Below are positions 1 through 64,000 of a stretch of 64,000 bases of DNA, piece after piece. The position numbers and the translations under genes are program-made. The number at the start of each line of letters is the position of its first letter. The first letter of the stretch is position 1. The notes under the pieces are model-generated. The model saw only the letters and a program-made list of their open reading frames with translations. It had not been told where the DNA came from and made no database searches. The DNA comes from an uncultured Litoreibacter sp. (GTDB taxonomy: Bacteria > Pseudomonadota > Alphaproteobacteria > Rhodobacterales > Rhodobacteraceae): positions 248,001 to 312,000 of the forward strand of contig CANLQL010000003.1 of assembly GCA_947493265.1 (NCBI GenBank), written 5' to 3'.

Positions 1-2
1 GA

Positions 3-149
3 CCAGCACGACGACAGGTTGCGGCCCTGCCCAATCCGGTTGAGTTGCGTGATCTGTTCCCGACATCGCATTTCCTTTTCGTTGCCGGGGGTTTACGCGC
101 AGCGCTTGCGCCTCGCAATGGTCTTGTCGCACCGCATCCGCCCCGCTAA
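3..149 (+). CDS. C-terminal end of an unidentified protein (cut by the window edge)
   Basis: The third frame is open from the first base to a TAA and encodes about 48 residues ending in APHPPR. It stops 31 bases before the next gene on the same strand, so it may be the distal end of an upstream gene in the same transcript. The short hydrophobic stretch FLFVAGG and the proline-rich end give no family signature. I do not recognise it. The alternative is that the reading is chance, since another frame is also open here. Confidence 0.4.
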   Translation, partial: PARRQVAALPNPVELRDLFPTSHFLFVAGGLRAALAPRNGLVAPHPPR

Positions 150-180
150 GAGAGACGGCAAGCAATTAAGGCCTGACCCA

Positions 181-813
181 ATGACCGACACCACCGAGCA
201 TGAGACGCCACAGATCTATCTGATCACCCCGCCAGAAATAGAGTTGTCCAGCTTTCCCGGTCAATTGAGCGCCATACTGGATGCCGTCGATATTGCCTGT
301 GTGCGCCTGAGCCTTGCCAGCACGGATGAAGACAAAATTTCCCGCGCGGCCGATCTGATCCGCGAACAGGTTCATGCCCGCGATATCCCCTTGGTGATCG
401 AAAGCCATTTTCGCCTTATCGAAAAGCTTGGCCTCGACGGTGTGCATCTGACCGATGGGGCGCGTTCGGTGCGCTACGTGCGCAAAGAAATCGGGTCTGA
501 GCCGGTTGTCGGTGCCTTTTGTGGACCATCCCGGCACGAGGGAATGAATGCGGGTGAAAGCGGATGCGACTATGTCTCGCTCGGGCCCCTCAGCGATACG
601 GGGTTGGGCGACGGCGCTGTCGCTGAATTCGACGCGTTCCAGTGGTGGTCGGAAATGATTGAGCTGCCGGTGGTTGCTGAAGGCGCATTGGACCTACGTG
701 CCGTCGAAACGCTGGCCCCTGTGACTGACTTTTTCGGAATCGGTCCCGAGATTTGGGGAACCGACGATCCTAAGGCCGCCATGCAAGCTTTGATTGCCCC
801 GCTGGGGTCGTGA
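181..813 (+). CDS. thiamine phosphate synthase (ThiE/TenI)-like protein
   Basis: A 210-residue TIM-barrel protein of the ThiE/TenI type. The family joins the thiazole and pyrimidine halves of thiamine (ThiE) or acts as a thiazole tautomerase (TenI). Visible hallmarks are LGLDGVHLTD near the middle and GCDYVSLGP further on, matching the family DGVHLG and YVGFGP strands. The first motif has T where ThiE normally has G-Q, and the usual ND before it is replaced, so pyrophosphate-binding residues look degenerate and classical ThiE activity is doubtful. The ATG after AAGGCCTGACCCA was chosen because upstream in-frame codons read as non-protein-like sequence. Its 3' end overlaps the oppositely oriented acyltransferase gene by 44 bases. 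Confidence 0.75.
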   Translation: MTDTTEHETPQIYLITPPEIELSSFPGQLSAILDAVDIACVRLSLASTDEDKISRAADLIREQVHARDIPLVIESHFRLIEKLGLDGVHLTDGARSVRYVRKEIGSEPVVGAFCGPSRHEGMNAGESGCDYVSLGPLSDTGLGDGAVAEFDAFQWWSEMIELPVVAEGALDLRAVETLAPVTDFFGIGPEIWGTDDPKAAMQALIAPLGS

Positions 814-1621
814 CATGCCCTGCCCTGACCGCCGCCTCGCAGGCTGCACTCAGGGCTTTTCTGTCCGGGTAATCTGCAACGCGCAAGGCAGGATGAAACG
901 TAACTAGGGCGTGTCCTTTTGATCCAAGCGCCAGAAGGCCCAGCATATGCGGTGCGAAATCCATATCGCCCCACCAACCATATGTTCTGGGGTCCATCCC
1001 ACTAGGTGCCGCATAGCTGACGCTGACGGGTTGTACGTACATCTTGTCCTTCAGCGTTGGCGAAAAGAACGCCGCAAAAAGGGTCGATCTGAACGGAAGA
1101 ACTTGAAGTCCATCGCTGCTGGTCCCTTCAGGGAAAAAGAGCAATCGGTGACCCGCGCCCAATCGTTCCTTGAACAGGTCGCGCTGAAGGGCTGCATCCT
1201 TGGCAGCCCGCCGAATGAAGACTGTTCCGACGACCCGCGCCATGAAACCGATGGCAGGCCAGTCTGAGACCTCTGCCTTTGAAACGAAGAAAACCTGATC
1301 TGCGGAGTTCAGCACGAGAATATCGAGCCAGGAGCTATGATTTGCCACGCACGCCCCGGCCCCCTTAAAAGGTGTACCTGTCACTTTCAGCGGCAGCCCC
1401 ACAATAATCAATGCGAGCCGACAGACGGTCCTCACCACAAAGGGGGAGGTTTTCCGGCGCCCCTTCGCAAATGCGACCTCTGTTGCGCGAAACCCCAGAA
1501 AAATCAGAAGGCCTGTGCTGAACAGAAGAACAAGCAGTGCTAACCGCAATGCGACGCGCACCCAACCAACGGGGCTGATCTTATGTTCCGGAGGGCTGTC
1601 CTGAGAGGTCCATGTACTCAT
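770..1621 (-). CDS. olsA: 1-acyl-sn-glycerol-3-phosphate acyltransferase family; probable lyso-ornithine lipid O-acyltransferase
   Basis: A PlsC-family membrane acyltransferase of 283 residues. It has a hydrophobic segment near the N-terminus (VALRLALLVLLFSTGLLIFL), then the catalytic NHSSWLD (H-X4-D) motif, and FPEGTSS for acyl-acceptor binding. The family transfers a fatty acyl chain from acyl-ACP to a hydroxyl group. Its position directly behind olsB, with the ATG four bases after the olsB stop, indicates it is OlsA, which acylates lyso-ornithine lipid at the inner membrane. A longer in-frame start lies inside olsB and is less likely. The last 14 codons run antisense over the end of the thiamine phosphate synthase-like gene. 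A general PlsC role in phosphatidic acid synthesis is the alternative. Confidence 0.85.
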   Translation of the reverse strand: MSTWTSQDSPPEHKISPVGWVRVALRLALLVLLFSTGLLIFLGFRATEVAFAKGRRKTSPFVVRTVCRLALIIVGLPLKVTGTPFKGAGACVANHSSWLDILVLNSADQVFFVSKAEVSDWPAIGFMARVVGTVFIRRAAKDAALQRDLFKERLGAGHRLLFFPEGTSSDGLQVLPFRSTLFAAFFSPTLKDKMYVQPVSVSYAAPSGMDPRTYGWWGDMDFAPHMLGLLALGSKGHALVTFHPALRVADYPDRKALSAACEAAVRAGHVTTPAGQSKLAWRP

Positions 1622-1625
1622 GGTC

Positions 1626-2417
1626 TTAGGATCCGCGTCGGGCCTGCGTGTAGATTTGCTTATGACGCGCTGACAGGTTTTGCGTATCCAGAACCAGACA
1701 GACATCGACGGTGTTGAAATCCCTGTCAATGAATGCGCCATCTCCGACAACACCACCTAAGCGCAGATAGGCCTTGATCAGTGAGGGCATGGCCTTGATC
1801 GCAGATTTCCGGTCGATTTGGTCAGCGGCCAGAATATTCATCGGCGCGTAGGATTTTGAACGTGGTCGCAGAACTTCTGGGGCCAGGTGGTCGGCATGCA
1901 AAAGCGACAGCGGTGCCGCAATCGCGCCTGTATCCGTGCCATGAAAGCTGGCCACGCCGAACAAAACTTCGATCCGGTGGGCATCGATATAATCGGAAAG
2001 GCCTTGCCAAAGTTGGAACATCGCGGTCCCGCCCCGGTAGTCTTTGTGCACACAGGACCGGCCCAGTTCCAGCAATTTCCGGCCGGTTTTCTTCAGTGGC
2101 TCAAGATCATACTCATCTTCGCTGTAGAACCGCCCCGGCCCTGCCATTTGATCGCTGCGCAAGACCCGGTAGACCCCAATCACATGATCAAGCGCGCCCT
2201 TGTCGCGTTGCGGGTCAACCAAGATCAGATGATCGAAATGCGGGTCAAACTCGTCACGCTCAAATTGATTTTCGTGATCAACGCCATTGCCGAAACCACC
2301 CAGTTCCTCGACAAAAACCTTGTAGCGAAGACGCGCAGCACCATCGCGATCCACATCATCTACCGCAAGCTTCAGCTCAAAAGGCAGGTCTCCCTGCAAA
2401 GGGCGCGAATGGGTCAT
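1626..2417 (-). CDS. olsB: L-ornithine N(alpha)-acyltransferase
   Basis: A 263-residue GNAT-superfamily acyltransferase that makes lyso-ornithine lipid from ornithine and a 3-hydroxyacyl-ACP, the first step of ornithine lipid synthesis. Family marks are LRYKVFVEELG in the N-terminal third, a central ELGRSCVHKDYRGG that fits the acyl-thioester binding region, and the LRLGG...GDGAFIDRDFNTVDVCL block near the end. The chosen ATG precedes THSRPLQGD; upstream in-frame codons read as non-coding. It is translationally coupled to olsA just downstream. Ornithine lipids are phosphorus-free membrane lipids typical of alphaproteobacteria. Confidence 0.9.
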   Translation of the reverse strand: MTHSRPLQGDLPFELKLAVDDVDRDGAARLRYKVFVEELGGFGNGVDHENQFERDEFDPHFDHLILVDPQRDKGALDHVIGVYRVLRSDQMAGPGRFYSEDEYDLEPLKKTGRKLLELGRSCVHKDYRGGTAMFQLWQGLSDYIDAHRIEVLFGVASFHGTDTGAIAAPLSLLHADHLAPEVLRPRSKSYAPMNILAADQIDRKSAIKAMPSLIKAYLRLGGVVGDGAFIDRDFNTVDVCLVLDTQNLSARHKQIYTQARRGS

Positions 2418-2528
2418 GGACCTTTGGTTCTCAACATTTTTGCGCGTCGTTGAGCAGGTGTTAACCCTCTGAGACAGCCAAGGCAACCGCGCGGGCTTTG
2501 CTGCTGGCCTATCTATTTTCAAAAATTT

Positions 2529-2552
2529 GGTCTAGGTTCATAGGATTAGACC
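2529..2552. promoter_or_regulatory. inverted repeat between olsB and the DUF3553 gene
   Basis: GGTCTA and TAGACC face each other across 12 bases in the 146-base gap upstream of olsB, which is otherwise AT-rich. It could be an operator for olsB or a weak hairpin at the end of the DUF3553 transcript. No T-run follows. I see no assigned factor for it. Confidence 0.2.
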
Positions 2553-2563
2553 ATCTCTATTTC

Positions 2564-2752
2564 TTAAGTTTTATCAAAAACCTGCGCGAGGTTTACCTGA
2601 GATCCAACCAAAGTGACTTTACCAATATGTTCAAAATTAACCGTAATTTTACCATTTATGTTCGATTGAACTTGTCCAAGGCCCCAGTCATCGGCGCTTG
2701 GGTTGCGAACCAACATTCCCGGTTCAAGCAAGGAGTTCACTGTGTCGGACAT
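2564..2752 (-). CDS. DUF3553 family small protein
   Basis: A 62-residue protein containing LEPGMLVRNPSADDWGLGQVQS and KVTLVGSQVNL, the pattern of the DUF3553 family: a small beta-barrel-like unit that also appears appended to UvrD-type helicases. Its function is unknown. The start was placed at ATG-TCG-GAC, immediately divergent from chpT with 25 bases between the two ATGs, because a longer in-frame extension would run antisense through chpT. The closeness of the two starts implies a shared promoter region. Confidence 0.65.
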   Translation of the reverse strand: MSDTVNSLLEPGMLVRNPSADDWGLGQVQSNINGKITVNFEHIGKVTLVGSQVNLAQVFDKT

Positions 2753-2777
2753 TGCGTCACCTACGAGACCTTTAGAA

Positions 2778-3374
2778 ATGAGTGCTGACCTCAAAGATAG
2801 CGCATCGCTGCTTGGGTCAAGAATATGCCACGACCTTATTAGCCCATTGGGCGCAATCAGCAATGGGTTGGAATTGCTGTCGATGTCGGGCGTCCCATCT
2901 TCACCGGAATTAACCTTGATCGAAGAAAGCATCGAAAGTGCAAACGCACGCGTGCGCCTGTTTCGCGTTGCATTTGGTGCTGCGTCCGGCACGCAAGTTC
3001 TTGCGCGATCCGAGATCATCAAGCTGCTGAGCGGGTGCTATGGCCCTAGCCGCATCCAAGTGCATTGGAACCCGGCATCTGATCCGTCACGGACCGAAGC
3101 AAAGACTGCGTTTCTGGCGGTAATGTGCCTTGAGGCAACCTTGTCGCAAGGCGGCGAGATTGCTGTGTCCGAAAACCGGGGGCGTTGGACGTTGCAGGCT
3201 TTCGGTCCCAAAATTCGCTACGAAAGTGAGCTTTGGGCGGGGTTAGAAGCTGCAAAACCGATCGAGGCAAACTCGTCTCAGGTTCAGTTCGTTCTGTTGC
3301 AGGACGCCCTGAGAACCCTGGAGCGCACGGCGCAGGTCGGCCATTCCGAAACGGCCGTATCGCTTAGCTACTAG
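2778..3374 (+). CDS. chpT: histidine phosphotransferase ChpT
   Basis: A 198-residue protein with the dimerisation/histidine-box helix [22 protein letters not shown] at its N-terminus; the His in ICHDL is the phospho-accepting residue. The remainder is a degenerate, non-ATP-binding histidine-kinase-like fold. ChpT relays phosphate from CckA to CtrA (and CpdR) in alphaproteobacteria; in Rhodobacteraceae this pathway controls motility, gene transfer agent and cell-cycle-linked genes. CckA is encoded 33 kb away in this window. ATG before SADLKDSAS was preferred; an in-frame ATG 75 bases upstream would overlap the DUF3553 gene. A near-match CtrA site (TTAA-N7-TTTAC) lies about 140 bases upstream. 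The 3' end overlaps the next convergent gene by 11 bases. Confidence 0.88.
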
Positions 3375-3906
3375 GGCCGCGTATTTCGCGCAGGTCCCGC
3401 TTAAACCGGCGCATATTGTCGACGTAGTGACCCGCTGCTTCCAGCAATCCGGCTTGCATCTCAGGCGAAATCGTTTTGATGACTTTTCCTGGGGCACCTA
3501 GCACCATTGATCCATCTGGAATCATTTTGCCTTCGGTGATCAAAGCACCGGCACCAATCAGGCACCCTTTGCCAACGACAGCTCCATTCATGATCATCGC
3601 GCCCATCCCCACAAGCGTGCCATCACCGATCGTGCAACCATGCAGCATCGCTTTATGCCCGATCGTACAATTGGCACCGACGCTCAGCGGGTAGCCCATA
3701 TCGGTGTGCAGCACACAGTTTTCCTGGATATTGCTGCCCTGCCCGATGCGGATCACCTCATTATCGCCGCGCAGTGTGCACCCAAACCAGATTGACGCGC
3801 CCGCTTCTAATGCCACCTTGCCGATCACATTGGCATCTGGCGCAATCCAGAAATCCCCGTCATCAGGTAAATCCGGTGTTACGTCACCGAGGGCAAAAAC
3901 AGTCAT
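3364..3906 (-). CDS. gamma-carbonic anhydrase family protein (left-handed beta-helix)
   Basis: A 180-residue protein made of hexapeptide repeats, for example [46 protein letters not shown]. Three histidines typical of the zinc-binding gamma-carbonic anhydrase/YrdA group can be seen in ENCVLHTD and [10 protein letters not shown]. The family binds metal between trimer subunits; many bacterial members lack proven carbonic anhydrase activity. Its ATG overlaps the gmk stop as ATGA, so it is translated with gmk. Cytosolic. Confidence 0.88.
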
Positions 3907-4547
3907 TGGCTGCGGCTTTCAAATTCATCATTCATGTCGCGCACCAGATCCATCAGACCCAGCTGCCGACGGCGCTTCAACCGCTCCGCGGTGATGATCG
4001 CACGCAGCTGTTCCTCTGCCTCTTTGATATCATGGTTCACGAGGCAATAGTCGTATTCCGCCCAATGGCTGATCTCATCGCGGCTCTTCTTCATTCGCGC
4101 CTCGATTACGTCATCACTGTCTTGGCCCCGACCGCGCAACCTTGTTTCAAGGGCCTCAATCGAAGGCGGAAGAACAAAGATCGAGACGACATCATCTGCC
4201 ATCGCGGTGTTGATCTGCTGCCCCCCTTGCCAGTCGATATCGAACAGCACATCACGCCCCTGAGAAATCGCTGCTTCCACAGGCGCTTTTGGGGATCCAT
4301 AGAGATTGCCAAACACTTCCGCGTGCTCCAGCATTTCCCCCTGATCGACCATTTGTTTGAAGGCGTCTCGCGTGCGGAAGTAATATTCACGACCGTCTTT
4401 TTCGCCGTCGCGCGGGGCACGTGTGGTGGCGGAAACCGAAAAACTGAGGCTGTTGTCCCACGCCATCAAGCTGCGCGCCAAGGTGGATTTTCCAGCACCG
4501 GAGGGCGAGCTGAGGATGATCAGAAGGCCACGACGGGCGGATTGCAT
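3903..4547 (-). CDS. gmk: guanylate kinase
   Basis: A 214-residue enzyme converting GMP and ATP to GDP and ADP. The P-loop [10 protein letters not shown] is near the N-terminus, followed by [17 protein letters not shown] (GMP-binding) and [13 protein letters not shown]. The ATG before QSARRG was chosen because the family starts just ahead of the P-loop; longer in-frame extension adds unrelated residues. It lies seven bases after yicC and overlaps the next gene by four, so yicC-gmk-gamma-CA form an operon. The yicC-gmk link is common in proteobacteria. Confidence 0.95.
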
Positions 4548-4554
4548 CACGGGT

Positions 4555-5442
4555 CTACTCCACGTTCTGAACTTGCTCCCGCATCTGATCAATCACGGCC
4601 TTGAGGTCAAGTCCCACGCGGGTCAGATCGGTGTCATTGGATTTTGAGCAAAGGGTATTCGCCTCGCGATTGAACTCCTGCATCAGAAAATCGAGCTTTC
4701 GGCCAATGGCCCCCTCTTGGTCCAGCAAATCGCGCGCGGCCGCAATATGCGCGCTCAGGCGGTCGATCTCTTCCTGAACATCGGCCTTTACAGCCAGCAT
4801 CGCCAATTCTTGCGCGACACGGTCCGCGTCAGCCCCGTCAGAGTTATCAAGAACCCGTGCGAGATTTTCCTGCAGGGTTTTTGCAACCTGATCCCGCCGT
4901 GCCAGCGCCAGGTCTTTGGCTTGCGCACTCAGCGTTTCGATTTCGGAAAGTTGCGCCTGTAGGATCTTGGCCAAGGCCGCACCTTCGATCCCCCGCATCT
5001 TTGTGAAAGACGAAAGGGTCTGGTCGAAACTTTCGGCAATAGCGTCGAGTGGCAAGTCAAGGTCGCTGATATCGGCGGTGGTCATCACACCGCGCAGGCC
5101 AAGAAAGTCGACGGCGCGGGAAGGCTCCAGTTTCAACCCCTGCTCTTTGGCGCGGAAACGTACTTTGATAGCCGCTTTGATATACGCGTCCAACACCGCC
5201 TCATCGACAGCCAGACTTGTTTCGCCCTCGTCCTGTTCAATCCGCAGGGACAAATTGACGTTGCCGCGAAACGTTTGCTTGGCGATCTTCGCGCGGAGGG
5301 ACGCCTCCTGTGCAAGGAGCGCTTCGGGCAGCCGCATCCGGATGTCGAGCCCTTTGGCGTTTACGCTGCGCAACTCGATGGTCCAAGCCACGCCCTGTGC
5401 GGTTCCTGCCTCGGACGCGAAGCCAGTCATTGATTGGACCAT
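4555..5442 (-). CDS. yicC: YicC family endoribonuclease-like protein
   Basis: A 295-residue protein starting [13 protein letters not shown], the diagnostic YicC N-terminus, and ending with the DUF1732 block ([45 protein letters not shown]). Members in Escherichia coli and Bacillus have been described as RNases affecting small RNAs. First gene of the operon with gmk and the gamma-carbonic anhydrase. The 147-base region upstream, shared with the divergent PAS gene, contains TGCAG-N7-CTGCA, a possible operator. Confidence 0.93.
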
Positions 5443-5589
5443 GGGTTAACCCTTTAACCTTTTCGTAACTGATATGAACAGAGTTGCAGTGTATGTCTGC
5501 ACTTAACACTTCAGTAACTTTCTCGGGGTACGGTTAACAAAACCTGAACCCCGCGACAACCAGAGCACCCATGCGAGGGGGGATCAGGA

Positions 5590-6300
5590 ATGACACAATA
5601 CCATAGCCACGGGGCACAGATTGTCCCCCTTTGGAAGTACAGACGCCCGATGGACACGACCGTTCAAACAGAGATGCGCGCGCATTGGGACCAGCTTCGG
5701 GCTGGGCGTCTGATGCCATTGCGCTCTGAAATAGACCCACGGTCGATTGAAAACGGCCTGGAATATGCGTTTCTTGTTGAACGTACACAGCCCGGCCACG
5801 TGCGCCTGCGGGTTGCTGGCATGCATCTTTGCGATCTGATGTCGATGGAAGTGCGCGGCATGCCATTGCGGGCGTTTTTGCAGGTCGGCTCGCGGGCATT
5901 GTTTACGTCCCGTCTCGAACGGGTTTTCGAAACACCAGAAATTCAACTGCATCACCTGATCTCGGATGATCAGGGACAGTCCGCCTTGAACGCGCAGATG
6001 TTGATATTGCCGCTGAAGGGCGACAATGGACAAGTTGACCGCGCGCTAGGCTGTATCGTCACCGAAGGCACAATCGGGCCGTTCCCAAGGCGGTTCCGGC
6101 TGCTGGAGACAGACGTCACTTGTTTGCGAACGGGCACGGAAACCTCCGCCAAATCGCGGGAGGTTGAGCAAGCCCCAAAAGTGTCCGGTTTTGCAGAAGA
6201 CCAGCGACCCTTTGGAATGCCGAACCTGTCTTCAGTTCCTATCGGGACCCGCGAAGATGGGCGACCGGACTTCAAGGTCGTACAGCCCGACGCGGATTAA
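5590..6300 (+). CDS. PAS domain-containing protein (PAS_5-like)
   Basis: A 236-residue soluble protein. Residues from about 25 to 165 fit the alphaproteobacterial PAS_5 family: MRAHWDQLRAGRLMPLRSEIDPRSIENGLEYAFLVER, then RLRVAGMHLCDLMSMEVRGMPL and a LILPLKGDNGQVDRALGCIV strand. The C-terminal 70 residues are low in hydrophobics and probably disordered. No output domain is present, so it probably acts by protein interaction; partner unknown. It is divergent from yicC and ends just before a bidirectional terminator. Confidence 0.8.
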   Translation: MTQYHSHGAQIVPLWKYRRPMDTTVQTEMRAHWDQLRAGRLMPLRSEIDPRSIENGLEYAFLVERTQPGHVRLRVAGMHLCDLMSMEVRGMPLRAFLQVGSRALFTSRLERVFETPEIQLHHLISDDQGQSALNAQMLILPLKGDNGQVDRALGCIVTEGTIGPFPRRFRLLETDVTCLRTGTETSAKSREVEQAPKVSGFAEDQRPFGMPNLSSVPIGTREDGRPDFKVVQPDAD

Positions 6301-6316
6301 ACACTCCTACAAACAA

Positions 6317-6345
6317 GAAACCCGCGCCAAAGACGCGGGTTTTTC
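6317..6345. terminator. bidirectional intrinsic terminator
   Basis: CCCGCG-CCAAAGA-CGCGGG followed by TTTTTCT on the plus strand, and a T-rich stretch (TTTCTTGTTTG) after the hairpin on the minus strand. It sits between the convergent PAS gene and aroG and can end both transcripts. Confidence 0.85.
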
Positions 6346-6365
6346 TAATTCGGTGCACCGGTTGG

Positions 6366-7733
6366 TTAAACCGCTGCGCGTTTCTCGGTCAAACGGTCTG
6401 AAAGCTCTTCCGCGACCAGGAACGCTAATTCCAGAGATTGGGAGGCGTTGAGCCGCGGGTCACATGCCGTGTGGTACCTATCCGACAGGTCTTCGTCTGT
6501 AACTGCACGGACACCGCCGGTGCATTCGGTTACATCCTTGCCGGTCATCTCGAAATGTACGCCACCAGGCACGGTGTTTTCGGATTTATGGATCGCGAAA
6601 AACTCCCGAACTTCGCGCAGCACGCTTTCAAACGGCCGGGTCTTATAGCCCGTAGACGACTTGATCGTATTGCCGTGCATTGGGTCACAAGACCACACAA
6701 CGTTCGCGCCTTCTTCTTTGACGGCCTTGATCAAGCGTGGCAGATGTTCACCTACATTGCCCGCGCCAAACCGTGCGATCAGCGTAAGACGCCCAGCTTC
6801 GTTGTTGGGGTTCAGCTTCGACATCAGCACCTTCAGGTCATCTGCCGTAGTTGTCGGGCCGCATTTCAACCCGATCGGGTTCTGGACACCACGCGCAAAT
6901 TCTACATGCGCCCCGTCGGGCTGGCGGGTTCTGTCGCCAATCCAGATCATGTGACCTGATCCCGCAACCGGCAGCCCGGAAGTGGAATCGATCCGGCACA
7001 GCGCTTCTTCATATTCCAAAAGCAGCGCTTCGTGGCTGGTGTAGAAATCGACAGATTGCAACGTGTGCGCGGTTTCCTGATTGACGCCCGCCGCTTTCAT
7101 GAAGTCGAGCGCGTTGGAAATTCGGTTGGCCATGTCGCGGTACTTCTCGGCTTCTTCGCGATCGGTGAAGCCCAGAGTCCAAGCATGTACCTGATGCACA
7201 TCCGCATACCCACCGGTAGAGAACGCGCGCACCAGATTTAGCGACGCTGCGGACTGCGTGTAGGCCTGCAACATTTTTTGCGGGTTCGGAATGCGGGCTT
7301 CGGGTGTGAAGTCCAGATCATTGATGATGTCACCGCGGTAGCTTGGCAATTCCACCCCATTTTGGGTCTCTGTCGGGGCAGAACGCGGCTTGGCAAACTG
7401 ACCTGCCATCCGGCCCACTTTGACCACGGGAACTTTCGCGCCAAAGGTCAAAACCATCGCCATTTGCAGCATCACTTTGAAAGTGTCACGGATCGAGTCT
7501 GCAGAAAATTCTGCAAAACTTTCCGCGCAATCACCACCTTGCAGCAGGAACGCGTCCCCGCGCGACACAGCCGCCAGCGAGGACTTCAGCTTGCGCACTT
7601 CGCCTGCAAAAACCAGCGGTGGATATTGTGACAATTGAGCTTCTGCAGCGGCCAATGCAGCTGCGTCAGTATATTCGGGCATCTGTACGCGGGGTTTGTT
7701 GCGCCAGTCGGACTTGCTCCAGGTCTGTGCCAT
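6366..7733 (-). CDS. aroG: class II 3-deoxy-7-phosphoheptulonate synthase
   Basis: A 455-residue class II (plant-type) DAHP synthase condensing phosphoenolpyruvate and erythrose 4-phosphate, the entry step of the shikimate pathway. Marks are [18 protein letters not shown] at the N-terminus, QGGDCAESF (metal-binding Cys), [26 protein letters not shown], and [11 protein letters not shown] near the C-terminus. The length is normal for the family. It appears to be a single-gene transcript with a terminator directly downstream. Confidence 0.95.
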
Positions 7734-7877
7734 CTCAATTGCTCCGTCGGTGTTAGCGGTATCTTTTCGAAGTCTCCCTATAACGTGCGTTCGCGGGGGT
7801 TGCCAATGTCGAAATCTTAGTTATGGCTGTTCAATGCTCGGAAATTTAGCCGGGACTAACGTATCAGGGAGGTGGCA

Positions 7878-8888
7878 GTGGCGCAAACTGCCGTAAATCA
7901 GCAAAATCATGGCCGGCAGCCGGTGGCTGCGCCGAAGCGCTTTGTGTTCGTGCTGATGGATAATTTCACCATGTTGTGTTTCTCTTGTGCGATTGAGGCA
8001 TTGCGCATCGCAAACCGGATGTCCGGCCAGGATCTTTACAGCTGGACCCTTGCTGGCGAAGGCGGGGAAGTCGCCCATTGTTCCACCGGGACCGGATTCA
8101 AACTGGATATGGATCTTACTGACGTGCAACGCGACGACGTTGTATTGTTGTGTGGTGGCATCGAAGTTCAGGCTGCGACAACCAAGGCCATCTTGAACTG
8201 GGTTCGCCGGGAAGCGCGTCGCGGGATTACGTTGGGCGGGCTTTGCACGGCAAGTTATTCGCTGGCGAAGGCAGGATTGCTGGACGGCAAGAAGGCGACG
8301 ATTCACTGGGAAAACCAGGACAGCTTTTCCGAAGAATTTGACGAGATCGAATTGACCAAGTCGGTCTTTGTGATTGACGGAAATCGGATCACTACAGCCG
8401 GCGGGACGTCATCTATTGATCTGATGCTAAAACTTATCGCCAATGACCACGGGGAAGAATTGGCAAACCTGGTTGCAGATCAGTTGATCTACACATCGAT
8501 CCGGACGGATCAGGACCAGCAGCGCTTGTCGATCCCCACGCGGATCGGCGTGCGCCATCCGAAACTAAGCCGTGTCATCCAGATGATGGAAGCCAATGTC
8601 GAGGAGCCGATCAGCCCGTCAATTCTGGCCAAGGATGTGGGCATGAGCACACGGCAATTGGAACGTTTGTTCCGCCGGTATCTCGACCGCAGTCCAAAGC
8701 GGTATTACATGGAGATTCGATTGCAAAAAGCGCGCAACCTGTTGATGCAAACGGATATGAGTGTGATCAACGTGGCCCTTGCCTGTGGCTTCGCGTCGCC
8801 ATCGCATTTTTCCAAATGTTACCGGGCGCATTATGATACCACGCCTTACCGAGAACGTGGATCACAGGCATCGCGGGTGCCGATCTAG
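7878..8888 (+). CDS. GlxA family AraC-type transcriptional regulator
   Basis: A 336-residue regulator with an N-terminal DJ-1/PfpI (class I amidotransferase-like) domain, about residues 20-190, whose nucleophile region is GGLCTASYSLAKAGLLDG, and a C-terminal AraC helix-turn-helix domain (SILAKDVGMSTRQLERLFRRYLDRSPKRYYMEIRLQKARNLL...VALACGFASPSHFSKCYRAHY). Proteins of this layout include GbdR and ArgR of Pseudomonas, which respond to betaine or arginine. GTG at this position was chosen because GGGAGGT lies four bases upstream; another GTG six bases earlier overlaps that site. The target genes cannot be read from the sequence. Confidence 0.88.
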   Translation: MAQTAVNQQNHGRQPVAAPKRFVFVLMDNFTMLCFSCAIEALRIANRMSGQDLYSWTLAGEGGEVAHCSTGTGFKLDMDLTDVQRDDVVLLCGGIEVQAATTKAILNWVRREARRGITLGGLCTASYSLAKAGLLDGKKATIHWENQDSFSEEFDEIELTKSVFVIDGNRITTAGGTSSIDLMLKLIANDHGEELANLVADQLIYTSIRTDQDQQRLSIPTRIGVRHPKLSRVIQMMEANVEEPISPSILAKDVGMSTRQLERLFRRYLDRSPKRYYMEIRLQKARNLLMQTDMSVINVALACGFASPSHFSKCYRAHYDTTPYRERGSQASRVPI

Positions 8889-8906
8889 CATCGACCGACC
8901 GCTTTT

Positions 8907-8929
8907 AGGTATTTTTGGCAAGAGGAAGC
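8907..8929 (+). repeat. copy A of a dispersed 3'-end element
   Basis: AGGTATTTTTGGCAAGAGG-AAGC follows the stop of the GlxA-type gene. Its complement matches the arm CTTGCCAAAAATAC found after DUF1330 and after ppx. The T-run could help terminate the plus-strand transcript, although this copy lacks the CTCC/GGAG hairpin. Confidence 0.55.
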
Positions 8930-8932
8930 GGG

Positions 8933-10141
8933 TCAAACCGCTTTGAAGGCAAGGACCGCATTCAATCCTCCGAAGGCAAACGCGTTGGAGAGTGCGACAT
9001 TGACCTTTGCGTCTCGCGCTTCATTGGGAACAACGTCCAGTGCGCATTCGGGGTCGGCCTCTTCATAGCCTATCGTCGGGGCAACGACCCCATCGCGCAG
9101 GGCCATGATGCAGGCCAATGCCTCGATCGCGCCGGTGCCACCGATAACATGACCATGCATCGATTTTGTGCTTGAAATCATCAGCTTATCAGCATGCGCG
9201 CCGAAAACATCGGCGACAGCTGCGCATTCCGTTTTGTCATTTGCGGCGGTTCCCGTGCCGTGGGCATTGATGTATCCGACATCAGACGTGGCAATCCGGG
9301 CGTCTTGCAACGCCCCTTTTATGGCACGCGCGGCCCCTTGTTTGGAGGGCATCACAATATCACCTGCATCAGAGCTCATCGCGAAGCCGATCACCTCGGC
9401 CAGGATATCAGCGCCGCGGGCTTTGGCGTGCGCGTAGTCCTCGAACACGAAGATCGCGGCCCCTTCCCCTTGCACCATTCCATTGCGGTTCGCGGAAAAA
9501 GGCCGGCAGCTGTCTTTTGACATGACGCGCAGCCCTTCCCAGGCTTTGACGCCACCAAAACACAGCATGGATTCCGACCCGCCAGTGATCATCACCGGGG
9601 CCATTCCGGACCGCACGAATTGAAACGCCTGGCCCATTGCGTGGTTCGACGATGCACAGGCCGTGGCGACGGTGAAGGCCGGGCCTTTGAGATTAAATTG
9701 CATGGAGACATGGCTGGTGGCCGCATTGTTCATCAGTTTTGGGACCACAAACGGGTGCACACGGTTTTTGCCGTCCTCATAAACTGCGCGGTAATTTTCG
9801 TCCTGGGTGTTCATTCCCCCGCCTGCGGTGCCAAGAACCACGCCCGATTTCGCAGAAAGATCGCCTGAAAAGCTGAGGCCGGATTGCGCAATCGCTTCGG
9901 TCGCTGCGATCAATGTGAATTGCGTGTAGCGGTCATAAAGAGAGATTTGCTGGCGATTGAACACGGCGTTTGGATCGTAGTCACGTACCTGCCCGCCAAT
10001 CTGGATTGCCAAGCGGTCAACGTCACGGATATCTAGCGGACCGATGCCACAGCGCCCTTCGCGAAACGCCTCAAACGTGGTTGCCGCGTCATGTCCTAGC
10101 GCGTTGATGGAGCCTTGGCCGGTGATAACAACGCGGTGCAT
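8933..10141 (-). CDS. beta-ketoacyl-ACP synthase (KAS II type)
   Basis: A 402-residue condensing enzyme with the complete Cys-His-His triad: Cys in ATACASSNHAMG around residue 160, His in NAHGTGTAANDKTE, and His in KSMHGHVIGGTGAIEA. It elongates acyl chains held on an acyl carrier protein. It is one base downstream of a dedicated ACP gene and in the same direction as lpxD, so it is unlikely to be the housekeeping FabF and more likely makes a special acyl chain, possibly for lipid A. This role is inferred from context only. Confidence 0.88.
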   Translation of the reverse strand: MHRVVITGQGSINALGHDAATTFEAFREGRCGIGPLDIRDVDRLAIQIGGQVRDYDPNAVFNRQQISLYDRYTQFTLIAATEAIAQSGLSFSGDLSAKSGVVLGTAGGGMNTQDENYRAVYEDGKNRVHPFVVPKLMNNAATSHVSMQFNLKGPAFTVATACASSNHAMGQAFQFVRSGMAPVMITGGSESMLCFGGVKAWEGLRVMSKDSCRPFSANRNGMVQGEGAAIFVFEDYAHAKARGADILAEVIGFAMSSDAGDIVMPSKQGAARAIKGALQDARIATSDVGYINAHGTGTAANDKTECAAVADVFGAHADKLMISSTKSMHGHVIGGTGAIEALACIMALRDGVVAPTIGYEEADPECALDVVPNEARDAKVNVALSNAFAFGGLNAVLAFKAV

Positions 10142-10142
10142 C

Positions 10143-10409
10143 TTATTCCTTTTGATCCGCGATCAGCTGTTCAACAGCCGCAATGATGCTTGCAACGCTT
10201 GTGATGTCGAAACTGCTTTCCTCCGGGGCGTTCGCGTTGAAAGGCACTGTGATATCAAAGGCTTCTTCGATCGCGAAAATCGTCTCAACCACGCCGAGGG
10301 AGTCGATGCCAAGATCATCAAGCTTGGCATCTAACGCAATGTCAGAGGGTTCCAGAACCGCTTGTTCGGCGAGGATGCTGACAATCTGGTCTTGCACAGG
10401 GTTGGACAT
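10143..10409 (-). CDS. acyl carrier protein
   Basis: An 88-residue acidic ACP with the phosphopantetheine attachment serine in DDLGIDSLGVVETIFAIEEAFDI. The sequence after the second helix (VPFNANAPEESSFDITSVASIIAAV) differs from housekeeping AcpP, so it looks like a specialised carrier. Neighbours are lpxD upstream (83 bases) and a ketoacyl-ACP synthase one base downstream. It may carry hydroxy or long chains for lipid A, like AcpXL in rhizobia, although clear resemblance to AcpXL itself is not visible. Confidence 0.88.
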   Translation of the reverse strand: MSNPVQDQIVSILAEQAVLEPSDIALDAKLDDLGIDSLGVVETIFAIEEAFDITVPFNANAPEESSFDITSVASIIAAVEQLIADQKE

Positions 10410-10492
10410 CGGCTTTTCTCACATATTGGTTTCACGAGAGTGTACGCGAAGCTATGTGACGTTTTCTAGCGCTTTGGGTAACGGTTTTGCAA

Positions 10493-11554
10493 TCACCTGT
10501 CGGGCTTTGCCGCTTTCATGAAACGTGGCAGGCGGCGGAGCGACTTCTGCATCTCTATATGCGTGTCCATTTTCACCGCAGGATAACCCAGAAGGACGCG
10601 GCCTGCAGGGGCGTTCGACATGATTTTGGTGGCCCCGCCTGCAACGACATCATCGCCCACGAAGATGTTGTCGCTGACACCACATTGACCGGCCAGGACG
10701 ACCCGGTTTCCGATCTTTGTTGAGCCCGCAATCCCAACCTGGCCGCACAGAAGACAGTCTTCGCCGATTTGCACGTTGTGACCAACATGGACCTGATTGT
10801 CCAACTTGGTGCCATTGCCGATCTGCGTCGGGCGGATCGTGCCTGCATCAATCGTGCAATTTGCGCCAATCTCGACGTTGTTGCCGATGATGACAGACCC
10901 GAGGGAGTGGATGCGGGTCCAGGATTGTTCTTTTATTTCCGTAGCTTCGCCCAAGGTCTCGCGAGCGCTTTCTACGGTGGATTTTTCCGGCGTGACAAAG
11001 GAAAACCCGTCAGCGCCAATGACGGCTCCCGGTTGAACGATCAGGTTGTCGCCAATTCTGACCCGCGCACCGACCCGAACGCCCTGCATCAGCAACGCGT
11101 TTTCCCCGAGGGTAACATCTTCAGCAATGGAGCAATGGGAGGCGATGCGCGCATTCGCGCCAATCGTGACCCCTGCACCGATCACAACCAGAGGTCCGAT
11201 TGCGGCCCCTGCACCGATATTCGCGCTGGGATCAACGACACTTGTCGGGTGAATGCCCGGCGCAATCGCAGGACCTGGATCCAGCAGCTTCGTCAGGCCC
11301 GACATCGCATAACGTGGACGCGGCACGACAAGCGCGGCTTTCAATCCGTAGGACTGCCAATCGGCCCCATCCCATAGGATTGCGACCTTGGCCTGACCTG
11401 CCCGAAGCCCATCGGCGTAGGCCTCCGACATGGCAAGCGCAAGATCGTCTGGGCCGGCCTGAGCCGGTTCACTAACGCCTGTTATGACAAGCGTTTCGTC
11501 CCCGTAGACGGTTGCATTCAGTGCCTTCGAAATTTCAGCGACAGAATAGCCCAT
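10493..11554 (-). CDS. lpxD: UDP-3-O-(3-hydroxyacyl)glucosamine N-acyltransferase
   Basis: A 353-residue LpxD, which adds the N-linked 3-hydroxyacyl chain in lipid A synthesis. An N-terminal uridine-binding domain (YSVAEISKALNATVYGDETLVITGV) is followed by a left-handed beta-helix of hexapeptide repeats (IGAGAAIGPLVVIGAGVTIGANARI...) and IGNNVEIGANCTIDAGT, then VHVGHNVQIGEDCLLCGQVGIAGST with the catalytic His. It probably starts an operon with the ACP and ketoacyl synthase genes downstream; it is separate from the fabZ-lpxA-lpxB group often found with it. Confidence 0.93.
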   Translation of the reverse strand: MGYSVAEISKALNATVYGDETLVITGVSEPAQAGPDDLALAMSEAYADGLRAGQAKVAILWDGADWQSYGLKAALVVPRPRYAMSGLTKLLDPGPAIAPGIHPTSVVDPSANIGAGAAIGPLVVIGAGVTIGANARIASHCSIAEDVTLGENALLMQGVRVGARVRIGDNLIVQPGAVIGADGFSFVTPEKSTVESARETLGEATEIKEQSWTRIHSLGSVIIGNNVEIGANCTIDAGTIRPTQIGNGTKLDNQVHVGHNVQIGEDCLLCGQVGIAGSTKIGNRVVLAGQCGVSDNIFVGDDVVAGGATKIMSNAPAGRVLLGYPAVKMDTHIEMQKSLRRLPRFMKAAKPDR

Positions 11555-11573
11555 AGCATGCCCACCTAAACAA

Positions 11574-11602
11574 GAGTGCCCGCGGGAATAGCCCGCGCAC
11601 TT
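11574..11602 (-). terminator. hairpin after the L,D-transpeptidase gene
   Basis: On the minus strand GTGCGCGGG-CTATT-CCCGCGGGCAC forms a stem with a two-base bulge, followed by TCTTGTTT. It lies between the transpeptidase stop and the lpxD start and can end the former transcript. Confidence 0.6.
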
Positions 11603-11616
11603 ACTTGCTACGTGGT

Positions 11617-13227
11617 TTAGCTTTGAAGTGCCCGCAGGGAAACCCCGGCCTTCTGGAGGGCGGCGAAGATCTTCGTATCGCGGCCATACACGTCACGGCG
11701 GTATTGCGCCTTGCCTTTGGGATCGACCCAGGCTGTGTAATAAACCAGATGCACCGGCAGTGGTTCGCGCAAATTAACTTGCGCTTCCTTGCGGGTGTCC
11801 AGTTTTGCTTTGAAGAACCCTTGCGGATCACGCTCCTGCGCTTTGAGCAACGCGTAGGCGAAATCAAACGGCTTATGGACCCGCACGCAGCCATGGCTGA
11901 AGTCACGCTTTTCACGCGCAAACAGGTTTTTCGCCGGAGTGTCGTGAAGATAGATGTTGTGACGGTTCGGGAACATGAACTTCACCAGCCCAAGCGCATT
12001 GCCTTGGTTGGGTGGCTCTTTCATCGAGAACGGGAATGTCCGTTCGGTATATTGCGTGAAATCAACTGCGCTGCGGCTGACGACACGACCGCGGCTGTCG
12101 GTGATCTGCAATTGCCGAACCGCATTTGGGTTCTTTTTCAGAAGCGGCAGGTATTCTTTGGTGATGATCGAGCGTGGGACATACCAGGATGGGTTGATCA
12201 CCATATGCTCCATCGTGTCGGAGAATTCCGGCGTGCGACGGTCGGATGTATTCCGCCCGACAACCACACGGCTGACAAATGTGGATTTGCCATTCTGCAT
12301 AATATGGACGTGGAAATCGGGGATATTCACCCAGATATGCTTGCGTTCCAGCGGCTTGTTGTTCCAGCGCTGACGCTCCATCGCGACGATGACCTGCGCC
12401 AAACGGTTCTCAACTTGCTTGTTGATTTCGGCCATCGTGCCTGCGCCCGCGACACCGTCTGCGGACAGGCCATGGGCGATCTGGAACTGCTGAACACCGG
12501 CTTGAAGCTTTGTGTCATAGGCAGTTGCGTTGGATTTGCGCATGTATCCCATGCGGATCATCCGGTTGCGCAATTGCACGACCGCACCGCCCGATTGGCC
12601 GGGTTTCAGGGACTTGGCTTGAACTTTGTCACCCCAGCCACCTTTACCAAGCAGTTTTTCAAGGCGCAGCTTTTCTTTCTGCAGACGAACGTAGTCTTTT
12701 GAGGGTGGCGCGAGTTTCTTCAAAAACGCCTGCGGATTGGACTTGGACATCCCCTTCATCAGCGACACACGGTCGAATCGCTGCACTTCTGTGAAGATGC
12801 CACCGTCGACACGGGACGGCACCAGAACGCCTGAGCGCAGATTATCTGCGTATGTCAGGAAGCGCTTGGCGGTTTCAACTTCGATCCGGCCAAGGTCTTC
12901 GCTTGATTTTGCAGAACTGAAAAGCGCTTTCAATTCTTCTGCGTTATAGCGGGATGCGGGTAGACCGTGATGGCCGGCATCCTCAAAGGCGCTGAGCAGA
13001 GCTGACCGACGGCGCTTGTCTGATTTGCCAACAAAAACAGGTTTGTAATTTCGTTCCCGGTAGAAGGTCGCCAAAGCTTCATCGCGTGCGGAGGCGGTCG
13101 CGATGGACTGCTTGAGCGCGGTAACGGCTGCGCTGGCTTTCTCCGTTCCGACAACAGGAAGCATAGCCCCCGCGATACCGGTGGCCAAAACCTTCAATAC
13201 GCCGCGGCGATTAACGTGCTGTGTCAT
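11617..13227 (-). CDS. YcbB-like murein L,D-transpeptidase
   Basis: A 536-residue exported enzyme that forms 3-3 cross-links in peptidoglycan. It starts with a twin-arginine-like signal (NRRGVLKVLATGIAGAML). A peptidoglycan-binding domain lies in the middle (LKPGQSGGAVVQLRNRMIRMGYM...QFQIAHGLSADGVAGAGTMAEIN) and the YkuD catalytic domain follows, with HDTPAKNLFAREKRDFSHGCVRV; the Cys near residue 447 is the nucleophile. The domain order and length match E. coli YcbB (LdtD). It is divergent from a YcbK-like peptidase gene, an arrangement also seen in E. coli as neighbouring ycbB-ycbK. Confidence 0.9.
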   Translation of the reverse strand: MTQHVNRRGVLKVLATGIAGAMLPVVGTEKASAAVTALKQSIATASARDEALATFYRERNYKPVFVGKSDKRRRSALLSAFEDAGHHGLPASRYNAEELKALFSSAKSSEDLGRIEVETAKRFLTYADNLRSGVLVPSRVDGGIFTEVQRFDRVSLMKGMSKSNPQAFLKKLAPPSKDYVRLQKEKLRLEKLLGKGGWGDKVQAKSLKPGQSGGAVVQLRNRMIRMGYMRKSNATAYDTKLQAGVQQFQIAHGLSADGVAGAGTMAEINKQVENRLAQVIVAMERQRWNNKPLERKHIWVNIPDFHVHIMQNGKSTFVSRVVVGRNTSDRRTPEFSDTMEHMVINPSWYVPRSIITKEYLPLLKKNPNAVRQLQITDSRGRVVSRSAVDFTQYTERTFPFSMKEPPNQGNALGLVKFMFPNRHNIYLHDTPAKNLFAREKRDFSHGCVRVHKPFDFAYALLKAQERDPQGFFKAKLDTRKEAQVNLREPLPVHLVYYTAWVDPKGKAQYRRDVYGRDTKIFAALQKAGVSLRALQS

Positions 13228-13405
13228 CGTGAACCCTCATAAAAAAATATCTATCCAACATAATCGCCCCCAATTTCCTCTCCAATGTCCGGAGGGACAC
13301 TCTCAAGCAATTGTGGTATTTCGGAGACGGTTTAGCACATAAATGCCTCACCGATTGCGATTACATTTTCGTTACCATGCGCAGTTTTTCGCCGATATCT
13401 TATTT

Positions 13406-13425
13406 TTTAAGGTTTGAGCCTTAAA
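13406..13425. promoter_or_regulatory. inverted repeat in the divergent ycbB-ycbK type intergenic region
   Basis: TTTAAGG-TTTGAG-CCTTAAA lies about midway in the 290-base gap between the divergent transpeptidase and peptidase genes. A second overlapping symmetry GGTTT...AAACC uses the same bases. It may be an operator or a transcript hairpin. Nothing else stands out in the gap. Confidence 0.3.
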
Positions 13426-13517
13426 CCGGGGTTGGTCGAAGAATCACATTGTGTCATACACCCTGTACTTGGGGGACTATGGGTGCGTATGCGCCAGACG
13501 AATGGGGCTAACTTGCT

Positions 13518-14087
13518 ATGAGCGAGAATAAGAAAGCGTCGATTTCACGACGCACGCTACTTGGGGCTTTCGCAGCAACTGCGATCACCGCGACACCAGT
13601 CTACTCCAAGGCTTTCGGTTTCCTTAAAGGGGCTGGCGATGTTCGGCGTCTTCGGATGCATTCCGGTCGTACCGGCGAGAAGATCGACATGATCTACTGG
13701 ATCGAAGGCGAATATATTTCCGAAGCGCTGGACGAAGTGAACTTCTTCATGCGCGATTGGCGGCAGAATTCGGCCATCGGCATGGACACACGTACAATCG
13801 ATATTATGGCTGCTTCCCACAATTTGATGGATGCGACAGAACCTTACCTGCTTCTGTCTGGCTACCGCTCCCCGAAAACAAATGCTTTGCTGCGCTCCCG
13901 CTCGGGTGGTGTCGCGAAGAACTCTCTGCATATGAAGGGTCAGGCAGCTGATCTGCGTCTGTCGTCCCGGTCCGTGGGACAGATTGCGCGCGCAGCAGCC
14001 TCTTGTTCAGCTGGTGGTGTCGGACGGTATTCCCGCTCCAACTTCGTTCACATGGATTGCGGTCCAATTCGCACCTGGGGCCGCTAA
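13518..14087 (+). CDS. YcbK family (DUF882) peptidoglycan peptidase
   Basis: A 189-residue exported protein with a twin-arginine signal (ISRRTLLGAFAATAITATPVYS). The catalytic core has the M15-like metal ligands: LLLSGYRSPKTN, SLHMKGQAADLR (His and Asp) and NFVHMDCGPIRTWGR (His). The E. coli homologue MepK cleaves 3-3 cross-links, the product of YcbB-type transpeptidases, which explains the divergent pairing. It acts in the periplasm. Confidence 0.9.
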   Translation: MSENKKASISRRTLLGAFAATAITATPVYSKAFGFLKGAGDVRRLRMHSGRTGEKIDMIYWIEGEYISEALDEVNFFMRDWRQNSAIGMDTRTIDIMAASHNLMDATEPYLLLSGYRSPKTNALLRSRSGGVAKNSLHMKGQAADLRLSSRSVGQIARAAASCSAGGVGRYSRSNFVHMDCGPIRTWGR

Positions 14088-14114
14088 ACCCACCCCCACC
14101 GCTAATTTGAAAAT

Positions 14115-14141
14115 CGCTCGCGCATCGTCGTGGGCGTTTTT
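14115..14141 (+). terminator. intrinsic terminator after the YcbK-like gene
   Basis: CGCTCGCG-CATCGT-CGTGGGCG forms an eight-pair stem with G-T pairs and is followed by TTTTTG. Confidence 0.6.
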
Positions 14142-14223
14142 GTTTGTGGGGCCATTTTGACGGTATCAGAGACCACGACTTAGTGTGCTGGTAAGGTCGC
14201 AGGCTATTCACTTGGGAGGTAAA

Positions 14224-14300
<77 letters not shown>

Positions 14301-14398
14301 GTTGAAATTGCTATAAAACGCTTGGCGCGCTTACACAATCGCTTTCAATCACTCTGGGGGCAGAATGTCGGACCGTTGCTTTTACACAGACAACACCG

Positions 14399-15619
14399 CT
14401 ACGCAAAAAGGTCGTGGCACAGTTCAAGCGCGCTGACCAACGCGTCAATTTCTGCCTCGGTATTATAGAGGCCGAAGCTGGCGCGACAGGTCGCGTTTAC
14501 ATCCAGGTGTTCCATCAACGGCTGCGCACAGTGATGCCCGGCCCGCACCGCAATGCCGCGCTTGTCCAGCACCGTCGAGATATCGTGCGCATGCGCCGCG
14601 CCTTCCAAGGTGAACGAAAAGATCGCCCCTTTGGTGGCGCTTTTGCCCTGCACATTCAGCCAGTTCAAACCGTCCAGCTTGGTGCGGGCATAGTCGCGCA
14701 ACCCTTGTTCGTGCTTGGCAATATCCTCCATACCCAGCGCCATCATGTAGTCCAGCGCGACCCCGAAGCCGATGGTCTGAACAATGCCGGGTGTTCCGGC
14801 TTCAAACTTCATCGGCGCGTCGTTGTAGGTCACAACGTCCTTGTGGACCTCCCGGATCATATCGCCACCACCCATGAAAGGACGCATCTCGGCCATACGT
14901 TCGGGCCGGATGTAGATCGCGCCTGACCCGGAGGGGCCATAAAGCTTGTGGCCGGTGATTGCGAAGAAATCGCATCCAAGATCCTGGACATCGACCGGCA
15001 TATGTACGGCGGATTGTGATCCATCAACCAACACAGGAACGCCTTTTTCATGCGCCCCTTTGGTGATCGCCTTGATATCGACCTGCGTGCCCAGAACATT
15101 CGACATATGCGTGACAGCGATCAGCTTCGTGCGGGGTGTTATCGCATCCAGCAGCTTCTGCGGATCAAGATCGCCGTTGCTGTCGACATCCACCCAGACC
15201 AGCTTGACGCCCTGGCGTTCGCGCAGGAAATGCCATGGCACGATATTGGCGTGGTGTTCCATGACACTCAGAATGATCTCATCGCCAGCTTCCATCCGAG
15301 GCATCGCCCATCCGTAGGCCACCATATTGATGCCTTCGGTGGTGCCGGAATTCAGAACAATGTCGTCTTCGGAGGCCGCATTTAGGAACCGCGCAATCGT
15401 GCCGCGAACGGCCTCGTATTTTTCCGTCGCGAGGTTGGACAGATAGTGCAGTCCCCGATGGACGTTGGCATATTCCGCGGCATAACCGCGCGTGACCGCA
15501 TCGATTACGACCTGCGGTTTTTGCGCGGACGCTCCGTTGTCGAGATAGACCAACGGTTTGTCATTGACCGTCCGCGACAGGATCGGGAAGTCCTTGCGAA
15601 TGTTTTCGACATCATACAC
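14399..15619 (-). CDS. sufS: SufS-type cysteine desulfurase
   Basis: A 406-residue PLP enzyme that takes sulfur from cysteine for Fe-S cluster assembly. PLP lysine is in [12 protein letters not shown] and the catalytic Cys in [14 protein letters not shown], both standard for group II (SufS) desulfurases. The GTG start has GGAGA upstream and overlaps the stop of the YIP1 gene, so it is read as the last gene of the suf operon. A second desulfurase of another type is encoded earlier in the same operon. Confidence 0.94.
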
Positions 15620-16205
15620 TGACAATCTCCAGTCCAAGCAAAGCCGCAATCAAAGACAACAAAATGCTAAGGCCAATTCCGACGGCAAACATCGAAATCA
15701 TCATGCCCACAAGCACCATCGGCAGGGAGGCAAACCCATGCAGCACAGCAACAAAATTCACGTAAAGCCAGATAAACAGGAACAAGCTGGCCACGCCGAT
15801 CAACTGCGCAATCTCAGGCGAAACAAGCGCGATCCCCAATTGCACAACCTGTACGGCGACCAGGACCAGTTGCAGCCAGGCGACCACCAGAAGACTTTCG
15901 TTAAACTCCCCAGTGCCGCCAAACCCGCGCCCGATATAGTGGGTGCAGATCACTGTGAGTAACAGGATGCCAGCAAGCACGCCGGTAAAAAGAACCGGTG
16001 ACGACAAAAGATGTTCGCCCATATCCGCACTGGCGGCGGGCACCACATAGGTTGAAAGGGTCGATAAGACGCCGGAAACCACTGCGATCAACGCCATTGC
16101 GGTCCACAGGATATCTCGACCAGGCGAGAAGGACAGGATCGTCGCCGCCCCTTCTTTGGGCGTCAAAATAGACAGGCGGATCAGGGAAATGAGATGAGCC
16201 AACAT
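15612..16205 (-). CDS. YIP1 family membrane protein (distal copy)
   Basis: A 197-residue protein with about five hydrophobic segments and the YIP1-type pattern (ICTHYIGRGFGGTGEFNESLLVVAWLQLVLVAVQVV). The role is unknown. It lies within the suf operon between another YIP1-like gene (six bases upstream) and sufS, whose start it overlaps. It shares the layout of G-F-G-G-x-G then a hydrophobic helix with its neighbour, so the two are probably an old duplication. Confidence 0.75.
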   Translation of the reverse strand: MLAHLISLIRLSILTPKEGAATILSFSPGRDILWTAMALIAVVSGVLSTLSTYVVPAASADMGEHLLSSPVLFTGVLAGILLLTVICTHYIGRGFGGTGEFNESLLVVAWLQLVLVAVQVVQLGIALVSPEIAQLIGVASLFLFIWLYVNFVAVLHGFASLPMVLVGMMISMFAVGIGLSILLSLIAALLGLEIVSV

Positions 16206-16211
16206 ATGGTC

Positions 16212-16697
16212 TTATGCCTTTTCTACGGCAATCAAGCCATTGATCCAGATAAACAAAAAACACGCGAAGGTCAAAACGGAGACAGAGATCAACGCGGGCC
16301 CTGCCCCGATAAACCCAGCGACCAGCCCTTGCAACAAGACAAGTGGTGCCACAGCAAGAAGAGCCCAGAACAGCGCGAGCCGTGCATCACGGTAACTGCC
16401 CTGCCCGCCAAAAGCCTTCGCGATCAGGTGGGAGACCGATGCAAGACCGTAAAGCATCAAAGGTGCAGCGAGGACTTGGCCCACAAAAGCGCCGCTCGCC
16501 AATGCCTCAAAGGACGGATCGCCGCCCGATAGATGCGCCTCGCGTGCAAGCCCGGGAAGGCGCGCAACGAAGAACAAGAGGCTTGCGATCATCACCCAGG
16601 CAAGCGCCATTTCCTCCCCCGCGCCGCGGGCAAGGTGGTCGCGTAGCACAGCACGCGGCCGTCGGTAGCTGCTGACAATTGCGCTTGCCGTTGACAT
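16212..16697 (-). CDS. YIP1 family membrane protein (proximal copy)
   Basis: A 161-residue membrane protein with four or more hydrophobic segments and LIAKAFGGQGSYRDARLALFWALL, parallel to the GFGGTG segment of the next gene. The ATG before STASAIV lies four bases after the sufD stop; a longer start would overlap sufD. Function unknown; it may work with its neighbour at the inner membrane. Confidence 0.7.
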   Translation of the reverse strand: MSTASAIVSSYRRPRAVLRDHLARGAGEEMALAWVMIASLLFFVARLPGLAREAHLSGGDPSFEALASGAFVGQVLAAPLMLYGLASVSHLIAKAFGGQGSYRDARLALFWALLAVAPLVLLQGLVAGFIGAGPALISVSVLTFACFLFIWINGLIAVEKA

Positions 16698-16701
16698 TGA
16701 C

Positions 16702-17988
16702 CTAGCCACGCCGCCTTGCCAGCCAGTCTTCCAGACGGCTTAGTAGATCGTCTGCAATTGCCTCGTCGTCGATCTCTTGCAGGGCTTCTGCCAGAAACGC
16801 CAAGACCAACAGGTCTTGTGCTTCCGACGCAGGAACACCGCGAGACCGAAGATAGAACAGCGCATCTTCGTCAATCGCGCCAGACGTTGACCCATGCGAA
16901 CAAGCGACGTCGTCAGCGTAGATTTCCAATTCGGGCTTGGCCAAAAACTGGCTGTCGCCATCCAGCAAAAGCGATTGGCTGATCTGGTAGCCATCGGTCT
17001 TCTGTGCATCAGGTTTCACAAGGATCTTGCCTTGAAAGACGCCGGTAGCCCCGTTGCGCAGAACCTTCTTATAGACTTGGCGGCTTTCGCAATTCACCGC
17101 GTCATGGGTGATGAAAACCGTGTCATCATGGTGAAAATCACCATCGCCAACCGCGGCCCCGGCAACATGTGCAATTGCATCGTCCCCGGTCATCTCGATC
17201 ACGCACTCATTGCGCGTCATCACACCGTTTACGGTCAGGGTGAAGGATTTGAACGCGCTTTCGGTGCCGAGGCGCGCAAAAATATGGGTCGCGGCTTGCC
17301 GATCATGATCACGCCCTTGCGCCCGAACATGGTGGAAGGACGCACCATCCGCGACGGAGACTTCCATCACCTTGTTGAACCGCGCAGCCGCAGGGCCGTT
17401 TTCGATGATCGTGACATCGCCGCCCTCTTCCACCTTGACACAGTGATGGAGGATTGCGTCAGAAGTATCTGATTTATGTAGGTAAATCAGATTGACAGGC
17501 TTGGAAACCTTACCAGTGGCACGGATCAGGATACCGTCTTGCGCAAAGGCTGTGTTCAATGCCGCCAATGGGCGCGCAACAGGATCCTGCCCGTTTGCTT
17601 CCAACTCACCATAGAGGTCCTTCGCCCAGTGGATATCGGCCTTCGCAGCCTCTTCCAAGCGGGAAATCTCCAGCCCCTCCAACGTTAGATCATCAGACGC
17701 GTCCGCGTCGAAAACTCCATCAACGAAGACGATTTTCAAACGATCCAATGCATGAAACATCGGCGCTTCGTCGAAAACTTCCGCCGCTGCAGGGGATGGC
17801 GTCGCTGCGGTTAGCCCTGTGGGATTGGTAAATTTCCAATATTCATCGCGACGACCCGGCAGGCCCGAAGCCTGCAACCGTGATAGCGCAGCGTCCCGCG
17901 CAGTCTTTGCCCATTTGCCGCCGGTAGGCTGCGGCAAACCGGCAATCCGCGCTTCCAGCTCTGTCAGATTTGCATCGGCCAGTGCCAT
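16702..17988 (-). CDS. sufD: Fe-S cluster assembly protein SufD
   Basis: A 428-residue component of the SufBC2D scaffold that builds Fe-S clusters. It shows RRDEYWKFTNPTGL near the N-terminus and the SufB/SufD core (GVFQGKILVKPDAQKTDGYQISQSLLLDGDSQFLAKPELEIYADDVACSHGSTSGAIDEDALFYLRSRGV). Its ATG shares one base with the sufC stop. Confidence 0.95.
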   Translation of the reverse strand: MALADANLTELEARIAGLPQPTGGKWAKTARDAALSRLQASGLPGRRDEYWKFTNPTGLTAATPSPAAAEVFDEAPMFHALDRLKIVFVDGVFDADASDDLTLEGLEISRLEEAAKADIHWAKDLYGELEANGQDPVARPLAALNTAFAQDGILIRATGKVSKPVNLIYLHKSDTSDAILHHCVKVEEGGDVTIIENGPAAARFNKVMEVSVADGASFHHVRAQGRDHDRQAATHIFARLGTESAFKSFTLTVNGVMTRNECVIEMTGDDAIAHVAGAAVGDGDFHHDDTVFITHDAVNCESRQVYKKVLRNGATGVFQGKILVKPDAQKTDGYQISQSLLLDGDSQFLAKPELEIYADDVACSHGSTSGAIDEDALFYLRSRGVPASEAQDLLVLAFLAEALQEIDDEAIADDLLSRLEDWLARRRG

Positions 17989-18743
17989 CAGGCCACCTCC
18001 GCCAGGATATCGGCGTAGCCGTTATTTTCGACCTCAAGCGCCAATTCCGGACCACCTGTTTTCACGATCTTGCCATCCGCCATGATATGCACGACATCAG
18101 GTTTAATATGGTCCAGAAGCCGTTGATAATGCGTGATAACCAGGAATGACCGTCCTTCGCTGCGCAACGCATTCACGCCCTCAGCAACCAGTTTCATCGC
18201 ATCGACATCAAGGCCTGAATCGGTCTCATCAAGGATGCACATCTTTGGCTCAAGCATCGCCATTTGCAGAATTTCGTTGCGCTTTTTCTCTCCACCGGAG
18301 AAGCCGACATTTACCGGGCGCTTCAGCATGTCCGCGTCGATCTTCAGGCTTTTAGCGCGCTCGCGTACAACCTTCAGGAACTCACCTGCGCTCATTTCGT
18401 CTTCGCCACGTGCTTTGCGTTGTGCGTTCACCGCTGTGCGCAGAAACGTCATATTGCCCACACCGGGGATCTCAACGGGATATTGAAATGCCAAGAACAG
18501 GCCCGCAGCGGCACGCTCTTCGGGCTCCATGTCAAGAATATCCGCGCCATCCATATCAGCAGAACCGCCAGTGACCTCGTAGCCGTCCTTACCGGACAGG
18601 ACATAGGACAGGGTCGATTTGCCAGAGCCATTCGGCCCCATGATCGCATGTACTTTCCCGGTCTCGACAGTCAGGTCGACACCTTTGAGGATCTGCTTGT
18701 CTTCTTCTTCAAGACTGACCTGTAAGTTCTTAATTTCCAGCAT
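17988..18743 (-). CDS. sufC: Fe-S cluster assembly ATPase SufC
   Basis: A 251-residue ABC-type ATPase of the Suf scaffold. Walker A is GPNGSGKST, the signature is GFSGGEKKRNEI, and Walker B is CILDETDSGLD. The standard length and tight coupling to sufD support the call. It is separated from sufB by two unrelated genes. Confidence 0.96.
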   Translation of the reverse strand: MLEIKNLQVSLEEEDKQILKGVDLTVETGKVHAIMGPNGSGKSTLSYVLSGKDGYEVTGGSADMDGADILDMEPEERAAAGLFLAFQYPVEIPGVGNMTFLRTAVNAQRKARGEDEMSAGEFLKVVRERAKSLKIDADMLKRPVNVGFSGGEKKRNEILQMAMLEPKMCILDETDSGLDVDAMKLVAEGVNALRSEGRSFLVITHYQRLLDHIKPDVVHIMADGKIVKTGGPELALEVENNGYADILAEVA

Positions 18744-18775
18744 TTTTTCTTCCTACGGGTGGGTTAATCTGTTTT

Positions 18776-19645
18776 TCATGGGCTTAGACGCGCAACCAAT
18801 TGGTCGCGCACATTGTCAGAGATTTCTTCGATATCGTCATGGGACAGCTGCGGCGTCGACAACCGAAACTTGCGCATCAATTGCATGCTTCGGTTCAGAA
18901 TTCGCGCCGCAACCACTTCTTTGAAGGCTTCCCGGTTTTTGACCGGATGAAACACCTTGTTTTTCATGCTTCCAAGATCGTCAATCGCGTCGATCAGAAT
19001 GTCCGGATCGGTGTCAAAAATCGAACCTTCAAACCAATCTGGCGCAAACTCTTCGAGGCCTCGCGTGGTATACCCGTCCTGATGTGCAATAATCGTGAAC
19101 GTGAACAGCTCATCATTTGTGTAGTTGCGCCAATTGACCGATCTTTTCGACATTTCAACGCGCACCGCCTTCAAAAAATCGACAGTTCTGCCTGACATTC
19201 TGGTCAAAGCAAAAATCGAACGATGCAGTGTTTTGCCGGTGAGGTGACCTGCATAGGGATGATCTTGGCGATTGAATACCCCAGGCTTGTACCCCAGAAG
19301 ATCCGCGTCAGCCGTATCAAAGGACTTGAAGAAAAGTTCGGCGTCCCCCGTAATCGCTACATCAGGTTCGATCAGCCAATAATAGTCATAGTCTGGGAAC
19401 ACTTCACGCAACCGATAGTAGAAGTAGTCGCCGCAGCGCCATCCCCAATCCGGATTGTCGACGAGGCCTGCATTGGCAACCCAATCATTGTCGATATCCG
19501 CGACAGGCAAGTCAGGCACGATCGCCTCACCACGATTGTGAAATACCACAACAACATCCATGCCATCACATTGCTTGAGTTGCGCGGCCAACCGCTCCTC
19601 ATCTGGTCCCCACCCGTTGGTGCGTATGGCAATCATCGATTTCAT
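18776..19645 (-). CDS. glycosyltransferase-like protein of unknown role
   Basis: A 289-residue soluble protein. The pattern DYYWLIEPDVAITGD around residue 100 resembles the metal-binding DxD region of GT-A glycosyltransferases that read a sugar-nucleotide, and NDELFTF near residue 180 fits an acceptor-site acidic motif. There is no signal peptide. ATG overlaps the FkbM stop by one base (an alternative GTG lies three bases upstream). With the FkbM methyltransferase it looks like a glycan-modification pair, yet both sit inside the suf operon. The glycosyltransferase call is an inference from pattern. Confidence 0.5.
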   Translation of the reverse strand: MKSMIAIRTNGWGPDEERLAAQLKQCDGMDVVVVFHNRGEAIVPDLPVADIDNDWVANAGLVDNPDWGWRCGDYFYYRLREVFPDYDYYWLIEPDVAITGDAELFFKSFDTADADLLGYKPGVFNRQDHPYAGHLTGKTLHRSIFALTRMSGRTVDFLKAVRVEMSKRSVNWRNYTNDELFTFTIIAHQDGYTTRGLEEFAPDWFEGSIFDTDPDILIDAIDDLGSMKNKVFHPVKNREAFKEVVAARILNRSMQLMRKFRLSTPQLSHDDIEEISDNVRDQLVARLSP

Positions 19646-20382
19646 CACGCGGCCACTGCCAGATAGTTGGTGTTTGTCGGGTAGCGCTTGAAGGTATGGG
19701 CGACTGTGTAGCCGGTTTCACCCAGCCAGATCTGAAACTCCTCGTCGTTTTTCTGATCCACCTCGACGAAAAGCGCTGGCTTTTGCGCCTCGATGATCCC
19801 GCGCGCGCCTTCCAGCACGGCGATTTCCATCCCCTCGACATCGATCTTGATCAGGTCAAACGACTGATCTGCGACCAGATTGTCCAGTGTCTCGATCTCG
19901 ATGCCGCCGCCTTCGCCGCGCAGACGTGCGCCGCCCAGATTATTAGCAGGCGTTCGGATTGCGCCATCTTTTGCGGGTTCCGACGACAAGCCAAGACCGA
20001 GGAACTTACGTTCGAATTTGTCGGACAAGCCGTTGAGGAAGATGTTGCTTTCCAGCAGTTCCACCGCCGGTGGGTTCGGCTCAAACACGGTACAGCGGTC
20101 GGCATGCAAAAACTTCGCCGCGTAAAGGCTGTGATTGCCGACATTTGCGCCGATATCACACATCCTGCCGCCAACTGGGAAATGCTTTCCGATGATCGCC
20201 AGCTCTTCCGGCTCATAGAACGCGCCGCCAAGATGGCATTTCTGAATTATGTCGTTGGGATTGCTGATCGAAAAAAATACCGGCTCATGATGCACGATGG
20301 CGCGCACGACCTGCACCTTGGGGGATGCATAGACCCCCCTTCGACGATACACGCGGGTATTTCTTTGGACAATGTTCAGCAT
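19645..20382 (-). CDS. FkbM family methyltransferase
   Basis: A 245-residue SAM-dependent methyltransferase. SAM-binding motif I is CDIGANVGNHSLYAAKF, followed by VFEPNPPAVELLE and FDLIKIDVEGMEIAVLEGAR, which are typical FkbM blocks. The family O-methylates sugars and polyketides. It lies between sufB (50 bases upstream) and a glycosyltransferase-like gene that it overlaps. A link to Fe-S assembly is not known to me. Confidence 0.85.
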   Translation of the reverse strand: MLNIVQRNTRVYRRRGVYASPKVQVVRAIVHHEPVFFSISNPNDIIQKCHLGGAFYEPEELAIIGKHFPVGGRMCDIGANVGNHSLYAAKFLHADRCTVFEPNPPAVELLESNIFLNGLSDKFERKFLGLGLSSEPAKDGAIRTPANNLGGARLRGEGGGIEIETLDNLVADQSFDLIKIDVEGMEIAVLEGARGIIEAQKPALFVEVDQKNDEEFQIWLGETGYTVAHTFKRYPTNTNYLAVAA

Positions 20383-20432
20383 CGCGCATCCGGGCTGGTC
20401 AGAGGGGGTGAGCGCACAGGCTCTCCTTCCGC

Positions 20433-21956
20433 CTACCCCACACTCCCCTCAAGAGAAATCGCAACCAATTGCTGGGCTTCCATCGCAAATTCCATCGGCA
20501 AGGCCTGCAACACGTCTTTGCAGAACCCATTCACGACCAAAGCGACGGCTTCTTCTTCGTCCATACCGCGCTGGCGGCAGTAAAACAGCTGTTCGTCATC
20601 AACCTTAGAGGTTGTCGCCTCGTGTTCTACCCGCGATGAATTGTTCTTCACTTCGATGTAGGGAACCGTGTGGGCTCCGCATTTGTCACCGATCAGCAAA
20701 CTGTCGCATTGCGTATAGTTGCGGCTGTCCTTGGCTTTTGGATGCATCGAGACCAGCCCGCGATACGTGTTCTGAGCCTTCCCGGCAGAGATCCCTTTGG
20801 ACACGATCCGCGACTTGGTGTTCTTGCCCAGATGCACCATTTTCGTGCCGGTATCGGCTTGCTGCATATTGTTGGCAATGGCGATGGAGTAGAACTCCCC
20901 CTGGCTTTCATTGCCGCGCAGGATACAGCTTGGATATTTCCACGTCACGGCAGACCCGGTTTCCACCTGTGTCCACATCACCTTCGACCGGTCACCCCGG
21001 CAATCCGCACGCTTGGTCACAAAGTTATAGATGCCGCCGACGCCGTTTTCGTCGCCGGGATACCAGTTCTGAACCGTCGAATATTTGATCTCTGCGTCTT
21101 CAAGCGCGACCAATTCCACAACCGCCGCGTGCAGCTGGTTGGTGTCGCGCATAGGTGCCGTGCACCCCTCCAGATAGCTGACATAGGAGCCTTTGTCGGC
21201 GATGATCAATGTCCGCTCGAACTGGCCTGTGTTTTCCGCGTTGATCCGGAAATATGTGGACAGTTCCATCGGACAGCGCACGCCAGGCGGCACGTAAACG
21301 AACGATCCGTCCGAGAACACAGCCGAGTTCAGTGTCGCAAAATAGTTGTCTGTAACCGGCACGACCGATCCCAGATACTTTTTCACCAACTCCGGATGCT
21401 CGCGGATCGCTTCAGAGATGGAGCAGAAAATCACGCCAGCTTTTTTCAATTCAGCCTGGAACGTCGTCCCGACAGACACGGAATCAAACACCGCGTCCAC
21501 GGCTACCTTGCGCGGTTCGTTGGACAGCTCTTCAGCCCCCTCGACACCCGCCAGGATCATCTGTTCTTTTAGCGGAATACCCAACTTCTTGTAGGTTTCC
21601 AAGAGCTTAGGATCAACGTCATCCAGCGATTTTGGCTTCTCCGCCATCGATTTCGGCGAGGCGTAATAGTAAATGTCCTGATAGTCGATCTTCGGGTAAT
21701 CAACCATCGCCCATTCCGGTTCAGACATCTTTTCCCACCGCTCAAACGCAGCCAAGCGCCAATCGGTCATCCATTGCGGCTCGTCGTTTTTGCTGGAGAT
21801 CAGTTTGACGATATCGGGGTCCACGCCTTTCGGGGCGTAGTCCATCTCGATCTCGGTTTCCCAGCCATATTTGTACTTGCCGCCAACCTCACGAACCGCA
21901 TCAACGGTTTCCTGATCGACGCCTTCTTTGACTTCCGTCGTGTCCACTACAGACAT
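20433..21956 (-). CDS. sufB: Fe-S cluster assembly protein SufB
   Basis: A 507-residue scaffold subunit. N-terminal [17 protein letters not shown] and the core [47 protein letters not shown] are diagnostic, as are [43 protein letters not shown]. The length is normal. It is 43 bases downstream of a cysteine desulfurase gene and in the operon headed by iscR. Confidence 0.97.
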
Positions 21957-21999
21957 GGCTTTCTCCCACCTTGCGGGTGCTGTGACCCGTCTTCCTTAC

Positions 22000-23046
22000 T
22001 CAAGCAGCTTTTGCCTGAAACTTTCGTTCTGCAGCCAGCCAAGCATCGGCAAACCTCAGAACCTGTTCTTTCGTCGTCTGCGGCCCCAATGACACCCGAA
22101 TGGCGCTGGCCGCTGAAATTTCATCGAACCCCATCGCGCGCAGCACGCCAGAGCTTTTGACCTTGCCGCTGGAACAAGCCGACCCGGCCGAGATGGCGAA
22201 CCCTGCCAGGTCCATCTGCATCACTTGCGTGGCACCTTTCCAGCCGGGCGTCACGAAACAGGATGTGTTTGGCAGTCGCGCACCTTGTCCTGACACTAAA
22301 ATAGTGTTCTTCGCGCCAGCCTCAATGGCCTTTTCTAGAATATTTCTAAGTTCTGCAACCTGTTCCCAAAGACCTGCTGTAAGATCTTTGACAGCCGCCT
22401 TGGCAGCCGCCGCAAAACCGGCAATTCCAATCAGGTTTTCTGTCCCCGATCGGCGGCTCATTTCCTGCCCGCCACCTTTGATCTGCGCCTCTACATCCAG
22501 TCCCTGACGCAACATCAGCAGACCGACGCCTTTGGGCCCGCCAAGCTTGTGGGCAGATGCCAGCGCCATTTCTGCGCCCGACCAAGAAAAGGTCACAGGG
22601 ATCTTGCCAAACCCTTGGGTCATATCACTCAGGGCCAGACCATCTGGCAGTTCTTGCACGATACCTGTTTCACTATTGGCCAGCTGCAATGTCGCGCGTC
22701 CCGCATCAGGAACCCGAACCTGGCCCGAAGGATCAACCGCCAATTGCTCAGCACACCAGGCGCGCACTGCGTCATGTTCTATTGCGGATCCGCTCAATTC
22801 CCGCCCGGCGCATGCGAGGGCTGCAGCTTCCGTGGCCGACGCTGTAAAAACCAGATCGGCGCCTGATGCCCCAAAGGCTTCGGCAATATCACCACGCGCG
22901 GTTTCCAACAATGCCGTGGCTGCCCGCCCTTCGGCATGAACCGATGACGGGTTGCCCAGAATATCCATCGCCGACACCATCGCAGCCCGCGCCTCTGGCC
23001 GCAGCGGCGTCGTCGCGTTGTGATCCAAATAGACCCGCGTGCTCAC
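22000..23046 (-). CDS. IscS/NifS-like cysteine desulfurase family aminotransferase
   Basis: A 348-residue class V PLP aminotransferase with the group I N-terminus VYLDHNATTPLRPEARAAM, PLP lysine in ALASAHKLGGPKGVG, RSGTENLIGIAG, and the catalytic Cys loop SAGSACSSGKVKSSGVL. GTG was taken as start because GAGGG lies upstream; an in-frame TTG nearer the iscR stop is possible. It lies between iscR and sufB, so it probably supplies sulfur to the Suf scaffold together with SufS. Confidence 0.85.
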   Translation of the reverse strand: MSTRVYLDHNATTPLRPEARAAMVSAMDILGNPSSVHAEGRAATALLETARGDIAEAFGASGADLVFTASATEAAALACAGRELSGSAIEHDAVRAWCAEQLAVDPSGQVRVPDAGRATLQLANSETGIVQELPDGLALSDMTQGFGKIPVTFSWSGAEMALASAHKLGGPKGVGLLMLRQGLDVEAQIKGGGQEMSRRSGTENLIGIAGFAAAAKAAVKDLTAGLWEQVAELRNILEKAIEAGAKNTILVSGQGARLPNTSCFVTPGWKGATQVMQMDLAGFAISAGSACSSGKVKSSGVLRAMGFDEISAASAIRVSLGPQTTKEQVLRFADAWLAAERKFQAKAA

Positions 23047-23054
23047 ACCACTGC

Positions 23055-23082
23055 CCTCGCGTCTTTTTTGCAAAGATACCTA
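23055..23082 (-). repeat. degenerate copy D of the 3'-end element
   Basis: On the minus strand TAGGTATCTTTGCAAAAAAG, beginning with the iscR stop, resembles copy A (TAGGTATTTTTGGCAAGAGG) in the same position relative to a stop codon. It has no hairpin, and read-through to the desulfurase gene is expected. Confidence 0.3.
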
Positions 23083-23544
23083 AACATTGTCGTCGACAAC
23101 TTCGAACAGCGTTGGAACTGCCGGGCACGGCGTCAAATCGTTCTCAATCACATCGGACAGCCGGGTCTGGTGCAAAAACACATAGACATGGGCACTCAGA
23201 CTTTCCCAAAGACGGTTGGTCATGCTTTGCGCTTTGGAGCCCGACAATGCCCCAGAAACACCCGCGCCGGTATGCATCGCACTGACCGTTTCATCGACTG
23301 CTTCCAGGATTTCTGACACCCGGATTGCGTCAGGAAGCTTTGCCAATTTGTAACCGCCACCGGGTCCACGCACTGACGTGACGATTCCCGCCCGGCGCAA
23401 TTTCACGAAAAGCTGCTCCAGGTAGGGCAGCGAAATATCCTGTCGTTTGGAGATTTCCCCAAGCGAGACCAACCCGCGCCCTTGTTCTTGCGCCAGATCA
23501 GACAACGCAACCATCGCGTACCGTCCCTTTGTGCTTAGTTTCAT
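23080..23544 (-). CDS. iscR: IscR-type Rrf2 family regulator lacking the canonical cluster cysteines
   Basis: A 154-residue Rrf2 protein. The N-terminal winged helix is canonical (MKLSTKGRYAMVALSDLA...ISLPYLEQLFVKLRRAGIVTSVRGPGGGYKLA). The region that holds C92, C98 and C104 in E. coli IscR reads SAMHTGAGVSGALSGSKAQS here, with no cysteine; the only Cys is near the C-terminus (LTPCPAV). This agrees with the Rhodobacter sphaeroides IscR type reported to bind an Fe-S cluster in a different way and to repress suf genes. It is the first gene of the suf operon and likely controls it. Confidence 0.92.
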   Translation of the reverse strand: MKLSTKGRYAMVALSDLAQEQGRGLVSLGEISKRQDISLPYLEQLFVKLRRAGIVTSVRGPGGGYKLAKLPDAIRVSEILEAVDETVSAMHTGAGVSGALSGSKAQSMTNRLWESLSAHVYVFLHQTRLSDVIENDLTPCPAVPTLFEVVDDNV

Positions 23545-23626
23545 GGCGCAATTCCCGATTTACATTGACGCGTGAGACCACAGACCTTAACTCAGTCGGA
23601 CCAAATCAATGGGCTCAAAGCCTAAC

Positions 23627-23663
23627 TTAGAATTATTCTAGATTGCCTGAGTGATTGCGTCAA
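23627..23663 (-). promoter_or_regulatory. iscR/suf promoter with overlapping palindromic operator
   Basis: On the minus strand TTGACG and TAGAAT are spaced by exactly 17 bases, a near-consensus sigma-70 promoter about 90 bases ahead of iscR. The -10 hexamer is one half of the perfect palindrome TAGAAT-A-ATTCTA. This resembles the TTAGAA/TTCTAA type of iron-control element bound by Irr in alphaproteobacteria; IscR is the other candidate. A protein bound there would block the -10 region. Confidence 0.72.
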
Positions 23664-23703
23664 GTTTAGACCGCGCCAGGGATCACCAAAAGGACTGCAA
23701 CAT

Positions 23704-24357
23704 ATGCCCGAAGTGATTTTCCCCGGACCAGAAGGCCGCTTGGAAGGCCGGTACCATCCTCACAAAACAAAAGATGCGCCGATAGCAATCATCCTGCATC
23801 CGCATCCACAGTTTGGCGGGACGATGAACAATCGGGTGGTCTATAATCTGCATTACACGTTCTACAACATGGGCTTCAATGTCCTGCGGTTCAACTTCCG
23901 CGGTGTCGGCCGCAGCCAGGGTGAATATGACCAAGGTATCGGGGAGCTATCTGATGCGGCTTCCGCCTTGGACTATCTGCAATCTATGAACCAGAATACG
24001 AAGCATTGCTGGGTCGCAGGCTTTTCGTTCGGGGCGTGGATCGGCATGCAGCTGTTGATGCGCCGTCCTGAGATCACCGGCTTTATCTCGGTCAGCCCGC
24101 CTGCGAATATGTATGACTTCTCGTTCCTCGCGCCCTGCCCGTCCTCCGGGTTGATCATTAACGGCATGGGCGACCGCGTGGCCCCGCCTGCTGATACGGT
24201 CAATCTGGTCAATAAATTGCACGAGCAGAAAGGCATCACCATTACACATCAGGAAGTTGATGGTGCCGGGCATTTCTTCGAGGACGACCACATGGATACG
24301 TTGACAGGGTCTGTCGAAAGCTACGTGCAACGCCGCCTGACCGAAAATACGAGATAG
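23704..24357 (+). CDS. alpha/beta hydrolase
   Basis: A 217-residue hydrolase of the small YfbB/dienelactone-type group often called 'alpha/beta superfamily hydrolase'. Marks are AIILHPHPQFGGTMNN, VLRFNFRGVGRSQG, the nucleophile elbow AGFSFGAWIG (Ser), and a C-terminal VDGAGHFFEDD with the catalytic His. The substrate is unknown. It is divergent from iscR and two bases before the following small gene, with which it forms an operon. Confidence 0.88.
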   Translation: MPEVIFPGPEGRLEGRYHPHKTKDAPIAIILHPHPQFGGTMNNRVVYNLHYTFYNMGFNVLRFNFRGVGRSQGEYDQGIGELSDAASALDYLQSMNQNTKHCWVAGFSFGAWIGMQLLMRRPEITGFISVSPPANMYDFSFLAPCPSSGLIINGMGDRVAPPADTVNLVNKLHEQKGITITHQEVDGAGHFFEDDHMDTLTGSVESYVQRRLTENTR

Positions 24358-24359
24358 CC

Positions 24360-24593
24360 ATGGGGATCACCGAAGATCTTGCAGATGCGTTGGCGCGCGA
24401 TGTAATTGCGGCCTCGGAAGAAATTGATGATGAGGAACTTGCAACGCGCGTCTCAGAAGTGATCGGCGCGTCTTCAACCACCACGCAAGAGGCGTTCTTG
24501 ACCGCTATGCGTGTTCGATTGTCAGAAGCTCGCGCGCGGCAATATCTCAAAGATCGCCTTGAAAAAGCGCGGGCCGAGAAGTCAAAAGCTTAG
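24360..24593 (+). CDS. small acidic helical protein of unknown function
   Basis: A 77-residue protein, acidic in the first half (ASEEIDDEELATRVSEVIGAS) and basic-helical in the second (RLSEARARQYLKDRLEKARAEKSKA). No motif is recognised. Its ATG is two bases after the hydrolase stop, so translation is coupled. The 3' end overlaps the convergent oxidoreductase gene by four bases. Confidence 0.75.
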   Translation: MGITEDLADALARDVIAASEEIDDEELATRVSEVIGASSTTTQEAFLTAMRVRLSEARARQYLKDRLEKARAEKSKA

Positions 24594-27001
24594 GCCCGCA
24601 GCCTTTCGCCTTTTGGATCAAAGGGCGGCTCTGACAGGACCACGCCGCGATGTGGGCGACCCAGGATCATGACGTCCAACTCGCTGCCCGGGGCGACGCC
24701 TTTCAAAAAGCCAAGCGCCAAGGATTTGCCGACCGTATAGCCATAGGTGCCCGAACTGACACGGCCCACTGGGGTCCCGTCCGGCAAGAAGACAGGCTCC
24801 CCGCCAGAGGCGTCTGCGTTCTCGACCTCAAGCACTTCGATGATCGCCAGGTTTTCGCGGGGTTGGTTGTCTTTCAAAGCAAGATAGGCCGCTTTGTTTA
24901 GGAAGTCCTTGTCCAGCTTAATCAGACGATCCAGTCCCACTTCCTGTGGCCAGTATTCCGGCGAATATTCCCGCGACCAGCTGCCATAGCCTTTTTCAAC
25001 CCGCAGAGACATCAATGCCCTTGACCCCACAGGACCTGCACCAAATTCCTTACCGGTTTCCAAAAGAGCCTCGTAAAGCCGGGCTTGATCTTCGGTTTTG
25101 CAATGTAATTCCCACCCCAGATCGCCCGTAAAGGACACGCGCAGAGCAATTAGATCAACGCCTGCGAGGGTTATTTTCTGGGACCGCATGAATGGAAAAA
25201 CTTCGGTTGCTAGCGACGTATTGGTCAGACGTTCCAAGATCGCGCGGCTATCCGGTCCGGCGACGTTAAAACCGCACATCGCTTCTGTCTGACTTTCAAA
25301 CGCAACCGTATCGGGGCGTGGAACTGCATTGAAAAACCGCAAGTGATAGCGCTCCGCCATGCCAGATCCGATGATCAAGAAGTCCTCTTCATCCAGCTTC
25401 GTCACGGTGAAATCACCGGCGATCCCGCCGCGCACACCGATTAACGGCGTCAGGCAGGAACGTCCGATCGCCTTGGGCATATTGTTGGCAAAAACGCTGT
25501 TCAACCAGTCAGAAGCCCCCTGACCTTTCACCGAATATTTCGCGAAGTTTGAGATGTCGATGATCCCAGCATGCTCCCGCAGCATCTTGCATTCGCGTCC
25601 CACAGGCTCAAACCAGTTCTGGCGGGTAAACCCGTTGGTGTCTTGCGTCCCCGGTTGATCCGAAAACCACAGCGGATGCTCCCAGCCATAGTTCAGACCG
25701 AAAACTGCACCTAAGGCTTGCTGCGCTTCATAAACCGGACGCGTGCGGGCTGGTCTGCCCGCGCTGCGTTCTTCATTCGGGAAGTGGATTGAGAACCGAT
25801 TGGCGTATTGATCCCCGACTTTGGCTTTGGTGAATTTCTTGTCGGCCCAGGCCCCGAACCGCGCCATATCCCATGGGAACATGTCCAGATGCGGCTCCCC
25901 GGTGACGACCCATTCCGCGGTGAGACTTCCCAAACCGCCGGATTGCGAAAAGCCTGGAATGATCCCGTTGCAGCAGAAATACCCTTTCAGCTCTGGCACT
26001 GGTCCGAACAGCGCGTTGGCGTCAGGTGACCAGATCATCGGCCCGTTGATGACCCGCTTGATCCCGGCTGTACCCACGACAGGCACCCGGTCGATGGCGC
26101 GCATCATGTTGTCTTCGATGCGTTCCAGATCATCGGCAAAAAGCTCATGACCGAAGCCCTGCGGCGTTCCATCTTCGGCCCAGAAGCGCAAGTCTTTTTC
26201 ATAGGCTCCGACAAGCAGACCTTGGCCTTCCTGGCGCAGGTAATACTCCCCATCGCGATCCGCGACCGAGGGTAACCGCGCTTCCATCGCAGCAATTTCG
26301 GGGATGGTTTCGGTGACGAAGTACTGATGTTCTGTCGGTTGCAACGGAAGCTCAATGCCAGCGAGGGCGGCGACTTCGCGGCCCCATAAACCAGCCGCGT
26401 TAACCACCACCGGCGTCACGATGTCCCCTTTCGGGGTTTTCACGACCCAAGTGCCATCACTTTGTTGATCTGTCGCCGTCACGGGAGTGAAGCGGTAAAT
26501 CTCCGCGCCATTTTGGCGCGCGCCTGCAGCGTAGGCATTGGTGACACCGGATGGATCGACATTGCCGCCCGAAGGTTCAAACATGATGCACCGAATGCCA
26601 TCATAGTTGACCAATGGATGGAGGCGTTCCGCCTCTGCCCGATCAACCTCGTAGAAATTCAGGCCGTAATACTTGGCTTTCGCCGCTTGCAGCCGCAGCT
26701 GATGTTCGCGCGCCTCTGTCTGCGCAAGATACAGCGAACCCGGTTGAAACACACCGCAGCTTTGCCCGGTTTCCGCTTCCAAAGCATTGTACAAATCCAT
26801 CGTATAATTCTGAATGCGGGTGATGTTGTTGTTGTCGTGAAGCCCATGAATATTGGCCGCCGCATGCCACGTGGAGCCTGACGTCAATTCGTCGCGCTCA
26901 AGCAGAACAACATCGCTCCAGCCAAGTTTTGTCAGGTGGTACAGGATCGAGCAGCCGATAACACCGCCACCGATAACAACGGCTTGTGCATGAGTTTTCA
27001 T
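24590..27001 (-). CDS. FAD-dependent GcvT-type oxidoreductase (dimethylglycine/sarcosine dehydrogenase-like), copy 1
   Basis: An 803-residue two-part enzyme. The N-terminal half is an FAD amine oxidase with VVIGGGVIGCSILYHL and LTSGSTWHAAA, whose His corresponds to the covalent FAD site of dimethylglycine dehydrogenase. The C-terminal half is a GcvT aminomethyltransferase-like domain that would pass the released one-carbon unit to tetrahydrofolate (RVSFTGDLGWELHC and SLRVEKGYGSWSREYSPEYWPQEVGLDRLI). It is divergent from an HpcH/HpaI aldolase and is a paralogue of the equally long enzyme beyond that gene. The methylated-amine substrate cannot be fixed from sequence. Confidence 0.85.
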   Translation of the reverse strand: MKTHAQAVVIGGGVIGCSILYHLTKLGWSDVVLLERDELTSGSTWHAAANIHGLHDNNNITRIQNYTMDLYNALEAETGQSCGVFQPGSLYLAQTEAREHQLRLQAAKAKYYGLNFYEVDRAEAERLHPLVNYDGIRCIMFEPSGGNVDPSGVTNAYAAGARQNGAEIYRFTPVTATDQQSDGTWVVKTPKGDIVTPVVVNAAGLWGREVAALAGIELPLQPTEHQYFVTETIPEIAAMEARLPSVADRDGEYYLRQEGQGLLVGAYEKDLRFWAEDGTPQGFGHELFADDLERIEDNMMRAIDRVPVVGTAGIKRVINGPMIWSPDANALFGPVPELKGYFCCNGIIPGFSQSGGLGSLTAEWVVTGEPHLDMFPWDMARFGAWADKKFTKAKVGDQYANRFSIHFPNEERSAGRPARTRPVYEAQQALGAVFGLNYGWEHPLWFSDQPGTQDTNGFTRQNWFEPVGRECKMLREHAGIIDISNFAKYSVKGQGASDWLNSVFANNMPKAIGRSCLTPLIGVRGGIAGDFTVTKLDEEDFLIIGSGMAERYHLRFFNAVPRPDTVAFESQTEAMCGFNVAGPDSRAILERLTNTSLATEVFPFMRSQKITLAGVDLIALRVSFTGDLGWELHCKTEDQARLYEALLETGKEFGAGPVGSRALMSLRVEKGYGSWSREYSPEYWPQEVGLDRLIKLDKDFLNKAAYLALKDNQPRENLAIIEVLEVENADASGGEPVFLPDGTPVGRVSSGTYGYTVGKSLALGFLKGVAPGSELDVMILGRPHRGVVLSEPPFDPKGERLRA

Positions 27002-27058
27002 CGCTTGGCTCCGTTCTCACAATTCGCGTCCAGCCTACGGTGCGGCATCCCCTTTATG

Positions 27059-27108
27059 TGTCGCAAGACGACAAAACTTTTCTCACTGCGACAAAACTGA
27101 TGCATCAG
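27059..27108. promoter_or_regulatory. clustered repeats in the divergent oxidoreductase-aldolase promoter region
   Basis: The 153-base divergent gap contains TGTCGCA and TGCGACA facing each other across 21 bases, the direct repeat CGACAAAACT twice at 20-base spacing (two helical turns), and the perfect palindrome CTGATGCATCAG. Together they look like binding sites for one or two regulators of the divergent genes. No regulator gene is adjacent. Confidence 0.5.
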
Positions 27109-27154
27109 TTCCGACTGCTGTTAGGCTGGTGCAACATAGAAAAGGAAGAGAGAT

Positions 27155-27910
27155 ATGGCGAGTTTCAAGGACAGGCTGAAGACGACACAAGACCGGATGA
27201 CGCTGCATATGTGCACGATCCCGTCTGCAGCAATTCCGCAAGCCTTGGCCGCCGGTGGCGCAGACGGCATTTTCGTGGACCTTGAACATGGGGCAATAGA
27301 CTATGCGATGGCCCACGCAATGTTTGCCGCAACCGCAGGCACGGATTGCGCCCCGATGGCGCGGATCGCGTCGATTGATACAAACCTCGCAAAACGCGCG
27401 CTTGATATGGGGGCGACAGGGTTGGTGTTTCCAATGGTGCGCACTGCCGACGATGCGCGCAACGCCGTGGAGTGCCTGAGGTACCCGCCAAATGGCACGC
27501 GGGGGTTCGGTCCGTTTCTGGCGCAATCGCGCTGGCAGACCACGTTAGCCGACTACCGAGAGAAAATGGAACCTGAAATGGTGTGTATGCTGCTGATTGA
27601 AACCAAAGACGCGGTAGAAAATATCGAGGAGATCTGCGCCGTTGAAGGCGTCGATATCATCACGCCTGCCCTGTTCGATTTGTCGACTGATCTGGGGCTG
27701 CCCGGTCAATTTGACCATCCAGACTTTGTCGCGGCCGTCAGCAAGATTGAGAACGCCGCAAAGGCCGCAAACATTCCACTTGCAGGGATCGCCTTGACCA
27801 AAGATCAGGCCAAACAGCTGCTGGCCCGCGGCTACCGCATTATTGCCGGAGTCGATGCCTTGTGGCTGCGCGCCAAAACGGCCGAGATCCAAAGCTGGCT
27901 TTCCGACTAG
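27155..27910 (+). CDS. HpcH/HpaI aldolase/citrate lyase family protein
   Basis: A 251-residue class II (metal-dependent) pyruvate-type aldolase. FVDLEHGAIDY, PMARIASID, RYPPNGTRGFGPF and LLIETKDAVENIEEI correspond to the family's active-site histidine, arginine, substrate-binding loop and metal-binding Glu. Such enzymes cleave 2-keto-3-deoxy or 4-hydroxy-2-oxo acids. It lies between two dimethylglycine-dehydrogenase-like genes and is probably co-transcribed with the downstream one (88 bases between). Confidence 0.87.
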   Translation: MASFKDRLKTTQDRMTLHMCTIPSAAIPQALAAGGADGIFVDLEHGAIDYAMAHAMFAATAGTDCAPMARIASIDTNLAKRALDMGATGLVFPMVRTADDARNAVECLRYPPNGTRGFGPFLAQSRWQTTLADYREKMEPEMVCMLLIETKDAVENIEEICAVEGVDIITPALFDLSTDLGLPGQFDHPDFVAAVSKIENAAKAANIPLAGIALTKDQAKQLLARGYRIIAGVDALWLRAKTAEIQSWLSD

Positions 27911-27998
27911 CCTGCCTGCGACCGGGACCGTCGCAATCAGACATGCGGGCCAGCGGGCCAAACCGTTGAGTGAGGACATTAAGCCCGGGAGAAAGCTC

Positions 27999-30410
27999 AT
28001 GAAAACCAGCACGCGCGTTGTCATCATCGGAGGGGGCGTCGTTGGCTGTTCCGTCCTTTATCATCTGACAAAGTTGGGCTGGTCCGATGTCATGTTACTG
28101 GAACGCTCAGAACTGACTTCGGGGTCGACTTGGCATGCAGCGGGCGGGTTTCACACCTTGAACGGCGACACCAATATGGCCGCGCTACAAGGCTACACGA
28201 TCCGCCTTTACCGCGAGTTGGAAGACATCACCGGTATGTCATGTGGCCTGCACCATGTGGGTGGGATCACGCTGGCAGACAATCAAGACCGCTTCGATAT
28301 GCTGGTGGCTGAGCGTGCGAAGCACCGCTACATGGGTTTGGAGACCGAGATCGTCGGCCCTGAAGAGATCGCAAAGATTGCGCCGATCACCAATCTCGAT
28401 GGAATTGTCGGCGCGCTTTATGACCCGTTGGATGGTCATCTCGACCCCTCTGGTACGACGCATGCCTACGCCAAAGCGGCGCGAATGGGCGGTGCTGAAA
28501 TCCAGACCCACACAAAAGTCATGGAGACCAACCAGCGTCCAGATGGCAGCTGGGATGTCGTAACTGACAAGGGCACGATACACGCGGAACATGTTGTCAA
28601 CGCCGCAGGCCTCTGGGCACGCGAAGTTGGCGCGATGGCCGGCATCTATTTCCCTCTGCATCCGATGGAACACCAATATATCGTCACCGAAGACACGCCT
28701 GAGATCTACGACCGCGACACCGAACACCCCCATGTCATGGACCCTGCCGGGGAAAGCTACCTCCGCCAGGAAGGCCGCGGCCTGTGTATCGGGTTTTACG
28801 AACAACCTTGCCGCCCTTGGGCCGTCGATGGCACCCCTTGGGATTTCGGACACGAGCTGTTGCCCAATGATTTTGATAAGATCGAAGACAGCATCGAATT
28901 TGCCTACAAACGGTTCCCTGTACTGGAACGCGCCGGTGTCAAAAACGTAGTCCACGGGCCTTTCACCTTTGCCCCTGACGGAAACCCGTTGGTGGGCCCT
29001 GTTCCAGGGATGCGCAATTACTGGTCTGCCTGCGCGGTAATGGCAGGCTTTAGCCAGGGTGGTGGCGTCGGCTTGATGCTGGCGCAGTGGATGGTGGAAG
29101 GTGAAACCGAACGCGATACGTTTGCGATGGATTGCGCGCGCTTCGGCAAGTGGATCACACCTGGGTATACGCGTCCGAAAGTGATCGAGAACTATCAGCG
29201 CCGTTTCTCTGTCAGCTACCCAAATGAAGAGCTGCCTGCCGCGCGGCCGCACAACACCACGCCAATGTATGATATTTTCAGCGATCTGGGTGCCGTCTGG
29301 GGTCATCAATTCGGGCTGGAAGTTCCAAATTACTTTGCCCAAGGCGACGAGCCTCGGTTTGAAACGCCAAGCTTCCGGCGCTCAAACGCATGGGACGCCA
29401 CCGCCCGGGAGGTCAACGCCGTACGTACTGCCGCTGGTATCAATGAAACGCATAATTTCTCAAAGTTTCGTGTCACAGGCGCTGGCGCGCGTGCCTGGCT
29501 CGACCGCATCATGGCGGGCCGTATCCCGCAATCGGGCCGTCTGTCCCTCACACCGATGCTGTCCCCAAAAGGTCGATTGATCGGTGATTTCACCGTCTCT
29601 TGTTTGTCGGAAACTGAATTCCAGCTTACCGCGTCCTATGGCTCACAGGATTATCACGCCCGTTGGTTTGCGCAGAACCCCGGCACAGACGTCGTCGTAG
29701 AAAACATCTCGGACCAACGCACCGGGTTTCAAATCGCAGGCCCGCGTGCCCGTGACATCCTACAAGCTTGCTGCCGGGAAGATCTTTCCACCTTCAGGTT
29801 CATGGATGTCCGTCAACTCACCATTAGCCAGGCCCGTTGCATCGTCCAACGCGTCAGCTACACCGGCGATCTGGGCTTTGAGATCTATTGCACCCCGATG
29901 CAGCAACGCGCACTTTGGCACGCGCTCTGGCAGGCCGGAAAACCACACGGGCTGACGCCCTTCGGAATGCGCGCGATGATGTCCTTGCGGCTTGATAAGT
30001 TCTTCGGCTCCTGGCTGTCGGAATTTTCACCTGACTACACGGCCGCAGAAACCGGCATGGACCGGTTTATCTCTTTCAAGAAAAACGCCGATTTTATCGG
30101 CCGGAGCGCCGCCGAGGCGGAGCGCACCTCGCCGCCCGCCCGCAAGCTCTGCGCCTTCGAGGTGGACGCGAAAGACGCAGATGTCGTGGCCTACGAGCCT
30201 GTCTTTATCAATCGGAATGTCGCTGGCTTTTGCACTTCAGGCGGATATTCTCACACAGCCCAAAAATCTATCGCACAAGCTTTGATCCCTCGGGATCACG
30301 CAGCGGCCGGCTTGCAAGTACAGATCGAAATCTTGGGGGAACTGCGCGCCGCCACACTGATCACTCAACCGCTTTTTGATGCCGATGGCAGCAGAATGCG
30401 CGGCGACTAG
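27999..30410 (+). CDS. FAD-dependent GcvT-type oxidoreductase (dimethylglycine/sarcosine dehydrogenase-like), copy 2
   Basis: Also 803 residues, with the same order of domains as copy 1: VVIIGGGVVGCSVLYHL, LTSGSTWHAAGG (covalent-FAD-type His), PDGNPLVGPVPGMRNYW, then the GcvT half with VSYTGDLGFEIYC and SLRLDKFFGSWLSEFSPDYTAAETGMDRFI. The first 50 residues are nearly identical between the copies while the rest is more divergent, which fits an old duplication with different substrates. ATG before KTSTRV was chosen because GGGAGAAAG lies just upstream and the earlier in-frame extension overlaps the aldolase gene. Confidence 0.87.
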   Translation: MKTSTRVVIIGGGVVGCSVLYHLTKLGWSDVMLLERSELTSGSTWHAAGGFHTLNGDTNMAALQGYTIRLYRELEDITGMSCGLHHVGGITLADNQDRFDMLVAERAKHRYMGLETEIVGPEEIAKIAPITNLDGIVGALYDPLDGHLDPSGTTHAYAKAARMGGAEIQTHTKVMETNQRPDGSWDVVTDKGTIHAEHVVNAAGLWAREVGAMAGIYFPLHPMEHQYIVTEDTPEIYDRDTEHPHVMDPAGESYLRQEGRGLCIGFYEQPCRPWAVDGTPWDFGHELLPNDFDKIEDSIEFAYKRFPVLERAGVKNVVHGPFTFAPDGNPLVGPVPGMRNYWSACAVMAGFSQGGGVGLMLAQWMVEGETERDTFAMDCARFGKWITPGYTRPKVIENYQRRFSVSYPNEELPAARPHNTTPMYDIFSDLGAVWGHQFGLEVPNYFAQGDEPRFETPSFRRSNAWDATAREVNAVRTAAGINETHNFSKFRVTGAGARAWLDRIMAGRIPQSGRLSLTPMLSPKGRLIGDFTVSCLSETEFQLTASYGSQDYHARWFAQNPGTDVVVENISDQRTGFQIAGPRARDILQACCREDLSTFRFMDVRQLTISQARCIVQRVSYTGDLGFEIYCTPMQQRALWHALWQAGKPHGLTPFGMRAMMSLRLDKFFGSWLSEFSPDYTAAETGMDRFISFKKNADFIGRSAAEAERTSPPARKLCAFEVDAKDADVVAYEPVFINRNVAGFCTSGGYSHTAQKSIAQALIPRDHAAAGLQVQIEILGELRAATLITQPLFDADGSRMRGD

Positions 30411-30442
30411 CTTCTTCTTGCCAAAAATACTCCCGCCGGAGG
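30410..30442 (-). terminator. terminator and copy B of the dispersed 3'-end element
   Basis: On the minus strand CCTCCGGCGGGAGTATTTTT has the stem CTCC/GGAG, a T-run, and then the conserved tail GGCAAGAAG. It follows the stop of the DUF1330 gene and can end the alaS-DUF1330 transcript. The tail matches copies A and C. Confidence 0.7.
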
Positions 30443-30463
30443 CGAAGGTGGAATGCCGGACGG

Positions 30464-30754
30464 CTAGTCCAGTTCTTCAAGGATCATCAGATCCCGTTCA
30501 GACGCCCCGCGCGCATGGCTCAATGCTTCCTGGTAGGCGTCAGAATAGTAGCAATCATGCGCAGCCTGAAGCGATGGAAACCGCGCCACAACATTGCGGG
30601 CACGATCATTGCCTTCCAACTGCTCATAGGCACCATTGCGGGCCAGAAATACGCCACCATGATCGGCAATCGCACCCGTCGCAAGCGCTGCATATTTTGC
30701 GTAGCTTTCTGCGTCCGTGACCTTCACATGCGCAATCCAAAGTGCTTTTGGCAT
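30464..30754 (-). CDS. DUF1330 domain-containing protein
   Basis: A 96-residue ferredoxin-like-fold protein. MPKALWIAHVKVTDAESYAKYA, RNGAYEQLEG and VVARFPSLQAAHDCYYSDAYQEA are typical of DUF1330, a dimeric alpha-beta barrel family of unknown biochemical role. It lies three bases after alaS and is co-transcribed with it. Confidence 0.88.
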   Translation of the reverse strand: MPKALWIAHVKVTDAESYAKYAALATGAIADHGGVFLARNGAYEQLEGNDRARNVVARFPSLQAAHDCYYSDAYQEALSHARGASERDLMILEELD

Positions 30755-30757
30755 CTG

Positions 30758-33409
30758 TTATCCTCCGATAATGGTTTCGACCGCCGCGATGGCGTTTTCG
30801 GCATTCTCGACGCTTGCGCCACCGCCTTGGGCCAGGTCCGCACGGCCGCCGCCGCCCTTTCCACCAAGCTCCACGACCGCAGCTTTGACCAAATCTACCG
30901 CCGACAGCTTTTGCGTCAAATCTTCGCTGACACCGGCCACGACGGCGGCTTTACCGCCAAGATCCGCGATCAACAGAACTGCGCCCGATCCCATGCGGGT
31001 CTTATGCTCATCCACCAATGCGGGAAGGTCTTTGCCGCTGACCCCGCTTAGAACTTGCGCGAAGAACGCAACGCCGTTTAAGCTTTTATCTTCTGCCTGC
31101 GCGGCACCACGTGACATCGCCAATTCTCGGCGCAGTTGTGCCACTTCGTTTGACAAGGATTTACGCTCTTCCATCAAGGATTTGACGCGGTCTGCAACCT
31201 CTTCCGGCTTCGATTTCAACATCAAAGCAGTTTCGGCCAACCTGGTATCCTGCGCGGACAGATAGTCGAAAGCGGCCGCACCAGTCAGGGCTTCGATCCT
31301 GCGCACACCGGCGCTTGACGCGCTGTCACCCAGTGTCACAAAGACCCCGATATCACCGGTTTGACGCACATGGGTGCCGCCACAAAGTTCCAGCGAATAG
31401 GTCTGACCATCCGTCCCCTTGCCAGTGGCCGCCTGCCCCATGGAGACAACCCGCACTTCGTCGCCATATTTTTCCCCGAACAATGCTTGCGCGCCGATTT
31501 CGCGCGCATCATCAGGCGTCATGATCCTGGTTTCGACGACAGAGTTCTGGCGGATATAACTGTTCACCTCAGCCTCCACCCGCGCCAGTTCGTCGGTGCT
31601 GAGCGCCTTGCCATGCGAAAAATCAAACCTTAGCCGATCAGGCGCGTTCAGCGATCCGCGCTGCGCAACATGCTCACCAAGTGCTTGGCGCAGCGCTTCA
31701 TGCAACAGATGCGTGGCGGAGTGATTGGCCCGGATCGAAGACCGCCGCCCGTGATCTACCTTCAACTCCACACCGTCACCCACGGCAATCGTTCCAGCTG
31801 TCACGTTTGCAAAATGAATAAACACGTCTGCGGATTTGCGCGTATCGGTAATCTCAGCGGTGGCGTTCCCCAAGGAAAGCACACCGGTATCGCCAACCTG
31901 ACCGCCGCTTTCGGCGTAAAACGGTGTCTGGTTCAAAACGATCTGGACCGTGTCACCTGAGGTCGCCGCATCAACAGACGCCCCGTCCTTGATGATCGCC
32001 AGAACCTGCGCCTCGGCCTGTTCCGTGTCATATCCCAGAAAATCCGTTGCTCCATGCGTGTCCGCAATATCAAACCAAATTGTGGCGTCTGCGGCTTCGC
32101 CCGATCCGGCCCAGCTCGCGCGCGCTTTGGCCTTCTGTTCTGCCATCGCTACGTCAAATCCGTCTGTATCAACACCGCGGCCTTTTTCGCGCAGCGCGTC
32201 TTGCGTCAAATCAAGCGGGAAACCGAACGTGTCGTAAAGCTTGAACGCTGCTCGACCGGGAAGATCCTGGTCTTCCGGCAGCGTTGCCAGTTCGTCATCC
32301 AGAAGTTTCAACCCACGGTCGAGCGTTTCGCGGAACCGGGTTTCTTCTTGTCGCAGTGTTTCTTCGATCAACGCCTGCGCTTGCGCTAGTTCCGGATAAG
32401 CAGCCCCCATTTGCCCGACAAGTGCGGGCACCAGTTTGTGCATGACCGGGTCTTTCGCGCCCAGCAAATGGGCATGTCGCATTGCGCGCCGCATGATCCG
32501 GCGCAGCACATACCCGCGACCGTCTTTTGAAGGCATCACACCATCAGCGATCAGAAAAGATGTGGACCGTAAATGGTCGGCAATAACCCGGTGATGGGTT
32601 GCGCCGGGCCCATCGGGATCGCTGGATGTGACATTGGCCGAAGCCATGATCAGCGACCGCATCAAATCGGTGGCATAGTTGTCGTTGGTGCCTTGAAGTA
32701 GTGCGGCCACACGCTCAATCCCCATCCCGGTATCGATGGATTGGGCGGCAAGATCGCGGCGCGTCCCGTCTTCAAATTGCTCAAACTGCATGAAGACGAG
32801 GTTCCAGATCTCGACAAACCTGTCGCCATCCTCTTCCGGGGAGCCGGGAGGCCCACCCCAGATGTGATCACCGTGATCATAGAAAATCTCGGAACTTGGG
32901 CCACAAGGACCCGTTGGGCCCATCATCCAGAAATTATCATCCGTTGCGATCCGGATGATCTTATCATCGGAAAGGCCAGCAACTTTTTTCCAGATCGCGA
33001 CCGCCTCGTCATCGGTGTGGTAGACGGTAACGACAAGCTTTTCCTTCGGTATGCCCAGCTCCTTGGTGATCAAATGCCAAGCAAACGCGATCGCATCTTC
33101 CTTGAAATAATCACCAAAGCTGAAATTCCCGAGCATTTCGAAAAACGTGTGATGGCGTGCGGTATAGCCTACATTGTCGAGGTCGTTATGCTTGCCCCCG
33201 GCACGGACGCATTTCTGTGCGGTCGTCGCACGGGTGTAGTCACGCGTTTCCACCCCGGTGAACAGGTTTTTGAACTGCACCATGCCGGAATTGGCAAACA
33301 TCAACGTCGGATCATTGCGTGGCACCAGCGGGCTGGACGGCTGCACGGAATGGCCTTGGTTTTCAAAATAGGTCAGAAATGTCGATCGGATGTCGTTGAG
33401 ACTTGTCAT
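30758..33409 (-). CDS. alaS: alanine--tRNA ligase
   Basis: An 883-residue alanyl-tRNA synthetase. The class II catalytic core begins [38 protein letters not shown] follows. The editing domain has the zinc site HSATHLLH and CGGTH, and a C-Ala domain ends [15 protein letters not shown]. Length is standard. The ATG before TSLNDIRS was used; the longer in-frame extension is not family-like. Confidence 0.97.
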
Positions 33410-33514
33410 GGCGCTGGCTTTGCATGTCGTTAAAGTCCTTCGCAATTATCCCGCCAGCCGACGCAGGTAAAGGGATTGGCGCGATTATGGATCGTATTTC
33501 GCAAATTCGAGCCC

Positions 33515-33549
33515 AAAAACAAAAGACAGCCGCCCCAATGGGACGGCTG
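33515..33549 (-). terminator. intrinsic terminator of recA
   Basis: On the minus strand CAGCCGTCCC-ATT-GGGGCGGCTG makes a ten-pair stem followed by TCTTTTGTTTTT. It lies 29 bases after the recA stop. Confidence 0.9.
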
Positions 33550-33577
33550 CCTCAGCACAATACGCAGATTTCTCGTC

Positions 33578-34663
33578 TTAATCGTCGATCAGACCATCAT
33601 CGTCATCATTTGCGGAAGGGCCTTCTTCAATCTCGAAATCAAGACCGTGGGCTGCGCGGATCTTATCTTCAATTTCAACCGCGATGCCGCTGTTTTCTTT
33701 CAGGAATGACTTGGCGTTTTCACGTCCCTGACCAATCCGTTCGTCGCCATAGCTAAACCAGGATCCGGATTTCTCAACCACGCCGGCCTTCACACCGAGA
33801 TCAAGCAGCTCCCCCATTTTCGAGATGCCTTCGCCATACATGATGTCAAATTCAACCTGCTTGAAAGGCGGTGCGACCTTGTTTTTCACAACTTTGACGC
33901 GGGTGGCGTTGCCGACAACCTCGTCACGATCCTTCAACGCACCGATCCGGCGAATATCCAGACGGACGGAGGAGTAAAACTTCAGCGCGTTGCCGCCTGT
34001 CGTTGTTTCCGGAGAGCCGAACATAACGCCAATCTTCATCCGAATTTGGTTAATGAAGATCACCATGCAGTTGGAACGGGAAATGGAGCCGGTCAGCTTC
34101 CGCATTGCCTGGCTCATCAGACGGGCATGCACACCGACAGAGCTGTCGCCCATATCACCTTCCAATTCAGATTTCGGCGTCAGGGCGGCGACGGAATCGA
34201 CAACAATCATGTTCACCGCGCCAGACCGAACCAACGTATCAACAATTTCAAGTGCCTGTTCGCCCGTATCGGGCTGCGAAATCAGCAATTCGTCCAGATC
34301 AACGCCAAGCTTGCGGGCGTATTGCGGGTCCAACGCGTGTTCTGCGTCAACAAAGGCGCAAACGCCGCCCTTCTTCTGTTCTTCTGCAACGCAATGCAGT
34401 GTCAGTGTGGTCTTGCCTGACGATTCCGGGCCGTAGATTTCCACGACGCGGCCTTTCGGCAAGCCGCCGATCCCTAGCGCGATATCCAGACCAAGTGACC
34501 CGGTCGATGTCGCTTCGATTTCCTGAACTGCGTTTTCGTCGCCCAATTTCATAATTGAGCCCTTGCCGAACTGGCGCTCAATCTGGGACAGAGCTGACTC
34601 TAGCGCTTTTTGTTTATTGCTGTCGGATTTGTCTGACATGGTTTGTGTATCTGCATTTGCCAT
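33578..34663 (-). CDS. recA: recombinase RecA
   Basis: A 361-residue RecA for homologous recombination and LexA co-protease activity. Walker A is GPESSGKTT, with [15 protein letters not shown] (Walker B), the DNA-binding loop region and [21 protein letters not shown]. The acidic tail ([11 protein letters not shown]) is normal. An SOS box lies in its promoter and a strong terminator follows the gene. Confidence 0.98.
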
Positions 34664-34712
34664 TATTTTTATCCCTTATTTCACACCGCGTTACTGCGGG
34701 CAATGACTGCCA

Positions 34713-34741
34713 ATGTTCCTCTCTTGTTCTTATGAGATCAA
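34713..34741 (-). promoter_or_regulatory. recA promoter with alphaproteobacterial LexA (SOS) box
   Basis: On the plus strand GTTC-N7-GTTC (34715-34729) is the direct-repeat SOS box of alphaproteobacteria. On the minus strand it falls between a TTGATC -35 and a GAACAT -10 separated by 17 bases, so LexA would block RNA polymerase. The start codon of recA is about 50 bases further. Confidence 0.85.
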
Positions 34742-34779
34742 AAAGAGAACATTTCAAGGTAAATTTTACCAAGTAAAAG

Positions 34780-35457
34780 TTGCGGGATTCGGATAAACAT
34801 AGTTTTAATAGGCGGAAAATATATGCGCAGATCGAAAAATTGATTATTTTACAGAAGTATAACCTGGTTTATCTGGCGGTTCCGAAAACCGGCTCGACCT
34901 CAATTGAGATGGCTCTTGATCCTTATGCAAGCAGCGCTTTGAGGTCTCCTCCCGGGTTGAAACACGCGAACGCGCGCAGGTTTGAACGGGAAATTCGCCC
35001 CCTTTTTGATCGATCCGGAAAACGTCGGTTGGAAACTATGGCCGTTATTCGTGAACCGGTAGATTGGTTGTTGAGCTGGTACAGGTATCGTGGACGCAAG
35101 GAAATCGCCGGGTCACCGAACAGCACAGCCGAGATCAGCTTTGATCAGTTTGTGGAAGCGTATTTGTCAAAAGAGCGGCCCCCTTTTGCAAATGTCGGCT
35201 CGCAATCTCAGTTTGTCAGTGACGCTGCGGGCAAGATAATCGTGACGCATCTGTTTCAATATGAGCAACTTCCAACACTTCTTGCCTATTTGGATGCACG
35301 TTTAAAGACTGAGCTTGTTCTTCCGAACCTGAACAGGTCCCCGAAAACGCAAGTCTCCGTTAGTCAGACGACGCGATCGCTTCTGGAGCAAAAACTGGAG
35401 GCTGATTTTGACCTTCACGCCAAGCTGTCGACGTCACCACTGACGACAACGGACTAA
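34780..35457 (+). CDS. sulfotransferase family protein
   Basis: A protein of up to 225 residues. The PAPS 5'-phosphosulfate loop is LVYLAVPKTGSTSIE and the 3'-phosphate site is MAVIREPVDWLLSWYRY. The family transfers sulfate from PAPS to sugars, lipids or peptides. There is no in-frame ATG before the loop; TTG at the start given or TTG 60 bases later (giving MIILQKYNLVYLAVPKTG) are the candidates, and the second resembles the usual N-terminus better. The gene is AT-richer than its neighbours, suggesting acquisition. Target unknown. It ends three bases before the convergent cckA stop. Confidence 0.75.
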   Translation: MRDSDKHSFNRRKIYAQIEKLIILQKYNLVYLAVPKTGSTSIEMALDPYASSALRSPPGLKHANARRFEREIRPLFDRSGKRRLETMAVIREPVDWLLSWYRYRGRKEIAGSPNSTAEISFDQFVEAYLSKERPPFANVGSQSQFVSDAAGKIIVTHLFQYEQLPTLLAYLDARLKTELVLPNLNRSPKTQVSVSQTTRSLLEQKLEADFDLHAKLSTSPLTTTD

Positions 35458-35460
35458 GAA

Positions 35461-37785
35461 TTACGCGGCTTTACCAAGTTGGCCGCGCACCGTCGCGGTA
35501 AGCGCATTCAAGGAGAATGGCTTTGGCAAAAAGACAGAATTTGGGATATGGTCTTGTTCATCTGAGAAATTGTCTTCCGCATAGCCTGAAACGAAGACGA
35601 CGCGCATATCTGGTCGCATTTTTCGCGCTTCACGCACCCAGGTCGGGCCATCAAGGCCAGGCATGACCACGTCAGTCACGACGATATCAACGGTCAGGCC
35701 CTCATCGCTTAGCAATGACAACGCATCTTCCGCGCTTTCCGCTTCCAGCACTTGGTATCCGCGAAGTTTCAATGCTCGAGAGGCAAATGCCCGGACTGGG
35801 GCTTCATCCTCAACCAAGAGAACAACACCCTCGGCGACCCCTGTATCCGATACGACCGCGGGCTGTTCCGTCTTTTCAACGTCCTGAACAGGTTTGTCGT
35901 AGGTTGGGAAATAAATCGTAAAGACGGTGCCTTTGTTTTCTTCGCTGTCGACGAAAATGAAGCCACCGGATTGTTTAACGATCCCATATGCGGTCGACAG
36001 GCCCAAACCTGTCCCCTCGCCCGTGCGTTTGGTGGTGAAGAATGGTTCAAAGATTTTCGACATCTTATCTGACGGGATACCGCAGCCCGTGTCAGAGACT
36101 TTGACGATCACATAGTCCCCACGCGGCACAAAGGCCTGATCGCGCTTCATGTCTTCTGTGAGCTTTTTATTGCGGGTCTCAATGAGGATTTCACCACCGC
36201 CCGACAGCGCATCGCGGGCATTCACGACGAGGTTCATAATCACCTGTTCCAGCTGCCTGCGGTCCGCACGGACAGACATCAGTTCTGGATCATGGTTCAG
36301 GGTCAGCGATATCTGCGCGCCCACAAGTCGGTTTAGCAAATGGGTCAAGTCCGCTAACGTATCGCGCATATCAAGAACTTCGAGCTGCAGGTTCTGTTTA
36401 CGGGAAAACGCCAGCAATTGCCCGACAAGGGAGGCCGCCCGGTTGGCGTTTTGGTTAATCTGTTCAAGATCTCCGAAATCCGGATCGCCGGGATCGTGGC
36501 GCAGCATCAACAAGTCGCAATGGCCGGAAATTGCAGTCAGAAGATTGTTGAAATCATGTGCAACACCACCGGCAAGTTGGCCGATTGCCTGCATTTTCTG
36601 ACTTTGGACAAATTGCGCCTCCAGCGTTTTCAACTCGGTCGCATCCGTGACCATGGCCATCAGAGACACTTCACCGGCCTCAATTATCCGCCCTAGCGTC
36701 ACTTGCAGGTAGACTTCTTCATCTGCGTTCCGGGCCTTCAAAATTTCGGGTTTATGCAGCGACCGACCCTCTGCGGCATCACCGAGCCAATCGGAAATTT
36801 GCCGCCCCAGCCCTTCGACCAGATCGGAAAGTGACGCCGTTCCGACACCGCGTTCTCCGTCTATGCGCAGAAGTTTGCGGGACAACTTATTTGCCTCAAG
36901 AACCCGGCCGCTTGGTGCGATTTTCAGCAATGCGACGGGGAATTCCTCAAGGGTATCAAGCGTTGGGGCCAGTGTGGGGCGAATTTCTTCTGTGACAGGG
37001 GCCAGGAAATATTCCGTCCGACCGCCGCTGCCCTCGACAATGATCACACGGACCATCATGCCACCATCTGCGGTCATGACCGACACGACCTGCCCTGATT
37101 CCGTTGGGATGTCAGTGAACATTTTTTCAAGCGATTTGACCCGTCCGCCAACCAGCCTGCGCATGGCGTCATTCATGAACAGGATCGTGCCAGTGCCACT
37201 TGCAGTCATCATCGGCAGGCTGATTTTGTCAGCTGTTCGGGTCGACGTCGTGCGTTCCAGCGCCTCTTCGATGGCCCACAGAAAACTTGTGTCGGAGATC
37301 CGGTGGACGCTGACCAGAAAACGACCGCTGCGCGTGACGACATCTTCGCGCGCGGCATTCACCCGGGTCGCTTTCGCCTGAAGGCGGAAAACAATCGCAT
37401 TTGCATTGGAAAATGTGCTTTCCAGCACCCGTTCGAAGACAGCACCGCCTGCGTCCCCGAAACGTCCGCGGGCTGACTTGTTCTTGTTGAGAACCTCGCC
37501 CTCATCGCTGACAAGGAAAATTGCGCGATCATCATGGGCGATTAACTCGTCCAAACCGCCACCTTGTCCAACGGAGACTTTGGACCGCGAAAACGTCCAG
37601 GCCATCAGCACAAGCGTCCCCAACGTTGCCCCGACGACCAAGGCCACGACGGACATCGTGCGGTTTGGTAGAAACATCCCCACGGCTATGCAAAGTGCTG
37701 CGAACCAAATCAGATAGGGAGCTTTTGCCGCGACGTTTTCAATAACAGTGGTCATTGCCCTCTGAGGTTCGACACTCTGCACCAC
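35461..37785 (-). CDS. cckA: hybrid sensor histidine kinase CckA
   Basis: A 774-residue hybrid kinase at the top of the CckA-ChpT-CtrA phosphorelay. Two membrane helices near residues 23-70 are followed by PAS-like regions, a HisKA dimerisation helix (QSQKMQAIGQLAGGVAHDFNNLL, phospho-His), an ATPase domain (VIMNLVVNARDAL, DTGCGIP, GTGLGLS) and a C-terminal receiver (VVLLVEDEAPVRAF...VVTDVVMPGLDGP with phospho-Asp). GTG was taken as start because GGAGAAG lies upstream; an ATG 30 bases later is possible. A CtrA-type box precedes it, and chpT is encoded elsewhere in the window. Confidence 0.93.
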   Translation of the reverse strand: MVQSVEPQRAMTTVIENVAAKAPYLIWFAALCIAVGMFLPNRTMSVVALVVGATLGTLVLMAWTFSRSKVSVGQGGGLDELIAHDDRAIFLVSDEGEVLNKNKSARGRFGDAGGAVFERVLESTFSNANAIVFRLQAKATRVNAAREDVVTRSGRFLVSVHRISDTSFLWAIEEALERTTSTRTADKISLPMMTASGTGTILFMNDAMRRLVGGRVKSLEKMFTDIPTESGQVVSVMTADGGMMVRVIIVEGSGGRTEYFLAPVTEEIRPTLAPTLDTLEEFPVALLKIAPSGRVLEANKLSRKLLRIDGERGVGTASLSDLVEGLGRQISDWLGDAAEGRSLHKPEILKARNADEEVYLQVTLGRIIEAGEVSLMAMVTDATELKTLEAQFVQSQKMQAIGQLAGGVAHDFNNLLTAISGHCDLLMLRHDPGDPDFGDLEQINQNANRAASLVGQLLAFSRKQNLQLEVLDMRDTLADLTHLLNRLVGAQISLTLNHDPELMSVRADRRQLEQVIMNLVVNARDALSGGGEILIETRNKKLTEDMKRDQAFVPRGDYVIVKVSDTGCGIPSDKMSKIFEPFFTTKRTGEGTGLGLSTAYGIVKQSGGFIFVDSEENKGTVFTIYFPTYDKPVQDVEKTEQPAVVSDTGVAEGVVLLVEDEAPVRAFASRALKLRGYQVLEAESAEDALSLLSDEGLTVDIVVTDVVMPGLDGPTWVREARKMRPDMRVVFVSGYAEDNFSDEQDHIPNSVFLPKPFSLNALTATVRGQLGKAA

Positions 37786-37833
37786 AACGCTTCTCCAATA
37801 GGAATCATCAAATTGAAGGGTCTGACAGAACCG

Positions 37834-37848
37834 TTAAGTCGAAATTAA
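37834..37848 (-). promoter_or_regulatory. CtrA-type binding site upstream of cckA
   Basis: On the minus strand TTAATTTCGACTTAAC fits TTAA-N7-TTAAC, the full CtrA consensus of alphaproteobacteria, about 50 bases ahead of cckA. It suggests feedback of CtrA on its own kinase. The 100-base gap is AT-rich, which raises the chance of random matches. Confidence 0.55.
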
Positions 37849-37886
37849 TTTTTCTAACTGTCACCCTAATTTAAAGGCTAGAGGTG

Positions 37887-39074
37887 TCAGACATCCCGCG
37901 TCAAGTGCGCTGAGAAGAAGCCATCGCCACCTTGCAGAGGTGAAAACCTATTGGTTTTGAGGCATTTCCAGTCATTGTGGCGATCGAGGAACGCTTCAAT
38001 TTGAGCTTCATTCTCACTATTTAAAAGCGAACAGGTCGCGTAGATCAGCAGACCACCGCTGGCGACAAGCGGAACGGCTTTGTCAAGAATCTCGGCCTGG
38101 ATTTGAAGCAACTGGTCAAGCCTGTCTTCGGTCAAGATCCATTTGCCTTCGGGTGCGCGACGCCAGGCCCCGCTTCCGGAACATGGTGCATCGCAAAAGA
38201 CGATGTCGAAGGGTGCGGCCTGCATTGTGCTTTCTGTCGACAGGATTTCGATGTCTAGTTTTGCGCGACGGGCGCGTTCTGGAATGTCGCCCATGCGGGC
38301 CGGGTCAATATCGTGGGCAGAAACCTGTCCGGACCCCGTTTGTTTTAAACGATCTGCCAGGGCCAGCGCTTTGCCCCCGCCACCGGCGCAGAAATCCAGT
38401 ATCCGCTCTGATCCGGTTATCGGGAAATCGTAGCAGATCGCCTGAGACGCGGCGTCTTGTGGTTCTGCCAGTCCGTCAAGAATACTGTTGGTTTGCCGTA
38501 ACTTACGGCCGTTTTCTGTTACCTCAATAGCGGCGACGCACAGGCTGGAGGGTGCGGCTGCAATCTGATCGCTTGCAAGCCTGGCAATCAACGCTTCACG
38601 GCTGATCCTTGAGAGGTTTGTACGTAGAAAAAGCGGCGCACGCTGACGCATCAAATCCATGATCGGCTCAAGTTCCGGCCCCAACGCTGTGCGCAGCTGC
38701 GGCTCCAACCAATCAGGTAGATCGAGCGTGGTCGCCGTATCCATCTGCAACAGCTGTTCAAACGCTTGCTTTTCCGGCGGCAACAGTGCGGATGGCGCAT
38801 ACCCGTCGCCTGTAAAAATATTATCAGGATCAATGCCTTGCGCGGCTAAGCTACCAAGAACAAGGCCCCGCCCAGTGGATGCGCCACCGCGTGCTGAAAA
38901 GCTGCGTTTGCACCGAACGCAATCGAAGACAATATCACGGATCGCTGCGCGGTCTTTTGATCCTGCGTAGCGGGATCGGCGCGCCCACCCCGTCAGGGCT
39001 TTTTCGACCGGCGTGCCCGAAAGCCACGTATCGAGGATATCGATCGCAGCAGCATAACGCGCAGCCGGTGTCAT
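37887..39074 (-). CDS. rsmB: RsmB/NOP family rRNA cytosine-C5 methyltransferase
   Basis: A 395-residue RNA m5C methyltransferase. Motif I is ILDFCAGGGGKALALADRL, then HDIDPARM, the motif IV Cys in FCDAPCSGSGAWRRAP and the catalytic Cys in LIYATCSLLNSENEAQ. E. coli RsmB modifies C967 of 16S rRNA; the N-terminal NusB-like domain here is poorly conserved, so the exact target is uncertain. It starts directly after the guaB stop and is co-transcribed. Confidence 0.88.
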   Translation of the reverse strand: MTPAARYAAAIDILDTWLSGTPVEKALTGWARRSRYAGSKDRAAIRDIVFDCVRCKRSFSARGGASTGRGLVLGSLAAQGIDPDNIFTGDGYAPSALLPPEKQAFEQLLQMDTATTLDLPDWLEPQLRTALGPELEPIMDLMRQRAPLFLRTNLSRISREALIARLASDQIAAAPSSLCVAAIEVTENGRKLRQTNSILDGLAEPQDAASQAICYDFPITGSERILDFCAGGGGKALALADRLKQTGSGQVSAHDIDPARMGDIPERARRAKLDIEILSTESTMQAAPFDIVFCDAPCSGSGAWRRAPEGKWILTEDRLDQLLQIQAEILDKAVPLVASGGLLIYATCSLLNSENEAQIEAFLDRHNDWKCLKTNRFSPLQGGDGFFSAHLTRDV

Positions 39075-40565
<1,491 letters not shown>

Positions 40566-40653
40566 CTATTTCATGGATTGTCGCCATACGAAAGAGAAGA
40601 TTTAGTGTCATCGACGATTTGCGACACCATCCAAAGACAGGAGCACGCGAAAA

Positions 40654-41610
40654 TTGAGTAAGCATGGCTATGAAACCGGGCGCTTGAACCTGCCCTTTGT
40701 CGGTATCGCCACGTTTGGCAAGCGTCCTTACGTTGAGGATTGGCAATCGCTCAGCGCCGATGTTGCGATCCTTGGCGCGCCTTTTGACGGTGGCACGCAG
40801 TATCGCCCCGGCGCACGATTTGGTCCCCGCGCCGTGCGAGAAGCGTCAACGCTGTTCAGTTTCGGACATGCAGGGGCCTATGACCATGAGGATGATGCGA
40901 CATACTTGGATAGCTCAGTTCGGATTGTGGATATGGGGGATGCCGATATCGTTCATACCGATACGGTAAAATCTCATGCGAATATCGAAACGGGCGTGCG
41001 GGCAGCACTTGATGCAGGCGCTTTACCGATTGTTATTGGCGGTGACCATTCAGTTAACATTCCTTGTATCAACGCCTTTGACGATCAGGACCCGATCCAT
41101 ATCCTGCAGATAGATGCGCATCTTGATTTCGTGGACGAGCGGCACGGCGTCCGCAATGGTCATGGCAACCCGATGCGCCGCGCCGCTGAGAAGCCTTACG
41201 TTTCGGGCCTGACGCAAGTGGGCATTCGCAACGTGTCCTCAACCGCCAAGGATGGCTATGAGGACGCAAGGGCAATGGGGTCCAACATCGTCTCTGTCCG
41301 CCAATTGCGTGCCATGGGCATAGAAGACCTGCTTTCCAGCATTCCCGAGGACGCACGGCTCTACGTCACAATCGATATTGATGCGTTCTGCCCGTCCATC
41401 GCGCCCGGAACCGGTACGCCGTCCCATGGCGGGTTTCAGTACTATGAAGTGCTGGAACTGCTACAGGCCGCCAGCAAGCGACATCAGATCGTCGGGATTG
41501 ATCTGGTTGAGGTTGCCCCGGACTACGATCCAACCGACAGCACCGCGATCCTGGCCGCACAGGTGCTGCTGAACCTTCTGGGTTTCATTTTTCACGCGCG
41601 GCACGCATGA
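40654..41610 (+). CDS. speB: agmatinase family (ureohydrolase) enzyme
   Basis: A 318-residue ureohydrolase with the binuclear manganese ligands in GGDHSV, IDAHLD and VTIDIDAFCPSIAPGTGTP. The family hydrolyses agmatine, guanidinobutyrate or related guanidines to an amine and urea. The start is TTG (TTG-AGT-AAG) because there is no in-frame ATG near the N-terminus and ACAGGAG precedes it. It overlaps the next gene as ATGA. The exact substrate is not decided by the sequence. Confidence 0.88.
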   Translation: MSKHGYETGRLNLPFVGIATFGKRPYVEDWQSLSADVAILGAPFDGGTQYRPGARFGPRAVREASTLFSFGHAGAYDHEDDATYLDSSVRIVDMGDADIVHTDTVKSHANIETGVRAALDAGALPIVIGGDHSVNIPCINAFDDQDPIHILQIDAHLDFVDERHGVRNGHGNPMRRAAEKPYVSGLTQVGIRNVSSTAKDGYEDARAMGSNIVSVRQLRAMGIEDLLSSIPEDARLYVTIDIDAFCPSIAPGTGTPSHGGFQYYEVLELLQAASKRHQIVGIDLVEVAPDYDPTDSTAILAAQVLLNLLGFIFHARHA

Positions 41611-42065
41611 GCGTTCGAATACTCGTCGATGCCGATGCCTGCCCCGTCAAGGAAGAGGTTTTTAAGACTGTCTACCGGCTCAAAATCCCGGTCACGTTGG
41701 TGGCAAACAGCTATCTGAGAACACCTGATCATCCATTAATTTCCATGATGGTGGTCTCTGACGGGTTTGATGCGGCGGATGACTGGATCGCAGAGGTCTG
41801 CGATGCAGCCAGCCTCGTTGTCACGGCTGACATTCTGCTGGCTGGTCGATGTCTCGAAAAAAGTGCGACAGTGCTCAATCCGAACGGAAAGCCGTTCAAT
41901 TCTTCAAATATCGGTGGCGCGATTGCGACGCGTGCGATTATGGCTGATCTCAGAGCAGGTCTGGAGCAAACCGGCGGTCCCGCGCCGTTCTCAAACAAGG
42001 ACAGATCGCATTTTCTAAATGCGCTCGACCGGGAATTGACGCGGCTTTTACGGGACAACCCTTAG
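41607..42065 (+). CDS. UPF0178 (YaiI/YqxD) family protein
   Basis: A 152-residue protein starting RILVDADACPVKEEVFK, with VTADILLAGRCLEKSATVLNPNGKPF and a C-terminal DRSHFLNALDREL, all diagnostic of UPF0178/DUF188, a PIN-like fold of unknown function. Four-base ATGA overlap with the agmatinase-family gene implies coupled translation. Confidence 0.92.
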   Translation: MSVRILVDADACPVKEEVFKTVYRLKIPVTLVANSYLRTPDHPLISMMVVSDGFDAADDWIAEVCDAASLVVTADILLAGRCLEKSATVLNPNGKPFNSSNIGGAIATRAIMADLRAGLEQTGGPAPFSNKDRSHFLNALDRELTRLLRDNP

Positions 42066-42112
42066 GCGGCGGCCCGCAGCAATGAGTTGGATCAAAGCTG
42101 CAGGTCGGTATC

Positions 42113-42649
42113 TTAGGCAGAGACTGGTTTAAAGTTCAGCGCCGCACCATTGATGCAGTGTGTCATCTTCCCTTCAACGATCAGGAAATGTCCAAGATGG
42201 CTGCCGCAACGCCGGCAATGAACTTCCGGGATCGCTTTCTTGCCTGCAGTCATCTGCCCATATTCCGGTGTCGGGCCATCGATACTCATCAGGACGGCGT
42301 CAGGTTCGGAATGGAAGAAGAAGACCCACCCCTTGTCGAGCACCGTTTTCCAGCGACCGTCAAAGCTTTTCAGATCACAGCCTTTGCAATGATAGGTGCC
42401 AGGTTCCGTCAGATCCCAAAGCTCACTGGATTTTGGCTCTTCGGTCTTGCCTTTGCGCAAGATAAAATAGTCAAACGTGTCCAGCATCGCCAGCCATTCT
42501 TCTTCCGTACGCATGATCTCGTAGACCATCTTGCCGTCGCTGCTTCCCGCAGCGCGCACAGATGTGGCAGTCCCCACTGACAGAGCTGCTGCACTGGACG
42601 CCGCGAAAAATCGGCGACGGCTCAGTGTATTTTCATTTTTATCGGTCAT
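42113..42649 (-). CDS. msrB: Tat-exported peptide-methionine (R)-S-oxide reductase
   Basis: A 178-residue MsrB with a twin-arginine signal (LSRRRFFAASSAAALSVGTATSVRA), so it repairs oxidised methionine in periplasmic proteins. The zinc cysteines are in HCKGCD and HCRRCGSHLGH, and the catalytic Cys is in MTHCINGAAL. Compared with cytosolic MsrB the active-site segment reads CING instead of CINS. Electrons must come from a periplasmic donor that is not encoded nearby. Confidence 0.9.
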   Translation of the reverse strand: MTDKNENTLSRRRFFAASSAAALSVGTATSVRAAGSSDGKMVYEIMRTEEEWLAMLDTFDYFILRKGKTEEPKSSELWDLTEPGTYHCKGCDLKSFDGRWKTVLDKGWVFFFHSEPDAVLMSIDGPTPEYGQMTAGKKAIPEVHCRRCGSHLGHFLIVEGKMTHCINGAALNFKPVSA

Positions 42650-42959
42650 GTCACTCTCTCATCTGTTTTTACGTGTATCTTTTGTAGCATGTGCAGGGGC
42701 GCATCTGGCGTCACGTTGTCGTGGAATCGCGTGATCAATTCGTCGTCAAAACGTGAGGTCTTGAATGGTGACAGACAGCTTTGCCGTGCTGCCATGACGC
42801 TCATACGCCTCCGAAGAAGTATATCATTGGTCGTGGAAATCTGGCCGCGGACGCTACGAACCCCAAACACTAATCGCATGTCGGGTCAGCTAACAGTTGC
42901 CGCTGGAAAGGTTGAGCCAAGCGGAAAATTATCCGCTTGGCTCTGGAGTATTGAAGCTC
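42650..42959. other. 310-base region without an assured gene
   Basis: The region ahead of msrB holds a possible 52-codon minus-strand frame (42646-42804, starting MSVMAARQSCLS) whose TGA overlaps the msrB ATG as ATGA. The overlap is what coupled genes show, but the sequence matches nothing I know and no clear ribosome binding site is visible. The right end contains the strong hairpin listed separately. Confidence 0.3.
42914..42943 (-). terminator. perfect 12-pair hairpin after a small exported-protein gene
   Basis: GAGCCAAGCGGA and TCCGCTTGGCTC are exact complements around a six-base loop, 16 bases after the stop of the small exported protein. The T-run is weak (AACCTTTCC), so it may act by mRNA protection as much as by termination. 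Confidence 0.65.
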
Positions 42960-43262
42960 TTAGTTGCTTGCTTCAGCCGCGCTGTCGCCGTCCATCAGCT
43001 TGATTTGAGCTGCCAAAATTTCGGAGCGTGTTGCGTCGTCTGCTTCAAAGAAGGACATCCGCTCAGCAGAGGACATGTTGCCGAGTGCAAAGCGCATTTG
43101 TGCAACGGAAATATCACCCATGGATGTATCGCCCAAGATTACTTCAGCAGCAGAGTTGTTGCTCATTGCGAACAGTGCTTCTACGTCACGGGAATGCCCA
43201 TCAGCGATCGCCATAGAACCCAAAGCAATTGCGGTTGTTGTTGCTGCAAAGAAAAGTTTCAT
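42960..43262 (-). CDS. small exported protein of unknown function
   Basis: A 100-residue protein with a clean Sec signal (MKLFFAATTTAIALGSMAIADG), giving a mature acidic helical protein of about 80 residues (VEALFAMSNNSAAEVILGDTSMGDISVAQMRFALGNMSSAERMSFFEADDATRSEILAAQI). No family is recognised. It stands alone with a strong hairpin downstream and a 231-base gap upstream, which fits an abundant, independently regulated periplasmic protein. Confidence 0.75.
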   Translation of the reverse strand: MKLFFAATTTAIALGSMAIADGHSRDVEALFAMSNNSAAEVILGDTSMGDISVAQMRFALGNMSSAERMSFFEADDATRSEILAAQIKLMDGDSAAEASN

Positions 43263-43494
43263 CGTTTACGTCTCCAGTTTTTAGTTTAGAAAATCACCAG
43301 TTATCTGGCGATGACGGACCGTAACCCTAAGCTTTGATCACACTGACCCACGAAACCGTGTTGTGCCAAAAACGTGAGATTGCCGTGATGGGCACCTCGA
43401 AAAACCACATTTAAAATTTGTTTGAAATCCCAAGCAATCAACACGATGTGTTCGCACAGCCTGGGAAAAACTTACTCACGGGGTTTGGCGAGAA

Positions 43495-44205
43495 TTAGGC
43501 CCTGAACCCAGTCGCAACGACATATTTCTCTGAAGAGTCTGCCCGACTGGCTGGCGGCTTGAAGTTTGCTACCTTCCGAAACTTCTGTTTCAGCAGTTTT
43601 TGCAAGTCGCCCTCGGCCCCACCAGCCAGAACTTTTGCAACAAACACCCCATCCTCTTCCAGAACATCGAAGGCAAAATAGGCAGCAGCTTCACACAGGG
43701 CGATGATCCGAAGGTGATCAGTTTGCTTATGACCCGACGACGCCGCAGCCATATCACTGATGACAATATCCGCTTTGCCACCCAAAAGATCTTTGACCGC
43801 ATCATCAGCATCATCTGCCATGAAGTCGATGACATGGGTCTCTGCCCCGGCAATCGGTTCCACTTCCTGCAAGTCTACCCCAAGAACGCGACCGACAGGC
43901 TTGCCCGGCTTTTCGCCAAGCGCATTGACCCGTTTGACCGCCACCTGACACCAGCCCCCCGGCGCGCAGCCCAGATCGACCACGCGCATGCCCGCGCGGA
44001 AAAACCGGTATTTATCGTCGATCTCCAGAATCTTATAGGCCGCGCGACCACGCATCCCCTCAGATTGCGCACGCTTCACATAAGGATCGTTCAATTGACG
44101 CTCTAACCACCGGGTCGAGGACAAAGTTCGGCCGCGTGCGGTTTTCACCTTCACTTTCAGGTCACGCTGTCCGCGCCCAGACGTATTTCCAGATCGGTTC
44201 GCCAT
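43495..44205 (-). CDS. rlmE: 23S rRNA (uridine-2'-O)-methyltransferase
   Basis: A 236-residue FtsJ/RrmJ-type enzyme that methylates U2552 of 23S rRNA. It has [18 protein letters not shown] motif [34 protein letters not shown], and [13 protein letters not shown], which supply the K-D-K-E catalytic residues. A basic N-terminal tail of about 25 residues is extra. It is transcribed in the same direction as ppx, but the terminator between them separates the two. Confidence 0.93.
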
Positions 44206-44224
44206 AAATTCTCTCTGCAGACCA

Positions 44225-44258
44225 GCTTCTCTTTGCGCAAAATACTCCCGCCGGAGGC
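44225..44258 (-). terminator. terminator and copy C of the dispersed 3'-end element
   Basis: On the minus strand CCTCCGGCGGGAGTATTTT forms CTCC/GGAG plus T-run, then GCGCAAAGAGAAGC. It follows the ppx stop and has the same arrangement as copy B after DUF1330. Confidence 0.65.
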
Positions 44259-44289
44259 TCCTATACCATCCTCCTGCGCAAGGGCCAGA

Positions 44290-45420
44290 TCAGTAAGGAC
44301 CTTCTTCCAGTACACCGTCGCTGCTCATTTGCGCATAAAGCAGCCCCTCGCGCAGTCCACGATCGGCCACTGACAACCGGTCGGTCGGCCAGACTCGCAA
44401 CAACGCTTGCAAAATCGCAGCACCCGACATGATCAAAGAATGCCGGTCTCGGCCAATCCGGGGATCCGCGCGACGCCCTTCCGGGCCCATGTGAAGATAG
44501 CTTTGGATCACATGGTCTATTTGGTCGGAGGTCATTCGCAGCCCGTCGACCTTATTTCGATCATAGCGCCGCAATCCCAGATGGGAGGCGGCCACCGTGG
44601 TGACGGTCCCGGAGGTGCCGACAATCTGAAAGCCTTCGCGCACTTGATCTGCATCAGCATAGGGTGAGAAATCGGCAAGGTTTTCTTCAAAGAACCAACT
44701 CATCAGCGCAAATCGCGCGGCGTCATCATCAACGTCATCAAACTGGTCACGGAGGGTCGCCACTCCTAAGGGAACAGAAATCCAATCAACGACGCTGGCG
44801 GCAGGAAAGCTTGTGTCCTTGGCATCAAAGCCTGTGTGCAGCCGCATGATCGCGCGGGGCCGGTCAACGCGCGGCACGCGAGACAAGTCAATCCAGACCA
44901 GTTCCGTCGAGCCGCCGCCAATATCAACCACGAGCAATTGTTCTGTCTTTGTTGAGACCAACGGCGCGCAGCTGATCACGGCCAACCGCGCCTCTTCTTC
45001 AGGTTCGATAATTTCCAACCGCAGACCGGTTTCTCGTTCGACCAGTTTGATAAATTCGGACGCATTTGTCGCCCGCCGGCACGCTTCCGTGGCGACAAGG
45101 CGCATACGGCGCACATCATGATGGCGCAGCTTTTTCTGGCAGATCTTCAGCGCCCCAACCGTGCGCGCCATGGAGGCACGCGACAGCTGGCCAGATGCCT
45201 CCAGGCCCGCACCAAGTTGGACGGACTTTGAAAAGCTATCGACGACGTGAAACTGACTGCCCTTGGGTTGCGCCACCAACATCCGACAGGAATTTGTCCC
45301 CAGATCGAGCGCGGCATACAGATCGGCAGGGTCCGGGATCACCACTGGCTCCGAGCGCGGCACCGGAGCCTCGACGGGTTTGACGTGGTCTTGCGGTGTT
45401 TTGGGCGTCTTGCGCACCAT
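44290..45420 (-). CDS. Ppx/GppA phosphatase family protein
   Basis: A 376-residue ASKHA-fold enzyme. The phosphate loop YAALDLGTNSCRMLVA lies after a 35-residue basic/proline-rich leader, and LLVVDIGGGSTELVWI follows. The family hydrolyses polyphosphate (Ppx) or pppGpp (GppA). Only the catalytic domains are present, without the C-terminal HD domain of long Ppx enzymes. ATG before VRKTPKTP was chosen over an earlier in-frame ATG since GGAGGT precedes it. Confidence 0.88.
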   Translation of the reverse strand: MVRKTPKTPQDHVKPVEAPVPRSEPVVIPDPADLYAALDLGTNSCRMLVAQPKGSQFHVVDSFSKSVQLGAGLEASGQLSRASMARTVGALKICQKKLRHHDVRRMRLVATEACRRATNASEFIKLVERETGLRLEIIEPEEEARLAVISCAPLVSTKTEQLLVVDIGGGSTELVWIDLSRVPRVDRPRAIMRLHTGFDAKDTSFPAASVVDWISVPLGVATLRDQFDDVDDDAARFALMSWFFEENLADFSPYADADQVREGFQIVGTSGTVTTVAASHLGLRRYDRNKVDGLRMTSDQIDHVIQSYLHMGPEGRRADPRIGRDRHSLIMSGAAILQALLRVWPTDRLSVADRGLREGLLYAQMSSDGVLEEGPY

Positions 45421-45666
45421 GGCCCGAGGGACCTCCAACTGGAATTGTTTCCAATCTAGGCACCAATCGGTTTTCAAGCAAGGTCCCATATAAGCTCATA
45501 AACATGATGAGTATGTTGAGCCGCCGGACATCTGGAATTTGCAGGCTGGCTGTCCTAAGCAGTTGCAAAGGTCGCTTCGCAGCGCGCAGAAGTCGAAATC
45601 AGGTCCTCGCGATCGGACCATGCGCGCTACGATTTCGCGGAAACCGACGCAAAAAGGGCCACACTC

Positions 45667-45966
45667 ATGGCAGATGTTACGATTGTTTATTGGCGCGATA
45701 TTCCCGCCCAGGTCATCGTTGGAAAAGGTCGCCGGGGCACAAAGATGCCCCTGCCCGAACGTTTTGAACAAGCCATCGACCGGGTCGCGATGAAAGTTGG
45801 CGCAAAAGACGCGGACGCCTATATGGCCGACTGGCGCAAAGCGGCCCCCTATAGTGTCGATGGCGATGCCGAAGATGTCGCAAAAGCGGAAGCTGCCCGG
45901 ATCGAAGCAGAATACGACGGAGACAGGATCAAGGCGCTGATCGCCAATGACGGCAATGCAGCGTGA
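45667..45966 (+). CDS. 'virulence factor' family small protein of the one-carbon cluster
   Basis: A 99-residue protein starting MADVTIVYWRDIPAQVIVGKGRRGTKMPLPERFEQAIDRVAM, the pattern of the family catalogued as 'virulence factor' (a misleading name). In alphaproteobacteria it is found next to methylenetetrahydrofolate reductase and the corrinoid methyltransferase genes, as here, so a role in that pathway is likely. It ends 19 bases before the chosen start of the reductase gene. Confidence 0.8.
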   Translation: MADVTIVYWRDIPAQVIVGKGRRGTKMPLPERFEQAIDRVAMKVGAKDADAYMADWRKAAPYSVDGDAEDVAKAEAARIEAEYDGDRIKALIANDGNAA

Positions 45967-45985
45967 CAGCATAAAGGATCGCCTG

Positions 45986-46915
45986 ATGGCTTTGTTGAAT
46001 TTTAAACGCAAAGACAGCCCCGAAGCTACGACCACAAGCCCCAACCTTGAGGCGTTTCTGAAAGACTACTCAATCGAGGTGATGCCGCGCACCGCGGAGA
46101 AGGTCGAAGACTTCCGCGAGTTGCTGCCCGAAGCCACCCGCGTCTATATCGCGCATATCGAAGGCACGCCGATCGAAGACATGGTTGCAACGGCGGCGCG
46201 CCTTGCCAAAGACGGCTATAATGTCATGCCGCACTTTCCAGCGCGGATCATCAAGGACGACGCCACGCTTGCCGATTGGATCGCGCGCTATCAAGGCGAA
46301 GCGAATGTCGATCAAGCGCTGCTTTTGGCCGGCGGCGTGAACGAGCCGCACGGGAATTTCGACAGCTCCATGCAACTGATGGAGACAGGCCTTTTTGACA
46401 AAGCTGGCTTCAAACGCCTGCATGTTGCGGGCCACCCGGAAGGCAACCGTGATATTGATCCCGACGGGTCCGAGAAAAACGTCATGGAAGCGGTGCGCTG
46501 GAAACAGGCCTTTTCGGAACGGACTGACGCGAAAATGGCGCTGGCCACACAATTTGCTTTTGAAGCGGGTCCGATCATCGACTGGGCCAACGGCCTGAAG
46601 GAAGCGGGCATTGATATTCCCGTCCATATCGGAATCGCCGGGCCTGCGAAATTGCAGACGCTGATCAAGTTCGCGATTGCCTGCGGCGTCGGCCCGTCCC
46701 TAAAGGTACTGCAGAAGCGCGCGATGGATGTGACCAAGCTGCTTTTGCCCTACACGCCAATGGACGTCCTGACCGAGCTTGCTGATCACAAAGCCGCCAA
46801 TCCTGATTTCAACATCGAGCAGGTGCATTTCTTCCCGCTAGGTGGCATCAAAACCAACGCAAACTGGGCGATTGAACATGGTGGCGCATCTGCCATCCCT
46901 GCCGCTCAAGCCTGA
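45986..46915 (+). CDS. metF: methylenetetrahydrofolate reductase family protein
   Basis: A 309-residue TIM-barrel reductase forming 5-methyl-tetrahydrofolate. SIEVMPRTAEKVEDF, YNVMPHFPARIIKDD, LLLAGGVNEPHGNFDSSMQLME, HVAGHPEGNRDID and ATQFAFEAGPIIDWA correspond to folate- and flavin-binding strands. ATG before ALLNFKRK was chosen because AAAGGA lies upstream; two earlier ATGs overlap the preceding gene without a ribosome site. It would supply the methyl donor used by the next two gene products. Confidence 0.87.
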   Translation: MALLNFKRKDSPEATTTSPNLEAFLKDYSIEVMPRTAEKVEDFRELLPEATRVYIAHIEGTPIEDMVATAARLAKDGYNVMPHFPARIIKDDATLADWIARYQGEANVDQALLLAGGVNEPHGNFDSSMQLMETGLFDKAGFKRLHVAGHPEGNRDIDPDGSEKNVMEAVRWKQAFSERTDAKMALATQFAFEAGPIIDWANGLKEAGIDIPVHIGIAGPAKLQTLIKFAIACGVGPSLKVLQKRAMDVTKLLLPYTPMDVLTELADHKAANPDFNIEQVHFFPLGGIKTNANWAIEHGGASAIPAAQA

Positions 46916-46929
46916 AAGATATAAAAAGA

Positions 46930-48024
46930 ATGACACGCACAGTTCTGGAATCCAAAACCAAGACCACGATCATCGGCTTTGACGAGCCGTTTTGCGTCAT
47001 CGGCGAACGGATTAATCCAACGGGCCGCAAAATCCTCAATGAAGAGCTTGAGCGCGGCGATTTCTCCCGCGTGGAGGCGGACGCCATCGCGCAAACGGCT
47101 GCCGGTGCCAATGTGCTCGACATCAACTCGGGCGCGGTGTTTTCCAACAAAATGGCAGAAGACCCCCGCTATGCTGACAACAACTTTGTTGAGCCGACTC
47201 TGATGACCGAACTCGTCCAGCGCGTGCAGGCGGTCAGTGACATTCCACTTTGCATCGACAGCTCTGTGCCGGGGGCGTTGGAAAATGGCTTGGCGGCAGC
47301 GGAAGGTCGCCCGCTTCTGAACTCCGTCACCGGGGAAGAAGAGCGTCTGGAACTGGTCTTGCCACTGGTCAAGAAATACAACGTCCCGGTTGTGGCAATT
47401 TCAAATGACGACACCGGGATTTCGGAAGACCCTGACGTGCGGTTTGCCGTTGCCAAGAAGATCGTCGAACGGGCTGCCGATTTCGGCATTCCGGCACATG
47501 ACATCGTGGTCGACCCATTGGTGATGCCAATTGGCGCGATGGGCACTGCTGGTTTGCAAGTCTTTACCTTGGTGCGGCGTTTGCGTGAAGAACTGGGTGT
47601 AAACACGACTTGCGGGGCGTCCAATATTTCTTTCGGGCTGCCAAACCGCCACGGGATCAACAACGCGTTTCTGCCGATGGCAATGGCAGCGGGTATGACG
47701 TCTGCGATCATGAACCCGGTCGCGCTTCCTGTTGGCCCCAAGAAACTGCAAGAAAAGCGCGACGCGTTGGCAGCGGCTGGCATCATTATTCCGGACGACA
47801 TTGATCCGGAATTGCTGGCCCAGCTGACTGGTCTTGGATCGACCAAACCCCGCCCCGGAAAGGAGATGGAGGCCATTCGCGCCGCAAACTTCCTGACCGA
47901 CAACGACCCGTCCGGCGGAGAATGGATCAAGTTTAACAAACCGACCAATGCCGATGGAACCGAAGCTGAAGCGCGCGGTGGCCGGGCTGGCCGCGCCGGT
48001 GGACGGCGTCGCCGGAGCGCATAA
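46930..48024 (+). CDS. methyltetrahydrofolate:corrinoid methyltransferase (pterin-binding)
   Basis: A 364-residue DHPS-like TIM-barrel protein with FCVIGERINPTGRK, ANVLDINSGAVFS, PLCIDSSVPGALENGL and LNSVTGEEERLE, the pterin-binding features of MetH domain 2 and AcsE/MtgA-type enzymes. In roseobacters methionine synthase is split into separate proteins, and this gene fits the folate-binding part. It has an unusual basic C-terminal tail (RGGRAGRAGGRRRRSA) also seen in the next product. The stop is directly followed by the next start. Confidence 0.88.
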   Translation: MTRTVLESKTKTTIIGFDEPFCVIGERINPTGRKILNEELERGDFSRVEADAIAQTAAGANVLDINSGAVFSNKMAEDPRYADNNFVEPTLMTELVQRVQAVSDIPLCIDSSVPGALENGLAAAEGRPLLNSVTGEEERLELVLPLVKKYNVPVVAISNDDTGISEDPDVRFAVAKKIVERAADFGIPAHDIVVDPLVMPIGAMGTAGLQVFTLVRRLREELGVNTTCGASNISFGLPNRHGINNAFLPMAMAAGMTSAIMNPVALPVGPKKLQEKRDALAAAGIIIPDDIDPELLAQLTGLGSTKPRPGKEMEAIRAANFLTDNDPSGGEWIKFNKPTNADGTEAEARGGRAGRAGGRRRRSA

Positions 48025-50070
48025 GTGGCAGACACAGATCCACTCGTCGTCTTTACGCCCTCCGGCAAGCGAGGCCGGTTTCCCGTTGGCACACCTGTTC
48101 TGACCGCAGCGCGCCAGCTTGGTGTTGATCTGGATTCGGTCTGTGGTGGGCGTGGTATCTGCTCGAAATGTCAAATCACGCCGTCCTTTGGAGAATTTCC
48201 AAAGCACGGCGTCACAGCCCATGAAACCGCATTAAGCGACTGGAACAGCGTTGAGCAGCGCTATGACGACAAGCGCGGTCTGCCGAAAGGCCGCCGTTTG
48301 GGCTGTCAGGCGCAAGTGCAAGGCGACATCGTGATCGATGTGCCTGCTGAAAGCCAAGTGCACCGGCAGGTTGTTCGAAAGCGCGCCGAAGCGCGCGATA
48401 TCACCATGAACCCGTCGACCAAGCTTTACTATGTCGAGGTGCAAGAACCCGACATGCACGACCCTTCTGGCGATCTGGAACGATTGGTCGACGCATTGCG
48501 CAGGGACTGGGACCTGCCGCATCTGGAGGCTGATCTGGGCATTCTGACTTCCATGCAGCCGACATTGCGCAAGGGCGATTGGAAAGTGACCTGCGCTGTG
48601 CATCTGGGCGATGACATGTTCAGCCCGCGGATCATGCATATCTGGCCCGGCTTTTATGAAGGCACGATCTATGGTCTAGCCGTTGATCTGGGTTCCACCA
48701 CGATTGCCGCGCATCTATGCGACCTGCAATCGGGCGACGTTGTCGCGTCCTCCGGCGTGATGAACCCGCAAATTCGCTTCGGCGAAGATCTGATGAGCCG
48801 GGTCTCCTATTCGATGATGAACCCCGGCGGGGCCGAAGAAATGACCCGCGCCGTGCGCGAAGGGATGAATTCGCTCTTCGTGCAAATTGCGACCGAGGCC
48901 GAGATTGATCGCAACCTGATCGTGGACGCGGTTTTTGTGTGCAACCCGGTTATGCATCACCTGTTTCTGGGCATTGACCCGTTTGAATTGGGCCAAGCCC
49001 CGTTCGCGCTGGCCACGTCCGACGCTTTGTCGCTGCGCGCGATTGAACTGGACTTGAACCTGCACCCTTCTGCGCGCGTCTACCTGCTGCCGTGTATCGC
49101 AGGGCATGTCGGGGCCGATGCCGCTGCTGTTGCTTTGTCCGAAGCCCCAGACAAATCTGAAGACCTCGTTCTGGTCGTCGATGTCGGGACCAACGCCGAA
49201 ATTCTGTTGGGAAATACGGAAAAGGTGCTTGCCTGTTCCTCCCCCACGGGTCCGGCCTTTGAAGGTGCGCAAATCTCCAGCGGGCAGCGCGCGGCCCCGG
49301 GGGCCATCGAACGGGTGGAGATCGACCCAGATACCAAGGAGCCACGTTTCAAAGTCATCGGCTCCGATCTGTGGTCAGACGATCCAAAATTCCATGACAG
49401 CCTGAACGGGTCTGGCATCACCGGTATCTGCGGCTCCGGCATCATCGAAATGGTGGCTGAGATGCGTCTGGCAGGCCTTCTGGACGGACCGGGGCTGATC
49501 GGCTCGCCCGAACAAACCGGAACGACCCGGTGTTTCCAGGACGGTCGCACCTATTCCTACATGGTCTGGGATGACAGCGAAAACGGGGGTCCGGTGATCA
49601 CGATCACCAACCGCGATATTCGCGAAATTCAGATGGCGAAAGCAGCGCTTTATTCAGGCGCGAGGCTGCTGATGGACAAGTTTGAGGTCGACAAGGTGGA
49701 CCGGGTTGTCTTGGCCGGTGCTTTTGGGGCCCATATCAGCCCGAAACACGCAATGGTTTTGGGGATGATCCCGGATTGCCCGCTGGACAAGGTGACCTCT
49801 GCCGGTAACGCGGCGGGAACGGGTGCGCGTATCGCACTTCTCAACACCAAGGCGCGGACCGAGATCGAAGCCACCGTGCGCGATATCCACAAGATCGAGA
49901 CCGCCATTGAGCCGCGCTTTCAGGAACATTTCGTCAACGCCTCGAACATCCCCAATTCGGTGGAGCCGTTCCCAATCCTGAATTCCATCGTCGCGCTGCC
50001 CAATGTGAACTTTAACACTGGCGGTGGCGATAAATCTGAGGGTGGACGGCGACGGCGGCGTCGCGGCTAG
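48025..50070 (+). CDS. RamA-like corrinoid-activating ferredoxin-ASKHA protein (DUF4445)
   Basis: A 681-residue protein. The N-terminal 2Fe-2S ferredoxin domain has CGGRGICSKCQI and a fourth Cys near LGCQAQ; the rest is an actin-like ATPase domain (YGLAVDLGSTTIAAHL, LVLVVDVGTNAEILLGN, GICGSGIIEMVAEM). Such proteins use ATP and low-potential electrons to return Co(II) corrinoid to Co(I), and reactivate split methionine synthase. GTG begins right at the preceding stop with GGAG upstream. It ends with a run of seven arginines and a glycine's worth of basic tail (SEGGRRRRRRG). Confidence 0.9.
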   Translation: MADTDPLVVFTPSGKRGRFPVGTPVLTAARQLGVDLDSVCGGRGICSKCQITPSFGEFPKHGVTAHETALSDWNSVEQRYDDKRGLPKGRRLGCQAQVQGDIVIDVPAESQVHRQVVRKRAEARDITMNPSTKLYYVEVQEPDMHDPSGDLERLVDALRRDWDLPHLEADLGILTSMQPTLRKGDWKVTCAVHLGDDMFSPRIMHIWPGFYEGTIYGLAVDLGSTTIAAHLCDLQSGDVVASSGVMNPQIRFGEDLMSRVSYSMMNPGGAEEMTRAVREGMNSLFVQIATEAEIDRNLIVDAVFVCNPVMHHLFLGIDPFELGQAPFALATSDALSLRAIELDLNLHPSARVYLLPCIAGHVGADAAAVALSEAPDKSEDLVLVVDVGTNAEILLGNTEKVLACSSPTGPAFEGAQISSGQRAAPGAIERVEIDPDTKEPRFKVIGSDLWSDDPKFHDSLNGSGITGICGSGIIEMVAEMRLAGLLDGPGLIGSPEQTGTTRCFQDGRTYSYMVWDDSENGGPVITITNRDIREIQMAKAALYSGARLLMDKFEVDKVDRVVLAGAFGAHISPKHAMVLGMIPDCPLDKVTSAGNAAGTGARIALLNTKARTEIEATVRDIHKIETAIEPRFQEHFVNASNIPNSVEPFPILNSIVALPNVNFNTGGGDKSEGGRRRRRRG

Positions 50071-50131
50071 ATCGCGACTGAAGCTTGCTTGACGCCCTTC
50101 AACAGGTGTTCTACGCCTGAGCGCGAGCGAT

Positions 50132-50205
50132 GCGGGTATGGTGAAAAGGTATCACGGCAGCTTCCCAAGCTTTAGTTACGGGTTCGATTCCCGTTACCCG
50201 CTCCA
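50132..50205 (+). tRNA. tRNA-Gly (anticodon CCC), left attachment site of the mobile element
   Basis: Acceptor GCGGGTA/TACCCGC, D arm GTGA/TCAC, loop TTCCCAA (anticodon CCC) and T arm ACGGG-TTCGATT-CCCGT are all present and CCA is encoded. The anticodon stem GCAGC/GCTTT contains a C-U mismatch at the second pair and a G-U at the first. Element genes start right after its 3' end, which is the common integration point of phage-type integrases; the 3' half would then be supplied by the element. Confidence 0.92.
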
Positions 50206-50256
50206 CTTATTTCCCCTAAACCCTTATTTTTAAAGCTTTTATTGGAAATCTGCGGT

Positions 50257-50358
50257 CTATTTGTTACCAGATTTGTTACCAACCTTGCGCTGATTGCCTT
50301 TGAATATGCGTGAGGCGTTTTGACTCACCCCTGTTTCCATATGAGCAAGCGTCAACCA
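50257..50358 (-). pseudogene. possible C-terminal remnant of a phage integrase
   Basis: A 33-codon open frame beside the attachment tRNA ends VGNKSGNK and stop. GNK-type repeats at the extreme C-terminus occur in many alphaproteobacterial tyrosine integrases, and the location next to tRNA-Gly is where an integrase end would be expected. No catalytic motif is present, so this is at most a fragment. The underlying DNA is the direct repeat TTTGTTACCA twice at a 12-base period, which could alternatively be an integrase arm site. Confidence 0.3.
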
Positions 50359-50411
50359 TCATGGCGGGACCGAATGCAGAAGCAGAACAGCAACCATGAA
50401 GGACTGAAAAC

Positions 50412-50825
50412 ATGACCGACTATCTGGCTGACACCATCATCATTGTGCCGATTGTTATGACCTTCTTTTTGTGCTGGGAAGTTTTGAAACGCATGAAGGT
50501 GCTGCAATTGGCGCAGGCGCGGCGATCTATGCACAGCGCTTTCTTGGAAGCCGAACTTCGCGCGCTTCGTGTTGAACTGGGCCAACTCCACAATGATGAA
50601 GACTTTGCAGAACGCGTGGAGGTTCTTAGGGACCAATACATGCGCAATTGGTTAGAAAATGATTTTGGGGGCCACCACTCATTTTTGGCGATTGGGCTAC
50701 CTGATCCTGATGAGGACCCAGTGTTTTACCAAAGCGATTTTGCAACCAATATGACTGGTGACCCAAACCCGGAACTTCTTCTTTGGAAGGAGCGCTTAGA
50801 ACGGGATTTTGCAGCGGATGAATGA
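50412..50825 (+). CDS. single-span membrane protein of unknown function
   Basis: A 137-residue protein with one N-terminal membrane helix (TIIIVPIVMTFFLCWEVL), a basic helical stretch that may be a coiled coil (KVLQLAQARRSMHSAFLEAELRALRVELGQL) and an acidic C-terminal half. No family recognised. It is the first gene after the tRNA and overlaps the next gene by eight bases. Confidence 0.6.
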   Translation: MTDYLADTIIIVPIVMTFFLCWEVLKRMKVLQLAQARRSMHSAFLEAELRALRVELGQLHNDEDFAERVEVLRDQYMRNWLENDFGGHHSFLAIGLPDPDEDPVFYQSDFATNMTGDPNPELLLWKERLERDFAADE

Positions 50826-51114
50826 CCCCGTGACCTTCACCCGGAAACCAACTGTAGTTGGCGGACAGTCCCATCAAAATGACTGGGCTGTCAGCTACGG
50901 CGCAGGTCAGCCGCTTGGACGCCTCATTCTGCGCGATCAAGGCCCCGCAAAGCACTGGGCGTGGGCGACGTGGACCTATCCGTCATCATCAGGCCGGGAA
51001 GACACGCTGGAAGCGGCACAGGACGCCCTGAAAGCCGCTGTGCTGGCCCTGCCCCCTACCAAGCGATGCAGGCACGTCACGCCGGGGATGATGGCTTCCG
51101 ATAGTCCGGTGTAG
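50818..51114 (+). CDS. unknown protein
   Basis: A 98-residue protein starting MNDPVTFTRKPTVVGGQSHQNDWAVSYGAGQPLGRLILRDQG, with WAWATWTYPSSSGREDTLEAAQDALKAAV, a compact beta-beta-helix layout. The ATG overlaps the preceding stop by eight bases, so it is probably coupled. Not recognised. Its last 38 bases are antisense to a remnant gene. Confidence 0.55.
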   Translation: MNDPVTFTRKPTVVGGQSHQNDWAVSYGAGQPLGRLILRDQGPAKHWAWATWTYPSSSGREDTLEAAQDALKAAVLALPPTKRCRHVTPGMMASDSPV

Positions 51115-51340
51115 AGATAATTCGCCAGCCTGCCATTTCCTTGGCGAATTTAGGGAACAGTTCATCAGCCGCCTTGATCTTGGGGGCTTCGTGGACCTGT
51201 TTGTGAGTAAGACCCAGATCAGCGGTGGTGGGATCAACCTTCCTGTCTGGAAGGTTGCGTTGCCCGCCGTGGCCCACAACTTCCCCCCGGTTCTGCGCAG
51301 CGTCATATTCATCCGCCAAGCAACCCAGCCCCACAGCCAC
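51077..51340 (-). pseudogene. truncated phage/plasmid-type accessory protein
   Basis: Residues 1-55 (LADEYDAAQNRGEVVGHGGQ and TTADLGLTHKQVHEAPKIKAAD) resemble the widespread phage and plasmid protein with ADEYDAAQxRGEV and DLGLTxKxVHEARxIRDAE segments. The usual continuation after VHEAR is replaced by an unrelated short tail ending PDYRKPSSPA, and the conserved Arg is a Pro. It is probably a decayed fragment. Confidence 0.5.
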
Positions 51341-51401
51341 AAGGACTGATGACGGGGGCTGGGCGCGGCTTCAACACGACTATGGAAGATGCCGTGGAAG
51401 A

Positions 51402-51698
51402 CTAGGAACCAAAGACAGCCTTTTGGTTTGGTTCTGCATAAACCGGTTCATGGGTGATCACATCAGTTCCGTCTTCAACCGTGAAAGGCTTGAATTCGAC
51501 ATCCACACCGCAATTACCGCCAATCTGGACTGGGGGAATTTTCACCAGTTGGGTTCCCTTTGCCGGGAATGGCATTGGCGCGATTTCATAGGCGTTCAGA
51601 AGGCGTCCATCAATGAATGCGCGGCTAACGGTCAGCTTCACATCAGGCCAGTCGTTTTCCAGAGGCAAAGACAGTTCAGCGATCTTGGTTTTCTTCAT
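51402..51698 (-). CDS. unknown small protein
   Basis: A 98-residue protein starting MKKTKIAELSLPLENDWPDVKLTVSRAFIDGRLLNAYEIAPMPFPAKGTQ, rich in beta-type residues. ATG has AAAAAGGA upstream; a longer in-frame reading adds non-family sequence. Not recognised. The region upstream has operator-like inverted repeats. Confidence 0.55.
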   Translation of the reverse strand: MKKTKIAELSLPLENDWPDVKLTVSRAFIDGRLLNAYEIAPMPFPAKGTQLVKIPPVQIGGNCGVDVEFKPFTVEDGTDVITHEPVYAEPNQKAVFGS

Positions 51699-52016
51699 TT
51701 GCAGGTCCTTTTTACGCAAAAACGCACAACATCTGATTTGATGTGTGCGCTTAATAAAGTGGTTTCCGTTAGTAGTAGAACCGGTACAAATTGGTAAATC
51801 AACCGGTTCTGTTTCTTCGGCCCAATGGACAAGGCGATCAGTCAGAACCGGAACAGGATTACCTGCAAAACCCAAATAGCACAAATGCACACTTCAATCC
51901 ATAAGGGCATTTTCTGTGCGCTGATGCAGAATTCGTCAAAATCCCAAAAAATTAGTTCCGTTAGGGGGGTCCGGTCTCTAGCAGCCACCCCACCAGACTT
52001 TTCATCCCCCCGGGTA
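51699..52016. promoter_or_regulatory. 318-base control region with repeated GAACCGG sites
   Basis: No gene. GAACCGGT and ACCGGTTC face each other across 16 bases (51778-51809), and a third GAACCGG follows at 51845. Nearer the 51402 gene, GCACA-A-CATC and GATGTGTGC form a nine-pair hairpin with one bulge (51724-51748). TTCCGTTAG occurs twice (near 51765 and 51955). These suggest a repressor-controlled promoter for the minus-strand small gene. Confidence 0.5.
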
Positions 52017-52424
52017 TCAGAGAGGCAATATTTTGAATTTCGGAGATAGATTTATGGACAACTCCACAAGGTACGGCGCAGAGATTTTTGACGTGAAGTC
52101 AATTAACCCGTCCCACTTGGCGACAATGATACCGCAACAGCGACCCATTTCTGTCTTCTGATAAGCCGGGGCCAACACGACACCCTTCAAATTTGCTCGT
52201 CTGTAGGCTTCACGTTCGGCTGGGTTCTTCCTGATGCGGCCATCACCAGTAAAGACTAACCAATCCTCACCGGTTGTTGCCAAATGATCAATCCATTCCA
52301 CGTCTGGCTTATTGTGTAGATTTAAGTCGCGGGCATGGAAGACGTCTGTGGGGGTGTTGCTCAGAAACCCAGACAGCGTCCGCGCCATAATTGGTGAAGT
52401 GCAGTTGTCAAAGTAAACCTTCAA
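52017..52424 (-). CDS. VapC45-type PIN-like toxin
   Basis: A 135-residue PIN-like protein starting MKVYFDNCTSPIMARTLSGFL, with VFHARDLNLHNKPDVEWIDHLA and DWLVFTGDGRIRKNPAEREAY; the Asp residues are the expected metal ligands. Length and layout match the VapC45-type toxins (PIN-like domain), putative RNases. It overlaps the antitoxin gene by four bases (ATGA). Confidence 0.75.
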   Translation of the reverse strand: MKVYFDNCTSPIMARTLSGFLSNTPTDVFHARDLNLHNKPDVEWIDHLATTGEDWLVFTGDGRIRKNPAEREAYRRANLKGVVLAPAYQKTEMGRCCGIIVAKWDGLIDFTSKISAPYLVELSINLSPKFKILPL

Positions 52425-53104
52425 GCGGCACGCTGGGTCAATGATTGCTCAAAATTGACGGCGCGCTGGACATGCTTTCTGTCCACCATCCACGCACGTG
52501 CCGCATTAGCAACACTGCCCTCGGCAATCGCAGCCTTAGCCAAAACCGCAGTCGGTATCCCAGTTTCATGTTCAATAGGCTGGCCAAACGATTGCTGTGG
52601 GTCGATTACTATGCCCGCCTTTTGCGACCCAATCCACCAGCGAGACGGGGAAACACCTTCAAATTCCACATCTTTCAGACTGCGCTCCATGATCTTAGAA
52701 AACACGTACTGTTTCCTGAAAAGGTCCAGCAACTTTTCATCTTCTTCACCTTGTGCGATTTCCAAGAAAATGCTGCGGCCATCAGTTTTGAACCGCGTTG
52801 TCGAAAGTGGACGCTCGACGTCAACATATTCTTGCGCAACAACAATCGCTTTGCGGACTGCGTGTGGTGAAACACCAGCCTTCATAAACTGATTGGCGGC
52901 GCGGACTTCCATAAGATCACGAAAGCCAAGATAAACCCGGCCATCGTTTAGGTTCACCTGTGGGGTCCAAAGGGGATCATAGTGAACACCCTTGCGTTCA
53001 TGCCCTCTTAGCCAACGTCCGATTTTTGATGCGGATATTCCCAGCAAACGCTGCGCTTCACTGGCCGTATAGAGCCCAATTCCTACCAGTTCATTGTCTT
53101 TCAT
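52421..53104 (-). CDS. VapB45-type antitoxin (helix-turn-helix plus DUF433)
   Basis: A 227-residue protein. N-terminal YTASEAQRLLGISASKIGRWLRG is a MerR-like DNA-binding helix-turn-helix; LWTPQVNLNDGRVYLGFRDLMEVRAANQFMKAGVSPHAVRKAI follows, and GQPIEHETGIPTAVLAKAAIAEGSVANAARAWMVDRKHVQRAVNFE is DUF433-like. The gene pair sizes (227 and 135) are close to Mycobacterium VapB45/VapC45. It would repress its own operon and neutralise the toxin; it may stabilise the element. Confidence 0.75.
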   Translation of the reverse strand: MKDNELVGIGLYTASEAQRLLGISASKIGRWLRGHERKGVHYDPLWTPQVNLNDGRVYLGFRDLMEVRAANQFMKAGVSPHAVRKAIVVAQEYVDVERPLSTTRFKTDGRSIFLEIAQGEEDEKLLDLFRKQYVFSKIMERSLKDVEFEGVSPSRWWIGSQKAGIVIDPQQSFGQPIEHETGIPTAVLAKAAIAEGSVANAARAWMVDRKHVQRAVNFEQSLTQRAA

Positions 53105-53154
53105 ATTGGATGTTTAGTCTTTGACGACCCAAACCTGCAAGTCACAAGTAATTA

Positions 53155-53364
53155 CTACTGACTTTCTTGCCGCTGCACCCAAGCCAGCAAAGTGGACCGG
53201 CGCGCGCAGATTGTGGCCCCTTCCATGAAGTGCGGCGGAAGCTGACCCTTGGCCTTCAACGCATAGACGCGCTTGGGGGTCGTGTTCAGGTAGCCCGCAA
53301 TGGCTTTGGCACCACGCAGGACATCCAGATCACTGGGAAGGTTATGAAGGCGCGGGGCTATCAT
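53155..53364 (-). CDS. small helix-turn-helix (excisionase/AlpA-like) protein
   Basis: A 69-residue protein: LDVLRGAKAIAGYLNTTPKRVYALKAKGQLPPHFMEGATICARRSTLLAWVQRQESQ reads as a winged-helix DNA-binding unit in which the recognition helix follows GYLNTTPKRVY. Such proteins serve as excisionases or early-gene activators in prophages and satellites. The start shares one base with the stop of the preceding gene. Confidence 0.65.
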   Translation of the reverse strand: MIAPRLHNLPSDLDVLRGAKAIAGYLNTTPKRVYALKAKGQLPPHFMEGATICARRSTLLAWVQRQESQ

Positions 53365-53882
53365 CACCGGCTGACAGGGTAAGGCGGTGTGACCGCGCGG
53401 GCTTTGTCCGCGTAGAGAGACAAAGGCATCATGCTGATGGACGTGGTGGCCTGCACAAAGCCAGCCTGCGGGCGCGGTTCGCCGAATTGCATTGTCACCT
53501 GCCCTCGTGAAAGAAACGTGGCCCACGGCACGTTATCAGTGGTCAGAACAAGGTGCATATCCAACCCCACGTCTGGTTGTTCAATCAGACCCTTTACGCA
53601 CCCGGTCAAAACGTCCGCCAGTGTTGGGGCATCCGCGACGTCACCCGGCATTGTTTGGAACCGGCGAAGATCGGCCAAAGCGCAGACCCGGTCCGCATTT
53701 GGAATGCCCAAACCTATGATCATCAAGGCCACGCGGTGCGGAAAGGCTGCGGGAATGTTACGCCCAACGGAACCGGGCAAAGAACCATTCGCAATCAACC
53801 GCTTTCTAACGGCCTGTACCGGTCCTTCCGGGACCTCAAATACTTCGGAAAGCAGCGTAGCAGATTGGGTCATTGTAAGCAT
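53364..53882 (-). CDS. unknown phage-type regulatory protein
   Basis: A 172-residue protein with an N-terminal helical region similar to a helix-turn-helix (SATLLSEVFEVPEGPVQAVRKRLIANGSLP) and LADVLTGCVKGLIEQPDVGLDMHLVLTTD further on. Not recognised. It is the first gene of a two-gene operon with the small DNA-binding protein, downstream of an operator-rich region, so it may be part of the lysogeny or induction control. Confidence 0.55.
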   Translation of the reverse strand: MLTMTQSATLLSEVFEVPEGPVQAVRKRLIANGSLPGSVGRNIPAAFPHRVALMIIGLGIPNADRVCALADLRRFQTMPGDVADAPTLADVLTGCVKGLIEQPDVGLDMHLVLTTDNVPWATFLSRGQVTMQFGEPRPQAGFVQATTSISMMPLSLYADKARAVTPPYPVSR

Positions 53883-54191
53883 GGCAGCATCCCTTTTGGT
53901 TTCGGAAAATACTACCAAATAACCAAATAGTAACAAAGCACTAAACTGCCAAACTTAGTGTTTTAGTTTAAGAAAAAAATGTTGCTTCATTCGTCAACTA
54001 TGACGCGGCACGTCGTGCTAGCTGTAGCGCCGTGAAGCCGCACAAAGTACTGGTGGGGGATTGTGTCTTTCCGGGAGAACCAAACGGAAGAATTGCGGAC
54101 TTTGCTGCCGTTGTTCACTTTGATAGGCTCATCATCTAATTATTAACACTTTGGCTGCTCAGCTTCCGGCCTGAACCTGGATAGGAACCCT
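53883..54191. promoter_or_regulatory. 309-base control region of the regulatory operon
   Basis: No gene seen. It holds ACCAAATA twice in tandem (53914-53929), CACTAA and TTAGTG facing each other across ten bases (53939-53960), and GCACG-T-CGTGC near 54011. On the minus strand TTGGCA and TATTTG are 17 bases apart, a weak promoter for the regulatory operon, overlapping the repeats. A copy of the intergenic repeat family (ATTGCGGACTTTGCTGCCG, 54092) lies near the right end. Confidence 0.5.
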
Positions 54192-54494
54192 ATGGCATTC
54201 GATATGTACGCAGGCGATCTGCGCCTGAGCATCAATTATTCTGAAGAAAATATTCTGCAATCGGCGTCTCAAGTACCCAAAAAGTACCCCGAACTTACAA
54301 AGGTCTGGGAAGAATTCTATGATGGCCCAGTTATCGATCATGACCGTTCCAATCGTATAGTCCATGAGCTTATCGCGTTTCTCGCAAGTTCGGGCAATGC
54401 TGATCCGGCGTTGTCTCATAGCATACAGAGGTTTCTGCCTTTCTTCAGCCAAGCCTACACACGCTCGCTCACCATTCAGTGCAAAAGCGATTAG
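54192..54494 (+). CDS. small acidic protein, possibly an orphan immunity protein
   Basis: A 100-residue cytosolic protein (MAFDMYAGDLRLSINYSEENILQSASQVPKKYPELTKVWEEFYDGPVIDHDRS...). ATG has TAGGAA upstream. No family recognised. Size, acidity and the neighbouring Imm32-like gene make an immunity-type role possible, but there is no toxin beside it. Confidence 0.55.
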   Translation: MAFDMYAGDLRLSINYSEENILQSASQVPKKYPELTKVWEEFYDGPVIDHDRSNRIVHELIAFLASSGNADPALSHSIQRFLPFFSQAYTRSLTIQCKSD

Positions 54495-54500
54495 TCGGTT

Positions 54501-54590
54501 TGGGCTCTAAGCGGTCATCCAACGCATTGAGACGGGATCACGCTGCCATCATCTGCCATCAAGATCGGCTTTGCGGACAAATCGGACCTT
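54501..54590 (+). repeat. degenerate intergenic repeat, copy R1
   Basis: Starts TGGGCTCTAAGCGGTCATCC and ends near TTTGCGGACAAATCGG. The first block matches copies R2-R4 and the second block matches R2, R3 and R5. It lies in a 266-base gap with nothing else visible. Confidence 0.6.
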
Positions 54591-54760
54591 CGCAGTGGGC
54601 ATGCCAACGGCCGCTTCTGAGACCATTGCCTGACATAGATAGCTATAAATTAATTTCAGCATCCCGTCTCAGAAATCAGGATAGGCAATTCGAAGTGACT
54701 GAGCAGGTTCGAACTGCTAATTGTTAAGCTATTGCCGAAAAATACTTTTTTGAGGACGCC

Positions 54761-55432
54761 ATGAATAAAGTCACCTTAGTCCTGAAATACTTCGTTGTCC
54801 TATTCTTGTATTCCAGTTGTGCTACTCCTGCAGACCAAGCGGTTGGCAAGGGGGTTAACGCCTTTCTCTCTTTGATTGGGTCTTGCGCAGAATACATCGA
54901 GACTGGGTCGCTCAAAGCATTTGTAGATTTAAAACAAGTTCCAATTGAGCCAGAGGATTGCGCGCTCGACTGCAAGTTCGGGTCGGCGAAATATGTTTCG
55001 CCAAAAGCACCAAATGCAGGCTATTTGCGTGTTTTGACACCCGATCCAAATTTCTCCCAATCGCGAGCGACTGAAACAGGTGTGTCAGCGAACCCAGAGA
55101 CAACACGATGCCTCGTCAAACCTGCTAAAACCCTTGGGAGAACGCCTGGATCGGAGTTAAATAACGCAGTTCAAAAGGCGCGTCAGATGGCTTTGAAGGA
55201 AAAGAGGATCGTCTCCTCAACTAGAGAACGTTATTGGAATGACGGCTGCGGTTTTAACGGTCTGACTTACCAAGTCGAAACAATTTCATTTGGTGTACAA
55301 GGTTCTGACCAAAGAATTTTGCATTTCGTTCAATTTCACTTTCCGGGGCTTTATTACGACGGCCCCATGGACCTACATGGTAACCCCTTGGGTCCGCTAG
55401 AGACGAAGACATGCGTTGAGGTAGGCTTCTAG
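54761..55432 (+). CDS. putative lipoprotein of unknown function
   Basis: A 223-residue exported protein. The N-terminus MNKVTLVLKYFVVLFLYSSCATPADQ has a lipobox-like YSSC. The mature part has paired cysteines (EDCALDCKFG, TRCLVKP, DGCGFNG, TCVEVGF) that could form disulfides. No domain recognised. AT-richer than the chromosome left of the tRNA. Confidence 0.6.
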   Translation: MNKVTLVLKYFVVLFLYSSCATPADQAVGKGVNAFLSLIGSCAEYIETGSLKAFVDLKQVPIEPEDCALDCKFGSAKYVSPKAPNAGYLRVLTPDPNFSQSRATETGVSANPETTRCLVKPAKTLGRTPGSELNNAVQKARQMALKEKRIVSSTRERYWNDGCGFNGLTYQVETISFGVQGSDQRILHFVQFHFPGLYYDGPMDLHGNPLGPLETKTCVEVGF

Positions 55433-55513
55433 TTTCAGTAGAATTCCTCACCGGTGCCATGGTGATGAAAACCTTTGAAGCGGACGTTCATTCAGGCGAA
55501 AGCAATCGGTAGT

Positions 55514-55605
55514 CTGGGCTCAAACCGGACATCTGACAGTTTCTGTCTGGCTTTCAGGGCTTGAAAGCGCATCTAAGGTCGGCTGTGCGGACAAAGCTGC
55601 CTTTA
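55514..55605 (+). repeat. degenerate intergenic repeat, copy R2
   Basis: CTGGGCTCAAACCGGACATC at one end and TGTGCGGACAAAGCTGCC at the other, as in R1 and R3. Its end touches the stop of the Imm32-like gene. Confidence 0.6.
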
Positions 55606-55878
55606 GGCCTCTTCGCTCAGTACATGCGGAAAATGCTCACGATCCCAATCGTCCGGACGCAAGAACACTTTGCCATACGAAACAACGCTATCGGTGCTTC
55701 TGTACGGTATCTCTGAGATGGCACAGTCCATATTGCAATTGGCTGGGGCTAGATGAAAGTGTTCCTTATCTCGGTCAAGTGATTGGAGAAGATCAATAAG
55801 TTCATCGCGACCTGCCTCGTTGAGTGACATTTCAAATTGTCCATCCGCAGTCAATGATAGGGTTATGCGAGGTTTCAT
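55603..55878 (-). CDS. Imm32-like immunity protein
   Basis: A 91-residue protein: ITLSLTADGQFEMSLNEAGRDELIDLLQSLDRDKEHFHLAP resembles the Imm32 family pattern of a beta-hairpin, NeaG, a helix LLxxLQxL and a HFHL motif. Imm32 proteins are predicted to neutralise polymorphic toxins. No toxin gene is adjacent, so this is an orphan. The C-terminal 40 residues have paired Cys (NCNMDC). Confidence 0.55.
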   Translation of the reverse strand: MKPRITLSLTADGQFEMSLNEAGRDELIDLLQSLDRDKEHFHLAPANCNMDCAISEIPYRSTDSVVSYGKVFLRPDDWDREHFPHVLSEEA

Positions 55879-55980
55879 AATTTGTTCTCAATCCAACTAA
55901 TTTCGGTTCTGTTGGATAGCGAATTTCGTGGATCGAGGAAACGGAAAACATCCGAGAGGCCAGTGACCATAGCTGGTAAC

Positions 55981-56075
55981 TTTGGGCTCGAAGCGGTCAT
56001 CTAACGGTTTTGGTCAGGCGAATCGTCCTCCGGCGGGTGCATATTGTCCGCTCTGCGGACGAAGCTGCCGTTCAG
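55981..56075 (+). repeat. degenerate intergenic repeat, copy R3
   Basis: TTTGGGCTCGAAGCGGTCATC and, after about 60 bases, CTGCGGACGAAGCTGCCGTT. It occupies most of the 227-base gap between the Imm32-like gene and the exported protein gene. Confidence 0.6.
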
Positions 56076-56105
56076 TCTTAACAATAATCAAAGAGCAGCC
56101 GGTTT

Positions 56106-56909
56106 CTACGAAGTAGCGCAGACAAAAAGCGGTCTGCTCGACATTGCCTTATCAGTATCTAGCCCTTGGATACTGAACCTTACTATTTCGCCATTGATCG
56201 ACCTGTCTTGTAGAAAAGATATGAAGACATCTCCCGTTTCGGGTTGAACGGCTATTCCTTCGGCTAGTTGCCCCCAAGATTCTAGCCGTTGCGTCGTAAC
56301 CAGCTCGAACTGGGGGCCCAAAACGACCAAGAAGTCAGTGCCTTCAGATCGAAACAAGGCGTAAGTCCGACGCACCGTAGGATCAAAAGCAACGCCGCGA
56401 AACGTACCCCTACGAGGCATTCTGGTAACAACGACTGGCTTCCCGCGAGATTCAAAAAGGTGCAGCTCTGCCTGTGAGTCTGAACTGATGATAAATGCTC
56501 CATCTGGCCGAATGTCACCACCGGTAATATTTGTTCCAAAAACATGAATTAGGCCGTTTCTACTGTTGTTGCCGGTCTCGATACGCCCCCAAGGTAGCGT
56601 TTCACCCCTTTTCAACTCCAAGATTTTCCCGTCGTATTCCACTCCCAAGAGTTTTCCCTCATGGAACGTCACAAAAGAAACTCCTCGATTACCGTATCGG
56701 GTTTCAACTCGTTTGCCATAGAGTGTTACGCGACTGACTATATGGGAGTTTCCTGAAGTCCATAGTGTGCAGGTGCCTGCGGAGTACTCTAGCGACATCG
56801 GCAAACGAGCTACAAATCGCTCGACTTCTGTAAGCACCAATGGAGCGGAGGTTGCTTGTGTCACGGTGGCCGAAATCAGAAAGCTGACCCAGAAGATGAT
56901 ATTTCGCAC
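56106..56909 (-). CDS. exported protein, possibly beta-propeller-like
   Basis: A 267-residue protein with a Sec signal (MRNIIFWVSFLISATVTQATSA). Alternating beta-type segments such as GVSFVTFHEGKLLGVEYDGKILEL, GGDIRPDGAFIISSD, GVAFDPTVRRTYALF and GIAVQPETGDVFISF suggest a small propeller of the esterase-like phytase kind. Not firmly recognised. AT-rich cargo of the element. Confidence 0.55.
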   Translation of the reverse strand: MRNIIFWVSFLISATVTQATSAPLVLTEVERFVARLPMSLEYSAGTCTLWTSGNSHIVSRVTLYGKRVETRYGNRGVSFVTFHEGKLLGVEYDGKILELKRGETLPWGRIETGNNSRNGLIHVFGTNITGGDIRPDGAFIISSDSQAELHLFESRGKPVVVTRMPRRGTFRGVAFDPTVRRTYALFRSEGTDFLVVLGPQFELVTTQRLESWGQLAEGIAVQPETGDVFISFLQDRSINGEIVRFSIQGLDTDKAMSSRPLFVCATS

Positions 56910-56980
56910 GGACGCATAACCTCAGAGTGGTTTCTTGACACACTAGCCGCACGTGTTTTCATCAACAATGCTTGTCCGCA

Positions 56981-57000
56981 ATGGGCTCAAAGCGGACTTT
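56981..57000 (+). repeat. partial intergenic repeat, copy R4
   Basis: ATGGGCTCAAAGCGGACTTT matches only the first block of the repeat family. Confidence 0.5.
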
Positions 57001-57029
57001 TTCCCAAAAACGGCAGATATATTGAACGA

Positions 57030-57059
57030 ACTTGGGCGAAGCACGCATTTCGCCCAAGT
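57030..57059 (-). terminator. hairpin at the end of the capsid operon
   Basis: ACTTGGGCGAA and TTCGCCCAAGT are exact complements around an eight-base loop, 21 bases after the capsid stop on the minus strand. No long T-run follows. Confidence 0.6.
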
Positions 57060-57080
57060 CTCGCTTAAACAGAAAACCTT

Positions 57081-58667
57081 TTAGGCCACTTGGATGGTGC
57101 GGGCCGCTTCTGGCAAAACCACGTCCCCACCGACGCGCATCCGCGCATGGAAACGGACCATAGACTTGGAAGCCAAGGTGAAAGGATCACGCAAAACGCT
57201 GATTTCCAGCCGGGACACCACTCGGTAAGCGCGCGACATGTCACCAAAAAGGATGGCTTTGGCGTTCTGTACGGGATCAGGCATGTCCGGGGCCTCATAG
57301 ACAGGACGGCCCAGAATGGTGGCAGGCTGACCGTCTGCAAGGCTTTCGCGCCAGATGTAGTCACCATTGGCAGTCTTCAACTTGCGGACTTCGGCGAGCG
57401 TGGCGGAATTCATCATCCACGCACCATTGCCACGGTAAGACGCCTTCACTCTGTAAAAAGTGGTGATCATGTCATCCGCATCAATTGTCCCTGCCTGACC
57501 AGACGGGTCCGCAGCAATGTCGGCACTGTCCAGAATGCCTTTTGGCTTGCCGACGCCATCGCCAAGGATGAATGCAGCGCTTTCAGCTTCACCGAAGGCT
57601 TCTGCAAAATCGCTGGTCAGTTCGGACTGCATGTCAAAGGCACTGTCTTCCAAGTTCTGATTGGAAATGGCTGTGAAGACACCGATTTCGTGAACCGGGA
57701 TTTTGACTTGGCCATAAGTGGGTTCATCTTCCGGGCGGTCCGCCAATTCAGCCGTCCAGCCACCTGCCAGCTTGGTCAGGCGTTTGGGCATGATCAGTTC
57801 ATCCCGGCCCGTGTTGGTGGTGCGCGATAGCTGGCGCATAGGGCTGACTTCGGTGATGTTTTTGATCAGTTCGGCGCGGTAGTCTTCCGGCACCAAGGCA
57901 CCACCCTGCGCGTCATTGCCGGAGTTCAGGGCCTTTTGTTCTTCGGCCCCCATGTTCTCACGGCCAAAGCGGGCGAAGTCCTCAAAGGCTTTCACTTCCG
58001 GCGCGCGGTTGGTGTTGGCAACGGCTGGCGCTGCGTTGATGTTTGCCGCCTTGGCTTCAAGATCAGCCATGCGGTCATTCAGTTTCTTCACTTCGGCGTC
58101 CAGTTCGGGCGCGTGTTCAGTAGGCATGTCTTTGCCCCCTTCTGTTGCGGCCTTCTGGGCCTTGGTTTTGGTGCCATCAGCGGCACCCTTTACGTCCGTG
58201 ACCTTCGCGGCTTCATTGGCCGGGAAAGTGACAACGGAAATTTCCACAAGTTCGATTTCGGTCAGGGTGCGACCACCGCCGGAACGGGGTTCAGCACTCA
58301 CAGTGCGGTAACCAATGGACAGGCTGTCCAAGACGCCATCTTTCATCAGGGCGTGGACGTCCTTGCCGTCCGTGGCGTCCAAGGTCAGGCGTCCTTCCAC
58401 CTGCAACCCCAGCGCGCTGTCTTTGATCTTGGTCCACTTACCAATGGGCTTTAGCGGGTCATGGTTGGCCAGCATCTTCACCTTGCGCCCAGCCGCCCGG
58501 ATGGCGTCCAAGGAAGCCGTGAAGGCCCCCGGCGCGATGACATCACCAACGCCATCAGGGGACCCGCCATAGGTGGCTGCAATCCCCTTGATGACCCCGG
58601 CGGTGGGGTTCTGGAACTTCACTTCAACGGGGAAGTGTTCCAGCTTTTCAGTCTTGTTCTTAGGCAT
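57081..58667 (-). CDS. HK97-type prohead protease fused to major capsid protein
   Basis: A 528-residue fusion. Residues 1-160 are an HK97 prohead protease: LANHDPLKPIGKW holds the His and GVLDSLSIGYRT the Ser of the active site. A linker (about 160-200) leads to a coiled segment (LDAEVKKLNDRMADLEAKAANI), the scaffold-like delta region, and then the HK97-fold capsid (RAELIKNITEVSPMRQLSRTT..., IFTAISNQNLEDSAFDM-type core). The protease would cut itself off during head maturation. ATG with AAAGG upstream was chosen over GTG nine bases earlier. It overlaps the preceding 39-codon gene by eight bases. Confidence 0.88.
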   Translation of the reverse strand: MPKNKTEKLEHFPVEVKFQNPTAGVIKGIAATYGGSPDGVGDVIAPGAFTASLDAIRAAGRKVKMLANHDPLKPIGKWTKIKDSALGLQVEGRLTLDATDGKDVHALMKDGVLDSLSIGYRTVSAEPRSGGGRTLTEIELVEISVVTFPANEAAKVTDVKGAADGTKTKAQKAATEGGKDMPTEHAPELDAEVKKLNDRMADLEAKAANINAAPAVANTNRAPEVKAFEDFARFGRENMGAEEQKALNSGNDAQGGALVPEDYRAELIKNITEVSPMRQLSRTTNTGRDELIMPKRLTKLAGGWTAELADRPEDEPTYGQVKIPVHEIGVFTAISNQNLEDSAFDMQSELTSDFAEAFGEAESAAFILGDGVGKPKGILDSADIAADPSGQAGTIDADDMITTFYRVKASYRGNGAWMMNSATLAEVRKLKTANGDYIWRESLADGQPATILGRPVYEAPDMPDPVQNAKAILFGDMSRAYRVVSRLEISVLRDPFTLASKSMVRFHARMRVGGDVVLPEAARTIQVA

Positions 58668-58779
58668 TGCGTTCACCTTTCTTGCTGCGGTGGACCAGTT
58701 GCAGGGCCAACCGTCGCCATGACCACGGCGCGTTGGTTGGGACTTTCAGGATTTCGGGATCAGCTTTCAGTTTCGGCAT
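58660..58779 (-). CDS. 39-residue basic protein between portal and protease-capsid genes
   Basis: ATG-CCG-AAA starts a 39-codon frame (MPKLKADPEILKVPTN ... LVHRSKKGERNA) that overlaps the portal stop by 20 bases and the protease-capsid start by eight. This double overlap and the basic, Trp-containing sequence argue for a real gene. Small ORFs in this position occur in HK97-type head clusters, such as g3.5 of the Rhodobacter gene transfer agent; the role is unknown. Confidence 0.6.
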   Translation of the reverse strand: MPKLKADPEILKVPTNAPWSWRRLALQLVHRSKKGERNA

Positions 58780-59932
58780 TGTCAGCCCCTTCCATGTTCA
58801 GTGGCCGCAGGAATTCATCACCGCCCGGATAGGGGCTGCGGTTTTCCATCGCGCGGACTTCGTTTGGTGACAGAATTCCGGTGGTGACGGCCTTGGCGAA
58901 GGCTTCCATGCGCGCGGCCAAGTCGGCCTTGGCGATGTCATCGGTCAGGAATTCGGCGTAAGCGGACCCGTCTTCCGGCATCAGCTTCAAGTTGATTTCT
59001 TGTTCCCACGCTTTCAGCCACGGCATCATGGTGAATTGCAGAAACTGACGTCCAAGCTGTTCCGCGTTTTGGTGGGTGATGCGTTCCAGTTCCTGCAGCA
59101 TGTGCAGCGGCACCCGGAACGCACGGGCGATTTCGGCCACCTGATGGCGGCGCAATTCCAAGAACTGCATGTCAGCGTGTGCAATACCAAGCGGGTGGTA
59201 TTTTGCGGACCCATCCACCACAGCCGTGCCTTTGTTTTTTCCAAGCGATTGAAACTGTTTCTGGGCGCGGCTGATGGCGTCATCCGTCATTGCGTTTTCA
59301 AAGGCCAAGATACCCGCAGGACGCTGGCCAGAAGACAGGCTTTGCGCCAGTTCGGTTTCCTGTTGCAGCGCCAGCCCAATGGCTTCCTTGATTTGGGTGG
59401 TGATTGCCAAACCCATTAGGCCCTTGATGTGCAGGATGTCCCGGTGGCGATAGATGCGGTTTCCACCCTCACTTAAAGTGACGCGGTAGCGCGGTTCCCC
59501 GGTGATGTTGTTTTCTTCCATATGGACAGACCGGGCGGGCAACTGGCGCAGGAAACGCGGGTTGTCCGCGCCGTCACGCTGAATAAGCGCGAAGGCACCA
59601 CCGTGCAGCAACACATCCGCCTGCATGGACACACGGAAGTCATAGGCGGTGGTCCAGTCATTCGGGGCTTTGGTAAACATGCGGTGAAACGCGCTGGCAC
59701 GGTCCCGTTCCACGGACCCATCCGCGTTGCGGACATAGGCGTGAAGCGGGATTTGCCCCACGGTTTCTGTGATGGTCCTGACACAAGCAAAAACGGTGGA
59801 CTGTTGCAGGGCCAGTTCGGGCGTCACCACCAGCCCCGCTTTGGTGGGCTGGGATGGCCACAGCATGTCAAACACACTGCCAGCCTTCTTCTGTTCGATC
59901 ACTTGGACCTTGGGTTTGAACGGCCAGACCAT
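58760..59932 (-). CDS. HK97-type phage portal protein
   Basis: A 390-residue portal. TPELALQQSTVFACVRTITETVGQIPLHAY is the family N-terminal pattern, with LLHGGAFALIQRDGADNP, the PLHMLQELERITHQNAEQLGRQFLQFTMMPWLKAWEQEINLKL block and the C-terminal ILSPNEVRAMENRSPYPGGDEFL. The portal forms the DNA entry ring of the head. Its ATG shares one base with the previous stop. A terminase large subunit is not upstream, where it is usually found. Confidence 0.93.
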   Translation of the reverse strand: MVWPFKPKVQVIEQKKAGSVFDMLWPSQPTKAGLVVTPELALQQSTVFACVRTITETVGQIPLHAYVRNADGSVERDRASAFHRMFTKAPNDWTTAYDFRVSMQADVLLHGGAFALIQRDGADNPRFLRQLPARSVHMEENNITGEPRYRVTLSEGGNRIYRHRDILHIKGLMGLAITTQIKEAIGLALQQETELAQSLSSGQRPAGILAFENAMTDDAISRAQKQFQSLGKNKGTAVVDGSAKYHPLGIAHADMQFLELRRHQVAEIARAFRVPLHMLQELERITHQNAEQLGRQFLQFTMMPWLKAWEQEINLKLMPEDGSAYAEFLTDDIAKADLAARMEAFAKAVTTGILSPNEVRAMENRSPYPGGDEFLRPLNMEGADNAETES

Positions 59933-60249
59933 CAGATGGCACCCCCGTCCGGGGCGTCCACAAGGACGTTGCCATCTGTGTCCACAAGGAACAGTTCAGA
60001 CGCGCTTATCTGTACTGCTTGGATGGTCAGCGGTTGGTCAGAAACTGGTCGGACCCAGACGCCTTCCTGTCCGTTATAGGTGAAGGACTTCACCTGCCCA
60101 TGCGCGGCCATGTAAAGGCTGGCATACTGATCAGCCGGGGCGGCATCACCGAAGGCCACGCGGATGTGTCCAAGGCCCCAGAACAGGCTGTGCGGCCCGG
60201 TCCCCACAAGCGTCCATTCATTGGCTGGGAGGGTCACCTTGGCAATCAT
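59932..60249 (-). CDS. small head-module protein, paralogue 2
   Basis: A 105-residue protein with WTLVGTGPHSLFWGLGHIRVAFGDAAPADQYASLYMAAHGQVKSF. The same line-up occurs in the preceding gene, so the two are tandem paralogues. They sit upstream of the portal, suggesting a virion or head-decoration role. Not assignable to a named family by eye. It overlaps its upstream neighbour by four bases. Confidence 0.65.
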   Translation of the reverse strand: MIAKVTLPANEWTLVGTGPHSLFWGLGHIRVAFGDAAPADQYASLYMAAHGQVKSFTYNGQEGVWVRPVSDQPLTIQAVQISASELFLVDTDGNVLVDAPDGGAI

Positions 60250-60680
60250 GACGCGGCCATCCAGAAACTTCCGGGTGTGCCTTTGTCGCCGCCCAGAACC
60301 GCGTGGACGCCATTCAGCGCATCCACCGGGTCATTGGTCACCAGACCAAGGGTCCCAGCTTCTAAGGTCGTGGGGTCTGGCAATTCAGAATAGCGGGTGT
60401 AGACCTTGATTGACGTGTCCTGCGCAGACGCGGCCAAGGTCCCCGTGATCACAATGACATCCGTGGTGGCTTCCACTGCGCGCGCCCAGACGGTTTCGGC
60501 CTTGGCGAAGCTGACCAGCCGGACTTGGCCACCAGCGGTGTGCAGGTAGCCGCTGCGGTCATCTGTGGGGGCAGTATCGCCAAAATCAAACCACATGCGC
60601 CCACGGTTCAGACCAACAGCCAGCGGACCTGTTCCAAGGTCTGTCCAAGTGGTGTTTACGGTGGCGCGGGTGGTCGGCAC
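60246..60680 (-). CDS. small head-module protein, paralogue 1
   Basis: A 144-residue protein with TDLGTGPLAVGLNRGRMWFDFGDTAPTDDRSGYLHTAGGQVRLVSF, parallel to paralogue 2, and a C-terminal extension with ELPDPTTLEAGTLGLVTNDPVDALNGVHAVLGG, like phage proteins that follow a decoration domain. It is the first gene of the capsid operon. The start is GTG with no clear ribosome site; an inverted repeat lies just upstream. Confidence 0.65.
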   Translation of the reverse strand: MPTTRATVNTTWTDLGTGPLAVGLNRGRMWFDFGDTAPTDDRSGYLHTAGGQVRLVSFAKAETVWARAVEATTDVIVITGTLAASAQDTSIKVYTRYSELPDPTTLEAGTLGLVTNDPVDALNGVHAVLGGDKGTPGSFWMAAS

Positions 60681-60689
60681 GGAGGGTCA

Positions 60690-60710
60690 GCCAAGTTGAT
60701 TTCACTTGGC
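60690..60710. promoter_or_regulatory. inverted repeat upstream of the capsid operon
   Basis: GCCAAGT-TGATTTC-ACTTGGC, ten bases ahead of the GTG start of the first head-module gene. It could hide the ribosome site in mRNA or bind a regulator. Confidence 0.5.
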
Positions 60711-60760
60711 CACCCATGAAGGGCAAATTTGCGGACCCGTCAAAAGCCCGATTACCTGTA

Positions 60761-60810
60761 TTTCCCTGTCCTTCCCTATCCTTCCCTAAATTTCCCTAAA
60801 TTTCCCGGCG
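60761..60810. repeat. five TTTCCC/TTCCCT iterons at exact 10-bp period
   Basis: Five consecutive decamers begin TTTCCCTGTC, CTTCCCTATC, CTTCCCTAAA, TTTCCCTAAA, TTTCCCGGCG. TTCCC falls on the same helical face each turn. They lie in the divergent region between the capsid operon and the helix-turn-helix gene and share the half-site of the GGGAAATTTCCC palindromes 1.2-1.8 kb away. They could be activator sites, a replication origin or a packaging signal. Confidence 0.8.
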
Positions 60811-60858
60811 TTTTGTAACATTCCGTGAACGGCACAGGCGGCGTTTGCTGCGGCGCGG

Positions 60859-61353
60859 ATGGTGACAACGGTGCCGCATCAAAATCAAAATTCGGTCACC
60901 TCTACAGATGTCACCGTTGCAGATGCCGCGTCTCTTTGGGGAGTTTCCCCCGCGTCCGTTGTTCGCGCCCGTCGCATCGCAGGCAAGGGCGGTCTGGTCA
61001 TGTCCCGCGCCAAAACCGGGGCGCTTTCGTTGTCCCAGTCTGAGAAGGAAGACCTTGCGGTCACCCTGAACGTCACGTCCAAAAACACCCCGCTTTACGT
61101 CCGGGCGCTTGGAGCCGCGCGGATGGTAAAGGCGGCACCTCACGGCGAAAAGATGGGTCAAATTCGCCATCTGGCGAATATCTGGCAAGTGAGTGAACGC
61201 CTTGTTGAAAGAGCCGGGCGCGTTGATGATGGTCACCCGTTGGTGGTGGCCGAAGTTGAAGCCGAACGCCTGACCATGGCGGCGGTGTTATTTCACAATC
61301 CGTGGCTTTGGAAACGCCCGCGCATGCCGGTCATCAGCTTCTTTATCCGATAG
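60859..61353 (+). CDS. helix-turn-helix protein, possible element regulator or small terminase-like
   Basis: A 164-residue protein. TVADAASLWGVSPASVVRARRIAGKGG and HLANIWQVSERLVERAGRV are two helix-turn-helix-like segments; SEKEDLAVTLNVTSKNTPLYVRALGAARMVKAAP lies between. It is the only plus-strand gene in the head region, starting 49 bases from the TTTCCC iterons. A regulator acting on those iterons is a reasonable guess; a small terminase is the alternative. The 3' end overlaps the convergent operon by 66 bases. Confidence 0.6.
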   Translation: MVTTVPHQNQNSVTSTDVTVADAASLWGVSPASVVRARRIAGKGGLVMSRAKTGALSLSQSEKEDLAVTLNVTSKNTPLYVRALGAARMVKAAPHGEKMGQIRHLANIWQVSERLVERAGRVDDGHPLVVAEVEAERLTMAAVLFHNPWLWKRPRMPVISFFIR

Positions 61354-61578
61354 CGGCTTTTCCAACCAAATTATTTGCCGCAATAGGTCCGCGCCCTGAG
61401 CTGGTGCCATTGGCATGTCCGCCATTGCTTGGAATTCGTCCACCGCCATTTCAATCCCGGCCAAGAGGGTGTCCCGGTGAACAGTTGAAAACATGGATTG
61501 CAATGCTTCCATCGGGTCACCGTTGCGGGTGAACGATATGGCCATGGCCTGTTCCATCACGTCTTCTTCAATTGTCAT
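61288..61578 (-). CDS. small paralogue family member X3
   Basis: A 96-residue acidic protein with EEDVMEQAMAISFTRNGDPMEALQS and TLLAGIEMAVDEFQAMADMP. Both blocks line up with X2 and X1 encoded upstream (LMRGVELAVVKTEDLMAEAP; LLTGLEIAETELHVMAANA). Family unknown. The start overlaps the X2 stop by 11 bases. The tail is basic. Confidence 0.65.
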   Translation of the reverse strand: MTIEEDVMEQAMAISFTRNGDPMEALQSMFSTVHRDTLLAGIEMAVDEFQAMADMPMAPAQGADLLRQIIWLEKPLSDKEADDRHARAFPKPRIVK

Positions 61579-61855
61579 TTTTCACCACCCGCAGATGCGC
61601 CCGCTGTTTCCGTTTCTCAGACCGTATTGCGTCTTCAATTTGGCCAGCCCATTTACTGTAACGTCCCTTGGAATAGACTGGGGCTTCTGCCATCAGGTCT
61701 TCCGTCTTGACCACCGCCAGTTCTACACCGCGCATCAACGTGGGTTCGGACATAAAGGGCATCCGAAGGCGGATGGCCGCGAAGATGTCGGGCTTTTCCC
61801 GGTAGGTGTAATTCATCGCATTCAGCGCAATTTCGTCTTCAACCGTGTAGGTCAT
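61568..61855 (-). CDS. small paralogue family member X2
   Basis: A 95-residue protein, MTYTVEDEIALNAMNYTYREKPDIFAAIRLRMPFMSEPTLMRGVELAVVKTEDLMAEAP plus a basic tail (SEKRKQRAHLRVVKNDN). It is a paralogue of X1 and X3. The ribosome site AAAGGAACCCATC directly precedes ATG and is nearly repeated ahead of the tandem-unit gene. Function unknown. Confidence 0.65.
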   Translation of the reverse strand: MTYTVEDEIALNAMNYTYREKPDIFAAIRLRMPFMSEPTLMRGVELAVVKTEDLMAEAPVYSKGRYSKWAGQIEDAIRSEKRKQRAHLRVVKNDN

Positions 61856-61866
61856 GATGGGTTCCT

Positions 61867-62589
61867 TTAGTTGCCTGCGGGGTGGTTCAGGATGGTGTTG
61901 CGGCCCACGCCAGACTGCCAGAATTCGCTTTCTGCGGCGTTTGACTTTCCCAAGGTGGGAAATTTCCCACGCACCAATTCCACCGCCACCAGCCGCGCGA
62001 TTGCGGCCACGCCTGCGGGGTGGTTCAGGATGGTTCTGCGGCCCACGCCTTCTGACCAGAAGTATTGTTCTGCCTTTGCATCTGATTTTGTGCGGGGAAA
62101 TTTCCCCGGACAGAATTCCACCGCCACCAGCCGCGCGATTGCGGCCACGCCTGCGGGGTGGTTCAGGATGGTGTTGCGGCCCACGCCTTCTGACCAGAAC
62201 ATTGCGTCAAACTTACCCTTGGATTGAGCGTTGTCACTTCTGGGAAATTTCCCAGAAGTCACATCCACCGCCACCAGCCGCGCGATTGCGGCCACGCCTG
62301 CGGGATGGTTCAGGATGGTTCTGCGGCTGACACCATCAGCCCAGAATTTTCCTTCAAGGCGTTTATGCGGATCGTTTTGGGGAAATTTCCCCAAAACAAA
62401 GTCCACCGCCACCAGCCGCGCGATTGCGGCCACGCCTGCGGGATGGTTCAGGATAGTTTTCCGGCCCACGCCTTCGGACCAAAACTGGTGTTCTGTGCGG
62501 TCTTTTGAATTTGCGGTGGGAAATTTCCCACCGCAAAAGTCCACCGCCACCAGCCGCGCGATTGCGGCCACGCTGTCCAAGACGATCAA
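61867..62589 (-). CDS. tandem-repeat protein with palindrome-bearing units
   Basis: A 240-residue protein built of five units of 46 residues (one of 49). Each unit has a constant half (FW-x-x-GVGR-x-TILNHPAGVAAIARLVAV) and a variable half around the constant GKFP. TTG start overlaps the X1 stop (TTGA) and the stop lies 11 bases before X2, so it is embedded in a coupled operon. The five GKFP codons are the core of perfect DNA palindromes with different arms, so DNA-level selection acts within the reading frame. No family recognised. It could be a repeat scaffold protein, or the translation could be secondary to a DNA function. Confidence 0.6.
   Translation of the reverse strand: MIVLDSVAAIARLVAVDFCGGKFPTANSKDRTEHQFWSEGVGRKTILNHPAGVAAIARLVAVDFVLGKFPQNDPHKRLEGKFWADGVSRRTILNHPAGVAAIARLVAVDVTSGKFPRSDNAQSKGKFDAMFWSEGVGRNTILNHPAGVAAIARLVAVEFCPGKFPRTKSDAKAEQYFWSEGVGRRTILNHPAGVAAIARLVAVELVRGKFPTLGKSNAAESEFWQSGVGRNTILNHPAGN
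61955..62537. repeat. array of five palindromes with constant core and co-varying arms
   Basis: Perfect palindromes at 61955-61970 (16 bp), 62093-62108 (16), 62236-62259 (24), 62374-62397 (24) and 62510-62537 (28). All are centred on GGGAAATTTCCC; left arms outward of the core read GTG-shared, CG, ACTTCT, GTTTTG and TTTGCGGT and are matched on the right. Centres are 138, 147, 138 and 138 bp apart. Between them are about 75 bp of near-identical sequence and about 40 bp that vary. Confidence 0.9.
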
Positions 62590-62870
62590 GATGGGTTCCG
62601 TCCTTTCCGTTCACGCATCGCGTGTGCTTGTTCCCGGACAACGCCCTGTGCGCCAATCAGGCGGCGGGTCAGTCCTTGAAGTTCCCTTTCCCGCTTCCGC
62701 GTGTTGGCGTTCGCGGCCATCACGTGGAGTTCCGTTTCTGCAATTTCCAAACCCGTCAAAAGCTGCGGCGCGTGTGCCTTCGGAAACGTCACTTGCAGAT
62801 ATTCCACCAACCCCGCGCCGTTCGCGTTTTTGATCTTTTCCAACGCCACTTGGGCGATTTGGTATTCCAT
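62586..62870 (-). CDS. small paralogue family member X1
   Basis: A 94-residue protein, MEYQIAQVALEKIKNANGAGLVEYLQVTFPKAHAPQLLTGLEIAETELHVMAANANTRKRERELQGLTRR, basic at the end. Paralogue of X2 and X3. ATG with GGAAGGAAAT upstream was chosen over GTG 21 bases earlier because it aligns with the starts of X2 and X3. Its TGA overlaps the next TTG start. Confidence 0.65.
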   Translation of the reverse strand: MEYQIAQVALEKIKNANGAGLVEYLQVTFPKAHAPQLLTGLEIAETELHVMAANANTRKRERELQGLTRRLIGAQGVVREQAHAMRERKGRNPS

Positions 62871-62895
62871 CGGATTTCCTTCCGTTTTCACCCGG

Positions 62896-63312
62896 CTATT
62901 TTAGCCCGTCAGGGGCATCTTGGCCATCTGGGTGGGGACACAGAGCCGGAACTATAACGGGCCTGTGCGGGCCGTTTTGACAGGAGTTCGGTTTCATCGC
63001 GCGCTTGGTCCCATCGGGCAGCGTCACGATTTCCCCGGTGCGTTCCATTTCGGAAATGAGTTGGTCCAAGGGGTCAGCGTCCACCACCTTGGCCACCTGC
63101 GCCGCCCGTTCAACCGTCGCGCGGCTGACACCCCTTTCTTTGGCAATGGTCGCGGCTTCTTTTCCAAAGCCAGCCTCACTTTGAGGCTGGCTTTTCCCCT
63201 TCTGCGCACCGGCTTCCGCAAATGTCTTCTTCCGGCTTTCATGTGCGCGGCCCATGACCATGACGCGCTGTGCGTCGGTCAGGTTGCGCCGGGACAGTGG
63301 GTCAGGCTTCAT
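62896..63312 (-). CDS. phage/plasmid-type helix-turn-helix protein
   Basis: A 138-residue protein. RRNLTDAQRVMVMGRAHESRKKTF and EAATIAKERGVSRATVERAAQVAKVVD are the two blocks of a widespread phage and plasmid family in which the second block is a helix-turn-helix like that of ParB-type proteins. The C-terminal 40 residues are Pro-rich. DNA binding is likely. It overlaps its upstream neighbour by four bases. Confidence 0.7.
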   Translation of the reverse strand: MKPDPLSRRNLTDAQRVMVMGRAHESRKKTFAEAGAQKGKSQPQSEAGFGKEAATIAKERGVSRATVERAAQVAKVVDADPLDQLISEMERTGEIVTLPDGTKRAMKPNSCQNGPHRPVIVPALCPHPDGQDAPDGLK

Positions 63313-63695
63313 TGTGGCTTCTTCCCACCAGCCAAATAGGCGCTGACATCAACCGTGGACGGGTCAATGTGGCGAACTGGACCCGCCTTGGATTTCGGCC
63401 AGCGGTCCTTCTTTTTCTTCTTCTTTTTCGGATACGCCTTGGTGAAGGCCACATCTTGCAGGCGATTGGGAAGGCGCTTCGCCGCCTTCTTGGCCCTCTT
63501 CAAGCTGCCCTTGGGTTCGCCACTTATCTTGAAGCACCAGTCACTGACAGATTGCGCCCTGTTGACGGGTTCAAAGTTTAGCTTATCCACGTGCCGCCAC
63601 GCCTCACGCGACGTGGGGAAGTCCCCAGCGCTGACGCCACTGGCATGAATTACACGGTGCAGCCCGTTGGCCATTTGTTTAACGCGATAAGTCAT
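63309..63695 (-). CDS. basic unknown protein with a lysine run
   Basis: A 128-residue strongly basic protein. The N-terminal 50 residues (MTYRVKQMANGLHRVIHASGVSAGDFPTSREAWRHVDKLN) look folded; the middle has YPKKKKKKKDRWPKSK and other Lys/Arg clusters, so nucleic acid contact is likely. Not recognised. The start shares one base with the previous stop. Confidence 0.6.
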   Translation of the reverse strand: MTYRVKQMANGLHRVIHASGVSAGDFPTSREAWRHVDKLNFEPVNRAQSVSDWCFKISGEPKGSLKRAKKAAKRLPNRLQDVAFTKAYPKKKKKKKDRWPKSKAGPVRHIDPSTVDVSAYLAGGKKPQ

Positions 63696-64000
63696 CAGCT
63701 TGTCCTTTTCATTGCATTGTCCCGGCGTTGGTTCTTGGTGGATGGTTCGGGATTTTCACCCCCCCCGCCCCCTTCCGGGGGTGCCGTCACCGCTGACGCG
63801 ATGACGTGTAGTTTTTTTTGGCCAGTTTTTTGACGTTCCAGATAGTGATTGATGGGGTCATTGCTGGGGAATGGGATGACGATTTCGTCTGGCCCATCCG
63901 GCACGCGGCGCGCAGGGGCTGGTGACCAAGTGCTTGGATCATCCGTCTGGTCAATAACAGCCAAAGGCCCGCCTTTTTTTGGCGTAGTTATTAGGACGCC
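63695..64000 (-). CDS. C-terminal part of an unidentified protein (runs off the right edge)
   Basis: The frame is open from the stop to the last base, reading LITTPKKGGPLAVIDQTDD before the first start-like codon (TTG at 63964), so the gene probably begins beyond the window. The visible residues include DEIVIPFPSNDPINHYLERQKTGQKKL and a Gly/Pro-rich linker. It is translated in the same operon as the following genes. Not recognised. Confidence 0.5.
   Translation of the reverse strand, partial: GVLITTPKKGGPLAVIDQTDDPSTWSPAPARRVPDGPDEIVIPFPSNDPINHYLERQKTGQKKLHVIASAVTAPPEGGGGGENPEPSTKNQRRDNAMKRTS

Follow-up and report, generated by a model that had tools for sequence, protein, structure and literature searches.

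How can the two arms of a palindrome that lies inside a protein-coding repeat differ from one repeat unit to the next and be complementary to each other within each unit? The question is raised by a single gene of the window (the whole 64-kb stretch of DNA analysed here), in which five units share the same palindromic core and four of them carry different, matching arms, with graded decay and with traces of lost symmetry at the level of the protein. Selection on the symmetry and production of the symmetry by copying predict different things at such an array, and which of the two lies behind matched changes of stem arms is treated as an open question in PMC8794818.

The repeat gene and the element that carries it

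The gene (Table 1) starts with a TTG codon overlapping the stop codon of the upstream ORF, has no internal stops when matched to the whole genome and sits within a row of small same-strand ORFs. Alignment of the units resolves its product into five tandem repeats of 46, 46, 49, 46 and 46 aa, and the protein is presumably made and functional. Profile searches gave no confident family for the small ORF on either side of the gene. The three minus-strand ORFs at 61288-61578, 61568-61855 and 62586-62891 resemble each other by eye, the resemblance consisting of a Gly-(Ile/Val/Leu)-Glu-(Met/Leu/Ile)-Ala stretch, and are possibly a small paralogous family.

Table 1. Positions of the repeat-array gene, its units and palindromes, and neighbouring genes (numbering of the window)
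Feature	Positions	Strand	Basis
Repeat-array gene, 240-aa ORF	61867..62589	minus	ORF list, tandem repeats, unit alignment
Unit 1, 46 aa, closest to gene start	62434..62571	minus	unit alignment
Unit 2, 46 aa	62296..62433	minus	unit alignment
Unit 3, 49 aa	62149..62295	minus	unit alignment
Unit 4, 46 aa	62011..62148	minus	unit alignment
Unit 5, 46 aa, final unit	61873..62010	minus	unit alignment
Palindrome of unit 1, perfect 28 bp	62510..62537	none	palindrome search
Palindrome of unit 2, perfect 24 bp	62374..62397	none	palindrome search
Palindrome of unit 3, perfect 24 bp, 9/10 arm positions paired	62236..62259	none	palindrome search
Palindrome of unit 4, decayed, ~32 bp around perfect 16 bp (62093-62108), 8/10 arm positions paired	62085..62116	none	
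Palindrome of unit 5, perfect 16 bp only	61955..61970	none	palindrome search
Small ORF upstream in the row of the array gene, overlapping its start	62586..62891	minus	ORF list
Small ORF downstream of the array gene	61568..61855	minus	ORF list
Phage portal protein gene, same element	58760..59932	minus	Pfam Phage_portal 1.3e-84
Fused prohead protease and major capsid gene, same element	57081..58676	minus	Pfam Peptidase_S78 4.3e-27, Phage_capsid 1.4e-80

In addition to the portal and capsid genes, two genes reach or lie past the end of the window, one resembling replication-initiation genes (PHROG E 2.4e-04) and the other coding for a phage-type integrase (PHROG E 3.5e-18) that matches general phage integrase families. 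Window positions 57081-64000 and the adjoining L009:1-10338 can be read together as one compact integrated element. Besides the integrase and the replication-like gene it has the portal gene, the fused protease-capsid gene and many small ORFs; the part of its ORFs that was scanned yielded neither a terminase nor a tail gene. Between the portal-side genes and the small ORFs, at 60782-60806, lies a tandem repeat, TTCCCTAAAT, in 2.5 perfect copies. The element resembles either a satellite with a capsid gene of its own or a prophage that has undergone reduction. Capsid-forming PICIs are compact integrated elements that have their own integrase and head genes and depend on a helper phage. The likeness of the present element to these islands (for the name, see PMC11389934) concerns its compactness, its integrated state and its own integrase and head genes.

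The array is an accessory gene of this element. A compact element akin to it, found in a different genus of the family (genome G003, L065:12138-19529), has an integrase, small ORFs, a portal protein 67% identical and a capsid protein 68% identical to those described here, and tblastn at 1e-3 detected in it neither an array nor a ParB-like gene; one of its short ORFs is, by eye, similar to an excisionase/AlpA-type regulator. As a source of the array, 12 stretches around related capsid genes from 11 genomes (two of the stretches being shorter than 7 kb) were rejected, since they contain no core and no array or ParB-like match at E 1e-3.

Strength and extent of the arm symmetry

All five units contain the 12-bp core GGGAAATTTCCC, read in frame as the codons of Gly-Lys-Phe-Pro, with core starts 138, 147, 138 and 138 bp apart. 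Palindromes built on a fixed core had been reported in the first-pass annotation, and their positions, lengths and spacings (138 or 147 bp) are confirmed here. The array holds five of the eight perfect palindromes of at least 14 bp in the 64-kb window. With up to one mismatch allowed, the core occurs five times in the window against 0.20 expected, five copies being reached by 0/100 shuffles, and the whole 3.5-Mb genome has seven occurrences of it, two of which lie outside the array. At one of these two copies 2/10 arm positions match; at the other (C5:12910-12921) 7/10 match, with the innermost position mismatched and no perfect run adjoining the core. There, too, the reading frame gives Gly-Lys-Phe-Pro, within an ORF of 321 aa whose product is glycosyltransferase-like by eye.

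The arms are paired in a unit-specific manner. When the reverse complement of each 5′ arm was compared with the 3′ arm of every unit, the true pairs gave perfect runs of 8, 6, 6, 2 and 2, and none of the 20 mismatched pairings within the array exceeded 3. The ten positions flanking the core contain 8, 7, 9, 8 and 3 matches in units 1 to 5, respectively, and beyond 10 bp the matches (18/70 over the next fourteen positions per unit, five units) are at chance level. Over the first nine arm positions 33/45 match; under a random-codon null with codons drawn from window usage, 1,000,000 resampled draws averaged 11.9 and never exceeded 30.

The core itself, present in 32/179 genomes drawn from the family, provided a control of 31 sites, namely the two in the source genome and 29 loci that represent 29 of the 31 further genomes containing the core. 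At these sites 104/310 of the inner ten arm positions and 108/434 of the next fourteen match, the longest perfect run is 4, and 3/31 reach 7/10 (0.34% expected by chance), as opposed to the array, where four of the five units have at least 7/10 and the runs are 8, 6 and 6. Two control loci from other genomes of the family (L096 and L105) have a 4-bp perfect extension of the core and 7/10 arm matches. There is thus a mild general excess of arm complementarity adjoining the core, far below that of the array; such an excess fits a core that acts as a seed for copying, and some of these 12-bp palindromes may merely belong to longer functional ones.

That the symmetry arose by chance around an unrelated codon palindrome of Gly-Lys-Phe-Pro has a negligible probability. 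The palindromic core may indeed come from codon choice (given Gly-Lys-Phe-Pro, the four core codons have a probability of 0.012 under window codon usage), units 4 and 5 are weak on perfect runs, and the three unrelated cores just mentioned also reach 7/10; nevertheless, the 33 matches exceed the maximum of a million resampled draws, and runs of 8, 6 and 6 occur in true pairs only. On the run and resampling tests chance symmetry was rejected for units 1-4. The earlier statement that the symmetry is not accidental, and would not result from independent drift, therefore holds on the evidence of the true-pair runs, the 33/45 matches and the protein-level test described below.

In four of the five units the arms are ~10 bp long and have decayed to different degrees; they end where the invariant part of the unit starts. 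Units 1-4 have 40 arm positions between them, of which 32 form Watson-Crick pairs, one would pair as G-U in the mRNA and seven form neither. Unit 4 is a decayed long palindrome although its perfect palindrome spans only 16 bp; unit 5 is hardly above chance beyond its two inner base pairs and, taken alone, could be due to chance. The claim of a perfect palindrome in every unit is correct for all five, but long perfect arms are found in only three, the two 16-bp palindromes extending the core by 2 bp per side. Similarly, the series 16, 16, 24, 24 and 28, which had been described as a rise of arm length along the gene, is right as to the lengths but is better read as ~10-bp arms in four units with differing decay; in the direction of transcription the length of the perfect palindrome falls.

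The encoded residues extend this picture. If the complementarity permitted by the protein is expressed as the longest run that any choice of codons allows, the true pairs have values of 8, 8, 10, 10 and 4, a run of 8 being reached by 0/20 mismatched pairings and by 0.62% of 6404 positions in 12 genes of the window. Since the values for units 2, 3 and 4 are 8, 10 and 10, the mismatches inside the complementary span of these units fall at synonymous positions; their residues record a longer palindrome than the DNA now displays, the protein having been kept and the full symmetry not. With the protein held fixed, the choice of codons favors symmetry in unit 1 (P 0.008) and in unit 3 (P 0.0001-0.0007), the corresponding values being 0.06-0.21 for unit 2, 0.11-0.42 for unit 4, 0.16-0.27 for unit 5 and 0.49-1.0 for the Tateyamaria unit described below. 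These values argue against a strict present-day upkeep of the symmetry throughout the array, upkeep being possible in units 1 and 3.

Variation is distributed very unevenly along the unit. Over 138 compared columns (the 9 extra nucleotides of unit 3 being left out) no change is seen in the first 32 or in the 12 of the core. Variable columns make up 9/10 of the left arm, 32/33 of the stretch that follows the core and 15/51 of the remaining end, where most of them lie close to the variable part. The 30 nt of the left end are shared 30/30 by units 1-5 and 25/30 with Tateyamaria. In the right part synonymous differences per site clearly exceed non-synonymous ones in 12/15 pairs, the exceptions being units 3-4 and 4-5, and units 3-5 with about equal values. 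All five variable segments keep the frame, with 33 or 42 nt in the array and 30 nt in Tateyamaria. The alignment suggests a protein-coding repeat whose ends would be homogenised by recombination, with its middle diverging.

Relatives of the unit and origin of the arms

The only relative found in the contigs of 84,980 species, where 79 pattern matches yielded this single one, is a 379-aa protein of a Tateyamaria sp. (locus L013) that has one unit; the scan required exact peptides of 8-9 residues, which distant relatives could escape. This protein has a ParB N-terminal domain, above the cut-off in Pfam (E 2.7e-07) and under the cut-off of the model for TIGR00180 (1.8e-09), followed by the unit, which is 63% identical to an array unit. 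The core is kept, the arm run is 0 bp and 4/9 arm positions match. The Tateyamaria stretch also contains an integrase and a capsid gene 70% identical to that of the window. Judged by sequence, the unit represents part of a ParB-like protein and, from its position after the N-terminal domain, perhaps the part that forms the DNA-binding helices in ParB; the profile of the unit can be aligned with the ParB stretch GKSRSYIAN over only 9 columns and with 1.9% probability. The homologue is thus like the ParB/Spo0J family (PF02195, TIGR00180) in having the N-terminal domain before its unit, whereas the array protein, in which Pfam searches find no such domain, keeps just five copies of the post-domain segment.

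Two further features of the Tateyamaria locus may be mentioned. Upstream of the ParB-like gene, at L013:7129-7213, there are two similar 20-bp stretches, one of them with the inverted repeat TGACGTGGCGTCA, which are possibly the operator of the ParB-like protein. Between the capsid and ParB-like genes, on the minus strand at L013:4870-6306, lies a 478-aa ORF that resembles a homing endonuclease, with matches to the I-TevI DNA-binding model and, below threshold, to NUMOD1.

Queries with the array protein or the unit profile match the source genome only, in 1/390 genomes of the order, 1/394 of the family and 1/289 of the class (overlapping draws), and the DNA pattern from the core to the Phe-Trp codons is found in the source alone among 21 genomes of its genus. 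Queries with the array protein, the Tateyamaria homologue and the DNA pattern returned no relative of the array from viral contigs, nor did tblastn with the array protein from phage and plasmid records. With the Tateyamaria homologue as the query, matches came from 4 phage records and 16 plasmid records, all in the ParB domain region or slightly beyond it and none spanning 80% of the query, and from 11/295 family genomes, namely the source array plus ten that match over the ParB domain region only and whose translations look, in most cases, like chromosomal ParB. Within the genus Tateyamaria 2/20 genomes match, the known carrier and a second at E 0.003, which was rejected; its 150-aa ORF has an FWSEG-like stretch alone and no GKFP.

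These comparisons bear on two accounts of where the segments came from. One is that the units are a stock of variable segments, each with its own palindrome, acquired by recombination through the flanks from several ParB-like genes and serving as a specificity library or decoy. The variable segments differ between units about as much as they do from Tateyamaria, the flanks being nearly identical, and all the lengths are in frame; on the other hand, no donor turned up in viral contigs, in phage and plasmid records (array tblastn) or in genomes beyond Tateyamaria, the palindromic nature of the segments is left unexplained and the sole natural allele found is not palindromic in its arms, so that this account is unlikely. 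Less probable still is that a palindromic selfish coding element, of the type of the Rickettsia palindromic elements, was inserted and then duplicated in tandem. Coding segments that are palindromic and in frame have precedents (cited in PMC2996958 and PMC6649704), but there is no empty site, Tateyamaria having the core at the same place with a following segment of 30 nt instead of 33, and the arms have no sequence in common between units.

The best explanation, which we consider about as probable as all the others combined (roughly 0.5), is core-seeded template switching, by which one arm is rewritten from the other within a tandem coding repeat that has homogenised flanks. This repeat would have been built from an internal piece of a ParB-like gene carried by an integrated element with a capsid gene; the core would fold into a short hairpin during replication, and this hairpin would repeatedly trigger template switching, so that the growing strand gains one ~10-nt arm by copying its partner in reverse-complement form. 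Repeated copying would render the arms complementary within a unit and different between units, recombination between the units would keep the flanking 32 nt identical, and the symmetry would later be worn down by point mutations that leave the protein unchanged. We infer both the switching and the homogenisation from the pattern in the units: template switching is favored because the complementary arms are unit-specific, the center is kept, the boundary is sharp, some units are decayed and G-U pairs are few, this last feature fitting copying somewhat better than a pair-by-pair compensation in RNA. Arms complementary within the locus around a kept center are seen in units 1-4 and not in unit 5. 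Since the Tateyamaria unit has the core with a run of 0 bp, the core need not come with arms.

Precedents for the single steps exist. In E. coli, template switching at quasipalindromes turns imperfect repeats into more perfect ones (PMC7202029), and in coding genes of yeast it homogenises the arms (PMC8604942). It can also alter both sides of a stem, with several changes at once and the loop kept, the evidence for maintenance of short stems being called circumstantial by the authors concerned (PMC8794818). As to the direction, the 5′ arm is the probable source, because the left arms of unit 4 and Tateyamaria have 8 nt in common at a 1-nt shift (P 0.009) and their right arms differ, because left arms are slightly more alike between units than right arms (identity 0.37 vs 0.30) and because the left-arm codons look more hydrophobic by eye.

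A single round of copying is argued against by the fact that both arms differ between units, so that several cycles of change and re-copying are needed; no intermediates of this kind were found. Template switching does not explain well where the differences between the arms of different units come from, nor the ~33 nt 3′ of the core, whose divergence equals that of the arms. Beyond the arms, only unit 1 gives a hint that the opposite flank was copied (gapped p 0.011, ungapped p 0.19, uncorrected). The possibility that the right segments are rearranged copies of the left flank was discarded, values below 0.05 being obtained only for unit 1 (gapped) and, through the arm itself, for unit 3. The synonymous mismatches are also compatible with weak or recently relaxed selection on the symmetry, and six units from two genomes do not allow rates to be estimated.

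The main rival, to which we give a distinctly lower though appreciable weight, is that selection keeps a hairpin or cruciform with a fixed center and free arms, either as an RNA signal or as a DNA site read by its shape, the arms co-varying by compensation. Units 1-3 are more stable than their shuffles both as RNA (z -5.1, -5.9 and -5.0) and as DNA (z -4.8, -4.7 and -4.3), with 0/200 shuffles as stable in each case; the core DNA is invariant in all six units, that of Tateyamaria included, with the low codon probability given above, and with the protein fixed the codon choice of units 1 and 3 is symmetric. The same analyses are less favorable elsewhere, in that unit 4, unit 5 and the homologue are not clearly above shuffles (RNA z -1.1, -1.3 and -1.6; DNA z -0.8, -1.4 and -0.8) and the protein-fixed P is not small in units 2, 4 and 5 and in Tateyamaria. 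Furthermore, no outer structure is kept (P 0.19-0.85, six units, two strands) and no Rfam family reaches its gathering score. A larger conserved RNA structure was rejected, its outer stem not beating codon shuffles, as was membership of an Rfam family, with one sub-threshold microRNA match and one sub-threshold match in Tateyamaria L013.

The first-pass annotation had proposed that the symmetry itself is kept, either by selection or by copying. Copying, by template switching, is the best explanation, but the symmetry is not kept throughout, since part of it is lost in unit 4, little or none is present in unit 5 and the homologue, and units 2-4 have synonymous mismatches. As a sign of accidental symmetry it had pointed to homologues with asymmetric arms and a conserved protein; Tateyamaria does have the core without arm symmetry, but its arm amino acids differ too. 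No evidence supporting the suggested binding, packaging or recombination array emerged from the examination of the outer RNA structure and of the integron core motif, and a single dimeric protein would not be expected to recognize arms whose sequences are unrelated.

If copying is indeed responsible, complementary changes alone do not prove a functional stem. A more speculative and rather doubtful extension is that the core is a built-in seed for hypermutation, template switching rewriting, beside the core, each repeat of a modular protein of DNA-binding type and recombination keeping their scaffold uniform; were this true, a phage-like element would diversify one of its proteins without a reverse transcriptase.

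Comparison with known systems

No description of a tandem array having a fixed core and unit-specific matching arms was found in the open-licence literature. The core sites of integron attC, GTTRRRY, lie at the ends of the palindrome, and none occurs on either strand of 61867-62589. As in attC (PMC2727003), the structure is kept and the sequence varies; unlike attC, the array has its conserved part at the center and not at the ends.

The palindrome that grows more perfect, the center that can stay and the occurrence in coding DNA are common to the array and to the quasipalindromes studied for template switching (PMC7202029, PMC8794818, PMC8604942). Those studies follow mutants or reconstructed ancestors, whereas here five units of one gene are compared and there is no ancestral record. 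The coding palindromes of Nematomorpha mitochondria (PMC6649704) are likewise perfect inverted repeats within protein genes, but they are up to 284 bp long, both their arms encode conserved protein and no tandem array with unit-specific arms was seen among them. Rickettsia palindromic elements, as described via PMC6649704 and PMC2996958, are in-frame palindromic coding DNA of an alphaproteobacterium; they are insertions at assorted places, whereas the array has no insertion with respect to its homologue.

The nearest described elements are the PARCELs (Roske et al. 2010, PMC2996958), whose coding repeats stand in tandem, show dyad symmetry and in some taxa are located on mobile elements, and the earlier view that no described element has this form is, in their light, too strong. 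The array has in common with them dyad symmetry in tandem coding repeats within an ORF, strongly variable hydrophilic residues, a patchy distribution and the association with a mobile element, here one with portal and capsid genes, an adjoining integrase and a replication-like gene. The array is nevertheless not a PARCEL. PARCELs have their own 25-residue motif, similar to DUF285/TIGR02167, for which the array gave no match at E up to 1 in Pfam-A and NCBIfam, and their palindromic motifs are imperfect and derived statistically over the repeats, whereas the units of the array are ParB-like, are 46-49 aa long, and have only the core in common, each with arms of its own.
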